Source: Cytophagales bacterium
GTDB taxonomy: Bacteria > Bacteroidota > Bacteroidia > Cytophagales > Cyclobacteriaceae
Length of the DNA stretch: 64,000 nt
Assembly (NCBI GenBank): GCA_013298505.1
Contig: JAAFHY010000006.1
Span: forward strand, 1 to 64,000
Reading direction: 5' to 3'
This document shows, piece by piece, positions 1-64,000 of this stretch. The position numbers and the translations under genes are program-made. A model generated the notes under the pieces. That model was not told the origin of the DNA and searched no databases. It worked only from the letters and a program-made list of their open reading frames with translations. Each line of letters begins with the position of its first letter. Positions within the stretch are counted from its first letter, which is position 1.

Positions 1-1
1 G

Positions 2-385
2 CAGTTAATAGCCTTTGCAAAGAAGTATATGATGGATCATTTTGGGCGAGCTAATATCACGCTGGGCGAATACCAGAAGTTAGTGCGTGGCGATAAAAGA
101 CTCGCGTTGCCTGGAATTCCCGATGTTATTTCGGCTATGCATGCTGTGCCCGACCAACATGGCACCATGCGCGGCAACCAAGGTGAGTCATATATTGAGT
201 TGGTGAAGTTTACCGCAGCCGGTCCCGAGATTGAAACTATCCATTGCTATGGTGCCTCTAATAATCCGGAAAGCGAACACTATGCGGATCAAATGAATTT
301 ATTTGTTGAGCAAAAGACCAAGCCCATGACGCTGAACAAAGAGAAAGTATATCTGGAGGCGAAGCGAATTTATCATCCGAAGTAG
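2..385 (+). CDS. C-terminal fragment of penicillin acylase / amidase family protein (5' end outside window)
   Basis: Frame is open from base 2 (QLIAFAKKYMMDHFGRANITLGEYQKLVRGDKRLALPGIPDVISAMHA...); motifs resemble the C-terminus of penicillin amidase-like proteins. Confidence 0.6.
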   Translation, partial: QLIAFAKKYMMDHFGRANITLGEYQKLVRGDKRLALPGIPDVISAMHAVPDQHGTMRGNQGESYIELVKFTAAGPEIETIHCYGASNNPESEHYADQMNLFVEQKTKPMTLNKEKVYLEAKRIYHPK

Positions 386-581
386 GACTTGGTGCAACTT
401 TGTGATTCTTTGTGCGGCTTTGTGGAAAAAATTCCGCAATAGATTTTCAAAAGTTCGAGCGAGATTCATCACCCATTGAAATCATTCACTTAACGATATC
501 ACCAAAAAAACTCCGCTTACAACTTTCGGTTCTAGTAATCTTTTGATTTCTTACTAACTTCACCTGAATATAGATAGTTAG

Positions 582-1937
582 ATGATGATGAAAGTTTCGG
601 TTCTCGTTCTGGGGTTGCTCCTTTTCGTTTCGTGTAATCAACAACCACAACAGCCATCTGCGGATGCAAAACCATTTTTAGATTCGCTTTCGCGCGATAC
701 TTTTGGATTCTTCTGGGAACTGGCCGATTCTACTACTGGCAATCTACCCGACCGCTGGCCAACACCTTCGTTTTCGAGTATCGCCTCCACAGGTTTCGGC
801 TTGACTTCGTATATAATAGGTGTTGAACGGGCCTACATCACACGCGAACAAGCCGCAGCGCGTGTGTTGAAGACGCTTCTGTTTTTTCATCATTCCCCGA
901 AGGGAGAAACACCAACAGGCGTAACAGGCTACAAAGGATTTTTCTATCACTTTATTGACATGCAAAAGGGCGATCGCTTTCGCGATGTAGAACTTTCTAC
1001 TATCGACACTGGTCTGTTGATGATGGGCGTTCTTTCGTGCCAAACCTATTTTGATGGCGATAACGACACAGAGAAAAAAATCAGAGAGATTGCCGATGCG
1101 TTGTATCAGGCAGTGGAGTGGGACTGGTCCATGAACGGAAGAGATATGATGAGCATGGGTTGGAAACCCGAATCAGGATTTTTAGATGCAACTTGGCAAG
1201 GCTACAACGAGGCAATGTTGTTATACATTTTGGCAATCGCTTCTCCTACTCACCCCATTCCCGCGCAAGCTTGGAAGGCCTGGACTCAAACTTACCAATG
1301 GGGTAACTACTATGGGCAAGAACATATCAACTTCGGCCCTTTGTTCGGTCATCAATACTCGCACGTTTGGATCGACTTCCGCGGGATAAAGGACGACTAT
1401 ATGGAAACCAAGGGCATCGACTATTTTGAAAATTCGCGAAGAGCAACTTATGCTAACAAAGCATACTGTGCAACTAACCCGGCTGGCTATATTGGCTATG
1501 GGGAAAATATATGGGGACTTACAGCGTGCGATGGACCAGGCAATGCTGGCAAAGTAAACTTCAATATTAGCTTCAATGGATATACTGCTAGAGGTGCGGC
1601 ACAGTGGTATGTAAATGATGATGGCACGATAGCACCTACCGCAGCAGGCGGATCAATTCCATTTGCTCCTGAAATATGTATTCCCGCATTACAGCAAATG
1701 AAAAAACAATTTGGCACCAAACTTTATGGTAAATATGGATTTACGGATGCGTTTAATCTTACCATTGAAAGAGAGGGCGGAGTGAAAGAGTGGTTTGATC
1801 CAGATTATTTAGGTATTGATCAAGGCCCCATACTTTTACAAGTAGAAAATTATCAATCAGGCTTTGTGTGGAAACTGATGAAGAAAAATAAATACATTGT
1901 TGACGGTTTAAAAAAAGCTGGCTTTAAAGGAGGTTAG
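582..1937 (+). CDS. GH144-like (PF10091 'glucoamylase') lipoprotein, probable endo-beta-1,2-glucanase
   Basis: Lipoprotein signal (LLFVSCNQQ); FLDSLSRDTFGFFWELAD, STGFGLTSYIIGVERAYITREQA, WGLTACDGPG, GPILLQVENYQSGFVWKL motifs; paralogous to ORF 9952-11577. Confidence 0.8.
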   Translation: MMMKVSVLVLGLLLFVSCNQQPQQPSADAKPFLDSLSRDTFGFFWELADSTTGNLPDRWPTPSFSSIASTGFGLTSYIIGVERAYITREQAAARVLKTLLFFHHSPKGETPTGVTGYKGFFYHFIDMQKGDRFRDVELSTIDTGLLMMGVLSCQTYFDGDNDTEKKIREIADALYQAVEWDWSMNGRDMMSMGWKPESGFLDATWQGYNEAMLLYILAIASPTHPIPAQAWKAWTQTYQWGNYYGQEHINFGPLFGHQYSHVWIDFRGIKDDYMETKGIDYFENSRRATYANKAYCATNPAGYIGYGENIWGLTACDGPGNAGKVNFNISFNGYTARGAAQWYVNDDGTIAPTAAGGSIPFAPEICIPALQQMKKQFGTKLYGKYGFTDAFNLTIEREGGVKEWFDPDYLGIDQGPILLQVENYQSGFVWKLMKKNKYIVDGLKKAGFKGG

Positions 1938-1945
1938 TTGAAATA

Positions 1946-3850
1946 ATGAAGTCGAAGAATTGGATTTTTTACACATTGATTTTTATCAGTTCGGTTGCGT
2001 TAGCTCAGCAACCTGTTGTGGTGGATGACTTTGTTGAAGAAAAAAACTTCATGCCCTATGAATTAATGTATTATAAAGACTTAACCAATACGGTTTCTTT
2101 TCAACAAATCTCATCATCCGATTTTGCCAATAAATTTCAGCAGCACACTAACTACCTCAACAAAGATTTTATTCCAAACGCGGCCTATTGGGTACGCTTG
2201 CCTATTCGCCATGTTTCTGAGACGAAAAAAACTTGGCTATTAGAATTTTACGATCAAACCATTGATAAGATTGACGCGCACATACCTCAATACGATGGCA
2301 CATATCAACTAGTAAAACTCGGAGACGAGCAACCGTTTAATCAACGATTGTTTCGACACAAAAATTTTGAGCTAATGCTAGACATGCGAAAAGACACCGT
2401 CATGTTCTACTATTTTAAAGTTCAATCGCATGAGTTTGCCGATATCCGAATTGCGTTTAGGTCTACCAATCGATTTATCTATTACTCGCTTAACGAATAT
2501 TTTTTGTTTGGTACTTTTTACGGGATGATATTAATTATTATCCTATATAATTTCTTAACATTCTTAGCAATAAGAGAAATCAAGTATGTCTATTACATCT
2601 TTTATATTTTTAGTGTTGCGCTGTATGCGTTAAGTTTAGACGGAATAGGATTCCAATACTTGTGGCCTAATCGCCCAGAGCTAAATGCGTATGCAACGGG
2701 TATTTCTCTCTACTCTGTAATTATTTGGTCCCTTATTTTTACAAGGCGCTTTTTAAGCCTCAAAGCAAAAGCTTCAACGCTTAACGCTCTATTCAAATGG
2801 ATGATTGCAATTCGTACTGTGATCTTTATTGTGGCTCTATTTTTTGAACCTTCTTTGTTTAATCAGCGCATCATTGAAATCGTTCCGCTATCGCTTATTT
2901 TTTATTCTGCTATTCACGTTTGGCGTAACGGGTATAGGCCAGCCCGATTTTTTGTTATTGCATACGGAATTTTGTTTTCGGGTTTTTTTCTTAGGGCAAT
3001 GGTCTATTTCAATGTGCTGCCTTTTACTATTTTATCGCATTATAGCTTGCACCTGAGTTTTGTTTTTGAGATGTTATTTTTAACGTTGGCCCTTGGCGAT
3101 CGAATCCGAATATTGAAAGACAATAGAGATAGAGCACTTCGCAAAATCATTAATCAGCAAACGGTGAACATGCAGTTGAAAGATAAAGTAAACCGCGAGC
3201 TGGAGGTAAAAGTGCAAGAGCGAACTCAAGATTTGAATATGCTAAACCATGAACTAGAAAAAAGCAATCAAAAATTGAATGCCCAAGCGAAAGAGATTAA
3301 TCAAATAAATTCATTATTGGATTTAGATAACTGGAAGCTAAAGAATCGGGTGAAAGAGGTGCTAAATGAAATGTTGATGGAGAAGACAATGAATTATCAA
3401 GAGTTTAAAACGCTCTATCCTGATACCCTTGCAGCATATCGGTTTTTGGAAAACTTAAAGTGGCAAAATGGATTTACCTGCAGTAAATGCGGAAATCAGA
3501 AATATTTTGATGGAGCGCAAAAGTTTTCGAAGCGATGCACAAAATGCGGCTACAATGAATCAATAACATCCTACACTATTTTTCAGGGTATAAAATTTCC
3601 GGTTGAAAAGGCATTCTATATCGCTTATTTGTGTGTGGTAGGAAAGAAAGAAGGCACTCTTGAATCTTTTGCAAAGCAACTTGATGTAGCACTAAATACA
3701 GTATGGGCCTTTCGCTTAAAAGTAGTAGTTCGCATAAAAGAATTGGAAGATTCGGGCAGGCCTCTTACCGCATCTAAATGGGAAGAGGTGATCTTGCAAT
3801 CACCTTCTCCAAAGAAGAAAAGAACCCCCAAAATTAAGGTGTTGAGCTAA
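1946..3850 (+). CDS. 7TMR-DISM membrane sensor fused to IS1595-transposase-type zinc ribbon/HTH domain
   Basis: Signal peptide, 7TMR-DISMED2-like N-term, seven-TM region, coiled coil, then NYQEFKTLYPD...FTCSKCGNQKYF...RCTKCGYNESITSYTIFQGIKFPVEKAFYIAYLCVVGKKEGTLESFAKQLDVALNTVWAFRLKVVVRI. Confidence 0.85.
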   Translation: MKSKNWIFYTLIFISSVALAQQPVVVDDFVEEKNFMPYELMYYKDLTNTVSFQQISSSDFANKFQQHTNYLNKDFIPNAAYWVRLPIRHVSETKKTWLLEFYDQTIDKIDAHIPQYDGTYQLVKLGDEQPFNQRLFRHKNFELMLDMRKDTVMFYYFKVQSHEFADIRIAFRSTNRFIYYSLNEYFLFGTFYGMILIIILYNFLTFLAIREIKYVYYIFYIFSVALYALSLDGIGFQYLWPNRPELNAYATGISLYSVIIWSLIFTRRFLSLKAKASTLNALFKWMIAIRTVIFIVALFFEPSLFNQRIIEIVPLSLIFYSAIHVWRNGYRPARFFVIAYGILFSGFFLRAMVYFNVLPFTILSHYSLHLSFVFEMLFLTLALGDRIRILKDNRDRALRKIINQQTVNMQLKDKVNRELEVKVQERTQDLNMLNHELEKSNQKLNAQAKEINQINSLLDLDNWKLKNRVKEVLNEMLMEKTMNYQEFKTLYPDTLAAYRFLENLKWQNGFTCSKCGNQKYFDGAQKFSKRCTKCGYNESITSYTIFQGIKFPVEKAFYIAYLCVVGKKEGTLESFAKQLDVALNTVWAFRLKVVVRIKELEDSGRPLTASKWEEVILQSPSPKKKRTPKIKVLS

Positions 3851-3885
3851 GCATCTTTTTAGTCATTCTGTCTCTCAAAAATCAA

Positions 3886-3971
3886 ATGTTTTTATTCTGT
3901 GAGATTATGGTGCCAAAAGGATAAAAAATTAACCGAAAACGGTTGAAATCAATGTTTTTATTCCGTGAAAT
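3886..3971. promoter_or_regulatory. Pair of 20-bp direct repeats (ATGTTTTTATTCYGTGARAT) flanking a short inverted repeat (AACCGAAAACGGTT) upstream of susC
   Basis: Copies at 3886-3905 and 3952-3971 (18/20 identical, 66-bp spacing); inverted repeat at 3931-3944. Confidence 0.6.
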
Positions 3972-4031
3972 CAGCTATTCAAAGTGCCCTTCAATAGTTA
4001 ACATTTTAAGCATGTTTCGTCAAAAAAATTC

Positions 4032-4060
4032 TTGAATAAGCTTGCTTGCACATAAATTTA
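4032..4060 (+). promoter_or_regulatory. Putative Bacteroidota promoter of susC (TTG-N18-TAAATTTA)
   Basis: Resembles -33 TTG / -7 TAnnTTTG architecture; last base deviates. Confidence 0.35.
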
Positions 4061-4083
4061 TAGTTGTTGAAATCTTTTAATCG

Positions 4084-7000
4084 ATGAGTATGACAGGTAA
4101 TTCATTACGTAGAGCACTGATCGTCATTGCGTTAGCAGCAAATAGCTTCAATGCTTTGGCGCAGAATAGACTGATTAAAGGTAAAATAACATCGGTAGAA
4201 GACGGACAATCAATAGAATTGCCAGGCGTAAACGTAGTTATTGAGGGCTCAGCAAAAGGCACAACATCAGATATTGAAGGTAACTATTCTATTGAGGTAG
4301 CTGCTGCCGACAAATCTCTTTCGTTTTCATTTATAGGATATAAGACTAAGAGTATAAAGATTGGCGACCAGACCGTAATTAATATTGTTCTAGAGCCAGA
4401 TACTAAACAGCTAGAAGAAGTGGTGGTAGTAGGATATGGCGTTCAAAAAAAATCTGACATTACTGGATCTACCGCCAACGTAAAAGGCGATGAATTGTAT
4501 AAGCAGCCTGTGCTTACCGCTACGCAGGCGCTGCAAGGCAAGGTGGCAGGCGTTCAAATTATTAGTAGTGGGCAACCGGGATCATCTCCACAAATAAGGG
4601 TGCGAGGCGTTAGTACTGCATTGGCGGGTACTGCTGCGTTGTATGTAGTAGATGGTGTACTCACGGACGATATCTCAAATATTAATACGGCCGATATTGT
4701 TGATATGAATGTGCTGAAAGATGCGTCTTCAGCCGCTATTTATGGTTCCAGAGGTGCAAATGGTGTTATTATCATAACAACCAAAAGAGGAGTATCAGGA
4801 AAACTATTGGTAAGCTACAATAATAACATAGGCATTCGCCAAGCCGCTAACTTAGTGGAGATGGCAAATAGTGCAGATTACAGTAATTATGTGCAGGCAG
4901 CAACGGGTAATGTTCCCCCCGCCACAGGTTACAATACAGATTGGTTTAAAACGATTTTGCGTAATGCATGGCAGCAAAACCATAACATTTCTATTTCTGG
5001 TGGTTCGGAGAAATCTACCTTTTTGGTGAATGTGGGCTATTTGACTGATGAAGGGATAGTATTAGATAATGACTTTAAGCGCCTGACGATTCGGGTCAAC
5101 CAGGATTTCAAAATCAATACTATACTTAAAGTAGGTATCCAATCATCGTATACCAATAGTAGGAATCAAAATGGTTTTTCAAATATTGATATCGATGAAT
5201 TTGGAAACATAGGCCAAGTGTACAACAACGCCTATCGGGCTGCACCCATTATTGCCAGCATTGTAGGTGGCAAGTATGGTAATTCTTCAACGTATCATAA
5301 TGTTGGAAACCCATTGTTAAATCTTAAAGATAACAGCGTAAAAGTAGTGGCCGATCGCCTTCAAGGATCTACCTTTTTAGAAGCAAAACCGCTTGATTGG
5401 TTAACAATTAAAACTTCCATTGGCGCAGATTGGCGCAATTCACTGAATAGAGCTTATAACTATAGGTTTTTTGCAGATGAAAGCACCTTCTTGGTAGCTG
5501 GAGGTAATCAATATAACAACCGAAGTAATTTGGGCATTAAGAATACCCAATCCTTGCAGTGGGTTTGGGACAACATTATTACCGCGAGCAAAAAATTTGA
5601 TAAGCACGATTTTACCCTAATGGTTGGAACTACAGCCGAGGAATATCGCAATACTTCATTTAGCGCCAGCAGAAAAGATGTGCCCGCAGACCAAAGCCTT
5701 TGGTACATAGGAGTAGGCGATGCCAACAGTTCGCAAAACGAAGGAGGGGGCGATGCGTGGGCAAGAAACTCTTACTTAGCCCGACTTAATTATTCTTATA
5801 ATGGAAAGTATTTGCTAACTGCAACCATTCGTAGTGACGGCAGCTCTCGTTTACCAAAACAAAATCGCTGGCAGCAATATCCTTCTGTTGGATTAGGTTG
5901 GGTGCTGACCCGAGAGCCATTTATGCAGAACCAAACTATTTTTGATTTGCTTAAGTTGCGAACCTCATTTGGTATTGTTGGCAATGATAGAATACCAACC
6001 GATGCGTTTACCCAAACAGTATCACTCAACAAACCGTATGCTTTCAATGGAAGTGTGGCTGAAGCTACCAATGGCGTTCAGATTAATCAGATTAAAGATC
6101 CTAACCTTAATTGGGAAACAACCGAAGAGATAGATTTTGCAATTGAGTTTTCAGCATTACAATCAAAATTAACAGGAGAAGTTAATTACTATAACAAAAA
6201 GGTAAAAAACGCACTCATCAATGTTCCAATTCCTCGAACAGTAGGCGATGTAGATGGCGTAATTCTAACCAATGCAGCATCTATTCAAAATACAGGTGTT
6301 GAAGTATTGCTTAATTGGAAAGATCGGATCAACCCAGATTTCTCATATTCCATTGGAGGAAACGTAACATTTAATACCAACAAAGTTGTGGCCTTAAACG
6401 GGGGGCAGGCCATTCGCGGTGGTTACATTGGAGCCGCCCAAGGGTTTACAACGTATTCAGATAATGGGTTGGCCATAGGAAGCTTTTATGTTTTAAAAAC
6501 ACAAGGCGTTTTTAATTCAGATGCTGATGCTGCTGCCTATACAGATACCAATGGCAAAATGATTCAACCCAATGCAAAGGCGGGCGATTTTAGGTACCAA
6601 GATGTAAATGGCGATGGAGCGATTGATGACAACGATCGAGTGCTTGCCGGATCGTATCAACCAAAAGCCTACTATGGAATTAACCTTACTGCCAACTACA
6701 AAGCGTGGGATTTTAGCTTATCTATTTATGGCAATGCGGGCAACCAAGTATATAATGGTAAACGAGCCGTTCGTTTTCAAGGTGACGACAATATTGAAAA
6801 AGCATTAGTTTATAACAGGTGGACATCATCCAGCCTTTCACAAACCCAACCGGCCGCTAATACAGGCAATCAATTGGCGTCCGATTATTTTGTAGAATCA
6901 GGTTCGTTTGTACGAATAAATAATTTAACAGTCGGTTACGCGTTTCCACAGAAAGTATTGCAACGCCTAAAGATTTCGAGCTTGCGAGTATACGCAACTT

Positions 7001-7137
7001 CTCAAAATTTATTTACTCTACAAGATTATAGCGGCTTTACACCCGAATTGCCGGGCGACCCACTCAATTCAGGAATCGAGTTAAGTGCCTACCCAACTAC
7101 AAGAACTATTGCCGTTGGCTTAAATGTAAATTTCTAA
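4084..7137 (+). CDS. SusC/RagA-family TonB-linked outer membrane protein
   Basis: Carboxypeptidase-D-like N-term, TonB box-like EEVVVVGYGVQKKSDITGS, plug motif VRVRG...VVDGV, SusC C-terminal TTRTIAVGLNVNF. Confidence 0.97.
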   Translation: MSMTGNSLRRALIVIALAANSFNALAQNRLIKGKITSVEDGQSIELPGVNVVIEGSAKGTTSDIEGNYSIEVAAADKSLSFSFIGYKTKSIKIGDQTVINIVLEPDTKQLEEVVVVGYGVQKKSDITGSTANVKGDELYKQPVLTATQALQGKVAGVQIISSGQPGSSPQIRVRGVSTALAGTAALYVVDGVLTDDISNINTADIVDMNVLKDASSAAIYGSRGANGVIIITTKRGVSGKLLVSYNNNIGIRQAANLVEMANSADYSNYVQAATGNVPPATGYNTDWFKTILRNAWQQNHNISISGGSEKSTFLVNVGYLTDEGIVLDNDFKRLTIRVNQDFKINTILKVGIQSSYTNSRNQNGFSNIDIDEFGNIGQVYNNAYRAAPIIASIVGGKYGNSSTYHNVGNPLLNLKDNSVKVVADRLQGSTFLEAKPLDWLTIKTSIGADWRNSLNRAYNYRFFADESTFLVAGGNQYNNRSNLGIKNTQSLQWVWDNIITASKKFDKHDFTLMVGTTAEEYRNTSFSASRKDVPADQSLWYIGVGDANSSQNEGGGDAWARNSYLARLNYSYNGKYLLTATIRSDGSSRLPKQNRWQQYPSVGLGWVLTREPFMQNQTIFDLLKLRTSFGIVGNDRIPTDAFTQTVSLNKPYAFNGSVAEATNGVQINQIKDPNLNWETTEEIDFAIEFSALQSKLTGEVNYYNKKVKNALINVPIPRTVGDVDGVILTNAASIQNTGVEVLLNWKDRINPDFSYSIGGNVTFNTNKVVALNGGQAIRGGYIGAAQGFTTYSDNGLAIGSFYVLKTQGVFNSDADAAAYTDTNGKMIQPNAKAGDFRYQDVNGDGAIDDNDRVLAGSYQPKAYYGINLTANYKAWDFSLSIYGNAGNQVYNGKRAVRFQGDDNIEKALVYNRWTSSSLSQTQPAANTGNQLASDYFVESGSFVRINNLTVGYAFPQKVLQRLKISSLRVYATSQNLFTLQDYSGFTPELPGDPLNSGIELSAYPTTRTIAVGLNVNF

Positions 7138-7141
7138 TAAG

Positions 7142-8701
7142 ATGCAGATCAATCCAGTAAATACGCGAGAAATGAAAATAGCATTCTTAAAATTAACTCT
7201 GGTTATTACACTTGTTTCAGGTGTCTTTTATTCATGCAGCGATAGTTTCTTAGACGTGCCAGTACAGGGTGGAGTAAGCCCCGCTTCAGATCCTGACCTT
7301 GCGCCTAAATTAGTAACGGGTGTTTACCATAGTCTTATACAGGGCAGTTCGTTTGGCGATGGCGATATACATGGCTTTGCGTTTGTTTCGGTTACCAGCA
7401 TCATGTCTGATGATGCCGATAAGGGAAGTACCTTGGGCGACCAAGCAGTGCCCGTGGGCGACTTAGATAATTTTACGATTAGTCCTACCAACCGATTTGC
7501 AGAAACTTTGTGGAGCGGGCATTACAATAGTATTGGTGCTGCCAATCAAGCACTATCGGCCTTGTCGAAAGCTACTTCTATCGCGCCAACCTTACGGAAT
7601 CAATTAACAGGTGAAGTTAAATTTCTTCGTGCATATCTCTATTTCAATTTAGTGAGAATGTATGGTGCCGTGCCGTTGGTGCTTAGAGTTCCCAAAGATG
7701 CTCAGGATGCCAATACGGAGCCCTCTTTTCAAACACGCGTTGCGGCAACCATTGTGTACGATAGCATTGCACGCGATTTACAATATGCCGTTACCAACCT
7801 TCCACTAAAATCTCAATCGGCTGTGGGGCATGCCAACAAAGGTGCTGCCCAGGCATTGCTTGCCAAAGTATATATGTATCAGAATAAATGGAGTTTGGTA
7901 AAATCGTTGACAGATGACGTGATCAATTCTAATCAATATCAATTGCTACCGAATTACGCTAATCTGTGGAGACAAGAGAGCAACAACAACATCGAATCTA
8001 TTTTCGAAATTCAGACGGGTGGTTTTAACAACGCTAATTTGGGTCCCGATCTATACACCATTTGTCAAGGCGTGCGCGTAGGTGGAAGAGGTGGATGGGA
8101 CGATTTAGGCTGGGGCTTCAATAATCCAAGTACCAATTTAGTAAACGCCTACGAAGTGGGTGATCTAAGAAAGGCCGCTACCATATTGGCAATCGATAAT
8201 TCAGGAACGTTCAAAGGCACTATGTTGTGGGATGGATTTAGAGTGCCTAGTTCTGATTCGGTTCAAAACTTGTTTTACAACTACAAGGCGTATGCGAGTA
8301 AAGAAAAAGAGAAATATGAAGATAAAGGAAATAAAAACCTTCCTAAAAACATCCCGATTTTACGATATGCTGATGTTCTTTTAATGAATGCGGAAGCAGC
8401 ATTACAACCAAGTATCAATCAGCCCGCATTGGCACTGGATAATATTAACAAGATAAGACTTCGTGCAGGTTTACCCATCAAAGGAAGTGTTACCATAGCC
8501 GATGTTTGGAAAGAGCGAAGAATAGAATTGGCGATGGAGCACGATCGGTTTTGGGATTTGGTAAGGCAAGGGAATGCGGGCGCAGTATTGCGTGCAGCAG
8601 GCAAAACTAATTTTGTAGATGGCAAGCACGAATTGTTGCCAATACCCAACTCTCAAATTTTACTGAGCGCAAATAAACTAACACAAAATCCAGGTTATTA
8701 A
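7142..8701 (+). CDS. SusD/RagB-family nutrient-binding outer membrane lipoprotein
   Basis: Immediately downstream of susC; FLRAYLYFNLVRMYGAVPLV, VWKERRIELAMEHDRFWDLVRQG, LLPIPNSQI...NPGY; the true start may be MKIAFLK. Confidence 0.96.
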   Translation: MQINPVNTREMKIAFLKLTLVITLVSGVFYSCSDSFLDVPVQGGVSPASDPDLAPKLVTGVYHSLIQGSSFGDGDIHGFAFVSVTSIMSDDADKGSTLGDQAVPVGDLDNFTISPTNRFAETLWSGHYNSIGAANQALSALSKATSIAPTLRNQLTGEVKFLRAYLYFNLVRMYGAVPLVLRVPKDAQDANTEPSFQTRVAATIVYDSIARDLQYAVTNLPLKSQSAVGHANKGAAQALLAKVYMYQNKWSLVKSLTDDVINSNQYQLLPNYANLWRQESNNNIESIFEIQTGGFNNANLGPDLYTICQGVRVGGRGGWDDLGWGFNNPSTNLVNAYEVGDLRKAATILAIDNSGTFKGTMLWDGFRVPSSDSVQNLFYNYKAYASKEKEKYEDKGNKNLPKNIPILRYADVLLMNAEAALQPSINQPALALDNINKIRLRAGLPIKGSVTIADVWKERRIELAMEHDRFWDLVRQGNAGAVLRAAGKTNFVDGKHELLPIPNSQILLSANKLTQNPGY

Positions 8702-8786
8702 ATAATATTTATGGCATCAGAATTTGATACACGTGGTTCACCAATTTAGAATGAGTAATGGGTGTACGAGAGTTTTACAATTTTAA

Positions 8787-8898
8787 CTCCCTCACCCCAA
8801 GAAGCGTGCAGGTTAACACAACTCATCAATCCCCTCTCCCGAGGGAGAGGGGAAAAGGGTAGCAGCGTTAACAAACAACTCTTTTGGGGTGAGGGGAA
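8787..8898. repeat. Intergenic REP-like palindromic element with nested arms
   Basis: 12-bp outer arms CCCTCACCCCAA (8789-8800) / TTGGGGTGAGGG (8884-8895); 10-bp inner hairpin CCCCTCTCCC-GA-GGGAGAGGGG (8831-8852). Confidence 0.75.
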
Positions 8899-8992
8899 CT
8901 GAAAGATTTTTATACAAAACTGCCGTACATACATCAGCATCACAAGCAACAATTTTACTTTTTATTATTTAACTTTTAAAACTCTAAAACAA

Positions 8993-9871
8993 ATGAAAAA
9001 AACAGCAAATTATTTTTTATCCAGCGTGGCCGCAGCTGCCCTGATGACCTTTGCGGGTTGTTCTTCAGACACGCCAGCATTGCCAAAAATTGATGGGTTT
9101 AATAACTCCAACGAAGTGGCAACTACTAATTTGAAGGCTCATTGGACTTTTGATGATACGAACAATGAGAGACTTTCAAGTACCCCACCCAGTAATACAT
9201 ATGGTACAGTAGGGTTTACAACAGGCAAAATTGGCAAGGCTTTACAATTAACTAGCGGTGCTTTGGTATTCCCAAGCATAGCAAACATAGGTTCTGCAAA
9301 TTCATTGGGTAATTTTACTGTTAGTTTATGGGTCAAGGCTTCGAATAATAAGAGCACAGCCAGTGCAGGCGCTACTGCAATCTTCGCTCTTCTATACGCA
9401 GACGATACTGATATTTGGGGAAACATCAATATGCTAGCGGAGACTGGCGCGCACTTATCAACTTCTGATACTTTATTACTCAAGCCATTGTTGAACAACG
9501 CGGGCAACGGTAATTTACAAGATAACATTAGCGTAGTCAACGGAAGTGTAGGAAAGCACTTTTTGGGTGCTAAAGATTGGGCGCACTATGTAGCCAGATG
9601 GAATGGAACTACTCATCAATTTGAAATTTTTGCAAATGGAGTAAACGTTGGAGCTTACAATGATAGAGGTACTACTCCAGCACTTATTATGAGAACTCCA
9701 GTAAAGGCAGTTTTTGGTAGTTTATCTTATAAAGACATTGGATTTGCAAGCGCGCCTACCAGAGGAATTCCCTTAGCAAAGGCTTCAATAGATGATGTAA
9801 GGGTTTATAATACACCACTTGCAGATAAGGATATAACTGCGCTATATAAATTAGGGCTTGCAGGAAGGTAG
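8993..9871 (+). CDS. LamG/concanavalin A-like domain lipoprotein (SusE-position glycan-binding candidate)
   Basis: Lipoprotein signal TFAGCSSD; LKAHWTFDDT...GKIGKALQLTSG...FTVSLWVKA...IDDVRVYNTPLADKDITALY. Confidence 0.85.
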   Translation: MKKTANYFLSSVAAAALMTFAGCSSDTPALPKIDGFNNSNEVATTNLKAHWTFDDTNNERLSSTPPSNTYGTVGFTTGKIGKALQLTSGALVFPSIANIGSANSLGNFTVSLWVKASNNKSTASAGATAIFALLYADDTDIWGNINMLAETGAHLSTSDTLLLKPLLNNAGNGNLQDNISVVNGSVGKHFLGAKDWAHYVARWNGTTHQFEIFANGVNVGAYNDRGTTPALIMRTPVKAVFGSLSYKDIGFASAPTRGIPLAKASIDDVRVYNTPLADKDITALYKLGLAGR

Positions 9872-9895
9872 TAGTGGGTTAATTTACGTTTCAAT

Positions 9896-9940
9896 AAAGA
9901 GGGGTGCGAATTGAACAATCGCCCTCTCTTTAATTTTTTT
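9896..9940 (+). terminator. Rho-independent terminator-like hairpin
   Basis: AAAGAG...GCGA-loop-TCGC...CTCTTT stem followed by an ATTTTTTT tract. Confidence 0.55.
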
Positions 9941-9951
9941 AACACAGCCTC

Positions 9952-11577
9952 ATGAAAAAAATATTTAGTTTTGTTTTCTTGTTTCTTGTTTTTTCATGCA
10001 CAAAGAATGATCAAACGCCTCAATCAACCGACCCGTTCACTATTGCAAATTTTGAGCTAGATGGCCGAGCCATTAGTTATAGGTACACAAACGCATCTAC
10101 AACACCAACCTTCACACTTTACTTTTCAGAACCAGTCGATCGCCAATCAGCAGAAGCAGGATTGGTTTGGTCGAATAATACGGGTAACATTCCGGCTAAC
10201 TTTTCTTTTAGCCATAAGGATAGTGTGGTAAGTGTAACTCCCGCATCTCCTCTTAATTATTGGAGTACATCCTATCTCACCGTTTCCACTGAACTTTTAT
10301 CGGCATCTAAAAAACCGTTTAGCTCAGCGTTCTTTATCAAGATCATCACCCAGATCAATCTTGCTCCCAAGTTTACAACCATTAGCGATGAGGAGTTATT
10401 AACCCTCACGCAACAAAAGACATTTCAGTATTTCTATGAATTCGCACATCCTGCCAGCGGCATGGCGCGCGAGCGAAATACTTCGGGCAACACAGTAACC
10501 ACAGGTGGAACGGGCTTCGGAATTATGGCAATACTCGTAGGCATTGAGCGAAGTTTTATCACACGCCAGCAAGGCGTTCAACAAATTAATAAGATCGTAA
10601 CCTTTTTAGAAAAAGCAGATCGCTTTCATGGAGCATGGTCGCACTGGGTAGATGGCAATACCGGAAAGGTAATTCCTTTTAGCACAAAAGATAACGGTGG
10701 CGACTTAGTAGAAACTTCCTTTTTAGTTCAAGGGCTACTAACTGCCCGCCAATACCTTGCGCCTACTGATACAGTGGGTAACAACTTGATTAAACGAATT
10801 AACAAATTGTGGGAGGCTGTTGAGTGGGATTGGTATCGAAAAAATAACGAGCAAGTTTTGTACTGGCATTGGTCGCCCAATTTTAATTGGGATATGAACT
10901 TCCCCTTGTACGGATATTTTGAGCAGCAGATTACCTATGTGCTCGCTGCGGCATCGCCCACACACAGCATTCCAAAATCGGTTTACAACAATGGCTATGG
11001 AAAAAATGGAAGTATAAAAACAGGCAATCTCCATTATGGAATTAAACTTCCGCTGGGCACACCCAGTCCACTTTTTTGGGTGCAGTATTCTTATCTCGGG
11101 CTCGACCCGCATTTCTCAGATGAGTATGCAAACTATTGGGAGCAAAATGTAAATGCAACGAAGATCAATTATTTGTACTGTGTCGCCAATCCAAAAAAGT
11201 ATCCCAACTATGGCGAGTCTTGTTGGGGGCTTACCTCTAGCGATAACCAAGTAGGGTACAATGCGCATTCTCCCTCCAACGATTTAGGTGTAATAACTCC
11301 TACTGCAGCATTGTCGTCTTTCCCTTACACACCGGCTGAGTCCATGAAGGCACTGAAGTTTTTTTATTACACCATGGGCGATCGGCTTTGGGGTACTTAT
11401 GGCTTCTATGATGCATTCAATATTTCTGAAGCCTGGATGGCCAATTCCTACCTCGCTATCGACCAAGGTCCCATTGTTGTGATGATAGAAAATCATCGCA
11501 CCGGATTACTCTGGAATTTATTCATGTCAGCACCGGAGATTCAATCCGTAAAAACGAAATTAAGTTTTACTCCTTAG
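9952..11577 (+). CDS. GH144-like (PF10091) glycosidase lipoprotein with N-terminal Ig-like domain
   Basis: Lipoprotein signal FSCTKN; LTQQKTFQYFYEFAHPASGMARERN, GFGIMAILVGIERSFITRQQG, CWGLTSSDNQVGYNAHSP, DQGPIVVMIENHRTGLLWNLF. Confidence 0.85.
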   Translation: MKKIFSFVFLFLVFSCTKNDQTPQSTDPFTIANFELDGRAISYRYTNASTTPTFTLYFSEPVDRQSAEAGLVWSNNTGNIPANFSFSHKDSVVSVTPASPLNYWSTSYLTVSTELLSASKKPFSSAFFIKIITQINLAPKFTTISDEELLTLTQQKTFQYFYEFAHPASGMARERNTSGNTVTTGGTGFGIMAILVGIERSFITRQQGVQQINKIVTFLEKADRFHGAWSHWVDGNTGKVIPFSTKDNGGDLVETSFLVQGLLTARQYLAPTDTVGNNLIKRINKLWEAVEWDWYRKNNEQVLYWHWSPNFNWDMNFPLYGYFEQQITYVLAAASPTHSIPKSVYNNGYGKNGSIKTGNLHYGIKLPLGTPSPLFWVQYSYLGLDPHFSDEYANYWEQNVNATKINYLYCVANPKKYPNYGESCWGLTSSDNQVGYNAHSPSNDLGVITPTAALSSFPYTPAESMKALKFFYYTMGDRLWGTYGFYDAFNISEAWMANSYLAIDQGPIVVMIENHRTGLLWNLFMSAPEIQSVKTKLSFTP

Positions 11578-11606
11578 ATACTCCATCACTACTCAACTTC
11601 TCCGCT

Positions 11607-13892
11607 ATGAATAATACGTATCTTCCATTTTTTTTAGCGCTCTTCATGACAGCCGGGTGCTCTACTCCTTCCCCAGACAAAGCTGACCGCATGTCAATGG
11701 TTGTAGATTCTGTTTTGAGTCAGATGACGTTAGAAGAAAAAATAGGTCAGCTCAATTTACCATCAGCCGGTGATTTTGTCACTGGGCAAGCGGAGAACTC
11801 AGACTTCGCAAAGAAAATTGAGAAGGGAATGGTAGGTGGTTTGTTCAACATCAAGACGGCAGCTCGCATTCGGGAAGTACAAACGATTGCCGTAGAGAAA
11901 AGCAGAACCAAGATTCCCTTGCTATTTGGAATGGATGTTATCCACGGGTATGAAAGTGTGTTTCCGATCCCGCTCGGCTTAAGTTGTTCTTGGGATATGA
12001 AGTTGATTGAACGCAGTGCACGCATAGCCGCACAGGAAGCCAGTGCCGATGGCATCAATTGGACATTCTCACCAATGGTAGACATCTCGCGCGATGCCCG
12101 TTGGGGAAGAATATCAGAAGGAAGTGGCGAAGATCCTTTTCTTGGCTCTGAGATTGCCCGTGCGATGGTGCGTGGCTATCAGGGAAATGATTTATCCGCG
12201 AACAATACTATTATGTCGTGTGTGAAACATTATGCGCTCTATGGTGCTGCAGAGGCAGGCCGCGATTACAATACAGTTGATATGAGTCATCACCGAATGT
12301 ATAATGAATACCTGCCGCCTTACAAGGCTGCCCTAGACGCGGGAGCAGGAAGTATTATGGCTTCGTTCAACGAAGTAGATGGTATACCGGCAACTGCAAA
12401 TAAATGGTTACTAACCGATGTATTGCGCAACGAGTGGGGCTTCAATGGATTTGTGGTTTCTGATTATACCGGCCTTACAGAAATGATTGAACATGGATAT
12501 GGCGATACAGTTACTGTTTCAGCGAAAGCATTGGAAGCCGGATTGGATATGGACATGGTGAGCGAGGGTTTACTCAATACACTCGCACGCTCGGTAAAAG
12601 AGGGAAGAATTTCAGAACAACAAATTACTACTGCCTGCAGAAGGGTTTTGGAAGCCAAATATAAATTGGGATTGTTTGACGATCCATATAAATATTGCAA
12701 CGAGGAGCGTGCAAAAGCAGAAGTGTTTAGCGCGGCCAATCGGGCCGAGGCGCGAAGTACAGCCACACAAAGTTTTGTTCTGTTGAAAAACCAAAGCGAA
12801 GTGTTGCCGCTGAAAAAAAGGGGGACTATTGCACTTATTGGCCCACTGGCAGATGCTAAAGAAAATATGACGGGTACCTGGAGCGTAGCTGCTCGTTTTG
12901 CAGAATCCATTTCGGTAAAAGCAGGTTTCGAGAAAGCATTGGAAGGAAAAGCAAAAGTGTTGTATGCAAAAGGTGCAAATTTGGATGAAGACGAGGCGAT
13001 TGAAGAGCGAGCTACGATGTTTGGGAAATCACTCCATCGCGATAAGCGATCTGCCGATGAATTGAGAAATGAGGCAATAGCTATTGCGAAAAAAGCGGAT
13101 GTGATTGTAGTTGCCGCAGGTGAAGCCGCAGAAATGAGTGGTGAATCTTCGAGCCGAACAGATATTCAAATTCCGGAGACGCAACGTGAGTTGATAAAAG
13201 CATTATTGAAAACAGGCAAACCCGTAGTGTTGGTGTTGTTTACAGGAAGACCACTTGCATTAAAATGGGAATCGGAAAATGTACCAGCTATTTTAAACGT
13301 TTGGTTTGGTGGCAGCGAAGGAGGCGATGCGATTGCCGATGTTTTGTTTGGTGACATAAACCCTTCTGGAAAACTGACAACCACCTTTCCGCAGAACGTA
13401 GGTCAGGAACCGATGTATTACGCACAAAAAAACACGGGCAGACCCTTGGGCGATGCAAAGTGGTTTCAGAAATTCAAATCCAACTATTTAGATGTTTCGA
13501 ATGAACCATTATATCCATTTGGATTTGGATTGAGTTATACGCAGTTTAACTATGGTAATTTAGTACTTAGTAAAAGTGAGATGACTGCAAATGATTCTAT
13601 TATGGCTTCAATTACGGTAACTAATTCGGGTAAGCATGATGGAGCAGAAGTGGTGCAATTTTATATTCGTGATTTAGTAGGATCGGTTACTCGCCCGATA
13701 AAAGAACTGAAGGGTTTTGAGAAAGTGATGATCAAAGCAGGCGAGACAAAGACTATTGTATTTAAGATTACCAACGAGCAACTTTCTTTCTATCGCCACG
13801 ATTTGACCTATGGCAGCGAGCCAGGCAAATTTCAATTGTTTGTTGGAGGCAATTCGCGAGATGTAAAACAAGCGGAGTTTAATTTAAACTAA
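11607..13892 (+). CDS. bglX: GH3 beta-glucosidase
   Basis: Full-length BglX-like: MTLEEKIGQL, GMDVIHGYESVFPIPLG, VSDYTGLTEMIEHGYG, SYTQFNYGNL, FnIII-like C-term. Confidence 0.93.
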   Translation: MNNTYLPFFLALFMTAGCSTPSPDKADRMSMVVDSVLSQMTLEEKIGQLNLPSAGDFVTGQAENSDFAKKIEKGMVGGLFNIKTAARIREVQTIAVEKSRTKIPLLFGMDVIHGYESVFPIPLGLSCSWDMKLIERSARIAAQEASADGINWTFSPMVDISRDARWGRISEGSGEDPFLGSEIARAMVRGYQGNDLSANNTIMSCVKHYALYGAAEAGRDYNTVDMSHHRMYNEYLPPYKAALDAGAGSIMASFNEVDGIPATANKWLLTDVLRNEWGFNGFVVSDYTGLTEMIEHGYGDTVTVSAKALEAGLDMDMVSEGLLNTLARSVKEGRISEQQITTACRRVLEAKYKLGLFDDPYKYCNEERAKAEVFSAANRAEARSTATQSFVLLKNQSEVLPLKKRGTIALIGPLADAKENMTGTWSVAARFAESISVKAGFEKALEGKAKVLYAKGANLDEDEAIEERATMFGKSLHRDKRSADELRNEAIAIAKKADVIVVAAGEAAEMSGESSSRTDIQIPETQRELIKALLKTGKPVVLVLFTGRPLALKWESENVPAILNVWFGGSEGGDAIADVLFGDINPSGKLTTTFPQNVGQEPMYYAQKNTGRPLGDAKWFQKFKSNYLDVSNEPLYPFGFGLSYTQFNYGNLVLSKSEMTANDSIMASITVTNSGKHDGAEVVQFYIRDLVGSVTRPIKELKGFEKVMIKAGETKTIVFKITNEQLSFYRHDLTYGSEPGKFQLFVGGNSRDVKQAEFNLN

Positions 13893-13896
13893 CCAT

Positions 13897-13947
13897 TTAA
13901 TCCTGACAGGTCTTTAACTTGTAAGAATAAAGACCTGTCAGGATTAA
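13897..13947. terminator. Perfect 20-bp inverted repeat between convergent genes (candidate bidirectional terminator or repeat)
   Basis: TTAATCCTGACAGGTCTTTA (13897-13916), 11-nt loop, TAAAGACCTGTCAGGATTAA (13928-13947). Confidence 0.75.
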
Positions 13948-13964
13948 GATTAACTACGATACCT

Positions 13965-15584
13965 CTACATAATATAATCCGTACTTAAAAACGCTGACTC
14001 TCGATTGCGGATAATCGTATTCAGGATTTGCTTGTTATCGTCTGTTGCTTTCGTAGCTACAATGGTACGTATCGAAAACACGCGCAAGGCATCAGCAATC
14101 GACAAAGTGCCTTCGGCAGAATCTTTTCTTCCATTAAACGGAAAAGTATCTGGCCCACGTTGAGATTGTGAATTCAAATTTATGCGCCCTACTTGATTCA
14201 CAAAGGCATCCATCATTTTTGCCAATTGCTTGGAATCTTTTCCGAACAAACTTACTTGTTGGCCAAAGTTAGAGTTCAGCACGTATTGAATCGCCTCTTC
14301 ATCTTTATCAAACGGAACAATAGGAACCACCGGCCCAAACTGCTCTTCATGATAGATATTCATTTTTTCATTGACCGGATAGAGTACTGCCGGATAAAAA
14401 AATGAATTCAGAATTTCACCGCCATTTTCGTTTAAGATTTTAGCTCCGTGTTGTTTAGCATTGTCAACTAAACCTTTCAGGTAATCCGTTTTTCCTGGCT
14501 CGGGCAGTGGAGTTAATCCCACACCAGTATCCCAAGGCATACCCGGTTTTAGTTTTTTGATTTCCGACAGTAACTTTTGCGTAAAAGCATCAACGATTGA
14601 GCGATGTACAAATAAAATTTTGAGAGCCGTGCATCGTTGGCCGTTGAATGATAGTGATCCGGTAACGCATTCACTCACTGCGTTATCCAAATCAGCATCT
14701 GCCAAAACAATAGCTGGATTTTTTGCATCCAACCCTAAAATCGATTTGAGGCGATGGGGTTTAGGATGCAATTTCTTTAAATCATTCGCGCCCTTGTTCG
14801 TGCCGATGAATGCAAAGACATCAATCTTTCCAGTTTCCATCAGCGCGCCTACCGTGTCTCTACCTTTCCCGTAAATAATATTGATCACCCCAGCAGGAAA
14901 ACAATCGCGGAAAGCTTCGAGCAATGGTTTTACCAGCAACACACCAAATTTGGCGGGTTTAAAAACTACCGTGTTGCCCATGATGAGGGCGGGAATCAAG
15001 GTGGTGAAAGTTTCATTCAATGGATAATTGAAGGGACCCATACACAATGCTACACCAAGTGGCACGCGCCTGATCTGCCCGAGAAAACCTTGTTCTTCTA
15101 CCAACTTGGCTGCTCTGCGATCTTGTTCTTTTAATGCTTTAATCGTATCCACAATATAATCGCAGGTGCGATCAAATTCTTTTTCTGAATCCTTTAATGA
15201 TTTACCGATTTCCCACATGAGAAGTTTTACTACTTCTGCGCGTTTGGTGCGCATGGCTGCCAGAAATTTTTCAATGTGCTCAATACGGTCGGCCACGCTC
15301 ATGGTGGGCCATGCGCCATGACCAAGATCGTAGGCGGCAACCGCAGCGTTCAGTGCCTCTAATGCTTCGTATTTTGTTAGCAGTGGAGTAGAGCCAATGA
15401 TTCGTTGCTGATAGCTTTCACCGACTTTCAAAAATATAGGACTAGCAACAGCATTCATTGTGCCTGTCCATTGACGGAGTGTGCCGTTGATGAGATATTC
15501 GCGTTGTTCGATCGTGCCACTCAATTGAAAGGGTTCGGGAATGGCTGACTCATTCGGAAAAATGCAAGATAATAACTGACTCAT
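13965..15584 (-). CDS. NADP-dependent glyceraldehyde-3-phosphate dehydrogenase-like aldehyde dehydrogenase (GapN-type)
   Basis: ALDH motifs GPFNYPLNE, FIGTNKGAN, LGLDAKNPAIVLADADLD, SLSFNGQRCTALK, GPVVPIVPFD. Confidence 0.85.
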   Translation of the reverse strand: MSQLLSCIFPNESAIPEPFQLSGTIEQREYLINGTLRQWTGTMNAVASPIFLKVGESYQQRIIGSTPLLTKYEALEALNAAVAAYDLGHGAWPTMSVADRIEHIEKFLAAMRTKRAEVVKLLMWEIGKSLKDSEKEFDRTCDYIVDTIKALKEQDRRAAKLVEEQGFLGQIRRVPLGVALCMGPFNYPLNETFTTLIPALIMGNTVVFKPAKFGVLLVKPLLEAFRDCFPAGVINIIYGKGRDTVGALMETGKIDVFAFIGTNKGANDLKKLHPKPHRLKSILGLDAKNPAIVLADADLDNAVSECVTGSLSFNGQRCTALKILFVHRSIVDAFTQKLLSEIKKLKPGMPWDTGVGLTPLPEPGKTDYLKGLVDNAKQHGAKILNENGGEILNSFFYPAVLYPVNEKMNIYHEEQFGPVVPIVPFDKDEEAIQYVLNSNFGQQVSLFGKDSKQLAKMMDAFVNQVGRINLNSQSQRGPDTFPFNGRKDSAEGTLSIADALRVFSIRTIVATKATDDNKQILNTIIRNRESAFLSTDYIM

Positions 15585-15634
15585 GTATAGAAGGTTTAGC
15601 TACTGAGCTGTGAAATTAACGATCTCTGAGCAAA

Positions 15635-16288
15635 TCACCCACAAATAATAATTCCAGAACTGGTGCCAATTCGACTTGCTCCTGCCTCTATCATTTCAAT
15701 CGCTTGCGCTTTGGTCTTAATTCCACCCGATGCTTTTATCCCTACAGAAGGCGGAACATAATTTTTCATGAGTTTTACATGTTCTACTTTTGAACCCTCA
15801 GTAGCAAAGCCTGTTGAAGTTTTTACGAAATCGGCTCCGGCATCTGCACATAATTTACAGGCTTCAATAATTTCTTCATTACTGAGATAAGCAGTTTCAA
15901 TAATTACTTTTAATATTTTTTGATAATCGTGCACCAGCTTGCTGCATTTAGCGATTTCAATTTTTGTCCACGGTATGCCTGATTTGAAAGAAGAAAGATT
16001 CAAGACCATATCCACTTCATCGGCACCGTGTTCGATCGCTCTTTTTATTTCCTCTAACTTGGTTTCTGTTTGCGAATAGCCCAGGGGAAAACCGGCTACG
16101 GTAACGAGTGTAATTTTACTTTCACCTATTTCACGCTTTGCCCGTTGTACCCAAAAGGGAGGAACGCAAATACCGAAGAAAGAGTATTGTTTTGCTTCTG
16201 CCACGAGCCGATCAATATCAGTACCTGTAATGGTTGGGCTTAGGTTAGTGTGCTCAATGTAGCGGGAAAGAGTTTGTGTTAAATCCAT
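15635..16288 (-). CDS. deoC: Deoxyribose-phosphate aldolase
   Basis: ADEVDMVLNLSSFK, VIIETAYLSNEEI, ADFVKTSTGFA, GIKASGGIKT; start set at ATG 16288 rather than the upstream TTG. Confidence 0.93.
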   Translation of the reverse strand: MDLTQTLSRYIEHTNLSPTITGTDIDRLVAEAKQYSFFGICVPPFWVQRAKREIGESKITLVTVAGFPLGYSQTETKLEEIKRAIEHGADEVDMVLNLSSFKSGIPWTKIEIAKCSKLVHDYQKILKVIIETAYLSNEEIIEACKLCADAGADFVKTSTGFATEGSKVEHVKLMKNYVPPSVGIKASGGIKTKAQAIEMIEAGASRIGTSSGIIICG

Positions 16289-16357
16289 TTTGAAAACCAA
16301 GGTACGATATTAGCTTTTAGATTTAGATCAAATCATAAATCATGCATCTAAAATTTT

Positions 16358-16732
16358 CTAATGCCTAATCCCGCATTCTTTGCAATACCGCATTTGATAG
16401 GGCTTGTGTTTTTTGGGTTTGTTCTTATGCCCAAAATAAGCGAAGTCGGCATATTGGGGTTTGGAAAGTTTTTTCAGTAGCTTTTGTTTTTCTTTCGCTG
16501 CTTCTTCTACGCGTTTATAGAATTCATAGCGGGCCGTATTTTCTACTTTTGGTTTTCGGAACGACAAGCGATGCCGCCTTTTATCTTTTCTTGAAACATG
16601 GACGCGATGATTTTTTTCTTCAACAGCGGTTGTGTTGCGCGAACGATCGCCTAGTGTATTATCTTGACCAAACGCATACATGGGCAACGCCAATGCTGCG
16701 AAGGCATAAAAAAACCTCCACTTGTTTTGCAT
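16358..16732 (-). CDS. Hypothetical secreted basic protein
   Basis: Signal peptide ALPMYAFGQ, Lys/Arg-rich mature region. Confidence 0.55.
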   Translation of the reverse strand: MQNKWRFFYAFAALALPMYAFGQDNTLGDRSRNTTAVEEKNHRVHVSRKDKRRHRLSFRKPKVENTARYEFYKRVEEAAKEKQKLLKKLSKPQYADFAYFGHKNKPKKHKPYQMRYCKECGIRH

Positions 16733-16767
16733 AGTGGAGGTATAACGGAGTAACCCTCGAATTATTT

Positions 16768-17280
16768 TTAACTCGTTTTATATTGAGTCATAGTTTGCTG
16801 TCTGCGGTAAGTCCAAGGAGGCGTTGGGTCTGTTTCTTTCCAAAGTCCTTTTCCTTTTTCTTGAGCCTTTACTCGGATCAATTCAAATTGTTCCATTGGG
16901 TTTTTTTCAGATGTCCAAGCAAGACCCTCTTCTAATAATTTTTCTCTCGGATCTTCGCCATCAATCAGCACAATACCAAGTCTATTTCCCCAACGGTCTT
17001 TGCCTTGAATTTCGATGCTCACGCTTTTATCTAGAATCAGTTTCTCTAAGGTTCGCTTTGCTTTATCGCCATACTCTTGAGTTAACTCAGGAGAATCAAT
17101 TCCATACAAAAGAATTTTGTAGGTTTCGTTATCGCTGGCATACACTTTAAGTGTATTGCCGTCAATCACCGTCACTACTTTACCTGAAATCATCTCGTTT
17201 GCCCATAAAACAGATGACGACAAAAGAAACAACATAATCAACCTTGCGCTTTTCATAATCGTTTTTGTTTTAGTGTTCAT
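16768..17280 (-). CDS. Thermonuclease (SNase-like) family secreted protein
   Basis: SGKVVTVIDGNTLKVYASD...ILLYGIDSPEL...WGNRLGIVLIDGEDPREKLLEEGLAW...KGLWK. Confidence 0.88.
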   Translation of the reverse strand: MNTKTKTIMKSARLIMLFLLSSSVLWANEMISGKVVTVIDGNTLKVYASDNETYKILLYGIDSPELTQEYGDKAKRTLEKLILDKSVSIEIQGKDRWGNRLGIVLIDGEDPREKLLEEGLAWTSEKNPMEQFELIRVKAQEKGKGLWKETDPTPPWTYRRQQTMTQYKTS

Positions 17281-17479
17281 GCAGTAAATTTCTACAGAGT
17301 AACCTGCAATTCACCGACCAAAATTGCCGTTAGCTGACCAATGTAAGATTGGTGGATAGAAAAGTTTGCTTTTGTTTAAGCCTACGGATTTCTGTTGCTA
17401 TTCAGTTAAACAGCCAACCGCAATTAGGAATTTGGTGCTTTTGAAATAGTCTCTATTTGAAACAGGAAATCCCGAAATG

Positions 17480-20400
17480 TTACTTACAATACTGGTCAAT
17501 AGAGAATTTAGCTTTGGCATCGCCCAGAGAAAGTGCTTTTTTCCAATCGGCACAGGCTTCGTTTTTATTGCCCAATTGATAGTTAAAATTTCCGCGTTGC
17601 TTGTGGTAAGAAGCCTCTTTTGGGTTAATGGCGATTGCTTCATCTAAATCAGAAACTCCGGCTCCGTAATCGTCTAGTTCGGCTTTGCAATTTGCCCGGC
17701 CGTAATAAGCAGCAGCATCTTTGGGGCTTAACTTAATTGCTTTGTCGTAATCGGTTTTGGCCGATTCAAATTCTCCGTTCTCTTCTTTGATGAGCCCGCT
17801 ATTGTAGTATAAATCTGAATTAGTGGGTTCCATCGCAATGGCTTTCCCAATATTTTCCAATGCTCCTTTTCTGTTGCCCAAACCCAAGTAAGCACGTGCG
17901 CGTTCCTTAAACAAGTTCACGGTATTTTCGCCCGCTTTCAAAGCTTCATCAAAATCTTTTATGGCTGGTTGAAACTCTTGTTGTTCGAGCAATGATTTTC
18001 CTCTTTTGAAGAGTACTCCCCTATCGCGGTTGCCCCCTTGTATTGCTTTATCTAAGTACTCTACTGCAACGGGATAGTTGGTCAATTCAAAATAGGTTTC
18101 TCCAAGTTTTTGATAAAATGTAGCATCGGGTTTTTCGGTTAGTTTTTCTAGTTGTCTTAAATCCCTTGCAGCTTCTTCGTACTTTTTTACTTTCAAGTAA
18201 GCATCTGCTCGGTTTTCAAAAGCTCGGGCATAATCTGGCTTCTTGGCTATCGCAACACCAAAATCGGTAATGGCATCATCATATTTTTCTAAGTTAAGGT
18301 ACGCCTTACCACGGTTGTTAAATAGAGTTGGGTCGTTAAGACCTGCATTGATCGCTTGCGAATAATCTTGCAGCGCACCTTGGAAATTTTTAGTTATAAA
18401 TTTTGCATCTCCTCGGTGATAATAAGCAGAAACTAGTTTAGGATTTTTTTCCAAGGCCAGATCAAAATCAGCAAGAGCGTTTTCTACATCTTTGTTCCCC
18501 AACTTGCAGAAGCCACGAATATCGTAGGCGATTGGCTCGGCATTTCCATTGGCAATTGCTTTTTCAAGATCGGGTAGCGCAAGTTTATATTCTTGGATAT
18601 TAAAGTTACACGTGCCTCGCTTAAAATATACTTCAGATGAAGTTTCGCCCAGTTCGATTGCCTTGTTAAAATCGCCAATTGCTTTCGCGAAATCTTGAGT
18701 TTGATAATATGAATTTCCCCTTGTACTAAACGCAAGTTTGTCTTTACTACCGCCTTCAATTGCTTTTGTTAATTCATCAATAGAGCCTTTAAAGTCGTTG
18801 AGGTTGTATTTGGCAGCCCCAGTCAATACAAAATCTTCTATAGTGCTTTGGTTATTGGCTGCAATCATGGCCTCGTCTACAATTACCTTTGGCCAAGTTT
18901 TAAGAGTAAAATTTGCGCTGGCTCTATTTCGCAATGCTTGCACATAGTTTGGCTTAAGTTGCAAGGCTTTGTCAAAATCAAGAATAGATTCTTTGGTGAG
19001 GTTTGAATTAAACTTTGCTTTTCCGCGATTGTTGTAAATCAGCTCGTCATTTGCGCCAAGAGCTATGGCTTTGTCATACGCTTCAATGGCTCCGGTAAAA
19101 TTGTTTTCTTTAAATCGTCCGTTCCCCACTTGAAAAAGCACTTCTTTATTTTTGCTACCTGCCATTACAGCTTTTTCGAGTTGAAGTAAGCCTTCTTTTG
19201 TTTTTTGCTGTTGCATGTAGGCAAGCCCTAGGTATTCTTGCGATTGCAGATCGACTGATTCTTGCTTGGCTACTTTTTCAAGATCAACAATGCAATTACT
19301 GTAATCTTGTGTGAGATAGAACGACTTGCCTCTTTTTTCGTAGAGACCAATTTCTTTTTCGCCACCAGCTTCGGCAAGGGTGAAGGCTTCTATCGAAGTT
19401 TTGTATTCGCCCGCATCGAATCGTAGAAACCCTATATAAAGATTTACTTTAGAATCTTTTACTCCACTCTTTATTGCGTTTTCAAGAAATATTTTTGCGG
19501 CCGGTTTTTCATTGAGCTGATATTTTGATAGTCCTAGCATTTTTGAGATTTCAGCCGATTCGCCTTCGGCTACTCGTACTCTATCTAAATCTTCTGCACA
19601 TCCTTTATAGTTACCTAAATTGAATTTAACAGTACCTCTATTTGAGTACGCTTTTAAGTAGTCAGATCTCAATGCAATGGCTCTATCAAAATCGGCCAAT
19701 GCTCCTTGCAAATCGCCCACACTCACTTTGGCCTTTCCACGATTATTGAACACGATGGCATCGGTTGCCAGTAAACCAATGGCTTTGTCGTACGATTGAA
19801 TAGCACCAGCAAAATCATTTTTGATAAACTTTATATCACCACTGTTTTTAAACGCATCGTAATCATTCGCGCCCAGTGAAATGGCTTTATCTAAATCTTT
19901 TAGTGCGTTGTCGGTATCTTTTAGATTGAATTCAGCATTTCCTTTATAGAGGTATACTTCTTTTGCTCCCGCCCCCATTGAAATGGCACGTGCCAACGCT
20001 TCGCTGGCAGCCTTGTAGTCTTTGGTGAAATAGTTTGCTGTACCAAGTTGTTCAAAGGTTTCTTTATCATTACTGCCCAACGAGACAGCCGCGGCCAGCG
20101 CGTTGGCTGCGCCTACGAAATCGTTTAGTTTAATTTGACTGCTACCGAGCAAACGAAATACCTCTTTGTCTTTTACTCCTTTGCTTACCACTTTGTTTAA
20201 TGATTCGGCTGCTCCTTTAAAGTCGGATAGATTATATTTTGCAATGCCAATGTGTTGAAACAGGGCTTCGTCACTTCTTCCTGATGAGATAATTTTTTCG
20301 TAATCCGCAACGACACCTTTCCAATCTTTCAATTCGTACCGAGCAGCGGCTCTGTTTTCCAACGCCTTATCGTAATCGGGTTTTAGTTTAAGAGCTTCAT

Positions 20401-20950
20401 CAAAATCCGCGACAGCGCCCGGTATGTCCTTTAAATTTATTTTGGCCTTGCCTCGATTGTTGAATAAGATAGCGTCTTTTTTTCCAGTAGCCAGGGCTTT
20501 GTCATAATTGGTGATGGCATCTTTGTAATTCTCTAGCCGAAATTTTGAATTGGCCAAATTGGTGAACGTCTCAAACTGATTGACGCCCATTTGTATGGCT
20601 TTTTCTAAATCGCCAATGCAGCCTTGAAAATCTTCTAGTTTGTATTTTGTGTTACCACGAAACTGGAACAGTTCGGCTGTATTGATCCGCGCTTTCACGG
20701 CTTCATCAAAATCGGCTTTGGCTTTTTCAAATTCATTTAGCTGAAAGTAAGCAATGCCCCGCTTGCTGTAAACCTCTTTGTTTGCGAAGCCAGTAGCAAT
20801 GAGTTGCGAAAATTGTGAAGCTGCCTCTTGGTAACTGCCTTGCTTTAGTTTTTCTAATGCCGATTGGTAAACGGCTTGCTGTATTGAATCGGCCTTTTGT
20901 GCAATTGAAAAAGACGGTAGCAGCAATAAAAGTAAAGTGGCAAATCGCAT
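17480..20950 (-). CDS. Large TPR-repeat protein (1156 aa, secreted)
   Basis: Signal peptide; continuous TPR-like repeats (e.g. DPTLFNNRGKAYLNLEKYDDAITDFGVAIAKKPDY). Confidence 0.93.
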   Translation of the reverse strand: MRFATLLLLLLPSFSIAQKADSIQQAVYQSALEKLKQGSYQEAASQFSQLIATGFANKEVYSKRGIAYFQLNEFEKAKADFDEAVKARINTAELFQFRGNTKYKLEDFQGCIGDLEKAIQMGVNQFETFTNLANSKFRLENYKDAITNYDKALATGKKDAILFNNRGKAKINLKDIPGAVADFDEALKLKPDYDKALENRAAARYELKDWKGVVADYEKIISSGRSDEALFQHIGIAKYNLSDFKGAAESLNKVVSKGVKDKEVFRLLGSSQIKLNDFVGAANALAAAVSLGSNDKETFEQLGTANYFTKDYKAASEALARAISMGAGAKEVYLYKGNAEFNLKDTDNALKDLDKAISLGANDYDAFKNSGDIKFIKNDFAGAIQSYDKAIGLLATDAIVFNNRGKAKVSVGDLQGALADFDRAIALRSDYLKAYSNRGTVKFNLGNYKGCAEDLDRVRVAEGESAEISKMLGLSKYQLNEKPAAKIFLENAIKSGVKDSKVNLYIGFLRFDAGEYKTSIEAFTLAEAGGEKEIGLYEKRGKSFYLTQDYSNCIVDLEKVAKQESVDLQSQEYLGLAYMQQQKTKEGLLQLEKAVMAGSKNKEVLFQVGNGRFKENNFTGAIEAYDKAIALGANDELIYNNRGKAKFNSNLTKESILDFDKALQLKPNYVQALRNRASANFTLKTWPKVIVDEAMIAANNQSTIEDFVLTGAAKYNLNDFKGSIDELTKAIEGGSKDKLAFSTRGNSYYQTQDFAKAIGDFNKAIELGETSSEVYFKRGTCNFNIQEYKLALPDLEKAIANGNAEPIAYDIRGFCKLGNKDVENALADFDLALEKNPKLVSAYYHRGDAKFITKNFQGALQDYSQAINAGLNDPTLFNNRGKAYLNLEKYDDAITDFGVAIAKKPDYARAFENRADAYLKVKKYEEAARDLRQLEKLTEKPDATFYQKLGETYFELTNYPVAVEYLDKAIQGGNRDRGVLFKRGKSLLEQQEFQPAIKDFDEALKAGENTVNLFKERARAYLGLGNRKGALENIGKAIAMEPTNSDLYYNSGLIKEENGEFESAKTDYDKAIKLSPKDAAAYYGRANCKAELDDYGAGVSDLDEAIAINPKEASYHKQRGNFNYQLGNKNEACADWKKALSLGDAKAKFSIDQYCK

Positions 20951-21102
20951 GGATAGTAAGATTAAGAGCTACAAAAATAGGAAATATCGAGGGCCGAAAT
21001 GGAAGAAATGACCCGTAATCCTACTTGTGAATTATTTGAGATGCCCTTAGCAAGAACAAAACACTGGAGTCAAAATCTATAGAATGACAATGGCTAGGAG
21101 TG

Positions 21103-21207
21103 CTAGCTAAAAAACGTGAAGAGGTAATAAACAATCAATGCGATTGCCGCAGTGCCAACGATATACCCAAAAACACGACCTCTTTTATAAAAACCTTTTA
21201 CGTTCAT
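21103..21207 (-). CDS. Unannotated microprotein (34 aa, single TM)
   Basis: MNVKGFYKRGRVFGYIVGTAAIALIVYYLFTFFS*; shares a motif with the adjacent 21211-21336 ORF. Confidence 0.6.
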   Translation of the reverse strand: MNVKGFYKRGRVFGYIVGTAAIALIVYYLFTFFS

Positions 21208-21210
21208 TTT

Positions 21211-21336
21211 TTAGAAACTTAATGATGGTATAGAAATCAGTGTGCTCATGACAAAATAAATAAGCAGACTGGCAAGAATCAGATAGCCAAAAACCCTAGC
21301 GCGTTGAAAGTAAAATTTTACGGGCAGCATTTTCAT
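21211..21336 (-). CDS. Unannotated microprotein (41 aa, single TM)
   Basis: MKMLPVKFYFQRARVFGYLILASLLIYFVMSTLISIPSLSF*; SD-like AGAAGG just upstream. Confidence 0.6.
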   Translation of the reverse strand: MKMLPVKFYFQRARVFGYLILASLLIYFVMSTLISIPSLSF

Positions 21337-21477
21337 AACCTTCTGGTATAAAACTATTTAAATCTAAGGTAGCCATTACTTTGTAGCGTACCTATTCAGT
21401 TCGATGATTGGCCTTACAGGCTGTTTAATGGCTCTTATGCTCTTTCAACAAATACGGTAGAGAAAGGTTCTAAACCC

Positions 21478-22266
21478 TTAAGAATTATGGGTATCCAAAA
21501 TATGCTGGCTCACTATCTTATAAATTTCGGCAATGGCTTGGTCCCCTGCCAAAAACTCAAGGTGCATATCCAGAATTTCTAAATCTCCTCTTTTGGCGGG
21601 GCCTGTTTGTGCTTGGGTTGGTTCTAAGCTAAGGCTTTTTTGAATGGTTTCGAGGATCAGTGGCTTGAGCAATTCAAATTCAAGGAAATTCTTTTGAAGG
21701 ATAGTATTAGAAATAGCCAGCATGTGGTTAGTAAAATTCGAAGCAAAAATGGCTGCAACGTGCAGTGCCTTCCGATCGTGCGAAGTAATTTTTCTTACTT
21801 GATTACTGATTGATTCGGCCAATCTTTTTACAACCTCTTCAGTTTCTTCATTAGATGTTTCAATGAAAACCGGGATGCTTTTGAAATCTACTTTTTTTTG
21901 CTTTGAGAAAGTTTGAAGTGGATAAAAAACACCTATGTTATTCGTGGCTGCAAATTGTAATTCGTCTAGCGGCTGGCTACCCGAAGTGTGCAGTAAAATG
22001 GCTTCTTCTGGCAATATGATTTCTTGCGCGATACTTTTTAATGCATCATCGCTGGCTGCGATAATAAATACAGTTGAGGTGCTAGTTGAAAAATCAAGTG
22101 TGGCTTTTACTTCTGCTTGATACAGTCTTGAAGTTAATTGTTCGGCATGACGTGGATTGCGGCTGTAAACCTCGTTTATAACAAACCCCGCATTATCCAG
22201 AGCCGGTGCCAAGTGCCAAGCTAAGTTGCCGGAACCAATAAATGAAATCGATTGCTCTTTGCCCAT
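21478..22266 (-). CDS. DUF2520 / Rossmann-fold NAD(P)-binding oxidoreductase-like protein
   Basis: ISFIGSGNLAWHLAPALDNAGF, HTSGSQPLDEL, GVFYPLQTFSK, RKALHVAAIFASNFTNHM. Confidence 0.85.
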   Translation of the reverse strand: MGKEQSISFIGSGNLAWHLAPALDNAGFVINEVYSRNPRHAEQLTSRLYQAEVKATLDFSTSTSTVFIIAASDDALKSIAQEIILPEEAILLHTSGSQPLDELQFAATNNIGVFYPLQTFSKQKKVDFKSIPVFIETSNEETEEVVKRLAESISNQVRKITSHDRKALHVAAIFASNFTNHMLAISNTILQKNFLEFELLKPLILETIQKSLSLEPTQAQTGPAKRGDLEILDMHLEFLAGDQAIAEIYKIVSQHILDTHNS

Positions 22267-22418
22267 GATGAAATAAAAGTAACTAAATATGATGAAAATC
22301 AGGAGATACCAATTACTTGCCATCTATCTTTCGCTTGCAAAAAAAAGAATACTGTTAACATCAATGCATTTCTACTGTTGAATGACTAGACTAAAATGAA
22401 TTTAAACGTAAAGAGAAT

Positions 22419-23711
22419 ATGAGCACATATATTTCCCCAGAGGAAGCCGTTCGATTAATTCAATCGGGTGATCGCGTATTTGTGCACGGCAGTGCAGCTA
22501 CCCCTAAACTTTTGTTAGATGCATTAGCCAAACGAGCTGATGAACTGCGTGGTGTGGAGTTGGTAGCTATTAGCGTTTTAGGTGATTTAGAAATAACCAA
22601 TGCACGCTACCGCGATAGTTTTTATTTTAATTCACTTTTCGTGTCAGCACCAATCCGCGAAGCGATACACGATGGAAGAGGTGATTATATTCCAATTTTC
22701 CTTAGTGAAATATCGCGCTTGTTTGAAAAGAAGATATTGCCTTTGGATGCTGCCTTGTTGCATGTCTCGCCTCCGGATAAACATGGGTTTTGTTCACTGG
22801 GCACTTCTGTAGATGTAGTGCGTTCAGCCACCAAGTATGCGAAAAAATTAATTGCGCAGGTAAATCCAAATATGCCCCGTACACATGGGGATGGATTTAT
22901 TCATGCAAGTCGATTTGATGCGATGATTGAATGTACCGATGAATTGCCTGAAGTTTCGTATTCGAGTCAGCTAACGGCAGAAGACCTAACCATAGGAAGA
23001 AATGTGGCCTCTTTGGTGGAAGATCGCTCCACGCTTCAGATGGGTATCGGTTCTATTCCCGATGCGGCTTTGTTGGCGATGGGGCATTGCAAAGATTTGG
23101 GTATCCACACCGAGATGTTTTCGGATGGTGTGATGGAGTTGATTAAGAAAGGTGTAATTACGAATGCGTACAAAAAAAAACATCCCGGCAAGGTGGTTTC
23201 TGGTTTTACCATCGGCTCTAAAAAATTATACGATTTCTTAGATGACAATCCGCAGTTTGCGTTTTTGGAAGCAAGTTATGTCAACGATACGCGCGTGATT
23301 CGCGCAAACCCCAAAGTGGTGGCCATCAACAGTGCGATTGAAGTAGATATTACTGGACAAGTATGTGCAGATTCGATTGGAACGTATCAATACTCTGGTG
23401 TAGGAGGACAGATGGATTTTATTCGAGGAGCAGCCTTGTCCGATGGAGGTAAACCGATCATCGCGTTGATTTCGGCTACGAAGAAAGGCGTTTCTAAAAT
23501 AGTACCTGAAGTAAAGTCTGGAGCAGGTATCGTAACCACGCGCGCGCACATGCACTACTTGGTAACTGAGTTTGGGACGGCCTATCTCTACGGAAAAAAT
23601 TTACGCCAGCGTGCGTATGAAATTTTAAAAGTAGCTCATCCCGATCATCAGGATAGTCTGGAAAAAGAAATCATTAAGCGATTTGGAAGCAGAATACATC
23701 CGATAGCCTAA
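22419..23711 (+). CDS. Acetyl-CoA hydrolase/transferase (4-hydroxybutyrate CoA-transferase-like)
   Basis: VHGSAATPKLLLDAL, HVSPPDKHGFCSLGTSVD, GIGSIPDAAL, GVGGQMDFIRGA. Confidence 0.92.
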   Translation: MSTYISPEEAVRLIQSGDRVFVHGSAATPKLLLDALAKRADELRGVELVAISVLGDLEITNARYRDSFYFNSLFVSAPIREAIHDGRGDYIPIFLSEISRLFEKKILPLDAALLHVSPPDKHGFCSLGTSVDVVRSATKYAKKLIAQVNPNMPRTHGDGFIHASRFDAMIECTDELPEVSYSSQLTAEDLTIGRNVASLVEDRSTLQMGIGSIPDAALLAMGHCKDLGIHTEMFSDGVMELIKKGVITNAYKKKHPGKVVSGFTIGSKKLYDFLDDNPQFAFLEASYVNDTRVIRANPKVVAINSAIEVDITGQVCADSIGTYQYSGVGGQMDFIRGAALSDGGKPIIALISATKKGVSKIVPEVKSGAGIVTTRAHMHYLVTEFGTAYLYGKNLRQRAYEILKVAHPDHQDSLEKEIIKRFGSRIHPIA

Positions 23712-24859
23712 ACCGCTACACGGCAAATTTCGGCCAACTTGCTGACTACATGATCTATTTCTTCCACAGAGTTGTATTTGCTGAAAGAAAAACGAACAGC
23801 ACCTCTTTTTGAATTGGGATACAAAGCACCAAGCACATGCGATCCGGTAGATGCACCGCTTGAACAGGCACTTCCGCCTGAGGCAGAAATTCCTTGTAGA
23901 TCCAAATTGAAAAGCAGCATGTCATTCTCTTCCGATTCCGGAAGACTCACGTTGAGAACGGTGTACAAGCTTTTTTGGAGATTGGATGAATCGCCATTAA
24001 ATGTCACATCGGGTATGGCTTCTTTCAGCTTGGCTGCCATGTGTGATTTTATTTTCTTGATTTGGCTTTCGTGCTCATCCATTTCGCGATAGCAGATTTC
24101 CAAGGCTTTCGCCAAGCCGATAATACCGTACACATTTTCGGTTCCGCCACGCATGTTGCGCTCTTGCGCGCCTCCGTGAATGAGCGAATGAATTTTTTTG
24201 TCTTTGTTGATGTACATGAAGCCCACGCCCTTTGGCCCGTGAAACTTATGAGCAGCTGCGGTAAGGCCATGCACTTTGAGTTTTTTCAAATCATGGCGAT
24301 AGTGGCCCATGGTTTGAACGGTGTCCGATTGGAAGTAGGCCTGATATTGTTGACAAAGATCGCCTACACGCTCCATGTCAAGCAGGTTGCCGATTTCGTT
24401 GTTGGCATGCATCAATGAAACCAATGCCTGCGGATTTGCCTTAAGTAATTCTTCTAAGTGCGTGTAGTCCACATGGCCTTTTTCATCGAGGCGCACATGA
24501 TGCAATTTTATTTTCCCTTCGCGTTCCAGCGTTTCCAATGTGTGGGTGACCGCGTGGTGCTCGATGGGTGAGGAGATGGCGTGTTTTAATTGATACGTGT
24601 CGATGCTGCAACGCAGCAATGTGTTATCGGCTTCGGTGCCACCGGAAGTGAAAATGATTTCACCGGGGGTGCAGTTTAAGAGTTCCGCTACTTTTTTTCG
24701 TGCCGATTCAATGGCTGCACGCACTTTGCGTCCGTGCGCATGGGTGGATGACGGATTGCCAAAATCTTCGAGCATGAATGGTTTCATGGCCTCAAATACT
24801 TCGGAGTCGAGGGGGGTGGTGGCTGCGTTGTCTAGGTAAACTCTCATGAGCACGATCAA
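23708..24859 (-). CDS. Cysteine desulfurase (NifS/IscS-like)
   Basis: MRVYLDNAATTPLD, SSPIEHHAVTHTLE, AAHKFHGPKGVGFMY, SGGSACSSGASTGSHVL. Confidence 0.94.
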   Translation of the reverse strand: MIVLMRVYLDNAATTPLDSEVFEAMKPFMLEDFGNPSSTHAHGRKVRAAIESARKKVAELLNCTPGEIIFTSGGTEADNTLLRCSIDTYQLKHAISSPIEHHAVTHTLETLEREGKIKLHHVRLDEKGHVDYTHLEELLKANPQALVSLMHANNEIGNLLDMERVGDLCQQYQAYFQSDTVQTMGHYRHDLKKLKVHGLTAAAHKFHGPKGVGFMYINKDKKIHSLIHGGAQERNMRGGTENVYGIIGLAKALEICYREMDEHESQIKKIKSHMAAKLKEAIPDVTFNGDSSNLQKSLYTVLNVSLPESEENDMLLFNLDLQGISASGGSACSSGASTGSHVLGALYPNSKRGAVRFSFSKYNSVEEIDHVVSKLAEICRVAV

Positions 24860-26259
24860 ATTAGTTCCTGAATGTCTTTAATAATCCGTTTTGCCAAAGC
24901 ATCTGCTTTCTTTTCGTTTTGCGACTCCGCATAGATGCGGATGATTGGTTCAGTGTTTGACTTGCGCAAGTGTACCCATTCTTTTTCTGTTTCGAAGTCA
25001 ATTTTCACACCATCGGCTGTGTTGATTTTTTCAGATGCGTATTTGGCTTTTACTTTTTCCAATACTTCGTCTACGTTGATTTGTGGCGTCAACTCGATTT
25101 TGTTTTTCGAGATGAAATAGCTTGGATACGTTTTGCGCAACTCAGAAGCTTTCAGTTTTGATTTTGCCAAATGCGTCAGGAATAATGCGATGCCCATCAG
25201 CGCATCGCGGCCATAGTGAAGCTCCGGAAAAATAACACCACCATTGCCTTCACCTCCGATCACGGCTTTCGTTTGTTTCATGGTGGTGACCACATTCACT
25301 TCTCCTACTGAAGCTGCTGTGTAAATGCCTTTGGCGTTTTCGGTAACATCGCGCAAGGCGCGCGTAGATGATAGGTTAGACACCGTATTGCCTTTGCGCC
25401 CTGCCTTGCCGGCAGGCAGGTTGCTGAGCACATAGTCTGCCACGGCTACCAGTGTGTATTCTTCGCCAAAAGGTTTTCCGTCTTCCTGAATCAACGCCAA
25501 CCGATCTACATCAGGGTCGACCACAATGCCTAAATGGTATTTTCCCTTTCTTACTTCTTTGCAGATAGTTTTAATATTTTCGGGGAGTGGCTCTGGATTG
25601 TGGGGAAATTTTCCCGTTGGCTCACAATACAATTTTTTCACCTTGTTCACACCCAATGCCTTCAATAATTCAGGCACACAAATACCACCAGAAGAATTAA
25701 CGGCATCCACTACAATCTTGAATTTTGATTTTTGAATGGCCTTTACATCCACCAATTTATTTTTGAGAATTAACTCAATGTGTTTTTTGATGTAGGTCGT
25801 TTTCTTTTCGTAGCGACCTAATTTTTCTACCGGTGCGAACTCAAAATTTTCATCTTGTGCAATCTGCAAGACCAGAGCGCCATCTTCAGCCGAAATAAAT
25901 TCACCTTTTTCGTTGAGCAGCTTGAGAGCATTCCATTGAATGGGATTGTGGCTGGCAGTGAGGATAATGCCACCGCCCGCTTTTTCCAGCGGTACGGCAA
26001 TTTCTACTGTAGGTGTTGTGGAAAGCCCCAGGTCAATCACATCTAAACCCAGTCCTTGAAGTGTAGAGCACACTAGAGCGTTCACCATTTCACCGGATAT
26101 GCGCGCATCGCGACCGATCACTATTTTTTTGCCTTGACGGGATTTTACCCACGAGCCAAAAGCAGCTGCAAATTTTACACAATCAACAGGAGTAAGGGCA
26201 TCGCCCGGTTTGCCACCGATGGTTCCGCGAATGCCAGAAATTGATTTGATAAGGGTCAC
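24856..26259 (-). CDS. glmM: Phosphoglucosamine mutase / phosphomannomutase family
   Basis: SISGIRGTIGG, ILTASHNPIQWNALKLL, VVDPDVDRLALI, GGEGNGGVIFPELHYGRDALMG, RKSNTEPIIRIYAE. Confidence 0.92.
   Translation of the reverse strand: MTLIKSISGIRGTIGGKPGDALTPVDCVKFAAAFGSWVKSRQGKKIVIGRDARISGEMVNALVCSTLQGLGLDVIDLGLSTTPTVEIAVPLEKAGGGIILTASHNPIQWNALKLLNEKGEFISAEDGALVLQIAQDENFEFAPVEKLGRYEKKTTYIKKHIELILKNKLVDVKAIQKSKFKIVVDAVNSSGGICVPELLKALGVNKVKKLYCEPTGKFPHNPEPLPENIKTICKEVRKGKYHLGIVVDPDVDRLALIQEDGKPFGEEYTLVAVADYVLSNLPAGKAGRKGNTVSNLSSTRALRDVTENAKGIYTAASVGEVNVVTTMKQTKAVIGGEGNGGVIFPELHYGRDALMGIALFLTHLAKSKLKASELRKTYPSYFISKNKIELTPQINVDEVLEKVKAKYASEKINTADGVKIDFETEKEWVHLRKSNTEPIIRIYAESQNEKKADALAKRIIKDIQELI
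25400..25420. repeat. GC-rich imperfect palindrome inserted in frame in glmM
   Basis: CCTGCCTTGCCGGCAGGCAGG; 7-bp arms CCTGCCT/AGGCAGG; encodes LPAGKAGR inside the GlmM ORF. Confidence 0.7.
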
Positions 26260-26338
26260 AGAGTTAAGTTAAAATGTGACCACAAAGTTAATGCTCTTTT
26301 GATGTCAATAAAAATGACTAAAAGCGAGTTGCGATCGC

Positions 26339-26569
26339 TTAGCCTTTCTTAATTGAAGGAAGTTCGGCTGCTTTTTCAGGATCGCCACAGGCTTCGCCAG
26401 CACCCACTACTTTGCCGCAATAGCCACAGATAATACCTTCTTTGGCCAGAAAGGGACTTTGCGTGGCGCAGGTGCCTCTGAACTCACCATTTTTAATAAA
26501 CAACAAACGCACTGACATTAAAATGAAGAAGAGTGCGAAAATGCCGATGGTAAGGAGAAAAACTGCCAT
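26339..26569 (-). CDS. Small hypothetical membrane protein with Cys-rich C-term
   Basis: MAVFLLTIGIFALFFILMSVRLLFIKNGEFRGTCATQ...ICGYCGKVVGAGEACGDP. Confidence 0.65.
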   Translation of the reverse strand: MAVFLLTIGIFALFFILMSVRLLFIKNGEFRGTCATQSPFLAKEGIICGYCGKVVGAGEACGDPEKAAELPSIKKG

Positions 26570-26690
26570 GTCGATAGTTGTTTACGGTGTGTGAATGACG
26601 AATTTTACAGCGTGTGCAAAGATAACCAAAGATTGGTTGATTTAGTTTGCAGACGACTTGGAGTTTAGCACACAAATAGTAAAGTGGCAC

Positions 26691-26780
26691 GCACTGCGGC
26701 AGGGATGGAAGCGGCACTCCGCAGTAGCGTTGGCATGTGAGCTGGCACGAGGAGTATAGCGAACAGCCCGCAAGCCGCCC
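26691..26780. other. GC-rich structured intergenic element of unknown function
   Basis: Local stem ACTGCGG (26693-26699)/CCGCAGT (26719-26725); AGGGATGGAAGCGGCA and GTATAGCGAACAGCCCG segments recalled from other Bacteroidota intergenic regions. Confidence 0.5.
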
Positions 26781-26841
26781 TTCTTTAACCCAAATGAAAG
26801 CAAAGAAACAATCTCATAAGTAAAACCAAACGATTGATTGA

Positions 26842-27654
26842 ATGAAGAAGCCTTACTCTACTCCGGATTTGCAGCGCGAGGAAAAACTAAAAGCCTTTGA
26901 CAGGCTGCTGACGGTGATGAACGAACTGCGCGAAAATTGTCCGTGGGATAAAAAGCAAACGCTCGAAACGCTGCGCCACCTGACGATTGAGGAAACGTAT
27001 GAACTATCAGACGCGATTTTGGAGGGCAACTTGCAGGAGGTAAAAAAGGAGTTGGGCGATTTGATGTTGCATCTCACGTTTTATGCGCGCATCGGCTCGG
27101 AGTTGAAGGCTTTTGATATGACGGACGTGCTCAATGGCATTTGCGATAAGTTGATTGAGCGCCATCCGCATGTGTATGGCGATGTATCGGCCGAAGATGA
27201 AAAAACGGTGAAGGAGAACTGGGAGAAAATCAAATTGCGTACGGGGAATAAGTCGGTGTTGGAAGGTGTGCCCAAATCGCTGCCGGCATTGGTGAAGGCC
27301 ATTCGCATTCAGGATAAGGCGCGGGGTGTGGGCTTTGACTGGGAGCGCAAGGAGCAGGTGTGGGAAAAGGTGGAGGAGGAGATGGGCGAATTCAAAAATG
27401 AGTTTAATGTGGCTGCGGGTGAGCCGATTGACCATGGAAAAGCGATGGCTGAGTTTGGCGACTTGCTGTTTTCGCTGGTGAACTATGCCCGCTTTATCAA
27501 TATTGACCCGGAGGAGGCACTGGAGCGCACGAACAAAAAATTTATCAAGCGTTTTCAGTTTTTAGAAACCGAGTCGGCCAAAGACGGCAAGAAGATGGGT
27601 GAAATGACCTTGGCAGAAATGGATGTGTATTGGAATAGGGCGAAGAAGGTTTGA
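26842..27654 (+). CDS. mazG: Nucleoside triphosphate pyrophosphohydrolase MazG
   Basis: CPWDKKQTLETLRHLTIEETYELSDAI, ELGDLMLHLTFYARI, RHPHVYGDV, EFGDLLFSLVNYAR. Confidence 0.95.
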   Translation: MKKPYSTPDLQREEKLKAFDRLLTVMNELRENCPWDKKQTLETLRHLTIEETYELSDAILEGNLQEVKKELGDLMLHLTFYARIGSELKAFDMTDVLNGICDKLIERHPHVYGDVSAEDEKTVKENWEKIKLRTGNKSVLEGVPKSLPALVKAIRIQDKARGVGFDWERKEQVWEKVEEEMGEFKNEFNVAAGEPIDHGKAMAEFGDLLFSLVNYARFINIDPEEALERTNKKFIKRFQFLETESAKDGKKMGEMTLAEMDVYWNRAKKV

Positions 27655-27659
27655 TTTTT

Positions 27660-27718
27660 TATACCTGATCGGGTGTGATTTCAGTAGTGAATAATGTTTT
27701 TATACCCGCTCGGGTATA
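27660..27718. promoter_or_regulatory. Two TATACC-N6-GGTATA-type palindromes
   Basis: TATACCTGATCGGGTGTG (27660-27677) and perfect TATACCCGCTCGGGTATA (27701-27718). Confidence 0.55.
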
Positions 27719-27756
27719 ATTGGTTTAGAATGGTACCTTAATTTATTATTTAAAAA

Positions 27757-27896
27757 TTGCTGCCTTAGCAGTAATTTTGGCTGATTAATCACATATATTA
27801 GTTTTTAAGGCTTTATTTTACTGTTATAGCAGTAATTATTGCCATATTTTTAGCAATTCATCTATTTTAGATCTATTTTTACTGTTATAGCAGTAA
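27757..27896. promoter_or_regulatory. Three operator-like palindromes TTACTG-N6-CAGTAA at 61-bp spacing upstream of hipB
   Basis: 27757-27774 (TTGCTGCCTTAGCAGTAA), 27818-27835 and 27879-27896 (both TTACTGTTATAGCAGTAA); the last ends 3 nt before the ATG. Confidence 0.75.
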
Positions 27897-27899
27897 AAT

Positions 27900-28118
27900 A
27901 TGTTACATCAACCAGAACTTGGCAACTACATTCGTACACTTCGAAAGAAGAGTGGACTGACACAAATTCAGTTGGCAGAAATGGTGGGCGTGGGCAAATC
28001 GGTGATATTTGATTTGGAAAAAGGGAAGGAAACGGTTCAGTTATCTACCCTGGTGAAAATACTATCGGGGCTGAATATTAAAGTAAAATTGGTAAGTCCG
28101 CTCGAACCAGAACCATGA
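27900..28118 (+). CDS. hipB: HipB-like Xre/HTH antitoxin
   Basis: LGNYIRTLRKKSGLTQIQLAEMVGVGKSVIFDLEKGKETVQLSTLVKILSGLNIKVKLV. Confidence 0.92.
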   Translation: MLHQPELGNYIRTLRKKSGLTQIQLAEMVGVGKSVIFDLEKGKETVQLSTLVKILSGLNIKVKLVSPLEPEP

Positions 28119-28426
28119 GAAAGGCAGCCGTATTTTTTGACAACACATTGGCAGGATATCTGACAGAAACTGATCAGAAGGAATATCGCTTTGACTATCT
28201 GGAGGATTATCAGGGTGGTGCCATATCATTGACGATGCCGGTGAGTAAAAAGAAATTTGAATTTGAAACCTTCCCGGCATTTTTTGATGGCTTGCTACCC
28301 GAAGGACAGCAGCTGGAAGGTTTACTCCGCCAGAACAAAATTGATCGTAATGATAACTTCAGTCAGTTGATGGCGGTAGGTGAAGATTTAGTAGGAGCGG
28401 TTAGTGTCAAACCGATAATCGAATGA
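28115..28426 (+). CDS. hipS: HipA N-terminal-subdomain protein (HipS-like)
   Basis: RKAAVFFDNTLAGYLTE...YRFDYLEDY...ISLTMPVSKKKFEFETFPAFFDGLLPEG; overlaps both neighbours by 4 nt (ATGA). Confidence 0.88.
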   Translation: MRKAAVFFDNTLAGYLTETDQKEYRFDYLEDYQGGAISLTMPVSKKKFEFETFPAFFDGLLPEGQQLEGLLRQNKIDRNDNFSQLMAVGEDLVGAVSVKPIIE

Positions 28427-29364
28427 ATCGCTGCCCGATTACCTATGAACTATGTGGCGAGCAGAAGTATTCAGCCCAAGGACTTAAGTTATTGTCTCCA
28501 AAGTTGAAAGACTTACTCGATTTCCCTTATAACAAAGGTGATCAATTAAAAGAGGCGATGGCAAGAGCTACTAAAATGTCAATACAGGGTGTTCAGCCCA
28601 AGTTGAGTGCTCGCCTAAATGTATCTGCTGGGATTTTTGAAATAGCCGATCAAGGAGGTACTTTTATTATTAAGCCTCAAAATGATTTGTATGAGGAGTT
28701 GCCGGAGAATGAAGACCTTACAATGCGGCTCGCAGCATTGGCGGGGATTGAAATTCCGCTTCATGGGATGATCTATTCAAAAGATGGCTCGCGTTCTTAT
28801 TTCATCAAACGATTTGACCGATTGCCAAAAAAGAAAAGGGTAGCGGTTGAGGATTTTGCCCAACTTACTGGACAGACAAGAGAAACAAAATATAGTTCAT
28901 CCATGGAAAAAGTGGCTGGCGTACTAGATCAGTTCTGTACCTTTCCATTGATAGAAAAACAAAAGCTATTTAGACTTACGATCTTCAACTTTCTCTGCGG
29001 GAATGAAGATATGCATTTGAAGAATTTTTCGTTGATCAGGCGAAATGGAAAAGTTGAAATATCTCCCTCGTATGACCTATTGAACACAACCATTGCGATG
29101 TCCAATCCACAAGAAGAGTTTGCCCTTACCTTGGCAGGTAGGAAAAGCAAAATCACAAAGGAAAATCTAATCGACTATTTTGGGAGTGAAATACTTGGGC
29201 TGACATCAATCATTATCGAAAAAACACTTCAGGAAATAGAGAATCAAAAATTGAAGTGGTACAAGCAGATACAGATTAGTTTCCTTTCAGAAGAAATGAA
29301 AAAAAAGTATGTTGAGTTAATGAGCCTTAGATGGGCAAGGATTTTCACAACAATCAAAAAGTAA
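28423..29364 (+). CDS. hipT: HipA-like serine/threonine kinase lacking the N-subdomain (HipT-like)
   Basis: TKMSIQGVQPKLSARL, GTFIIKPQND, YFIKRFDR, TIFNFLCGNEDMHLKNFSLI, SPSYDLLNTT. Confidence 0.9.
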   Translation: MNRCPITYELCGEQKYSAQGLKLLSPKLKDLLDFPYNKGDQLKEAMARATKMSIQGVQPKLSARLNVSAGIFEIADQGGTFIIKPQNDLYEELPENEDLTMRLAALAGIEIPLHGMIYSKDGSRSYFIKRFDRLPKKKRVAVEDFAQLTGQTRETKYSSSMEKVAGVLDQFCTFPLIEKQKLFRLTIFNFLCGNEDMHLKNFSLIRRNGKVEISPSYDLLNTTIAMSNPQEEFALTLAGRKSKITKENLIDYFGSEILGLTSIIIEKTLQEIENQKLKWYKQIQISFLSEEMKKKYVELMSLRWARIFTTIKK

Positions 29365-29369
29365 TACCA

Positions 29370-29786
29370 ATGGGCAGAATCCTCGCTATCGACTATGGAA
29401 TGAAACGCACCGGACTTGCAGTAACTGACCCGATGCGCATTATTGCTACGGCATTGGATACGGTGGAGTCGGGAAAACTGATCGATTACCTGAAAACTTA
29501 TTTTGCTCGCGAGGCAGTGGACGAGGTGGTGATTGGTATGCCCAAACGACTTAATAATCAGGATTCAGAAATTGCACCGCTGGTGCGAAAGTTTGTTGAA
29601 CAGTTTCAAAAGATCTTTCCTGAAAAACCCGTTGCGTTGGCTGATGAGCGTTTCACCAGCGCGCAAGCACATCGAACTATGGTCACTGGTGGAATGAGCA
29701 AAAAAGATCGGCAGGTGAAAGGAAATGTTGATAAGGTCAGCGCCACACTTATCCTTCAAAATTACATGCAATCAAAAGGTTTTTGA
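29370..29786 (+). CDS. ruvX: Holliday junction resolvase-like protein YqgF/RuvX
   Basis: RILAIDYGMKRTGLAVTDPMRIIA, VVIGMPKRLN, LADERFTSAQA, KGNVDKVSATLILQNYM. Confidence 0.95.
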   Translation: MGRILAIDYGMKRTGLAVTDPMRIIATALDTVESGKLIDYLKTYFAREAVDEVVIGMPKRLNNQDSEIAPLVRKFVEQFQKIFPEKPVALADERFTSAQAHRTMVTGGMSKKDRQVKGNVDKVSATLILQNYMQSKGF

Positions 29787-29829
29787 CCACAACAACCTGT
29801 TTGTTGCATGGGCGTATGAGCCAAAATCC

Positions 29830-29837
29830 TACCTTTG
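29830..29837 (+). promoter_or_regulatory. Putative -7 box TACCTTTG upstream of def
   Basis: Matches Bacteroidota TAnnTTTG consensus, 19 nt before the ATG. Confidence 0.45.
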
Positions 29838-29856
29838 TATTTTATCTTTTTAGAAT

Positions 29857-30414
29857 ATGGTTTACCCAATTGTAATGTATGGCGATGCCGTGCTTCGAAA
29901 GAAAGCACGTGAGATTGAGAAGGGAGAAATCGACATGGAAGCGTTTGCCAACGATCTGTTTGAAACCATGGCCGCAGCACATGGTATTGGCTTGGCTGCA
30001 CCGCAAATTGGTAAAAGCATTCGAGTGTTTGTGGTAGATGGCACTGTGCTGGAAGATCAGCCGGAATTAAGCGATTTCAGAAAAGTGTTTATCAATCCTA
30101 CTATTTTAAATGAAGAAGGAGAAGCATGGGCTTTTGAAGAAGGTTGCCTGAGCATACCAAACATTCGCGCCAGTGTACTAAGGCCTGAAAAAATAAAACT
30201 TAGCTACCTAGATCAAAATTGGGTGAAACACGAGGAAGAGTTTGATGGCATGAAAGCGCGCATCATTCAGCACGAGTACGATCACATTGAAGGAAAGCTC
30301 TTCATCGACTACCTCACTCCCTTAAAAAAGAAAATGCTGAAAGGAAAATTAACCGACATCAGTAAAGGAGAGGTAGACACCGACTATCGTATTGTGGCAC
30401 CGCTAAGGAAATAA
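29857..30414 (+). CDS. def: Peptide deformylase
   Basis: GIGLAAPQIG, EEGCLSIP, QHEYDHIEGKLFIDYL. Confidence 0.97.
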   Translation: MVYPIVMYGDAVLRKKAREIEKGEIDMEAFANDLFETMAAAHGIGLAAPQIGKSIRVFVVDGTVLEDQPELSDFRKVFINPTILNEEGEAWAFEEGCLSIPNIRASVLRPEKIKLSYLDQNWVKHEEEFDGMKARIIQHEYDHIEGKLFIDYLTPLKKKMLKGKLTDISKGEVDTDYRIVAPLRK

Positions 30415-30474
30415 TTCAAGAATCAAAATTGCAATGCGATTACATCTTTCGTTTCAAATCTTGAATCTAAAATC

Positions 30475-31644
30475 TTGAATTTGAATATTAAATCTCGTCT
30501 TCCAGAAGTTGGCACCTCGATTTTTAGTGTCATGTCGAAGCTGGCACTAGAGCACCAAGCCATTAACCTCTCGCAAGGCTTTCCGGATTTCCCGGTTTCC
30601 GAAAAATTGATTGGGCTCATTCACCAAGCCATGAAGAATGGCCACAATCAATATGCACCGATGCCCGGTGTGCCAGCCCTTCGCCAGGTGATTGCGCAAG
30701 TGATTGATCAAACCTATCAACGCCCCACGGATTTCGAAACAGAGATCACCATTACTGCGGGAGGCACCGAAGCGATTTTTTCAGCCATTGCAGCTTTAAT
30801 AGGTGCAGGCGATGAAGTGATTTTGTTTGACCCCTCCTACGATTGTTACGATCCGGGCATTCGATTGAATGGAGGTATTCCAAAGCATTTAAATTTGCGT
30901 GCGCCTGATTTCAAAATCGATTGGAATGAGGTAAAGTCAGCAATCTCAGCGCGTACCAAAATGATTTTGATCAACACCCCGCACAATCCCTGCGGTGCGA
31001 TTATGCAAGAAGCCGACATGCGCGAGTTAGAGAAGCTGGCGCTGGCAAATAATTTGATTGTGCTAAGTGACGAGGTGTATGAGCGAATCATTTTCGATGG
31101 CCAAATTCATCAGAGTGTGTTACGCTATTCAGCCTTGGCGAAACAATCTGTCGCGATTTTTTCATTTGGAAAAACATTTCATGCCACGGGCTGGAAAGTG
31201 GGTTATACGGTAGCGTCTGAAGCCATCACTCGTGAAATCCGAAAAGCACATCAGTTCATCACCTTCAGCGTGAACACGCCTTTGCAGTTTGCGTTGGCAG
31301 AATATATGAACGATGCGGAAAACTACTTGCAGCTCGGTAAGTTCTATCAGCAAAAACGCGATTTCTTTTTAGAGCAAATTAAGGGATCTTCTTTCCGGCC
31401 ACTGCCTTGTTTCGGCAGTTACTTTCAATTGCTTTCTTTTGAAGGAGTTTCCAAAAAATCGGAAATGCCCGCCTGCCGGACGGACAGGGAAATGGCCACT
31501 TGGATGACGCAAGAAAAAAAGCTGGCACCCATACCTGTTTCTGTATTTTACAAAGATGGATTGGATCAGCGGTTGCTGCGTTTTTGTTTTGCAAAAGGAG
31601 ATGAAACATTGCAGAAGGCTGGAAGAATTTTAAAAACGATGTAG
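30475..31644 (+). CDS. PLP-dependent aminotransferase (methionine/kynurenine aminotransferase-like)
   Basis: NLSQGFPDFPV, GGTEAIFSAIAALI, NTPHNPCGA, SDEVYERIIFDG, SFGKTFHATGWKVGY; TTG start. Confidence 0.93.
   Translation: MNLNIKSRLPEVGTSIFSVMSKLALEHQAINLSQGFPDFPVSEKLIGLIHQAMKNGHNQYAPMPGVPALRQVIAQVIDQTYQRPTDFETEITITAGGTEAIFSAIAALIGAGDEVILFDPSYDCYDPGIRLNGGIPKHLNLRAPDFKIDWNEVKSAISARTKMILINTPHNPCGAIMQEADMRELEKLALANNLIVLSDEVYERIIFDGQIHQSVLRYSALAKQSVAIFSFGKTFHATGWKVGYTVASEAITREIRKAHQFITFSVNTPLQFALAEYMNDAENYLQLGKFYQQKRDFFLEQIKGSSFRPLPCFGSYFQLLSFEGVSKKSEMPACRTDREMATWMTQEKKLAPIPVSVFYKDGLDQRLLRFCFAKGDETLQKAGRILKTM
31468..31489. repeat. GC-rich short element inserted in frame in the aminotransferase
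   Basis: CCCGCCTGCCGGACGGACAGGG encoding PACRTDR at a variable surface position. Confidence 0.55.
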
Positions 31645-31726
31645 GATATGCAATGGCCAGCCAGCGTTTGTTATAAAACGGATAAAATAGTTTACTTCTA
31701 TAAACGATTCTATTGAAATCTTTAAA

Positions 31727-33631
31727 CTACTTAGAATCGCCCTCCTTTTTAGGCTGAATCATTTCCATCAGTTTTAGCCCAAGCAGTCCATCAATTGCAT
31801 TTCCACCACCGTCTTTTCCACCGCTTATTAAGATATCAGGAATTAACTTGATATGACCTTTCGATAACTCTTCTGTAATTTTATAGCGAGTGAAATTTTC
31901 TCCGCCCAATGCTTTAACGGCTAGTTGGTAGGATTCTGCACTAGACTTACCAATGGCCAAAATCTTTTCTGCTTCGGCATTACCAGTAAGCGAAATTTGT
32001 TCGGCTTGCGCGGCTGCTTTCAGTTTTATCGCTTCCGATTCTGCTTCTGCTCTTGCCTTGGTAGCTTCTGCTTCCGCGAAAGCGCGCAACTTCGTAGCTT
32101 CCGCTTCGGCACTCACCGCCAGCTTCACACTGGTAGCATCACCTTCTGATTTTTTTACAGTTGCGTTGGCTGTGCGCTCGGCAATCTCTACGCTTTGCTG
32201 AGCCTTCACAATATCCTTTTGCATGTCGGCAATGGCCGTTTCTTTTTCCATTCCCTGTCGTGTTTCTTGTGCCTTCTTTTGTGTTTCGTAGGTCACTTTT
32301 TGTTCTTCGGCAATCTTACGATCGGTCAACGTTTTCATCAACGAATCGGGGGGCACAATGTCTCCAATCAAAGTATCAACGGCATTTACATTGTATTCAT
32401 CCAATACTTTTTTAATATGTTCTTTTGCTGATTCTTGTCGCTCCTTACGGGAAGATAGGAATGCAATCACATCGCTGTCTTGTGCGGAGTTGCGAAAATA
32501 ATTACCAATGGTTGGCTCCAGTACCTGCGAAACCAGATTGACCATATTACCAAAGCGGGCAATTACTTTAGGTGCTTCGGTAGTGGGCACGTGAATGATT
32601 TGCGCTACATCTAAATTGAAAGGGAACCCATCTTTTGATCGTACCGTAATGGTGGAAAGATTTTTGTCTAGGTTGTGTGCTTCACTACGAGCGGTTGCCC
32701 AATTTAAGACCAAGTTTGTGGTGGGCACCAATTCTACTTTCATGGTGTATGAGTTAATGGGATATTTTCCTGGGCCGAGTGGCTCTAGCCAAACACCTTT
32801 TCTACCTTTTTCTACAATATTGCCATGCTTGAATTCTACACCTGTTAAATCTTTTCCTTCTTGGCCTATGTATGAAATCACCACACCAACATACCCAATC
32901 GGGATTTCAGTCATCGGAATTTCTTCAATTTGAATTGCCCACGGATTTAGGTTATATGATCCTGCCAAGATCACTTGTGGTTGCAATCCGCGATTACCTC
33001 CATTATTTAAGAAAGTATCGAAGTTCTGGAAATTATTATGACCATCTACCAGCTTACCTGCAATCTGTCCTTCCTCAATGGGCAACCCATCTAAGGTAGT
33101 TACAATGCCTACGCGACTCTCTTGAATCCGTATCATTTCAGTGATCGAAACGTTAAAGAGAAGTGTGTTTATACGATACGAACCAGCTGTTATGTAAGTT
33201 GTTTGCCGACCTCTCATTCCTCCGTTGTTCAAAAATTTTTCGGCATCTTGAAAATTATCGCAATCCACTCGCTTGGCTAAAATGCTACCGGTAAAAATTT
33301 CGGCTCCGTCATTGGATAGCACTAATCCAATTTTTCCTTCCGGGATCACCGTAAATTCTTCCATGGAGACATCAAACTGCCAAACCCACATCCAGAAATA
33401 AAGTCCGGGAGCTAAGGTTTTTGCTTGAAACCCTGCTTCACCAAGAGTGGCGATGATTCGACCATCAGGCAGTTCTTTATGATCGCCAAACAACACAAAT
33501 TTTTTGGTGACCAAGCCAATTTTATCTTCAGGCACAATTACCATCCCGAAAAGGAAGCGTAAAATAATTTTGTATAGTGCAATACACAGAATGAGCAATA
33601 ACACCCACCAATAGCCACCTAGACCTTCCAT
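31727..33631 (-). CDS. SPFH/Band 7 (flotillin-like) membrane protein
   Basis: N-terminal TM, SPFH region, long Ala/Glu-rich coiled coil (ATKLRAFAEAEATKARAEAESEAIKLKAAAQAEQ). Confidence 0.88.
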   Translation of the reverse strand: MEGLGGYWWVLLLILCIALYKIILRFLFGMVIVPEDKIGLVTKKFVLFGDHKELPDGRIIATLGEAGFQAKTLAPGLYFWMWVWQFDVSMEEFTVIPEGKIGLVLSNDGAEIFTGSILAKRVDCDNFQDAEKFLNNGGMRGRQTTYITAGSYRINTLLFNVSITEMIRIQESRVGIVTTLDGLPIEEGQIAGKLVDGHNNFQNFDTFLNNGGNRGLQPQVILAGSYNLNPWAIQIEEIPMTEIPIGYVGVVISYIGQEGKDLTGVEFKHGNIVEKGRKGVWLEPLGPGKYPINSYTMKVELVPTTNLVLNWATARSEAHNLDKNLSTITVRSKDGFPFNLDVAQIIHVPTTEAPKVIARFGNMVNLVSQVLEPTIGNYFRNSAQDSDVIAFLSSRKERQESAKEHIKKVLDEYNVNAVDTLIGDIVPPDSLMKTLTDRKIAEEQKVTYETQKKAQETRQGMEKETAIADMQKDIVKAQQSVEIAERTANATVKKSEGDATSVKLAVSAEAEATKLRAFAEAEATKARAEAESEAIKLKAAAQAEQISLTGNAEAEKILAIGKSSAESYQLAVKALGGENFTRYKITEELSKGHIKLIPDILISGGKDGGGNAIDGLLGLKLMEMIQPKKEGDSK

Positions 33632-33709
33632 AGTATTATGATTGATTTAATATTAGATGATCCAAAACTAATAATATTAAAGAGTTAGTAAGCTTAATTG
33701 GTAAAAACA

Positions 33710-33741
33710 AAAAAACCCTGGCTTTCGTCAGGGTTTTTTTA
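33710..33741 (-). terminator. Rho-independent terminator downstream of tRNA-Ser
   Basis: AAAAAACCCTG-gctttcgt-CAGGGTTTTTTT hairpin with T/A tracts on both strands. Confidence 0.8.
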
Positions 33742-33746
33742 TTGAG

Positions 33747-33833
33747 CAGAGGAAGAGGGATTCGAACCCCCGGACCCCGTGAAGGGTCTCCGGTTTTCAA
33801 GACCGGTGCAATAAACCGCTCTACCATTCCTCT
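33747..33833 (-). tRNA. tRNA-Ser (anticodon UGA)
   Basis: Acceptor AGAGGAA/TTCCTCT, anticodon stem-loop CCGGTCTTGAAAACCGG, long variable arm AGACCCTTCACGGGGTCC, GGTTCGAATCCC T-arm, 87 nt without CCA. Confidence 0.93.
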
Positions 33834-33925
33834 GTTTACTCTTCAAAGCTTTAACCTAGAAGGGTTGTTTTGCGATTTAGGATTGCAAAAGTAACGGTTA
33901 TTTTGTTTTTGACAAACGGAACGTT

Positions 33926-35482
33926 CTACTCTTCACTGAAATCAGCAAAAGTCTTTTTGATTTCTTTACTATCATACTTCAAATAAGCTGGCTGACCGGC
34001 ACTTAACTCAATGATTTCCAATTTCTGGCTATTGATTATTGGCAAAAGCTTATCACGGTCGGGATCAAAAGATTTGTCTCTTCTAGCTGACTTCAGGGCA
34101 TATTTTCGGGCAAAGTTGTCACCCTCTAGCTGCAATTGGTTTCGGATTTCAACGTTGGTTTTAAGTTTATCCAAAATTTCATTTTTGGATTTCCCTATTA
34201 CTTCCGTTGCCTCTAGCGTACCAAGGGTTAACACAGCAGTGCCTCCAATGGCCGATACCGCTTTGTAGCTATTCGGGTCGTTCGATAAAATGACGGGCGA
34301 AAGACCAGTAGTCGCGCCCAGCGATGCATTCAAAATCGCACGGTTCTTTTTTCCTTTTTTAGCTTGCTTCAATGTTTTGCTCAATAGCTCATGGTTTTCA
34401 TCCAGTCGGTCAATTAATGCTTTGGCAGCAATGAGTGAGTTCTTGTATTTCTGAAATAGCAATTTGTCCTTCTCATCCAAATTTTCGGCATCTACTACTT
34501 TTGCTTTTACTCTCCGCTCCACGCGATTGGTCGACTTGTCTAGTACAAAAAATGTTATATCAATTACTTTTACTTTTTCGGCCTCCTCTACAAAATTGTA
34601 GCCGGGCGACCATGTAAACTCTCCTTGCGCACTAGTGCTTTCTTTTAAACTCGTTTTGGAAATTCGCGAATCCGAACTTACAAAACCGAACGTATTGATG
34701 TTCTCGTCACCGTTTGGGTCAGAAGCATAAATTTTAAAGTTCAATCGCTCATCTTCCTTGATAGTAAAAACGCTATCGCCCGGCAGAATGAGCAAGTCAG
34801 GTGGAAGGTCAAGTTGTGTTTGCGCAATTTTGATTCGGCCCTTAGTCTCGGCTTTTTCAGGTTGATCTTGTATCGTAAATTCTATATTGAGCGGATTGTT
34901 TTTAAGCGAGTTGAATTGATTGCGCGAAGGGGTCCAAGCGATGAGTCCTTGCGATGAGAATTGCAATCCTTCGGGCAATTGCGAAACAGAAGGTTTGTAA
35001 ACAATAGGGTCTCCATCGGGATCGGTCACATAGTCGTCAGAAATTTGATATTGGTTTTGGGTTGACTGCTTCACGTAAAATGTGGGCAGGTCGTCAATGG
35101 CCGGTGGGCGGTTTTGATGGAGAATCATGAATGAAATTGGTTTCCGGATGCGGTGTCCATTTTTCCATTCTGCCTGAAAAATCAGCGTGATTTCTTTTTG
35201 CTTTTCCAAACGGTCTACCAAATCAAAGGAAGGTGTCCAAGAAAAATGCCCAAGGGTGTCGAGCGAAATTTGGTAGCCATTAATGCCATCGATTGAATAG
35301 CGCGGTTTTTCAGATTCGGTGACATCTAAATTAAAAATGAGCGGCTGACCTTCCTTTAAAACCGTCCAATTTTCGGCAATAGGGAAAATGAAATTTTGGC
35401 CAAAGAGATTCAGAGCGGATAAAACAAAAACGAGAGTAAACGGCCAAAGCCTCATGGCGAAAACGGTTTTGGTAAGCGGCAA
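33926..35482 (-). CDS. Secreted protein with putative Ig/cadherin-like repeats
   Basis: Signal peptide; LTFNLDVTES...SWTPSFD..., PDGDPIVYKPSVSQLPEGLQFSSQGLIAWTPSR, SDPNGDENINTFGF. Confidence 0.7.
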   Translation of the reverse strand: MPLTKTVFAMRLWPFTLVFVLSALNLFGQNFIFPIAENWTVLKEGQPLIFNLDVTESEKPRYSIDGINGYQISLDTLGHFSWTPSFDLVDRLEKQKEITLIFQAEWKNGHRIRKPISFMILHQNRPPAIDDLPTFYVKQSTQNQYQISDDYVTDPDGDPIVYKPSVSQLPEGLQFSSQGLIAWTPSRNQFNSLKNNPLNIEFTIQDQPEKAETKGRIKIAQTQLDLPPDLLILPGDSVFTIKEDERLNFKIYASDPNGDENINTFGFVSSDSRISKTSLKESTSAQGEFTWSPGYNFVEEAEKVKVIDITFFVLDKSTNRVERRVKAKVVDAENLDEKDKLLFQKYKNSLIAAKALIDRLDENHELLSKTLKQAKKGKKNRAILNASLGATTGLSPVILSNDPNSYKAVSAIGGTAVLTLGTLEATEVIGKSKNEILDKLKTNVEIRNQLQLEGDNFARKYALKSARRDKSFDPDRDKLLPIINSQKLEIIELSAGQPAYLKYDSKEIKKTFADFSEE

Positions 35483-35584
35483 ATTTAACAGTTTATGTTT
35501 ATTAAAACTGTATATTTCGATGTGTGTACATCACACGCAAAGCCAACAAGTTTTTAAATTCTTTAACCAAAAGTTTGAGTACCA

Positions 35585-35929
35585 ATGGCAAAATCAAAAT
35601 CTGAGAAAAAACACAATTTTTTTGAAGATGTGTATGAAGTGGTGAAGTTGATACCGAAGGGTCGCGTCACGAGCTATGGCGCGATTGCAAAATACCTCGG
35701 CACTGGCATGAGTGCGCGCATGGTAGGCTGGGCGATGAACGCTGCGCACGGCTTGGGCATTGCGGCTCATCGTGTGGTCAATTCAAAAGGCCTGCTGACG
35801 GGTAGACATCATTTCACACCACCGAGTTCTATGCAAAAGAGTTTGGAAAAAGAAGGCGTAAAAGTAAAAAAGCATCAGGTGCAAGATTTTGAAAAAAGAC
35901 TTTGGGACCCACGGAAGGAGTTGCTTTAA
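35585..35929 (+). CDS. MGMT-family / alkyltransferase-like (ATL) DNA-binding protein
   Basis: VKLIPKGRVTSYGAIAKYLG...ARMVGWAMNAA...AAHRVVNSKGLLTGRHHF; Ala-Ala-His-Arg in place of PCHR. Confidence 0.88.
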   Translation: MAKSKSEKKHNFFEDVYEVVKLIPKGRVTSYGAIAKYLGTGMSARMVGWAMNAAHGLGIAAHRVVNSKGLLTGRHHFTPPSSMQKSLEKEGVKVKKHQVQDFEKRLWDPRKELL

Positions 35930-36084
35930 GAAAAGAAGTTAGAATATAGAAGTTAGAAGCTAGGCTTCACCACCTACTATTTTGTCTATTGAATACACAA
36001 TGCAGAAGGTAAATGTCAGTATCCCAACTCCAGAGTATCACGACTGCCTACTTTTTTAGTATTTTGAGCCTTCATTTCTAAAGC

Positions 36085-37110
36085 ATGACAATAGACCTAC
36101 GCAGCGACACCGTCACCAAACCAACCCCCGCCATGAAAGCGGCTATGTTCGCGGCTGAAGTGGGCGATGACGTGTTTGGTGAAGACCCCACCGTAAATAA
36201 ACTGGAAGAAAAATGCGCAGCCTTACTTGGCATGGATGCGGCCGTCTACTGCCCTAGCGGTACCATGACCAACCAAATTGGTATCAACGTGCTCACGCAG
36301 CCATACGATGAAGTGATTTGCTACAAAGGCGCACACATTTACAAATACGAGGGAGGTGGACTGATGGGCAACAGTCAGGTGAGTGTGAAGCTGCTCGCGG
36401 GCAACCGTGGTCGGATTTCAGTAGATGAAATTGCTATCAATATTAATAACGATGACCAGCATTATCCTCGCACAGCGGTGGCAGCTTTGGAAAATACGGT
36501 GGTGCGAGAAGCAGGAAGTTTTTATTTTCTACGTGAGATTGAAACGATCTCCGCTTTCGCGCGAAGCAAGGGTTTGCACATGCACCTAGATGGTGCACGG
36601 TTGTTCAATGCGTTGATAGCCTCGGGCGATAAAGCGAGCGACTACGGAAAATATTTTGACACGATTTCAATTTGTTTGTCGAAAGGATTGGGCGCCCCCG
36701 TGGGCTCGGTGTTAGTTTGTAAAAAAGAGTTTGCCAAAAAAGCGCGAAGAATGCGCAAAGTTTTTGGTGGAGCTTGGCGGCAAGCGGGCTTTTTGGCCGC
36801 AGCCGGAATTTACGCACTCGACTATCATGTTACTCGATTAACCGAAGACCACGTACGCGCCACACAGTTAGGCAAGTGTTTGGAAAAACAGTGGTATGTA
36901 AAATCGGTGATGCCCGTGGACACGAACATTGTAATTTTCGAGTTAGTGCCTTCCGTACCGCCCGCTCTTTTTCTTGAAAAAATCGGAGTACACGACATCA
37001 AGGCATTAGCATTTAGTGCCAACGAAATCAGAATGGTGACGCATTTAGATTTCAACGATGCCATGTTGGAAAAAACAATTACCACTTTAAACCAACTTCG
37101 TTTTTCATGA
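36085..37110 (+). CDS. ltaE: Low-specificity L-threonine aldolase
   Basis: [65 protein letters not shown]. Confidence 0.95.
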
Positions 37111-38141
37111 TAGATGAGCTAGGAAAATCGATACCCGTATCGGAAGGAATGGTGGATGCCGAACAAGGAGGGGAGCGCAAGCAGCCCAATGAGTTTTGCT
37201 TGAATTGTGGAACGAAATTGCTCGATACCTTTTGCCATCATTGCGGCCAAAAAGATATTGCCAAGCGGCAAACAATGGGTGAATTGCTCGTCAATTTCAT
37301 TTCTTCTTTTTGGAGTTACGAGGGAAAATTTTTTAAGACCCTAAAGTTTTTAGTTATCAAGCCAGGTTTTTTGGCTACGGAATACAACGCAGGAAAAAGA
37401 GAGAGCTATTATCATCCTGCAAGAATGTATGTGTTCATCAGTTTTGTCTTTTTCCTTTTATTGTCAGTCCTTCCAAGTGATGACTTAAAAAAAAGTATGG
37501 TTCAGATTGATGTCTCCGACAAAGAGGAAGAGATGAGTGACTCAATTGAGTCAATGGTTGACACCACTAAAACAAGTGGAAAAAAAAATAAAGATTCAAA
37601 TTTTACCATTATTGGAGATCATCAAACGCGAAAGGGCTATGATTCAGCACAAGCGGCATTGCCAATAGAAAAACGTGATGGATGGTTAATGAAAAATTTA
37701 ACCTTAAGGAGCATTGAAATTAACCAAAAGTATAAAGGGAAAAGCCAGGAGTTTATAAACGATTTTCGTGCCGCTTTCTTTGACAATTTTTCAAAAGTAT
37801 TATTTTGGCTATTACCCTTCTTCGCGCTTCTTTTAAAAATTTTATACGTACGCAGAGATTATTTTTATAGTGAGCATTTGGTCTTTTCAATTTACTATTA
37901 CAACTTCTTTTATTTTGCAGGATCGCTTCAAGCTATAATGAGTTCCATTTCATTTTTAGAATGGGCAAGTACCTTCATTGGTTTTTGGATTATCCTGTAT
38001 TTGCTATTCGCCATGAAACGTATGTATCATCAAAGTTGGCGAAAGACAATTTTGAAATATGCTCTATTTGTGTTTTCATTTTTCATTTTAATGGCGGTTG
38101 GAATCGTAATAAGCGCATTCTTTATTTTCTTGGCGATATGA
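37107..38141 (+). CDS. DUF3667 membrane protein with N-terminal zinc ribbon
   Basis: [21 protein letters not shown]...[52 protein letters not shown]. Confidence 0.88.
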
Positions 38142-39403
38142 TGGGCAACTCTTCTCCGCTAGCCGAACGCATGCGCCCTTCTAGGTTAGAAGACTTGGTA
38201 GGGCAAAGTCATTTGGTGGGAAAGAACGGAATTATCAGAAAAGCAATTGAAACAGGCAATGTGCCTTCCATGATTTTGTGGGGACCGCCCGGAGTGGGCA
38301 AAACCACCATCGCCAATATTATTGCCAATGAAGTAAAGCGACCTTTTCATATTTTAAGTGCGGTGAGCGCGGGCGTGAAAGATGTTCGCGAGATTATTGA
38401 AAAAGCAAAATATACCAACCGTGCGATTTTGTTTATTGATGAGATACATCGCTTCAATAAATCGCAACAAGATGCATTACTCGGAGCAGTTGAAAAAGGA
38501 ACCATTACCCTAATTGGTGCCACTACCGAAAACCCTTCATTTGAAGTCAATTCCGCTTTGCTTTCGCGATGCCAAGTATATGTTTTAAAAGGATTGACTG
38601 AAGATGAGCTGATCGAACTGGCAGAGCATGCCATTCAAAAAGATGACGAATTGAAAAATCGCGCCATCGTTATTAAAGAACGGCAAGCACTCATCAATAT
38701 CTCTGGTGGCGATGCGCGCAAACTTCTTAACCTCATCGATTTAATTGCCGAAGCGACTGCGGGTGCTGTGGTCATTACCGATGAACTGGTGATGAACGTG
38801 GCCCAGAAACACATTGCCATTTATGATAAAAGTGGCGAGCAACACTATGATATTATTTCTGCTTTCATCAAATCCATCCGCGGCAGCGACCCCAACGCAG
38901 CCGTTTACTATTTGGCACGCATGGTGGAGGGAGGCGAAGATGTGAAATTCATTGCCCGCAGAATGGTGATATTGGCCAGCGAAGACATTGGTAACGCCAA
39001 CCCGACCGCACTCGTGATGGCCACCAGCGCCTTTCAAGCCGTCAATGTAATTGGGTATCCGGAAGCAAGGATTATTCTATCGCAATGTGCCACTTACTTA
39101 GCCAGTTCACCTAAAAGCAATGCCAGCTACATGGCTATTGAAAATGCGTTGAAGGCCGTAAACGATTTGGGCGATTTGCCCGTTCCATTATCTGTGCGTA
39201 ACTCGCCTACCAAGCTGATGAAAGATCTAGGCTATGGAAAGAATTATCAGTATGCTCACAACTTTGAAAACAATTTTGTGAATATGGAATTTTTACCAGA
39301 ACAACTGCAAGGCAGCAAATTTTACGACCCGTGCAATAACCCACGCGAGAATGAGTTACGGAATTACTTGAAGAATTTGTGGAAGGAGAAGTATGGTTAC
39401 TAA
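38138..39403 (+). CDS. rarA: Replication-associated recombination protein A (MgsA/RarA AAA+ ATPase)
   Basis: LAERMRPSRLEDLVGQSHLVG, WGPPGVGKTTIA, LFIDEIHRFNKSQQDALL, IGATTENPSFEVNSALLSRC; start at ATG 38138. Confidence 0.96.
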   Translation: MMGNSSPLAERMRPSRLEDLVGQSHLVGKNGIIRKAIETGNVPSMILWGPPGVGKTTIANIIANEVKRPFHILSAVSAGVKDVREIIEKAKYTNRAILFIDEIHRFNKSQQDALLGAVEKGTITLIGATTENPSFEVNSALLSRCQVYVLKGLTEDELIELAEHAIQKDDELKNRAIVIKERQALINISGGDARKLLNLIDLIAEATAGAVVITDELVMNVAQKHIAIYDKSGEQHYDIISAFIKSIRGSDPNAAVYYLARMVEGGEDVKFIARRMVILASEDIGNANPTALVMATSAFQAVNVIGYPEARIILSQCATYLASSPKSNASYMAIENALKAVNDLGDLPVPLSVRNSPTKLMKDLGYGKNYQYAHNFENNFVNMEFLPEQLQGSKFYDPCNNPRENELRNYLKNLWKEKYGY

Positions 39404-39520
39404 TTTGAAAATGATGCAATTTGAAGATTTGAAAATGTGTCAACTTGAAATTTTACTCTCCAGAAGATGACCAGCATCCAGTAACTAGAAACCTGTATCC
39501 AGTAACCAGCAACCACCCCC

Positions 39521-41596
39521 GTGCAACGCCTCCAATTTGAATATTCGCCATTCTTCATCCTGATCTGCATTGCAGTGGGGTGGGTCTATGCATACATTTT
39601 ATATCGTTCCAATTATTCTTGGAGCAAGAAGGTAAATAGAGTTCTTTTTGCACTTCGCCTAGTGGTTGTTTCGCTTATTGCTTTTTTATTTCTCGGGCCG
39701 ATTTTAAAATTAGTTTCGAACCAATTCGAAAAGCCAACGGTAGTATTTCTGATAGATAATTCAACTTCAATTAAAGCGGCACTTGATTCTGCTAAAAGAA
39801 ACGAGTTCGTTAATCAATTGTCAAAAGTGAAGAGTGAAATGGTAAAAGCGGGTTATGAAGTTGTTTCGCAAGACATTGCTAACAATACCATCGAAAAAGT
39901 AAACTTCAATCAGCCTCAATCAGACATTGCGTCAGCAATTAAAAACGTAGCAACTTCATATGAAGGGAAAAATCTAAGCCGAATCGTACTCATCAGCGAT
40001 GGGATTTACAATATGGGCGCATCACCAATTTATAATCAGTCGACTATTCCCATTTCAACCATGGGCATTGGCGATACTACTGAGCATGCTGATGTATTAG
40101 TGAAGGATGTAGTTTACAATAAAGTGGTTTATCAAGGAAATAAATTTCCGATTCGGGTAGAGGTGCTTACACAAGGATTCTCAAATTTAGATCTGAAAGT
40201 GCAAGTAAGTAGTAATAATAGAATCGTAGAGCGTCAACAAAAGAATACAGCCAGCAACCGACTGGCACAGTTTGAGTTTTTAGTAGAAGCAAAAGACAAA
40301 GGCATTCAGCGTTATGATATTTTAGTTGATCCTGTAAAGGGAGAATTAAATCGCACCAATAACCGAAGTACTATTTTTGTTGAAGTAGTAGAAGGCAGAA
40401 AGAAAATATTATTGGTTGCGCCTGCACCACACCCAGATATTAAGGCCATACGTTCAGTAATTGAAAAGAATGCTAATTACGAATTTAAGTTTTACATTCC
40501 TGGCTTTTCTAAAATTGAGCAAGCATGGTTGAAGCCAGAGAATATTGAGTTGGCCATTTTTCATCAGATGGCAGATCGCCAAGGTAAAACCACGCCAACT
40601 CTTCAACTTTTTCAAAAAAGCAAGGCCTCGTTATTTTTTATCTTAGGAGCACAGTCTAATCTAAGGCAGTTGCAGTCTCTTCAAATCCCCCTTTCTTTTG
40701 AAAATAACGGGCAGTGGGATCAGGTTTCGCCAGTAGTTAATGCATCCTTTAGGAATTTCGATTTTCCAGATAATGTAAGCGGAGTCTTTGCAAAATACCC
40801 ACCTATCGAAGTTCCGTTTGGCAAATTCAAACACCCCGCAAATGTTTCTGTTTTGCTTTTTCAACAAATAGGAAGTGTAGTAACAGACCGACCCTTGCTT
40901 GCTACTTGGGAGAACGAGAATCAAAAAATGGCAGCTTTGCTTGGGGAGGGAATTTGGCAATGGAGATTGAATGAATTTAGAGAAGTCGAAAAAACCGAAA
41001 CATTTGATGACACTTTTTTAAAACTCTTTCAATACCTCAGTACAACGAACGATAAGCGAAAATTCAAATCATTTCCTACTCAAAGCGAATTTTCGGAGGC
41101 CGCATCGGCAAGCATCGAAAGCCAAGTATACAACGATTTATATCAACCAATTTATGGCAATACGATTTCGATAACGCTAGTTAACGAACAAAATGAAAGC
41201 ACCAACTATCAGTACGTAACAAGTCCCGGTGGCACCCGTTACGAAATTGGTGGGTTAAAGGAAGGCATTTATCGCTTTATGGCAACAACAGATGTGAACG
41301 GGAAAAGTGAGAAAGCCAGTGGTCAGTTTTTAGTTCGGGCTCAAAACATTGAGATGCAAAACTTAACGGCCGATTTTGGGCTGATGAAAAAATTAGCAAC
41401 CTCTTCGGGCGGAGAATTTTTTTATCCTGACCAAATGGATTTGATGCTCACCCATCTCAAATCGCAAAGGAAAAATGCAATTATCCATACCGATGAGTCG
41501 TTCAACCCGCTCATCAATTTAAAATGGTTTTTCTTTTTGCTTTTGATGCTAATAAGTGCTGAGTGGTTTCTGAGAAAGTACTTGGGTGGGTATTGA
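39521..41596 (+). CDS. Membrane-anchored protein with vWA-like domain
   Basis: Two N-terminal TMs, MIDAS-like FLIDNSTSIKAAL, IVLISDGIYNMGASP, C-terminal TM; GTG start. Confidence 0.7.
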   Translation: MQRLQFEYSPFFILICIAVGWVYAYILYRSNYSWSKKVNRVLFALRLVVVSLIAFLFLGPILKLVSNQFEKPTVVFLIDNSTSIKAALDSAKRNEFVNQLSKVKSEMVKAGYEVVSQDIANNTIEKVNFNQPQSDIASAIKNVATSYEGKNLSRIVLISDGIYNMGASPIYNQSTIPISTMGIGDTTEHADVLVKDVVYNKVVYQGNKFPIRVEVLTQGFSNLDLKVQVSSNNRIVERQQKNTASNRLAQFEFLVEAKDKGIQRYDILVDPVKGELNRTNNRSTIFVEVVEGRKKILLVAPAPHPDIKAIRSVIEKNANYEFKFYIPGFSKIEQAWLKPENIELAIFHQMADRQGKTTPTLQLFQKSKASLFFILGAQSNLRQLQSLQIPLSFENNGQWDQVSPVVNASFRNFDFPDNVSGVFAKYPPIEVPFGKFKHPANVSVLLFQQIGSVVTDRPLLATWENENQKMAALLGEGIWQWRLNEFREVEKTETFDDTFLKLFQYLSTTNDKRKFKSFPTQSEFSEAASASIESQVYNDLYQPIYGNTISITLVNEQNESTNYQYVTSPGGTRYEIGGLKEGIYRFMATTDVNGKSEKASGQFLVRAQNIEMQNLTADFGLMKKLATSSGGEFFYPDQMDLMLTHLKSQRKNAIIHTDESFNPLINLKWFFFLLLMLISAEWFLRKYLGGY

Positions 41597-41718
41597 TTAT
41601 TTCTCTTGAAAGTCCTTTCTGGAAGAAGTAAGCTCTTTTTTTTCATAATTTTGAAATCGCTGTTTCCAGCGTACGTCTTCCTTCATATTGTTTATATTTT
41701 GGTACTCCCGTATGAATT

Positions 41719-42417
41719 TTACAATCCTTTCGCCACTTCCTCCCAATTTACCACATTCCACCAGTTCGCCACGTATTCATTTCTCTTGTTTTGATATTTC
41801 AGGTAATAAGCATGTTCCCAAACATCCAACGCGAGCAATGGGGTTCCTTTTAATTCGCACAGATCCATTAAAGGATTATCTTGATTTGGTGTAGAACCTA
41901 TTTTCAGCTTTCCATCATCGTTTACCAACCAAGCCCAGCCCGAACCAAAACGCTTCATTGTAGCATCGGTAAATAGCTCTTTAAATTTTTCAAATGAACC
42001 AAACGCTCCATGGATTGCGTCCGCTACTTTGCCAGTGGGTGCTCCTCCGCCACTAGGTTTCATCACTTGCCAAAAAAAGTTATGGTTGTAAACACCTCCA
42101 CCGTTGTTTCGTGCTTTTGCGGAAAGCTTGGATACATTGGCAAAAAAGTCTTTTTCGTTTTCAAACCCGATTTTGTCAGCCGCTACGGCCTCGTTTACAT
42201 TCTTTACGTATGCTGAGTGGTGCTTGCTGTAATGAATCTCCATCGTCATGGCATCGATATATGGCTCTAGAGCATTATAGGCATACGGCAATTTCACTTG
42301 CGTAAATTGCAAAGTAGTAGCAGCAAATAATTCAGTTGGGTTAAGAGCGCTAGCAATTACGCCAGCAGCTGAAACTTTCAATGCATCTTTCACAAATTCC
42401 CTTCTATTCGTTTTCAT
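41719..42417 (-). CDS. Exported Fe/Mn superoxide dismutase
   Basis: NRREFVKDALKVSAAG Tat-like leader; MTMEIHYSKHHSAYVKNVN, GGGVYNHNFFWQVM, GSGWAWLVND, LALDVWEHAYYLKYQNKR. Confidence 0.93.
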   Translation of the reverse strand: MKTNRREFVKDALKVSAAGVIASALNPTELFAATTLQFTQVKLPYAYNALEPYIDAMTMEIHYSKHHSAYVKNVNEAVAADKIGFENEKDFFANVSKLSAKARNNGGGVYNHNFFWQVMKPSGGGAPTGKVADAIHGAFGSFEKFKELFTDATMKRFGSGWAWLVNDDGKLKIGSTPNQDNPLMDLCELKGTPLLALDVWEHAYYLKYQNKRNEYVANWWNVVNWEEVAKGL

Positions 42418-42546
42418 GTGTTTATAATTTTAATTCCAGATACTAGACATTTGATTCTTGTAATAACTGGTAACTTGTTGCCAGTTATCTTCCTCTAAAA
42501 TTACTTATTTTTTTCTAGCTTGCATTAACCAAAAACCATACAGTAT

Positions 42547-43518
42547 ATGGCAGACGTATTGTACGATGAAGTCCCCTCGCTAGACTTGGCCGACTTTACA
42601 TCAGGAAGCCCTGACAAGAAAAAAAAGTTTGTGCAAGATTTAGGCACGGCTTATAACAATATCGGCTTTGTAGCCCTCCGCAACCACTACCTCACCGATG
42701 ATTTATCTGCAAAACTTTATGACTGCATCAAAAAGTTTTTTGCACTGCCCGATACTGTAAAGCAACAATATGAGATTGCTGGATTAGCAGGGCAAAGAGG
42801 CTACATTGGCAAAGGAAAAGAACATGCCAAGGGCCGCAACACTGGCGACTTAAAAGAATTTTATCATGTAGGGCAAGAAGTGAAGGATAGCGATCCCATC
42901 AAAAGTGAATACCCCAATAACGTTTGGCCAAAGGAGTTGCCCGAGTTTGAAAATATTGCCCTAGAAGTATACCAGCGATTGGAAAAAACAGGCGTTCAAA
43001 TGTTGCAAGCCATTGCTTTGTATTTGAATCTACCCGAAGATTACTTTGACAAAAAAGTAAAACACGGCAACAGTATTCTTCGTCCGATTCACTATTTCCC
43101 AATCGAAAATCCCGATGCCGTGCCTGCCGATGCCGTGCGCGCAGCCGAGCATGGCGACATCAATTTGATTACGCTCTTGATGGGCGCCAGTGCCGATGGG
43201 TTGCAAGTATTAAGGCGCGATGGTAAGTGGATACCCATTACTGCATTGCCCGAACAACTGGTGGTGAATGTAGGTGACATGCTTGAACGATTGACCAACA
43301 AAAAATTAAAATCAACGATCCATCGTGTGGTGAATCCGCCACGCGAGCACATGAATAAGCCACGTTATTCTATTCCTTTTTTTATGCACCCCCGCTCAGA
43401 AATGAGTTTGTCTGCTTTGCCGAGTTGCGTTTCAAGTGAATTTCCGAAGCAATGGCAAGACATTACGGCTGGTGATTTCTTAAACCAACGGTTGCGCGAA
43501 ATTGGTTTAAAGAAATAA
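42547..43518 (+). CDS. 2-oxoglutarate/Fe(II)-dependent dioxygenase (isopenicillin N synthase-like)
   Basis: VPSLDLADF, GQRGYIGKGKEHA, AAEHGDINLITLLMGASADGLQVLRRDGKWIPI, STIHRVVNPP, RYSIPFFMHP. Confidence 0.92.
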   Translation: MADVLYDEVPSLDLADFTSGSPDKKKKFVQDLGTAYNNIGFVALRNHYLTDDLSAKLYDCIKKFFALPDTVKQQYEIAGLAGQRGYIGKGKEHAKGRNTGDLKEFYHVGQEVKDSDPIKSEYPNNVWPKELPEFENIALEVYQRLEKTGVQMLQAIALYLNLPEDYFDKKVKHGNSILRPIHYFPIENPDAVPADAVRAAEHGDINLITLLMGASADGLQVLRRDGKWIPITALPEQLVVNVGDMLERLTNKKLKSTIHRVVNPPREHMNKPRYSIPFFMHPRSEMSLSALPSCVSSEFPKQWQDITAGDFLNQRLREIGLKK

Positions 43519-43522
43519 GCAA

Positions 43523-44719
43523 TTGAAGGAGCAAGTCCGCTATAGCGATTTTTTAAAAGATGTGCTGCTACTTTCTGTTTCCAGTTTTGGTGGACCGCAA
43601 GCACACATTGCACATTTTCAAAATGTATTAGCAAAGAAAAAAAACTACGTAACAGAAGAAGAACTGATTGAACTAAATGCCATCTGTCAGGTATTGCCGG
43701 GTCCTACTTCAACTCAAACTCTTTCGGCAGTTGGCTATAAACTGGGCGGCCCTAATCTCGCTTATCTGACCTTGTTAATTTGGATGTTGCCGTCCGTGAT
43801 CATTATGACAGCTGCTGGTTTATTAATTGCAAGCTTTGAATCGAAGCAGGTTTCGCTAGCGTTCACACGATTCATTCAGCCGATGGCCGTTGGCTTTGTA
43901 GCGTTTGCTGCCTATACAATAAGTAAAAAAGCAATCACCCGATTTAGGGCTGTATTGATTATGATCGGAGCGGGGGTTGCATCGTATTTTATTAGAACGC
44001 CATTTGTGTTCCCTATTACATTGGTTATCGCGGGAGCGATAACGGCCTTTAACTATAAAGCTCACCCGCGCGAGATTAAAAAGAAATTCGAAGTTAAATG
44101 GGCCAATCTACTGTTATGGATAGGTGTGTTAGTATTGGCCGCGGTACTAGGCAGTTTTACAAAGTTAAATCCGTCCTATTTACCTATTCGATTGTTCGAA
44201 AATTTTTATCGGAATGGAAGTTTGATATTTGGCGGTGGTCAAGTGTTGACACCCTTGCTCTATACCGAGTTTGTGCAGTATGCCCCCAAGCACTACTTGT
44301 CTCACGAAGAATTTCTTTCGGGATATGCGTTAGCTCAATCTTTGCCTGGTCCTGTTTTTTCATTTAGCGCTTACATAGGTGCATTGGCGATGCGAGATGG
44401 CGGAATGGGGGGATCTATTTTAGGAGCGATAATGTCTGCCGCAGGGATTTTTTTACCGGGCACATTCCTTATTTTTTTTATGATTAGGATATGGGAAAGT
44501 CTCAAAAAATATCGACCCATCCGAGCTTCGTTAGAGGGCATTCATGCTGCCAGCGCAGGCTTAATAGCGGCTGGTGCAATCATATTGTTTCAGCCTTTGC
44601 AGATAAACTTTTTAAATGTGGCATTTACTATTGGCACTTTTTGTTTGATGGCTTTTACAAAAGTACCCTCGTGGGCAGTTATTGTACTTGGATTGATTTT
44701 AGGATTTGCTATTAAATGA
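43523..44719 (+). CDS. chrA: Chromate transporter (two-domain ChrA)
   Basis: FGGPQAHIAHFQ, INAICQVLPGPTSTQTLSAVGYKLGG, FGGGQVLTPLLYTEFV, YALAQSLPGPVFSFSAYIGALAM. Confidence 0.92.
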   Translation: MKEQVRYSDFLKDVLLLSVSSFGGPQAHIAHFQNVLAKKKNYVTEEELIELNAICQVLPGPTSTQTLSAVGYKLGGPNLAYLTLLIWMLPSVIIMTAAGLLIASFESKQVSLAFTRFIQPMAVGFVAFAAYTISKKAITRFRAVLIMIGAGVASYFIRTPFVFPITLVIAGAITAFNYKAHPREIKKKFEVKWANLLLWIGVLVLAAVLGSFTKLNPSYLPIRLFENFYRNGSLIFGGGQVLTPLLYTEFVQYAPKHYLSHEEFLSGYALAQSLPGPVFSFSAYIGALAMRDGGMGGSILGAIMSAAGIFLPGTFLIFFMIRIWESLKKYRPIRASLEGIHAASAGLIAAGAIILFQPLQINFLNVAFTIGTFCLMAFTKVPSWAVIVLGLILGFAIK

Positions 44720-44752
44720 AAAAGCCCCAAAATAGTGGGGCTTTTAAAAAAT
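44720..44752. terminator. Rho-independent terminator downstream of chrA
   Basis: AAAAGCCCC (44720-44728) / GGGGCTTTT (44737-44745). Confidence 0.75.
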
Positions 44753-44767
44753 CTTATTTTGAAAGGA

Positions 44768-45442
44768 TTATCCCAGCTTAAACTGAATTGGCAATGTATA
44801 GCGTTGCTTAACGGCTTTACCTCTTTGCTTTCCAGGATTCCAAGCAGGTGCACTTTGCATTACGCGAGCGGCTTCTTCATCGCAACCTGCTCCAATACCT
44901 TTTATAACTTTCACATCGGTAATAGATCCATCTTTACCTATCACAAATTGGACGAACACTTTCCCTTCTACGCCCATTCTTCTTGCTTGAGCTGGGTATT
45001 TCATTTTTTCACCAATGTATTTATAAAATGCGGGCATTCCACCTTTTGGGGCAGCGGTTTCTTCAACTACTGTAAAGATTTCGTCTACTTCTTCTTTGGG
45101 CTCTTCAGCCACTACGGTTACGGCTTCTACTTTAGTATCTTCAGTAACCTCCACATCGAACTTAATATTCAAATCTTCTTTTATTTCTTCTTCATCAGGT
45201 ACTTCAACAATTTGTGGTTGCTGAATGATGGGAGCGGGTGGAGGTGGTTGCTCGGTTGGTGGCACTTCTAGCATTTCTTCAAATGTGTTGGTGCTTTTGC
45301 CCGTCAATAAATCTAGCTTTTCATCATAGCTTTTCCATTCAAAAGCCATTACTATTACAGCTAGCGTAACTAATAACCCAATACTAAAAAATAGGCCTGT
45401 TTTATTGCCTAAGTCTGCCTTCTCTGACTTTTTTGCTTCCAT
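44768..45442 (-). CDS. tonB: TonB-family energy transducer
   Basis: N-terminal TM, Pro/Glu-rich linker, YPAQARRMGVEGKVFVQFVIGKDGSITDVKVIKGIGAGCDEEAARVM. Confidence 0.92.
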   Translation of the reverse strand: MEAKKSEKADLGNKTGLFFSIGLLVTLAVIVMAFEWKSYDEKLDLLTGKSTNTFEEMLEVPPTEQPPPPAPIIQQPQIVEVPDEEEIKEDLNIKFDVEVTEDTKVEAVTVVAEEPKEEVDEIFTVVEETAAPKGGMPAFYKYIGEKMKYPAQARRMGVEGKVFVQFVIGKDGSITDVKVIKGIGAGCDEEAARVMQSAPAWNPGKQRGKAVKQRYTLPIQFKLG

Positions 45443-45462
45443 ACAATGTTAATTTAGGATTT

Positions 45463-45470
45463 CAAATATA
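45463..45470 (-). promoter_or_regulatory. Putative -7 box TATATTTG upstream of the proximal tonB paralog
   Basis: TAnnTTTG on minus strand about 20 nt upstream of the ATG. Confidence 0.4.
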
Positions 45471-45575
45471 TGAATAGAATCCTAACCTGCACACGAAGTA
45501 ACAAAAAGTTGAAAATCTTTCTGAAGGATTTTGAATAGACTAGCCTATTTAGAGCTTTAAAAATGACTGTATCTA

Positions 45576-46244
45576 TTACATTTTGAAGCTAATGGGCACA
45601 ATGCAACGCTGCTTTACTGCTTTACCCCTTTGTTTGCCTGGACTCCAATTGGGTGCTTTTTGCATTACCCGCACTGCCTCTTCATCACAGCCAGAGCCGA
45701 TTCCTTTTAGCACTTTTACTTCGCCTATAACGCCATTCTTATCTACTACAAATTGAAGGGTAACCTTTCCTTCAATGCCGAGCCTTCTTGCTTGAGGTGG
45801 ATATTTCATGGTTTCAACCAAGTACTTATAAAACGCGGGCATTCCTCCAACAGGTGATGCAGACTCCTCTACAATAGTAAAAATTTCGTCTACTTCCTCA
45901 ACAGGTGCTTCAATAGCAACTGTGTTTGATATTTCAACACGAGGAGCCTCTACATCAAAATTGATATTGACGTCTAATTGGATTTCTTCCTCATCTGGAA
46001 CTTCTACAATCTGGGGTTGTTGAACTACGGGAGCAGGTGGCGGTGGTAGCTGCTCAGTTAGCGGCACTTCGAGCAGTTCTTCAAAGGTATTAGTGCTTTT
46101 GGTTGCTAATAAATCTAACTTATCATCATAATTTCTCCACTCAAAAGCCGTGAGAATTAACCCAAGTGCAATCAAAAGGCCGATTGAAAAAAAGAGACTT
46201 TTCTTATTTCCCAAGTCTGCTTTCTGTGATTTTTTTGCTTCCAT
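45576..46244 (-). CDS. tonB: TonB-family energy transducer (tandem paralog)
   Basis: Same architecture and near-identical N- and C-terminal sequence to ORF 44768-45442. Confidence 0.92.
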   Translation of the reverse strand: MEAKKSQKADLGNKKSLFFSIGLLIALGLILTAFEWRNYDDKLDLLATKSTNTFEELLEVPLTEQLPPPPAPVVQQPQIVEVPDEEEIQLDVNINFDVEAPRVEISNTVAIEAPVEEVDEIFTIVEESASPVGGMPAFYKYLVETMKYPPQARRLGIEGKVTLQFVVDKNGVIGEVKVLKGIGSGCDEEAVRVMQKAPNWSPGKQRGKAVKQRCIVPISFKM

Positions 46245-46245
46245 A

Positions 46246-46270
46246 GTTTAGTATGCTTACAATACTAAAC
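46246..46270 (-). promoter_or_regulatory. Perfect 9-bp hairpin/palindrome abutting the tonB paralog start codon
   Basis: GTTTAGTAT-TGTAAGC-ATACTAAAC on minus strand, ending 1 nt before the ATG at 46244. Confidence 0.55.
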
Positions 46271-46339
46271 ACAAGTACGGCCAGAACTCAAATGAGTTGC
46301 TAAAATGAAGGCATCTATTTTGTTGCGAAAAAACGGAAT

Positions 46340-47077
46340 TTATTTTCGGCTGCCGTAAAACAAAGTAAAATATACCGTTGGATAGACGGCTTGGTTGGGT
46401 GCGCGCGGCATTAGTATAACTTCTTTAAAATAGGCATCAATCAAAACCCCTACCTCAAAACCAGTAACCTGACTTTTCACCACGCCCATTTCAAAGTTAA
46501 ATCCCAATTTGATGTTTCCACCCATTTGAATTTTGGAATCGCCAAGGCCTTCAAACAAATAGCCAGTGCCTAAAATATTAGAATAGTTATGTTTTGGGTT
46601 GTCTGGATTATATTGTTCAGAGACAGTATTGAACTGAGAACCTGTTTTGCGCTCAATATAGTAAGGGGCAACGATGCCGACTGATGGACCTACAGCAAGA
46701 ACTGCCTTTATCTCAATGCCCTGCTGGGGTGCTTTGGTGAATAATACCAAATCTCGGCCGTACTGAAAGCGGAAGGCAAATAGGTAATTGCTCTTCCCGA
46801 ACGTATAAAAGTTTCCTGTTTCAGGTGCCTGAATCCTTACCTCTTGCGGGTTCTTTACATTCATGATTTCAAGCCCGTAGGTGGCAAAAAGTCGCTCATT
46901 TATACGCTTAGCCTTTTTGAAGGTAAAGCCACCAATAAGCCCACCTGCTGAATTCTTATTGATGCCCCACGTAAACTCAGAATTGTACTCGTAGCTATCT
47001 TGTGTTTGGCCACGTAGATTTTGAATGGAACTAACAACAACTAGTAAAGTGATGACGGTTTTAGCGAGACTTCCCAT
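46340..47077 (-). CDS. Hypothetical secreted/outer membrane protein
   Basis: Signal peptide and beta-rich, aromatic-ended sequence (YPTVYFTLFYGSRK). Confidence 0.55.
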   Translation of the reverse strand: MGSLAKTVITLLVVVSSIQNLRGQTQDSYEYNSEFTWGINKNSAGGLIGGFTFKKAKRINERLFATYGLEIMNVKNPQEVRIQAPETGNFYTFGKSNYLFAFRFQYGRDLVLFTKAPQQGIEIKAVLAVGPSVGIVAPYYIERKTGSQFNTVSEQYNPDNPKHNYSNILGTGYLFEGLGDSKIQMGGNIKLGFNFEMGVVKSQVTGFEVGVLIDAYFKEVILMPRAPNQAVYPTVYFTLFYGSRK

Positions 47078-47145
47078 TTTTTTAAACTACTATTCCGAAA
47101 TTTAAAGTAAATAGCTAACGAAAAAAATTACTTAATCGTTTAAAT

Positions 47146-47556
47146 ATGGATACGATCGTGGCCTCGGTTGAATATGTTGGAGGATTGCGCACAGAAGCAA
47201 CCCATCTAAAATCAGCAAATAAAATTACCACCGATGCACCAACGGATAACCTCGGCAAGGGTGAAGCCTTTAGCCCCACCGACCTAGTAAGTGCTGCATT
47301 GAGTAGCTGTATGATGACGATTATGGGGCAAGTTGCAGAGCGCGAAGGTGTGGCGCTAGAGGGCTTAAAAACGGAAGTAGTTAAAGTAATGGCAGCCAAC
47401 CCACGAAGGATAGCAGAAATAAAAATTGATTTCAGTCATCCTAACCTAAACGCAACTGACATTCAAAAACAAAAACTGAAAAATGCGGCTCGTACCTGCC
47501 CTGTCGCGCTAAGCTTATCTGCTGAGTTAAAGCAAACAATAACGTTTAATTTTTAG
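47146..47556 (+). CDS. OsmC family protein
   Basis: PTDLVSAALSSCMMTIMGQVAEREGV, IKIDFSHPNL, AARTCPVALSLSAE. Confidence 0.9.
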   Translation: MDTIVASVEYVGGLRTEATHLKSANKITTDAPTDNLGKGEAFSPTDLVSAALSSCMMTIMGQVAEREGVALEGLKTEVVKVMAANPRRIAEIKIDFSHPNLNATDIQKQKLKNAARTCPVALSLSAELKQTITFNF

Positions 47557-47902
47557 ATGCTGAAATTTTCACAACTTCATTCTTCAGGTCTGAATAATTA
47601 ATGTCGAAGTGAGTGGCGTTAAAAACAACTTGGCCTTTGTTTATTAATAATACTTGAGGCGATTGATGTTCTATATTAAAGTCGGTGGCAATTTGATTAG
47701 AGATTGCTCGGTAGTTCAATAAATCTAAATAGTAAGTTTTTATAGGCATTTCTGTTGGGAGCCAATTTCTTTCGAGCCGATTAAGAGAGGTTTTACTAAT
47801 AGAGCAGGTTGTGCTGTGCTTAAACACTAGTACGGGGTTTTGATTTGAAGTAGCTTTAAGCTCGTTTAATTGTTCTGCGCTAATTATCTCTATCCATTCC
47901 AT
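47546..47902 (-). CDS. ytxJ: Bacillithiol-system thioredoxin-like protein YtxJ
   Basis: NPVLVFKHSTTCSISKTSLNRLERNW, YYLDLLNYRAISNQIATDFNIEHQSPQVLLINKGQVVF. Confidence 0.9.
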   Translation of the reverse strand: MEWIEIISAEQLNELKATSNQNPVLVFKHSTTCSISKTSLNRLERNWLPTEMPIKTYYLDLLNYRAISNQIATDFNIEHQSPQVLLINKGQVVFNATHFDINYSDLKNEVVKISASKN

Positions 47903-47903
47903 A

Positions 47904-50501
47904 TTAATCGTACAAATCTTTCCAAAGTTCTTTTTCTTTCTTATCGTATCGCGGCTTCCTTACCTTTTCTTTAACAGCCTTGGTCTGGTTATCGTTTTTC
48001 TTGAACATTTTTGACCACCATAACTTCACATTCACCAAAAGAGTTCTTTCTTTTTTTACATTGTCAACGTGACCGTGGGCAAATTTCGCATCTGGATGAA
48101 ATTTACTTCCATGCGGTTTGCTCATTTTAATGTTGCCTTGGTAGTTATTTATTTTGGCATAGGCTCTTCCAGGGGCAATGGTTTTTTGAGCTAGTTTAGC
48201 ACTACTGGGATTATGCTTGTAGCTCCAGTACATTTTCATTTTCCCTTCAAACTCGGCTGCTCTTATGCTGCCTTTACCTGGCCTCTTCCCATCGATGGCA
48301 GCCTTTGCACTTAATTTATTGTGTGCATGGATGGCTTCTTTTACTTTTATTTGAAGTCCCTCGCCTTGGAAAGTCGCCTTGCTTGGCTTCTGCTGTTTAG
48401 TAGCGAGCTTATTTGCGTTAGGAGCTTTTACATAATTAGGGCGTTTTAAAAATCCGCTGTATCGAGAGTTTGCATAATCAACGGGTTGTTTAAGCTTTAC
48501 TAAGATCGGTTTTCCACCGTTATTCAGTGGTTGGCCGCTTACACTACCTCCGCCTTTCTCTGGCTTGCGGGCTTTTAATGAACCACTGTATTTTGCCGCC
48601 CTTAATGCAGACCGAGGCGGAAGTTTTACACTAACTGGGTTGCCATCATTATTTCTTGGTTGGCCGCTAATGCTACCGCCACCTTTTTCGGGTCGTTTTG
48701 CTTTCATGCTTCCCGAATATTTGCCTACCCGTGCGGCAAAGCCAGGAGGAATTCTAGGAGCTATTGGCGCGCCATCATTGTTTCTCGGTTGTCCACTAAT
48801 GCTTCCGCCTCCCTTCTCGGGTTGTTTTGCTTTCATGTTACCTGAATATTTTCCGACTCGTGCCGCAAAGCCAGGAGGAATTTTTGCTGCAATGGGAACA
48901 CCGTCATTGTTCCTTGATCTGCCACTAATGCTGCCCCCTCCTTTTTGTGGTCTTCTCGCTTTCAAGTTTCCAGCATACTTTCCTGAAAGAGCTGCTTTTG
49001 ATGAAGGAATCCTTACCGAGATAGGGTTTCCGCTATTGTTTCTACCTCTACCGCTCACACTACCGCCTCCTTTTTCAGGTCTTCTACTTTTTATGTTTCC
49101 CGAAAAATCTGCCCCTTGAGAACCAAAAGTTGGGTACAAATCCCATCGCTTTACAGAACCTTTATAGTTTCCTGCTCGTGCGGCACCGGGCCACTTTGGT
49201 AGACGCGTATCAATTGAACGGTTTCCATTATTTCTTGATCTTCCACTCACACTTCCGCCTCCTTTGAATGGTCTCTTTGATTTTATATTACCTGTAAAGG
49301 CAGCACCTTGCGCAGTAAAGCCATTCGACCGTTGTACGCTGCCCCTATAATTCCCAATTAGTCCCCCACTCAGTGGTAATTTTACTGGAACAGGATTGTT
49401 TCGATTATTTCTCAGTTGACCACTTATACTTCCGCCTCCTTTCTTTGGCTTGATACCTCTAATGCCTTTTGGTGATACACCACCTCCTCCAAACGTAGAT
49501 TGTTTGTAGCTGCCTCTATAATTGGCAACACCAGCACCGCCTTTGGGTATGCGAACAGCAAGCGGTTGGTTGTTTCTTCCTTTACCACTAGTTGTTTGGT
49601 AGCCGCTGCCCTTTATTGGTCTGCCTAATCCGCTGCGCTTGCCGCTTACTGAAAGTTTTCGAGGCCAAAAATAAGCCCCTTCTTTTTCTATCCTTTTTTT
49701 GGCAGAGCTTTTTCGGATCGGTTTGCCAGAGACATCGCCTGTCCAAGCTTTCTGAGTAGCCTTTGATCGTGAATTAAAAATTTTACCCAGCGCGCTTTTG
49801 CTTTTATCTCCGCTAGGTCTTCTGCCTTGGTAGGGATCACTTTGAGGGATAATTTCTACTGGAGGAGTTTTATAATTTTTGGTTCGCAATGGGCGACCAG
49901 TAATATCTTTCGTATACGCTTTTTCTCCTTTTGAGAATTTGCCCCAGTATACATTTCGTTTTCCTCTCGAAATAAAAGATCGTGAACCGGTGCGCGGATT
50001 GATTCGCCTCTTTTTTGGATAAGGTGAAGCATTGGAGCGTGTGCTATACAAAATCGGCTGGCCGATGGGTGCAGGATTTACAAACGATCTCTCCGATTTG
50101 CGGGGGCGCTTCGAAGGGTTATTGACAAAAGGCCCTTTGCTCGGATAGACATTGTTTCGGGCAGCTTTCGCTGAAGACGATCTTATTTTAATTGGACCAC
50201 CACCAATTGGCTGAGCGGCACGCTCTCCACTACGAGAGCGCCTTCCTTTATAGGGCGACCGAGCTGTAATTACGGCTCGCGATGCGGTGGATTTATTTTT
50301 GGTTCTTAGCCTTCTTCCTGAAATATCTTTGGTGCTTGAGCTTACCGTTTTAACTTTTTTAGATTTTGATTTTAGAGTGATGCGAGGGAGCGCAATGCCT
50401 GGTTTATCACCCTTTGTATTTTGAGCAAATACACCGTTTGCCACTGCCAGTAAAAACAATGAAACGCAAGCGATCTTTATGATTTTATAACTGCCCAACA
50501 A
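47904..50501 (-). CDS. Secreted basic repeat protein (KGGGS[IV]SG / [YF]xGx[ILM]K repeats)
   Basis: Signal peptide ending VFAQ; seven GGGSxSG cores in units of roughly 43 aa, plus N-terminal D[IV][ST]G[RK]xxR repeats. Confidence 0.85.
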   Translation of the reverse strand: MLGSYKIIKIACVSLFLLAVANGVFAQNTKGDKPGIALPRITLKSKSKKVKTVSSSTKDISGRRLRTKNKSTASRAVITARSPYKGRRSRSGERAAQPIGGGPIKIRSSSAKAARNNVYPSKGPFVNNPSKRPRKSERSFVNPAPIGQPILYSTRSNASPYPKKRRINPRTGSRSFISRGKRNVYWGKFSKGEKAYTKDITGRPLRTKNYKTPPVEIIPQSDPYQGRRPSGDKSKSALGKIFNSRSKATQKAWTGDVSGKPIRKSSAKKRIEKEGAYFWPRKLSVSGKRSGLGRPIKGSGYQTTSGKGRNNQPLAVRIPKGGAGVANYRGSYKQSTFGGGGVSPKGIRGIKPKKGGGSISGQLRNNRNNPVPVKLPLSGGLIGNYRGSVQRSNGFTAQGAAFTGNIKSKRPFKGGGSVSGRSRNNGNRSIDTRLPKWPGAARAGNYKGSVKRWDLYPTFGSQGADFSGNIKSRRPEKGGGSVSGRGRNNSGNPISVRIPSSKAALSGKYAGNLKARRPQKGGGSISGRSRNNDGVPIAAKIPPGFAARVGKYSGNMKAKQPEKGGGSISGQPRNNDGAPIAPRIPPGFAARVGKYSGSMKAKRPEKGGGSISGQPRNNDGNPVSVKLPPRSALRAAKYSGSLKARKPEKGGGSVSGQPLNNGGKPILVKLKQPVDYANSRYSGFLKRPNYVKAPNANKLATKQQKPSKATFQGEGLQIKVKEAIHAHNKLSAKAAIDGKRPGKGSIRAAEFEGKMKMYWSYKHNPSSAKLAQKTIAPGRAYAKINNYQGNIKMSKPHGSKFHPDAKFAHGHVDNVKKERTLLVNVKLWWSKMFKKNDNQTKAVKEKVRKPRYDKKEKELWKDLYD

Positions 50502-50585
50502 TTTTTGCCTTAATTGCCCAAAATTCTATTAATTAAACAGGCCAAGTTAGCAAAATATTGCAATTGGGCGATTTAGAACTTTTGT

Positions 50586-50879
50586 ATGACCCTTTCAGAA
50601 TTCCATCATTCACTAGTGCTCCCTTCACCTCCCACAATACTGAATGCATTATTGAAAGCATTGTGGTTGGATGCAAAAGGCGATTGGCAGAAAAGCCACG
50701 AGCTGGTTCAGGATTTGGAAATGAAAGAAGCAGCTTGGATTCATGCGTACCTGCATCGGAAAGAAGGCGATGAATCGAATGCCAGGTATTGGTATAGCCG
50801 CGCAGGAAAAATATTTCCGAAGGTTGATGTAAAGAGAGAATGGAAAGATATTGTAGAGGAACTGCTTAGTAGACAATAG
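50586..50879 (+). CDS. Small conserved hypothetical protein (TPR-like helical)
   Basis: [58 protein letters not shown]. Confidence 0.7.
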
Positions 50880-51041
50880 GGCAACCAAAACGCCAAGTGT
50901 TGCCACTTGAGTCATCTACGTAAAACTCGCGCATGCCCCACGTCTGATCAGAATGACCTAAGTGCACTGGAGAATCTTTTTGCATGTTAGTGCATTTGAA
51001 GGTGGGGATGAGTTTCAGGCAGTTCGGACTGATAGAACTTT
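50866..51041 (-). pseudogene. Internally deleted VOC/glyoxalase-family gene remnant
   Basis: Minus-strand translation ...[52 protein letters not shown]- and C-terminal VOC signatures joined without the middle. Confidence 0.6.
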
Positions 51042-51063
51042 AACTACCAGCCAGAATTGAACT

Positions 51064-53049
51064 TCAATACTTCATCAACTCCTCAATCTTTCCCTTGAAC
51101 CTCCCTTTCGCCAAAAAATTATTCTCTAATGTAGGAGCAAATGGAATGGCTGTATCTAAACTCGCTACGCGCATCACGGGTGCATCGAGGTAACGGAAAC
51201 AATGCTCGGTAATCCAAGCTGAAATTTCGGCACCAATGCCGCCTGTCAGTGTATCTTCATGCAAGACCAAAACACGCCCTGTTTTTTTCACGGTTTGTTC
51301 GACAGCATCTTTGTCCCACGGCAACAACGTGCGCAGGTCAAGTACGTCAGCATTTACTTCTGGCAGCGTTTGTAAAATCTCTTTTGCCCAATGTACGCCC
51401 ATACCATACGTGATAATCGAGACATCGCTTCCTTCGCTCACCAATTTTGCTTTGCCTATTTCTACCGTGTAGTAATCGTCAGGGATTTCATCTTTCATCG
51501 AGCGGTACAAGACTTTGTGTTCAAAATATAAATAAGGATTGGGGTCTTCCAGTGCCGCACACAACAATCCTTTCGCATCGTATGGATTAGAAGGATATAC
51601 AATTTTTAGACCGGGCGTATGAAAAAACCAAGCCTCGTTGCTCTGAGAGTGAAATGGGCCAGCGGCAGTCCCTGCACCAGTTGGCATGCGCACTACCACA
51701 TCGGCTGCTTGACCCCAGCGCCAGTGGATTTTCGCGAGGTTGTTTATAATTTGATTGAAACCTTCTGTTACAAAATCAGCGAATTGCATTTCCACCATCG
51801 CCTTCATGCCTTTGATGGAAAGCCCAAGACCAGAACCTACGATGGCTGCTTCGCACAGGGGCGTGTTGCGCACGCGCTCTTTCCCAAATTTTTCAACAAA
51901 GCCTTCGGTGATTTTAAACACACCACCGTAGTCAGCAATGTCTTGACCCATTAACACCAAATTGCTGTGCTTTTCCATACTCTGGCGAAGTCCATCGCTA
52001 ATGGCATCGATGAATCTCTTTTCCGACCTCACCCCCAACCCCACTCCAAAGGAGAGGGGAGATTGAATAAATGGAGCATAAACATCGTTCAATTCAATTT
52101 CGGTATCCGCTACCGGATGACTCTCTTCAAACGCCACAGCCAATCCATCTTCAATTTCCTTTTTGATTTTCTTACGAAGTGCATCAATCCATTTTTGATC
52201 GATGATTTCCTCACTCAATAAATATTTCTCAAAATTTTCAACGGGATCTTTTTTCGCCCACTCTTCCATTAATTTTTTAGGAACATACTTCGTGCCGCTC
52301 GCCTCTTCATGACCACGCATACGGAAAGTCATGCATTCCAATAAAATGGGTCGTGGCTTTTTGCGCAGGCTTTCTGCTAAATTTTTTACCGTATCATAGA
52401 TCTCCAATACATTGTTACCATCTACTTGCACACCTTGGATTCCGTAACCAATTGCCTTGTCAATAAATTGTTTGCATCGAAACTGTTCGCTGCTGGGCGT
52501 GCTCAGCCCATAGCCATTGTTTTCAATTACAAAAATCACAGGCAAGTCCCACACGGCAGCCACGTTTACCGCTTCATGAAAATCACCTTGGCTCGTGCCT
52601 CCATCACCATTAAAAACAACTGTCACTTTATTTTCTTTCTTCAACTTCGTTGCCAATGCAATTCCATCGGCCACTCCGTTTTGCGGACCGAGGTGCGAAA
52701 TCATTCCTACAATATGATGTTCATTGGTACCAAAATGAAAAGAGCGGTCGCGCCCCTTGGTGTAGCCCATCATGGTGCCTTGCCACTGCGCGAACAAGCG
52801 ATCAAACGGCATATCGCGACCGGTAAACACACCCAAGTTTCGGTGCATGGGCAAAATATATTCGTCTTTATCTAGCGCGGCTGTAATCCCAACTGAAATG
52901 GCTTCTTGCCCGATGCCGCTAAACCATTTACTGATTTTGTTTTGACGTAGCAAGATGAGCATCTTCTCTTCAATCATCCGAGGTTTCAGCAAGGCTGCGT
53001 AGAGATTTTGCAGTGTTTCGTCAGAATATTTTTTGCGTGAGAATTTCAT
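51064..53049 (-). CDS. 2-oxoacid dehydrogenase E1 component, alpha-beta fusion
   Basis: GIGQEAISVGITAAL, FNGDGGTSQGDFHEAVNVAAVWDLPVIFVIENNGYGLSTP, ...LMGQDIADYGGVFKITEGF, LHEDTLTGGIGAEISAWI. Confidence 0.95.
   Translation of the reverse strand: MKFSRKKYSDETLQNLYAALLKPRMIEEKMLILLRQNKISKWFSGIGQEAISVGITAALDKDEYILPMHRNLGVFTGRDMPFDRLFAQWQGTMMGYTKGRDRSFHFGTNEHHIVGMISHLGPQNGVADGIALATKLKKENKVTVVFNGDGGTSQGDFHEAVNVAAVWDLPVIFVIENNGYGLSTPSSEQFRCKQFIDKAIGYGIQGVQVDGNNVLEIYDTVKNLAESLRKKPRPILLECMTFRMRGHEEASGTKYVPKKLMEEWAKKDPVENFEKYLLSEEIIDQKWIDALRKKIKKEIEDGLAVAFEESHPVADTEIELNDVYAPFIQSPLSFGVGLGVRSEKRFIDAISDGLRQSMEKHSNLVLMGQDIADYGGVFKITEGFVEKFGKERVRNTPLCEAAIVGSGLGLSIKGMKAMVEMQFADFVTEGFNQIINNLAKIHWRWGQAADVVVRMPTGAGTAAGPFHSQSNEAWFFHTPGLKIVYPSNPYDAKGLLCAALEDPNPYLYFEHKVLYRSMKDEIPDDYYTVEIGKAKLVSEGSDVSIITYGMGVHWAKEILQTLPEVNADVLDLRTLLPWDKDAVEQTVKKTGRVLVLHEDTLTGGIGAEISAWITEHCFRYLDAPVMRVASLDTAIPFAPTLENNFLAKGRFKGKIEELMKY
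52025..52065. repeat. REP-like element inserted in frame between E1-alpha and E1-beta
   Basis: GACCTCACCCCCAACCCCACTCCAAAGGAGAGGGGAGATTG; hairpin CCCCACTCC-AAA-GGAGAGGGG (52039-52059, one mismatch); encodes QSPLSFGVGLGVR. Confidence 0.75.
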
Positions 53050-53133
53050 AGATATTTAAAACAGTAAAGTTAATGGAGTTTTGATAACACTGAGCTAGGC
53101 GAAACCAAGAATTGAATTTGTTGCAAAAGCAAA

Positions 53134-53160
53134 AAAGAGGGAAAACCCTCTTTCTTATAT
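53134..53160 (-). terminator. Rho-independent terminator downstream of desaturase
   Basis: AAAGAGGG-ttttt-like loop-CCCTCTTT (arms 53134-53141 / 53146-53153), T tract on minus strand. Confidence 0.7.
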
Positions 53161-53184
53161 TTAAAAATATAACGAGTGAACGAA

Positions 53185-54195
53185 CTAAGCCATTACTTTT
53201 TCTCGTGCCATCTCCGCATCCGGCTTGCTCTCGTCTGTCAATTTTACCTTGCCTCTTTCGTTGCGGGTGATACGCGAGTAAAGTGAGATATTTTTATCGA
53301 ACAAGAACCTAAAAAATAGTTTTGTCCACGATTGGTGAGACTTTAATGTATCATAATAGGCGGGTGCTTGTTTTTTCAACATCGGTAGTTTGTTCCAAGG
53401 CACCGATGGAAAATCATGATGCTCATTGTGATAGCCAACATTAAACGCAAGCGTGTTTAGCGGGCCGTAATAGCTGTAGGTTTCTTGATCTTGATCGAGA
53501 GTTAAATAATGCTCTTGTATCCATCTCGCGCCAAGCGGGTGCAACCCTACCGAAAAGAAAAAACTAAGCAACATGAAAACAAAAGCCTTTGGGCCAATGA
53601 GCATCCAGATAGCAACATTGAATGTGATTTGCACAAGCCAGTTTGCAACGATCCAACCATCTACGGGTTTAATTTCCTTTAATCTAAATGTGCGGATAAC
53701 TTGAAACACAGGGAAGAGCAAAAGCCAAAGTGCTTTGCCTAGCACGGTGTTTTTAATCATTTTTGCTTCCCAAAAATCAGGTAAATCGGCATCTAATTCA
53801 TGCACTCCTTGAAACGAGTGATGCTTGATGTGATACCTGAAAAACGAAATAGCACTTGGTAATGTATGTGGCAAATTAGCCATGATACCCGCCACATAAT
53901 TAGCCGCTTTACTTTTAAAAAGTAAATGATGCGAGCATTCGTGTATCATTACAAACAGCGCATGATTAAAAAAGGCACCGATTCCGTAAGCAACCAATAC
54001 CACCAGCCACCACGGGCTATCTTTAAGAAAGTAAGATATCACGATCATGCCTCCGACTAGTCCAAAAATCGCGAGAAGCGTAAGTGGGTTTTTACCCATT
54101 AGTTGTTTTACCTCTGGGTGCTGCGACATAATCTCTTTGGTGCGGATGCGATGAGGCTCAGAGTTTTCTGAAAAGCGGAATGAATCGGTGGTCAT
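53185..54195 (-). CDS. Sphingolipid delta-4 desaturase (DEGS)-like fatty acid desaturase
   Basis: N-terminal Lipid_DES-like PHRIRTKEIMSQHPEVKQLMGKNP; HECSHH, HIKHH, NVGYHNEHHDFPSVP; ETYSYYGPLN, SLYSRITR. Confidence 0.88.
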   Translation of the reverse strand: MTTDSFRFSENSEPHRIRTKEIMSQHPEVKQLMGKNPLTLLAIFGLVGGMIVISYFLKDSPWWLVVLVAYGIGAFFNHALFVMIHECSHHLLFKSKAANYVAGIMANLPHTLPSAISFFRYHIKHHSFQGVHELDADLPDFWEAKMIKNTVLGKALWLLLFPVFQVIRTFRLKEIKPVDGWIVANWLVQITFNVAIWMLIGPKAFVFMLLSFFFSVGLHPLGARWIQEHYLTLDQDQETYSYYGPLNTLAFNVGYHNEHHDFPSVPWNKLPMLKKQAPAYYDTLKSHQSWTKLFFRFLFDKNISLYSRITRNERGKVKLTDESKPDAEMAREKVMA

Positions 54196-54310
54196 AAAGG
54201 CTAGGTTATAAAGATGGCAAAGATACTCAGTTTTCTCTTTTAACAGATGCTAGGCACTTATGTTTTAGCACTCAAAAGGAAATCCGAAAACTAACCTTAT
54301 TTTTGAAGCG

Positions 54311-55552
54311 ATGATAAAATTTGACCAATTTACTCTTGATAATGGCTTGCGTGTAATCGTGCATGAAGACAGTAGTGTTCAATTAGCGGTTATGAATATT
54401 TTGTACGATGTTGGTTCGCGCGATGAGTTGCCAACAAAAACCGGCTTTGCCCATTTGTTTGAACATTTGATGTTTGGAGGCTCGGCAAACATACCAAGCT
54501 ACGATGCGCCATTGCAGTTGGTTGGCGGAGAGAACAATGCGTTTACCAGTACAGACATTACCAATTATTACTTAACTGTTCCAGCTGCTAATATCGAGAC
54601 GGGGTTTTGGTTGGAGAGCGATCGGATGATGAGTCTCTCGTTCGACCCAAATGTTTTAGACGTGCAGCGCAAGGTGGTAATTGAAGAGTTTAAACAACGT
54701 TACCTCAATCAACCTTACGGAGATGTGTGGCTAAAGCTAAGGCCGCTGGCGTACCAAACGCATCCGTACCAGTGGGCAACTATTGGCAAAGAAATCAGCC
54801 ACATCGAAAACGCAACCCTAGCCGATGTGAAAGATTTTTTCTTCCATCATTATTTGCCCAACAACGCGGTGCTGGTGGTGGCTGGTAATGTTAAACTCGA
54901 TCAAGTAAAACGATTGTCGGAAAAGTGGTTTGGTCCCATTTCGATGGGAAAGCGATCGCCACGAAAATTGCCTGCGGAACCAAAGCAAACCAAGAAAAGA
55001 ATACTAGAGGTAGAAGCCAAAGTGCCAGCCAATGCACTTTATAAATCGTGGCACATGTGCGGCCGTTTTGATAGCGCTTATTACGCTAGCGATTTTTTGA
55101 GCGATGTGTTAAGCAGAGGGCACTCAAGTAGATTATATAAGAAACTGGTGGAAGAGAAAGAGATATTTACTTCGCTATCTTCATTTGTAATGGGCACGAT
55201 CGACCCTGGTATGCTGGTGGTAAACGGTCGCGTGAAGGACGGCATTGATTTAAAAGATGCCGAAGCCGAAGTGGATGTGATTATTCAAGAAGTCGTTAAT
55301 GAGGGGATAAACGAAAATGAATTGGAGAAAGTAAAAAACCAAGCCGAGGCAAGTTTGAAATTTGGAGAAGTAGAAGTGCTAAACCGCGCAATGAATTTGG
55401 CTTTTGCTTCCCTTTCGGGCGATGCGGATCTGGTGAACCGTGAAGCGAAATTGATTGAAGAAGTTACATTGAGTGATGTAAAGCAAGCGGCACAAAATAT
55501 TCTGAGAGAAGAGAATGCAAGTGTGATGTACTATAAATCCGCAAAAAATTGA
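54311..55552 (+). CDS. M16-family zinc peptidase (single domain-pair)
   Basis: GFAHLFEHLMFGGS (HxxEH), NNAFTSTDITNYYLTVP, LVVAGNVKLDQV. Confidence 0.95.
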   Translation: MIKFDQFTLDNGLRVIVHEDSSVQLAVMNILYDVGSRDELPTKTGFAHLFEHLMFGGSANIPSYDAPLQLVGGENNAFTSTDITNYYLTVPAANIETGFWLESDRMMSLSFDPNVLDVQRKVVIEEFKQRYLNQPYGDVWLKLRPLAYQTHPYQWATIGKEISHIENATLADVKDFFFHHYLPNNAVLVVAGNVKLDQVKRLSEKWFGPISMGKRSPRKLPAEPKQTKKRILEVEAKVPANALYKSWHMCGRFDSAYYASDFLSDVLSRGHSSRLYKKLVEEKEIFTSLSSFVMGTIDPGMLVVNGRVKDGIDLKDAEAEVDVIIQEVVNEGINENELEKVKNQAEASLKFGEVEVLNRAMNLAFASLSGDADLVNREAKLIEEVTLSDVKQAAQNILREENASVMYYKSAKN

Positions 55553-55572
55553 ATTCGATTTTTTAATTAAGT

Positions 55573-56088
55573 TTGGAATTGCAAGTTGTACAAGACCGAA
55601 TTTATATTCTTCGAGGATTTAGGGTAATGCTAGATTTCCATTTGGCCGAAATGTATGGCGTAGAGCCAAGAGTATTAAATCAATCTGTCAGTAGAAACAA
55701 GGATCGATTTCCATCTGACTTTATGTTTAGATTGACAACTAGTGAGTGGAAGGAGTTTTTGAACTCATCACAAATTGTGATGAGTTCGCAAAAACATAGA
55801 GGGATGCTTTATTTGCCCTACGCTTTTACTGAGCAGGGGGTTGCAATGCTATCAAGTGTTTTGCGTAGCAATAAAGCTATCGCGGCTAATATTGCAATTA
55901 TGCGAGCGTTTGTTGTAATGCGGCAAAGCCAACTTTTGTATAAAGAGCTTAAACAAGAAATTTCAAAAATTGAAAAGGAAATGAACCTTAAATTCAAAGA
56001 TGTTAATGAGGTTCTAGAGTATTTGTTAAGCCCAAAATCCCAGCCAAGGCAAATAGGTTTTAAGCAAAAAGGGAGAAAGACTAAATAG
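55573..56088 (+). CDS. ORF6N domain protein (phage antirepressor/KilA-N-associated family)
   Basis: VQDRIYILRGFRVMLDFHLAEMYGVEPRVLNQSVSRNKDRFPSDFMFRLT...YLPYAFTEQGVAMLSSVLRSNKAIAANIAIMRAFV; TTG start. Confidence 0.9.
   Translation: MELQVVQDRIYILRGFRVMLDFHLAEMYGVEPRVLNQSVSRNKDRFPSDFMFRLTTSEWKEFLNSSQIVMSSQKHRGMLYLPYAFTEQGVAMLSSVLRSNKAIAANIAIMRAFVVMRQSQLLYKELKQEISKIEKEMNLKFKDVNEVLEYLLSPKSQPRQIGFKQKGRKTK
55761..55787. repeat. 27-nt perfect palindrome inside the ORF6N gene
   Basis: GAACTCATCACAA-A-TTGTGATGAGTTC (13-bp arms). Confidence 0.8.
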
Positions 56089-56119
56089 TAAAACGGACAA
56101 ACAAAATTCTAAACACACA

Positions 56120-56599
56120 ATGAAATTCCGCGTAGGCTTAGGTTTTGATGTTCATCAACTGGAAGAAGGAAAAGACTTTTGGTTGGGAGGAGTAAAGTTG
56201 CCTGCTACCAAAGGCGCAGTAGGCCACTCTGATGCCGATGTTTTGATTCACGCCATTTGCGATGCGCTGTTGGGCGCTGCCAATTTGCGCGACATCGGAT
56301 TTCACTATTCTAACAAAGATCCCCAATGGAAAGGGAAGCGCTCCACTTTTTTTCTGTTAGATGTTACGCGCATGTTGTTGGAAAAGGGATGGAAGATTGA
56401 GAATGTAGATTGTACACTCACGCTTGAAAACCCAAAAATAAATCCTCATATCCCAGAAATGAAAAAAGTACTTGCCCCACTTATGAACTTGAGTGAAGAC
56501 GATATTTCCATTAAGGCCACCACCAACGAAACATTGGGTTATGTGGGCAGGGAAGAAGGGGTAAACGCGATGGCAGTGGCATTGATTGTGAGATCTTGA
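56120..56599 (+). CDS. ispF: 2-C-methyl-D-erythritol 2,4-cyclodiphosphate synthase
   Basis: RVGLGFDVHQLEEG, GHSDADVLIHAICDALLGAANLRDIG, TTNETLGYVGREEG. Confidence 0.97.
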   Translation: MKFRVGLGFDVHQLEEGKDFWLGGVKLPATKGAVGHSDADVLIHAICDALLGAANLRDIGFHYSNKDPQWKGKRSTFFLLDVTRMLLEKGWKIENVDCTLTLENPKINPHIPEMKKVLAPLMNLSEDDISIKATTNETLGYVGREEGVNAMAVALIVRS

Positions 56600-57276
56600 A
56601 CTCGCTAAGGCTCATCGAAACTAAAGACGGCTCTCACTCCCTCTATAATGCTGAACTAAATGAAACCTACCACTCCATTCACGGAGCGATTCAGGAGTCA
56701 AAACATGTTTTTATTGAGAACGGGCTCAAGTACCTAATTCACCATTCGCAGCCAAAGAACATTTCCATTCTAGAAATTGGCTTTGGCACAGGATTAAATG
56801 CATTGCTCACCGCATTGATGGTGGAAGAACGAAGTTTAAAGATCGAATATGAATCGGTGGAAGCATTTCCATTATCGATGGCTACTATTGCACAACTCAA
56901 CTATCCAGATAGATTTAATTCATCGGAAGCAAAAATAACATTCAATGCCATTCATCAAACTGAGTGGAATAAACCGCAAGGGATTTCTTCAAACTTTAAT
57001 TTACTAAAGCGCGATTTGAAAATTCAAGACGCAGATTTGGGAGAACAAAAGTTTGACTTGGTTTACTTTGATGCTTTTGCGCCCGACAAGCAACCCGAAA
57101 TATGGAAGCTTCCTATTTTGAAAAAAGTAGCTGATGCTTTAAACTCCAACGGAATTTTTGTAACCTATTCGGCCAAAGGGCAATTGAAGAGAGATTTGAT
57201 TTCGTTGGGCTTATCGGTAGAAAAAATACCAGGGCCACCGGGGAAGAGGGAAATGATTAGAGCGGTGAAACAGTAG
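56596..57276 (+). CDS. mnmD: tRNA 5-methylaminomethyl-2-thiouridine methyltransferase (MnmD)
   Basis: ETYHSIHGAIQESKHVFIENGL, ILEIGFGTGLNALLTAL, FDLVYFDAFAPDKQPEIW, TYSAKGQLKRDL. Confidence 0.92.
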   Translation: MNSLRLIETKDGSHSLYNAELNETYHSIHGAIQESKHVFIENGLKYLIHHSQPKNISILEIGFGTGLNALLTALMVEERSLKIEYESVEAFPLSMATIAQLNYPDRFNSSEAKITFNAIHQTEWNKPQGISSNFNLLKRDLKIQDADLGEQKFDLVYFDAFAPDKQPEIWKLPILKKVADALNSNGIFVTYSAKGQLKRDLISLGLSVEKIPGPPGKREMIRAVKQ

Positions 57277-57377
57277 GCAAACGCAATAGGCGGTATGAAA
57301 TTCCATCGATTACAAAAGACACAAAAGCTTTAACAATGTCTCAATTTGCCGACTGCTGACTTCCTACTGCTAGAGAA

Positions 57378-57977
57378 CTATCCTAACGCCTCCACTTCCT
57401 CCACCTCTTCTGGCATCATTTTTTTGAATAAGTTTTCGATGCCGGCTTTTAATGTGATGGTTGAAGAGGGGCATCCGCTACATGAACCTTGCAGTGCAAC
57501 TGTTACTTTCTTTCCTTGTAGGGAGTGAAACGTAATTGCGCCTCCATCTTGTTCAACCGCAGGGCGAATGTATTCGTCTAGTATCGTTTTTATTTTTTTT
57601 ACCGTTTCGGTTTCTTCTTGTTGCTCAGCTTCGGGTGCTTTGCTATCTAAAATTAACTTGCCCGACTCTAAAAAACCGAGAATGTGTTTTTTAAGTGTCT
57701 CTTGTACTTCAATCCACTCCACATCTTCTTTTTTGGTAACCGTCACAAAATTGCTGGCATAAAATACACGATCTACAAATGGGTACATGAAAAGTTCTTG
57801 TGCCAACGGGGCGTTTTCAGCTTGCGATGGTGAGGGGAAATCAAAGCTCATCCCTTCGGGCACCAGCATTTCATTCACCACAAACTTTAGCGAATTAGGA
57901 TTGGGGTTCGATTCAAGGTAAATGTGAAGGGCTTTGGGTGCGGGCTTTAACATAATGGAAATTTGATTGAACAACAA
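57378..57977 (-). CDS. NifU family Fe-S scaffold protein
   Basis: N-terminal LESNPNPNSLKFVVNEML; C-terminal YIRPAVEQDGGAITFHSLQG...LQGSCSGCPSSTITLKAGIENLF. Confidence 0.95.
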   Translation of the reverse strand: MLFNQISIMLKPAPKALHIYLESNPNPNSLKFVVNEMLVPEGMSFDFPSPSQAENAPLAQELFMYPFVDRVFYASNFVTVTKKEDVEWIEVQETLKKHILGFLESGKLILDSKAPEAEQQEETETVKKIKTILDEYIRPAVEQDGGAITFHSLQGKKVTVALQGSCSGCPSSTITLKAGIENLFKKMMPEEVEEVEALG

Positions 57978-58110
57978 AGTTAGAAAATTTAAGTTCGGTA
58001 TGTCATAAACTTTTAAATCACGATTTGAAGTTAATGACTCAACGTATAAGGCATCAGCGTGATAATATTATCGAATCTGAAAAATCCCAGCCTCTGCTTA
58101 TATTTGACAC

Positions 58111-59985
58111 ATGAGTAAAATTATTGGCATTACTTGTATTTCGTTGATTGTACTTTGCACTTTCACTGCCTCTTACGCACAACAGCAGTGTGAATGCGCG
58201 GCCTTTACACCCCTTGTTAGAAAAAACTTTGAAGCTGCAAACCGAAGCAGAAACCAGGAGGTTAGCACTATTGTTAGAGAATTAAAAGAAATGGAAAATC
58301 CTTGCTGCAAGGCAATCGGACTCACCATGGAGTCGCTTGTGTTTTTGTCTAAATCAGATTTTTTGCAAAGTTTTAAAGCCGCACGAGCGGCTCGGCAATT
58401 ACTTGGAGTCCGTTTTCATCCCTACGCATCGATTGAAAGTAATCGACTCTTGGGTAGTTATTATAGCCGCCAAAGTGTTCATGACAGCTCCATATATTTT
58501 TTCTATCAGGGGCTCGAATTGGCGCGAGAAGTAAACGAGCCGCACCTGTTGGCAAAAATCTACAATGGAATTGCACTTGATTTTTTGCGTCAGGAGCAAT
58601 TGGATAAAGGTCTTGAGTTTACAAAAAAAGCGTTAGATGCGGCTATTCCGACAAATGACACACTGTTGCTGGCGCAATATTTTTCAGATTTAGGAATCGT
58701 GTATTGGTCAGTTTACGATAAGAACAAAAACACAGCCTACCTCGATTCAACCCGGCAAACGGTTCAGCAAGCATTGCGGTACGCCAAGGTTACACAATCA
58801 AATCTCAGCCTGACCAAAAATTATCTTTCGCTGGGTTCGGTGGCCGAAGCAAAAAGGGAATTTGCAAAGGCACTATCATACACGGACACACTGACGAAAT
58901 TAGTTACAAGCAAAACCCGCCCCAATGCGCTAGCCTCGATTTATATGTTACGCGGAGCAGCCTACTCAGGTTTGGGGCAACACAAAAATGCAATTGAAAA
59001 TCAGGAGAAAGCGTTGGGCTTTGCCCGGCAAATTAAAAATAGTTTTCTCGAGAAAACTACCCAGAAATATTTATTCGAAGCCTATAAAGCAGCAGGGGAG
59101 ACGACCAAAGCACTTCAAGCACTTGAACGAAATAAATTCCTAAGTGATAGTCTTGTTACAGTTGAAAATCTTGAGGCCATTAGCCGGATGGAGCAGAAGT
59201 TCAACAAAAAGATTAACGAACAGCAAATAAAGGAACTATCACAAACGGCCTCTATCCAAGCGTTAGAAATCAAACAGAAAAATTTCTGGCTCGTTGGCGT
59301 TGGCGTTGGTGCATCTCTAATTGCATTGATCTTGTTTTTGTATTTTAGACAACGCTCTTTAACTCAACTGCAAAAGGCCTTAGCGATCGAAAACAAATTT
59401 CTACGCTTTCAACTAGACCCACATTTTCTTTCCAACGCTCTTGTCTCCATTCAGCGGTTTATGATGGATAACAATACAACACAAGCATTGAGCTATCTCG
59501 CTAAATTCTCAAAACTCATGCGGCAGTTATTGGAATATTCGCGCGAAGAATATATCACCATTGAAGAGGAAATAGACTTGCTGCGCAATTATCTCGACAT
59601 TCAAAAACTTAGATTAAAGGACAAATTTGAATATGAGATTCATGTGGATAGTAAACTTGCGATTAGTGACTCACGCATTCCACCCATGCTCGCGCAACCC
59701 TTTGTTGAAAACGCTATTGAGCATGGCGTTGGCAACCGCGAGCACGGGAAAATCACTATATCATTTTCAGAACAAGACGACCAATTGCTACTAGAAATTC
59801 AAGATGATGGTGCGGGTATTTCCGAAGCATCACCAGGAGACCACAAATCACTTTCTACGACTATCATCAAAGAGCGGATCGCATTGCTGAACAAATCCGG
59901 TAAGAAGCCCATTCAATTGGAGATCGGAAATGTGTTGAATGGAACGGGAACTCGTGTGGCGTTGACTTTGCCAATCTATTCGTAA
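58111..59985 (+). CDS. TPR-containing LytS-type sensor histidine kinase
   Basis: N-terminal TPRs, one TM, LRFQLDPHFLSNALVSIQRFM, MLAQPFVENAIEHGV, LEIQDDGAGI. Confidence 0.93.
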   Translation: MSKIIGITCISLIVLCTFTASYAQQQCECAAFTPLVRKNFEAANRSRNQEVSTIVRELKEMENPCCKAIGLTMESLVFLSKSDFLQSFKAARAARQLLGVRFHPYASIESNRLLGSYYSRQSVHDSSIYFFYQGLELAREVNEPHLLAKIYNGIALDFLRQEQLDKGLEFTKKALDAAIPTNDTLLLAQYFSDLGIVYWSVYDKNKNTAYLDSTRQTVQQALRYAKVTQSNLSLTKNYLSLGSVAEAKREFAKALSYTDTLTKLVTSKTRPNALASIYMLRGAAYSGLGQHKNAIENQEKALGFARQIKNSFLEKTTQKYLFEAYKAAGETTKALQALERNKFLSDSLVTVENLEAISRMEQKFNKKINEQQIKELSQTASIQALEIKQKNFWLVGVGVGASLIALILFLYFRQRSLTQLQKALAIENKFLRFQLDPHFLSNALVSIQRFMMDNNTTQALSYLAKFSKLMRQLLEYSREEYITIEEEIDLLRNYLDIQKLRLKDKFEYEIHVDSKLAISDSRIPPMLAQPFVENAIEHGVGNREHGKITISFSEQDDQLLLEIQDDGAGISEASPGDHKSLSTTIIKERIALLNKSGKKPIQLEIGNVLNGTGTRVALTLPIYS

Positions 59986-59994
59986 TTTGCCGCC

Positions 59995-60738
59995 ATGAAG
60001 GTGGCCCTGATTGATGATGAAGATGACGCACGCTACACGCTTCGCAATTTGTTGTTGCAAGAAGATTCAAGATTCAACATTCACGAAGCGACCAGCGTGG
60101 CCACTGGCTTGGAACTAATTGATAAACAGAAGCCCGACCTTGTTTTTCTGGATGTAATGATGCCTGATGGTACCGGGTTCGATTTGTTAAAACAGCTTCC
60201 AGCCATTGATTTCAAACTCGTCATCGTTAGTGGTCACCACGAATTTGCCTTACAAGCCTTTCGCTTTAGCGCCATTGATTATTTGGTGAAGCCCGTAGAT
60301 CAAGATGAATTGCACGAAACGCTTTCGCGGATTCGATCTTCAACTGCACAGCCATGGCAGCAAATAATGGACGTGCTGAAGCAAAGTATTCAACCTACAA
60401 AAGAAACCGATCGTAAGATTGTGTTGAAGGATATGAATGCAGTATACGTGGTATCGGTTAGTTCCATCATTCGCTGTGAGGCATCTGACAATTACACGAC
60501 TTTTTATTTAACAGATCAATTACCAATTATCATTTCACGTCCACTGAAAGAGTACGAAGAGTTGTTAACTCCTTTGCAATTCTTTCGCGCCCATCAAAGT
60601 CATTTAATCAACATGAATCACCTGCAGCAATTCAACAAGCGCGAGGGTGGCAGCATTAAAATGAAAGACGGCAGCGAAGTGCCTGTTTCATCGCGAAAGC
60701 GGGAAGCTATTTTGAGCGAACTCTCAAAGCTTAGGTAA
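59995..60738 (+). CDS. LytTR-family response regulator
   Basis: KVALIDDEDDARYTL...LVFLDVMMPDGTGFDLL...AIDYLVKPVD; LytTR IIRCEASDNYTTFYL...FFRAHQSHLINMNHLQQF. Confidence 0.96.
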   Translation: MKVALIDDEDDARYTLRNLLLQEDSRFNIHEATSVATGLELIDKQKPDLVFLDVMMPDGTGFDLLKQLPAIDFKLVIVSGHHEFALQAFRFSAIDYLVKPVDQDELHETLSRIRSSTAQPWQQIMDVLKQSIQPTKETDRKIVLKDMNAVYVVSVSSIIRCEASDNYTTFYLTDQLPIIISRPLKEYEELLTPLQFFRAHQSHLINMNHLQQFNKREGGSIKMKDGSEVPVSSRKREAILSELSKLR

Positions 60739-60819
60739 CCAACCATCTAATTTCCAATTCTCACGATTTTCAAAGAGATCGCGTGTGTTGATCATCTTTT
60801 TTGTTTAGAAGAGTATCTA

Positions 60820-60850
60820 GGGTTACTGCAAAACAGTAACCCTTTTTTTA
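60820..60850 (+). terminator. Rho-independent terminator
   Basis: GGGTTACTG-caaaa-CAGTAACCC followed by TTTTTTT. Confidence 0.85.
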
Positions 60851-60986
60851 TTCATTAAATCTCACGGTTACTCAGCAAATTCTCATGGCAGCCAAGCGAA
60901 TACTCATGTCCTAGCCAAAGATGGTTGTGGATGATGATTTTTGGTGATTCACATGCAATTATTAAAATATACTTAAACATAACTTT

Positions 60987-61604
60987 ATGATTCAAAGAAC
61001 TGTCCGACTCGTATTTTTTGTTGCGCTTTTTGCTTTAGCCGGTGCTTGTAGTGAAGATAAAACACCTGCTCCACTTGGGCCTATCATCAAAGTAAAAGGA
61101 ACCAATTTCTCCGTTTCCCTCAAAAATGTAAATCTTTATTGGATTGGCACGAACTCATTTGCTCACAATACTGGGCCAATGATCTATTCCCGAACTTATG
61201 CCTTAACAGATGGCACCCCAGCAGAGGGTGGAGACCTAGAGGATATTACTGGTTATGAAAACGCAACCTATCATGCCCTCATATACTTGGCCGATTTCAA
61301 TCAGAATTTCACCATCGGCAATTTTCAGCAAGGCATAGGCTGGAATGAGTTACCCGTTAACACCAAGTATGGCATATTCATATTTGAGACTGGAGAAGGG
61401 AACAATCGCGTCTACATTGATACACGTGATACACGCAACGAATTTTTTAAAGTAACGGGTGGCGGCAACAATAGCCAAGTGCTGAAGTTCGAATTTGATG
61501 GTACCCTTGGCTACAGTCGGTACGATGCACAAGGGAACCAAACTTCATCTGATGAAAATGTGATCATTTCGTTTACGGCCACCGTGGAAGATATACGTCC
61601 TTAA
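60987..61604 (+). CDS. Hypothetical lipoprotein
   Basis: Lipobox FALAGACSED. Confidence 0.65.
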   Translation: MIQRTVRLVFFVALFALAGACSEDKTPAPLGPIIKVKGTNFSVSLKNVNLYWIGTNSFAHNTGPMIYSRTYALTDGTPAEGGDLEDITGYENATYHALIYLADFNQNFTIGNFQQGIGWNELPVNTKYGIFIFETGEGNNRVYIDTRDTRNEFFKVTGGGNNSQVLKFEFDGTLGYSRYDAQGNQTSSDENVIISFTATVEDIRP

Positions 61605-61657
61605 CACCACTATTTTTTGATAATTCTAAATCACTCTCACAACCAAACCGCAATTGA

Positions 61658-64000
61658 ATGAAAACACGTTTACTGCTTGTTGCCGCACTACTATTTACCT
61701 CATGCCTTGTCTGGAGCCAGCCAACAATTACATCTTTTACACCAGCCAGTGGCCCGGTAGGTACCGCTGTTACTATTGTAGGAACAAACTTTAGTGCAAC
61801 CGCTGCTAATAATATAGTTTACTTCGGTGCGGTTCGTGCTTCCGTTACAGCGGCAACCACTACTCAGTTAACGGTTACTGTACCCAGTGGAGCAATGTAT
61901 CAACTCATCTCAGTAACGGTTAGTGGATTGAAAGATTATTCTGCGAGTCCTTTTGTGGTATCTTTTGGTAGTTCTGGAATAAGCACTTCATCGTTTGCTG
62001 CGCGGGTGAGTTTTACTACAGGAGCCGATCCAGCCTATGTTGCGTTGGGCGATTTGGATGGTGATGGAAAAATTGATGTTGCTACACCGAACAATGCAAG
62101 TATTACAAACACTTCTATCTTTAGAAATCTGAGCACTGGGCCAGGCTCTCTGTCTTTCACAACCAAAACAGATATCACCAATGGATCAAACCCAATTGCA
62201 GCATTTATTGGAGACATAGATGGAGATGGGTTGCCCGATTTAGTTGTGGCCAATACAGGATCTGCCAGTTATTCTATTTTTAGAAATACAAGCACATCAG
62301 GTACAATTTCCTTTGCCGCTAAAGTAGATATCACAGGAGCGGGCACAAACCCTTATGACGTTAGCATTGGTGATATCGATGGAGACGGAAAAGCAGATTT
62401 AGTGGTTGCAAACTACTTGGCTAACGGTATTTCAGTTTACCGAAATACAGGAGCCGTTGGTACAATATCATTTGCTGCTAAAGTAGATTATTCAACAGTA
62501 GATTCTCCCTTGTCTGTTTCTCTTAACGACTTGGATGGAGACGGGAAGTTAGACATAGCCGTTGCGGGCTTTTTAAATACAAATACGCTATCGCTATTCC
62601 GGAATACAAGCACACCAGGCACAGTTAGCCTTGCCAGTAGAATAGCGCTAACAACAGGGGTGGAACCTCGATCGGTTGCGGGTGGTGATTTGGACGGTGA
62701 TGGCAAAGCTGATTTGGCTGTCGCGAACGGGGGAAGTAATACCATGTCCATCTTTAGAAATACCAGCACTGTTGGCGCCCTATCGTTTGCTGCCAAGGTA
62801 GATGTTACTACAGGTACTGCGCCATTCTCTGTATCGTTGGGTGATATTGATGGCGATAGCAAAGTAGATTTAGCCGTTGCCAATTTCACATCAGGAACTG
62901 TTTCTGTTTTTAAGAATAATTCAACTTCTGGAAGTATTAGTCTGGCCAGCAAAGTTGACTTTACGTCAACTACTCAACCACGTTCAGTTTTTATTGCCGA
63001 TCAGGATGGTGATGGAAAAAATGATTTAACTACTGCCAACTTCGGCAGCGACAATTTTTCGGTATTTAGAAACACTACCCCATCAGCACAGACAATAACG
63101 TTTGGGGCATTGCCAACAAAAACATTTGGAGATGCTAATTTTACCCTAACGGCAACAGCATCCTCTGGATTGGCGGTTAGCTTTGGCAGCGATAACACGG
63201 CCGTTGCCAATGTTGTTGGAACTACTGTTCAAATTCTGGGTGTAGGAACCTGTAATATTGTTGCTACACAAGCTGGGAATTCAAGTTTCAGCCCTGCGCC
63301 AAACGTCTTGCAGCCACTGGTAGTCAACAAGGCTAATCAAACGATTACGTTTGGGGCATTAGTAACCAAAAATATAGGCGATGCTGCTTTTGCGTTAACG
63401 GCATCTTCGAATTCAACGTTGCCAATATCCTATGCAAGCAGCAATACGGCAGTGGCAACCGTTTCAGGCAGTACAGTAACAATTGTCGGTGGAGGTTCTA
63501 CCACCATCACCGCATCGCAAGCGGGCAATACCAACTATAACCCAGCAACCAATGTTCAGCAAACCTTAACGGTTAATAAGGGAAACCAAACGATTACTTT
63601 TGGTAGCATTCCTGTAAAAGTGTTTGGTGATCCTGCTTTTGCGCTTTCAGCAGCCGCTAGCTCAGGATTAACCGTGAGCTATTCAAGTAGCAACATCAGT
63701 GTTGCCACGGTGACGGGTTCTACTGTTACAATCATTGGTGTTGGCACCACTACGATTACAGCATCGCAAGCAGGTGATGCAAACTACAATGCAGCAACTA
63801 ATGTGCAGCAAACCCTTACCGTTAGTAAGGCCAATCAAACCATTACTTTTAATGCTCTATCTACTAAAACATTTGGTGATGCAGCGTTCACGTTAGGCGC
63901 GACTTCCTCGGCTGGGTTAACCGTAACTTATGCAAGCAGTAATACAGCAGTTGCAACCATTTCGGGTAATACGGTAACCATTGTTGGAGCTGGTGCTACC
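61658..64000 (+). CDS. Large secreted protein: IPT/TIG domain, seven VCBS/FG-GAP repeats, then tandem Ig-like repeats (runs off window)
   Basis: ATG 61658, signal peptide, open to the window end; PTITSFTPASGPVGTAVTIVGTNF; seven [GNA]D[LIQ]DGD[GS]xxD blocks; repeats starting NQTITFGAL...KTFGDAAF (about 80 aa) from about 63090. Confidence 0.88.
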   Translation, partial: MKTRLLLVAALLFTSCLVWSQPTITSFTPASGPVGTAVTIVGTNFSATAANNIVYFGAVRASVTAATTTQLTVTVPSGAMYQLISVTVSGLKDYSASPFVVSFGSSGISTSSFAARVSFTTGADPAYVALGDLDGDGKIDVATPNNASITNTSIFRNLSTGPGSLSFTTKTDITNGSNPIAAFIGDIDGDGLPDLVVANTGSASYSIFRNTSTSGTISFAAKVDITGAGTNPYDVSIGDIDGDGKADLVVANYLANGISVYRNTGAVGTISFAAKVDYSTVDSPLSVSLNDLDGDGKLDIAVAGFLNTNTLSLFRNTSTPGTVSLASRIALTTGVEPRSVAGGDLDGDGKADLAVANGGSNTMSIFRNTSTVGALSFAAKVDVTTGTAPFSVSLGDIDGDSKVDLAVANFTSGTVSVFKNNSTSGSISLASKVDFTSTTQPRSVFIADQDGDGKNDLTTANFGSDNFSVFRNTTPSAQTITFGALPTKTFGDANFTLTATASSGLAVSFGSDNTAVANVVGTTVQILGVGTCNIVATQAGNSSFSPAPNVLQPLVVNKANQTITFGALVTKNIGDAAFALTASSNSTLPISYASSNTAVATVSGSTVTIVGGGSTTITASQAGNTNYNPATNVQQTLTVNKGNQTITFGSIPVKVFGDPAFALSAAASSGLTVSYSSSNISVATVTGSTVTIIGVGTTTITASQAGDANYNAATNVQQTLTVSKANQTITFNALSTKTFGDAAFTLGATSSAGLTVTYASSNTAVATISGNTVTIVGAGAT

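Follow-up and report, generated by a model that had tools for sequence, protein, structure and literature searches.

The window, the 64-kb stretch of DNA analysed here, encodes at 1946–3850 on the plus strand a 634-residue protein (from the list of open reading frames) that we consider, with a probability of about 0.82, to be a membrane-tethered one-component activator of a polysaccharide utilization locus (PUL). Its output domain would derive from a single capture of an IS1595-type module and would act at tandem sites in front of susC. The surrounding genes, all on the plus strand, form a PUL comprising the regulator, susC, susD, a LamG-type lipoprotein, PF10091 proteins and GH3. A glycosidase of the PF10091 glycoamylase family (582–1937) ends 8 bp before the regulator, with which it is probably co-transcribed, and a spacer of 233 bp leads to a susC-like gene for a TonB-dependent transporter (4084–7137), the presumed target. 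This is the position, between a glycosidase and susC, given in the original prediction. Further downstream lie a susD-like gene (7142–8701), a LamG/ConA-like lipoprotein identified with Pfam (8993–9871), a Big_5 plus PF10091 glycosidase (9952–11577) and a GH3 glycosidase (11607–13892).

The protein begins with a signal peptide, followed by a periplasmic 7TMR-DISMED2 domain (2063–2452, residues 40–169; Pfam E = 3e-24, 85.9 bits against a curated cut-off of 22) and a 7TMR-DISM_7TM membrane domain (2495–3103, residues 184–386; E = 7e-45, 153.9 bits against a cut-off of 29). A cytoplasmic coiled coil and linker (3104–3385, about residues 387–480), modelled as a long helix by AlphaFold2 (AF2), contains a conserved INSxLDLDNWKLKN segment and leads into an IS1595-type zinc ribbon (Zn_ribbon_IS1595, PF12760; 3431–3553, residues 496–536; 31.4 bits against 25.4, E = 1.8e-7) with cysteines at residues 512, 515, 531 and 534. 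The helix–turn–helix (HTH) helices of the transposase-derived module (3602–3751, about residues 553–602) were placed by the AF2 model and by profile comparison. The profiles PF07696, PF07695 and PF12760 were all matched, each domain above its curated Pfam cut-off, so the predicted order of a DISMED2-like domain, seven transmembrane helices, coiled coil, IS1595 ribbon and HTH is borne out. An AF2 model of residues 440–634 (mean pLDDT 86.6) consists of a long helix, two short helices, the ribbon and the HTH, the last two confidently predicted. Against solved structures, the module model gave no significant match, the weak ones being a mixture of HTH regulators and zinc ribbons. The Pfam search of the protein revealed no kinase, receiver or AraC domain and, as had been claimed, no match to the DDE catalytic domain (PF12762); the frame ends at 3850. 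Because PF12762 is absent, the regulator is not a transposase. With a sensor and a putative DNA-binding domain in one chain and no phosphotransfer domain, it has the predicted make-up of a one-component transcription factor.

An in-frame ATG at 3389 with GGAG upstream is present in the window, and the original prediction had proposed that it releases a soluble DNA-binding product. This start is poorly kept among 95 homologues, with methionine at the position in 67 and a Shine–Dalgarno-like tract in 30 of those 67. A separate soluble fragment was rejected on these counts, and the internal start is probably not used.

The family is broad and well conserved. Full-length relatives were found in 15 of the 24 other genomes searched from the same genus, one of them truncated by a contig end, and the C-terminal module occurs in 168 of 391 genomes of the order (E <= 1e-10), with most of the listed matches in frames of more than 600 residues. 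A scan of species-representative genomes retained 80 loci, all of them fusions except one broken at a contig end. The four CxxC cysteines, whose loss in orthologues would have spoken against the original prediction, are invariant in 95 of 95 proteins. This invariance, together with the independent match of 53 of 56 homologues to the same Pfam ribbon family, indicates that the ribbon match is not due to chance. Values of dN/dS for the module range from 0.007 to 0.11 in pairs where they could be computed, and by this measure it is under purifying selection.

Profile alignment of the module with intact, DDE-bearing IS1595 transposases gave an hhalign probability of 99.9 (E = 1.8e-32) over 127 columns, covering both ribbon and HTH. 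A maximum-likelihood tree of the module unites the fused proteins in a single clade (support 98/94) nested among IS1595 transposases, with a 137-residue stand-alone module branching at its base. Since the fusions form one clade inside the transposases, a single capture is the simplest history: one ancient event would have taken the DNA-binding part from an IS1595-type transposase and left the catalytic domain behind. Judged by this homology and nesting, the module is of transposase origin, which upholds the suggestion that a transposase end-binding module had been domesticated. Although IS1595-family transposases share the ribbon and HTH, they carry a DDE domain, whereas the regulator lacks one and has its module fused to a receptor in a stable gene. 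Nor does the module show the multi-copy mobility typical of IS1595 transposases: Zn_ribbon_IS1595 occurs above the cut-off once in the source genome, and the gene is syntenic in many genera.

The fusion is closely associated with susC. We examined the neighbourhoods of 79 regulators less than 90% identical to each other, a sample that favours close relatives. Downstream on the same strand, the first real gene was susC in 65 and another gene in 13; in the remaining one it lay outside the sequence in view. By comparison, susC was next in none of the 30 module-less 7TMR-DISM paralogs (from a total of 32) whose downstream gene was in view (Fisher p = 6e-18, calculated with 33 controls; the conclusion is the same with 30). 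The survey of fusions and their PUL neighbourhoods suggested with the original prediction has thus come out in its favour. The SusC proteins that adjoin the homologues are 31–84% identical to that of the window; as they are quite different, the ligands probably differ among homologues.

A candidate operator was identified in the spacer between regulator and susC, at 3932–3974 on the plus strand, scoring 46.8 bits; the next best site in the 64-kb window scores 5.1 bits. It belongs to a 43-bp motif (31.6 bits; consensus core TCAATGTTTTTTTTGCGTAAAA) present in 57 of 69 non-redundant regulator–susC spacers. Over all loci, these spacers make up 1.8% of bases and hold 61 of the 65 motif matches of at least 13 bits. 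A 17-mer from the motif was searched for in 39 genomes, with the reversed pattern as a control. Within the genus it matched eight times, each time in a regulator–susC spacer, and not at all in the 10 members without a full-length relative; the reversed control had no matches. The exact 17-mer has diverged in seven regulator-bearing members of the genus, and one extra match, in another family of the order, is unconnected with the regulator–susC system. The other 27 susC-like places in the source genome have no operator nearby, with scores of at most 7.2. In Ohtaekwangia koreensis (L086), where genes intervene between regulator and susC, a 40.1-bit site lies directly before susC, and in its near relative L078, a short contig on which susC is out of view, the same site is found more than 4 kb past the regulator; both sites had been left out of motif building. 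The operator therefore goes with susC, not with the regulator, when the two are separated. Separately, locus L028 has a 15.3-bit operator-like site on the minus strand near 11291, away from the regulator. We also compared the operator by eye with the terminal ends mapped for three related, though distant, IS1595 families (TTTTTGTATATCCGT, AAGGGAATTACCGG and AATGAATGTCCGCA), and saw no convincing likeness that would derive it from IS1595 terminal repeats.

The operator core is repeated. A second copy (3883–3904, plus strand) precedes the first (3949–3970) by exactly 66 bp. Of 57 regions, 38 have an upstream second core at a distance of 65 or 66 bp, and three others have it at 64 bp. An autocorrelation that makes no use of the motif gave peaks at lags of 65 and 66 when all spacers were taken together; in the spacers with weak motif scores the peak was at 64. 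At a fixed distance downstream of the operator is a promoter-like block (4022–4058, plus strand) made up of an A-tract (offset +91 to +95), TTG (+110 to +112) and AAATT (+122 to +126), which reached 19.5 bits, compared with a maximum of 5.3 in a jittered null, when spacers were aligned on the operator alone. The classical Bacteroidetes -7 box TAnnTTTG shows no excess downstream of the operator (2 found against 5.5 expected). The block itself (AAAAAnnT...TTG...AAATT) is unlike the usual TTTG/TAnnTTTG promoter of Bacteroidetes and may be the sign of an unusual sigma factor or of an activator-dependent promoter. Because the tandem sites lie upstream, at a rigid distance from the promoter-like block, they suggest an activator. 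That a tandem site is conserved in the region of the susC promoter is strong, if indirect, evidence for DNA binding there, and we infer from position and co-conservation that this site belongs to this protein.

Domains, conservation, susC synteny and the conserved tandem site all agree with the proposal of a one-component, membrane-tethered transcription factor. In our model, the periplasmic DISMED2 domain would respond to a ligand, which is most likely an oligosaccharide freed by the glycosidases of the locus; that the ligand is a sugar, and perhaps beta-1,2-glucan, we infer. The 7TM unit and coiled coil would relay the signal to the cytoplasmic side and probably fix the geometry of a dimer. 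Upstream of susC, the ribbon/HTH module would then bind the pair of tandem sites, which lie 66 bp apart and are defined by their conservation, and the bound module would help RNA polymerase at the promoter a fixed distance downstream.

The same receptor–operator pair could instead work as a repressor that is released from DNA on ligand binding, and the operator data are silent on the sign of control. We nonetheless regard this as unlikely, as the paired sites stand well upstream of the conserved promoter-like block, at rigid spacing and not on it, which is the geometry of an activator; furthermore, the analogous SusR is an activator (PMC3878776). The intergenic position of the conserved block, upstream of susC, would also suit an RNA element such as a leader or attenuator. 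That reading has very little to recommend it: the regulator–susC spacer has no Rfam match, and direct repeats about six helical turns apart with a promoter-like block downstream suggest a position upstream of the start of transcription.

Zinc ribbons can also bind proteins or RNA, so the module might contact one of these while a different, unlinked regulator uses the DNA repeats. We consider this improbable, since each genome has essentially a single such site, found only beside the regulator family, with no exact 17-mer in the 10 same-genus genomes that lack a full-length relative; the site of a global regulator would be expected near other susC genes, where it does not recur. A decayed or accidental, functionless fusion of a receptor with an IS1595 remnant could be imagined, IS1595 elements being common in the phylum, but it is contradicted by frames that stay intact in many genera, by the invariant cysteines, by strong purifying selection and by syntenic susC, and we give it almost no credence. 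We therefore return to the membrane-tethered activator as our preferred reading. On a wider scale, it is likely that the fusions constitute an additional class of PUL regulator, order-wide (Cytophagales-type): 7TM one-component receptors with an IS1595 output captured once, acting at sites 65–66 bp apart before susC.

The original prediction had presented the protein as an alternative to HTCS or ECF/anti-sigma regulation, but it omitted the nearest functional analogue, the SusR-like membrane regulators. SusR-like proteins of Bacteroides are also membrane proteins with a periplasmic sensor and a cytoplasmic DNA-binding end, often encoded beside susC/susD (PMC3878776). SusR activates its target operons, and for SusR (BT3705) and SusR2 (BT3091) direct repeats have been predicted with centres 67 or 77 bp apart (PMC3878776), compared with 65–66 bp here, a likeness that we treat as analogy and not as membership. 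HTCS are likewise membrane-spanning PUL regulators in a single polypeptide, but they have kinase, receiver and AraC domains, all three of which the regulator lacks. As a stand-in for SusR in profile comparison, we used the DUF6377/TPR membrane-regulator family, which we take to be SusR's own. The stand-in has no zinc ribbon and matched the module only in 27 columns of the HTH (probability 7%); on this comparison, homology between SusR and the module is not supported. Judged by the non-homologous DUF6377 stand-in, the geometry common to SusR-like proteins and the regulator looks, provisionally, like convergence.

Two other systems share parts of the design. NicD of Pseudomonas aeruginosa has the same DISMED2 and DISM_7TM input half, and its DISMED2 domain is reported to bind carbohydrates, but its output is a GGDEF enzyme where the regulator has a putative DNA-binding module (PMC8544897). 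In proteobacteria, the ChiS-family DNA-binding domain is joined to membrane sensors including 7TMR-DISM, and ChiS directly activates the chitobiose operon; this again places a DNA-binding domain on a membrane sensor in control of a sugar operon, although the ChiS-family fold is helix–sheet–helix and neither a zinc ribbon nor a transposase origin has been described for it (PMC8092284). One-component membrane PUL regulators (SusR) and proteobacterial 7TMR-DISM proteins with DNA-binding ends are thus already known, whereas the pairing of such a receptor with a captured IS1595 module, the breadth of the family and the operator are apparently new. The literature searched, whose scope did not take in the founding 7TMR-DISM paper, contains no earlier description of the 7TMR-DISM plus IS1595-module architecture. 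If the activator reading is true, bacteria would here offer a clear example of a membrane receptor that acquired a transposase end-binding domain as its output and then spread as a gene regulator. Operator, promoter spacing and target are predicted closely enough for immediate testing, and they provide a searchable regulator and site for the polysaccharide loci of environmental Bacteroidota. The SusR-like spacing, apparently reached without homology, raises the question of why membrane-tethered PUL regulators should need a pair of sites separated by six helical turns.

Some genomes of the order have six or more fused-receptor paralogs, and 12 copies from three paralog-rich genomes (L256–L267; G472, G523 and G474) lie away from susC. 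Several Fulvivirga-type homologues (L137, L139, L141, L147 and L148) have neither susC nearby nor a strong operator, and may sense or regulate something else. Given these 12 paralog copies and the Fulvivirga-type copies without susC, not every protein of the family controls a PUL. The module is also found on its own, without DDE domain or receptor, in proteins of 137 (L055/L184) and 154 residues (L190), which are possible small regulators or remnants. Finally, one genome (G199; L054, L182, L183 and L249–L255) encodes about nine dispersed, mutually diverged IS1595-like proteins of 295–331 residues, which keep the ribbon and HTH and have an altered catalytic EVDE stretch (e.g. EVEILICELG, EISDFELG). 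In the module tree they are sister to the fused receptors plus the stand-alone L055, and they appear to be the product of a second, independent domestication.
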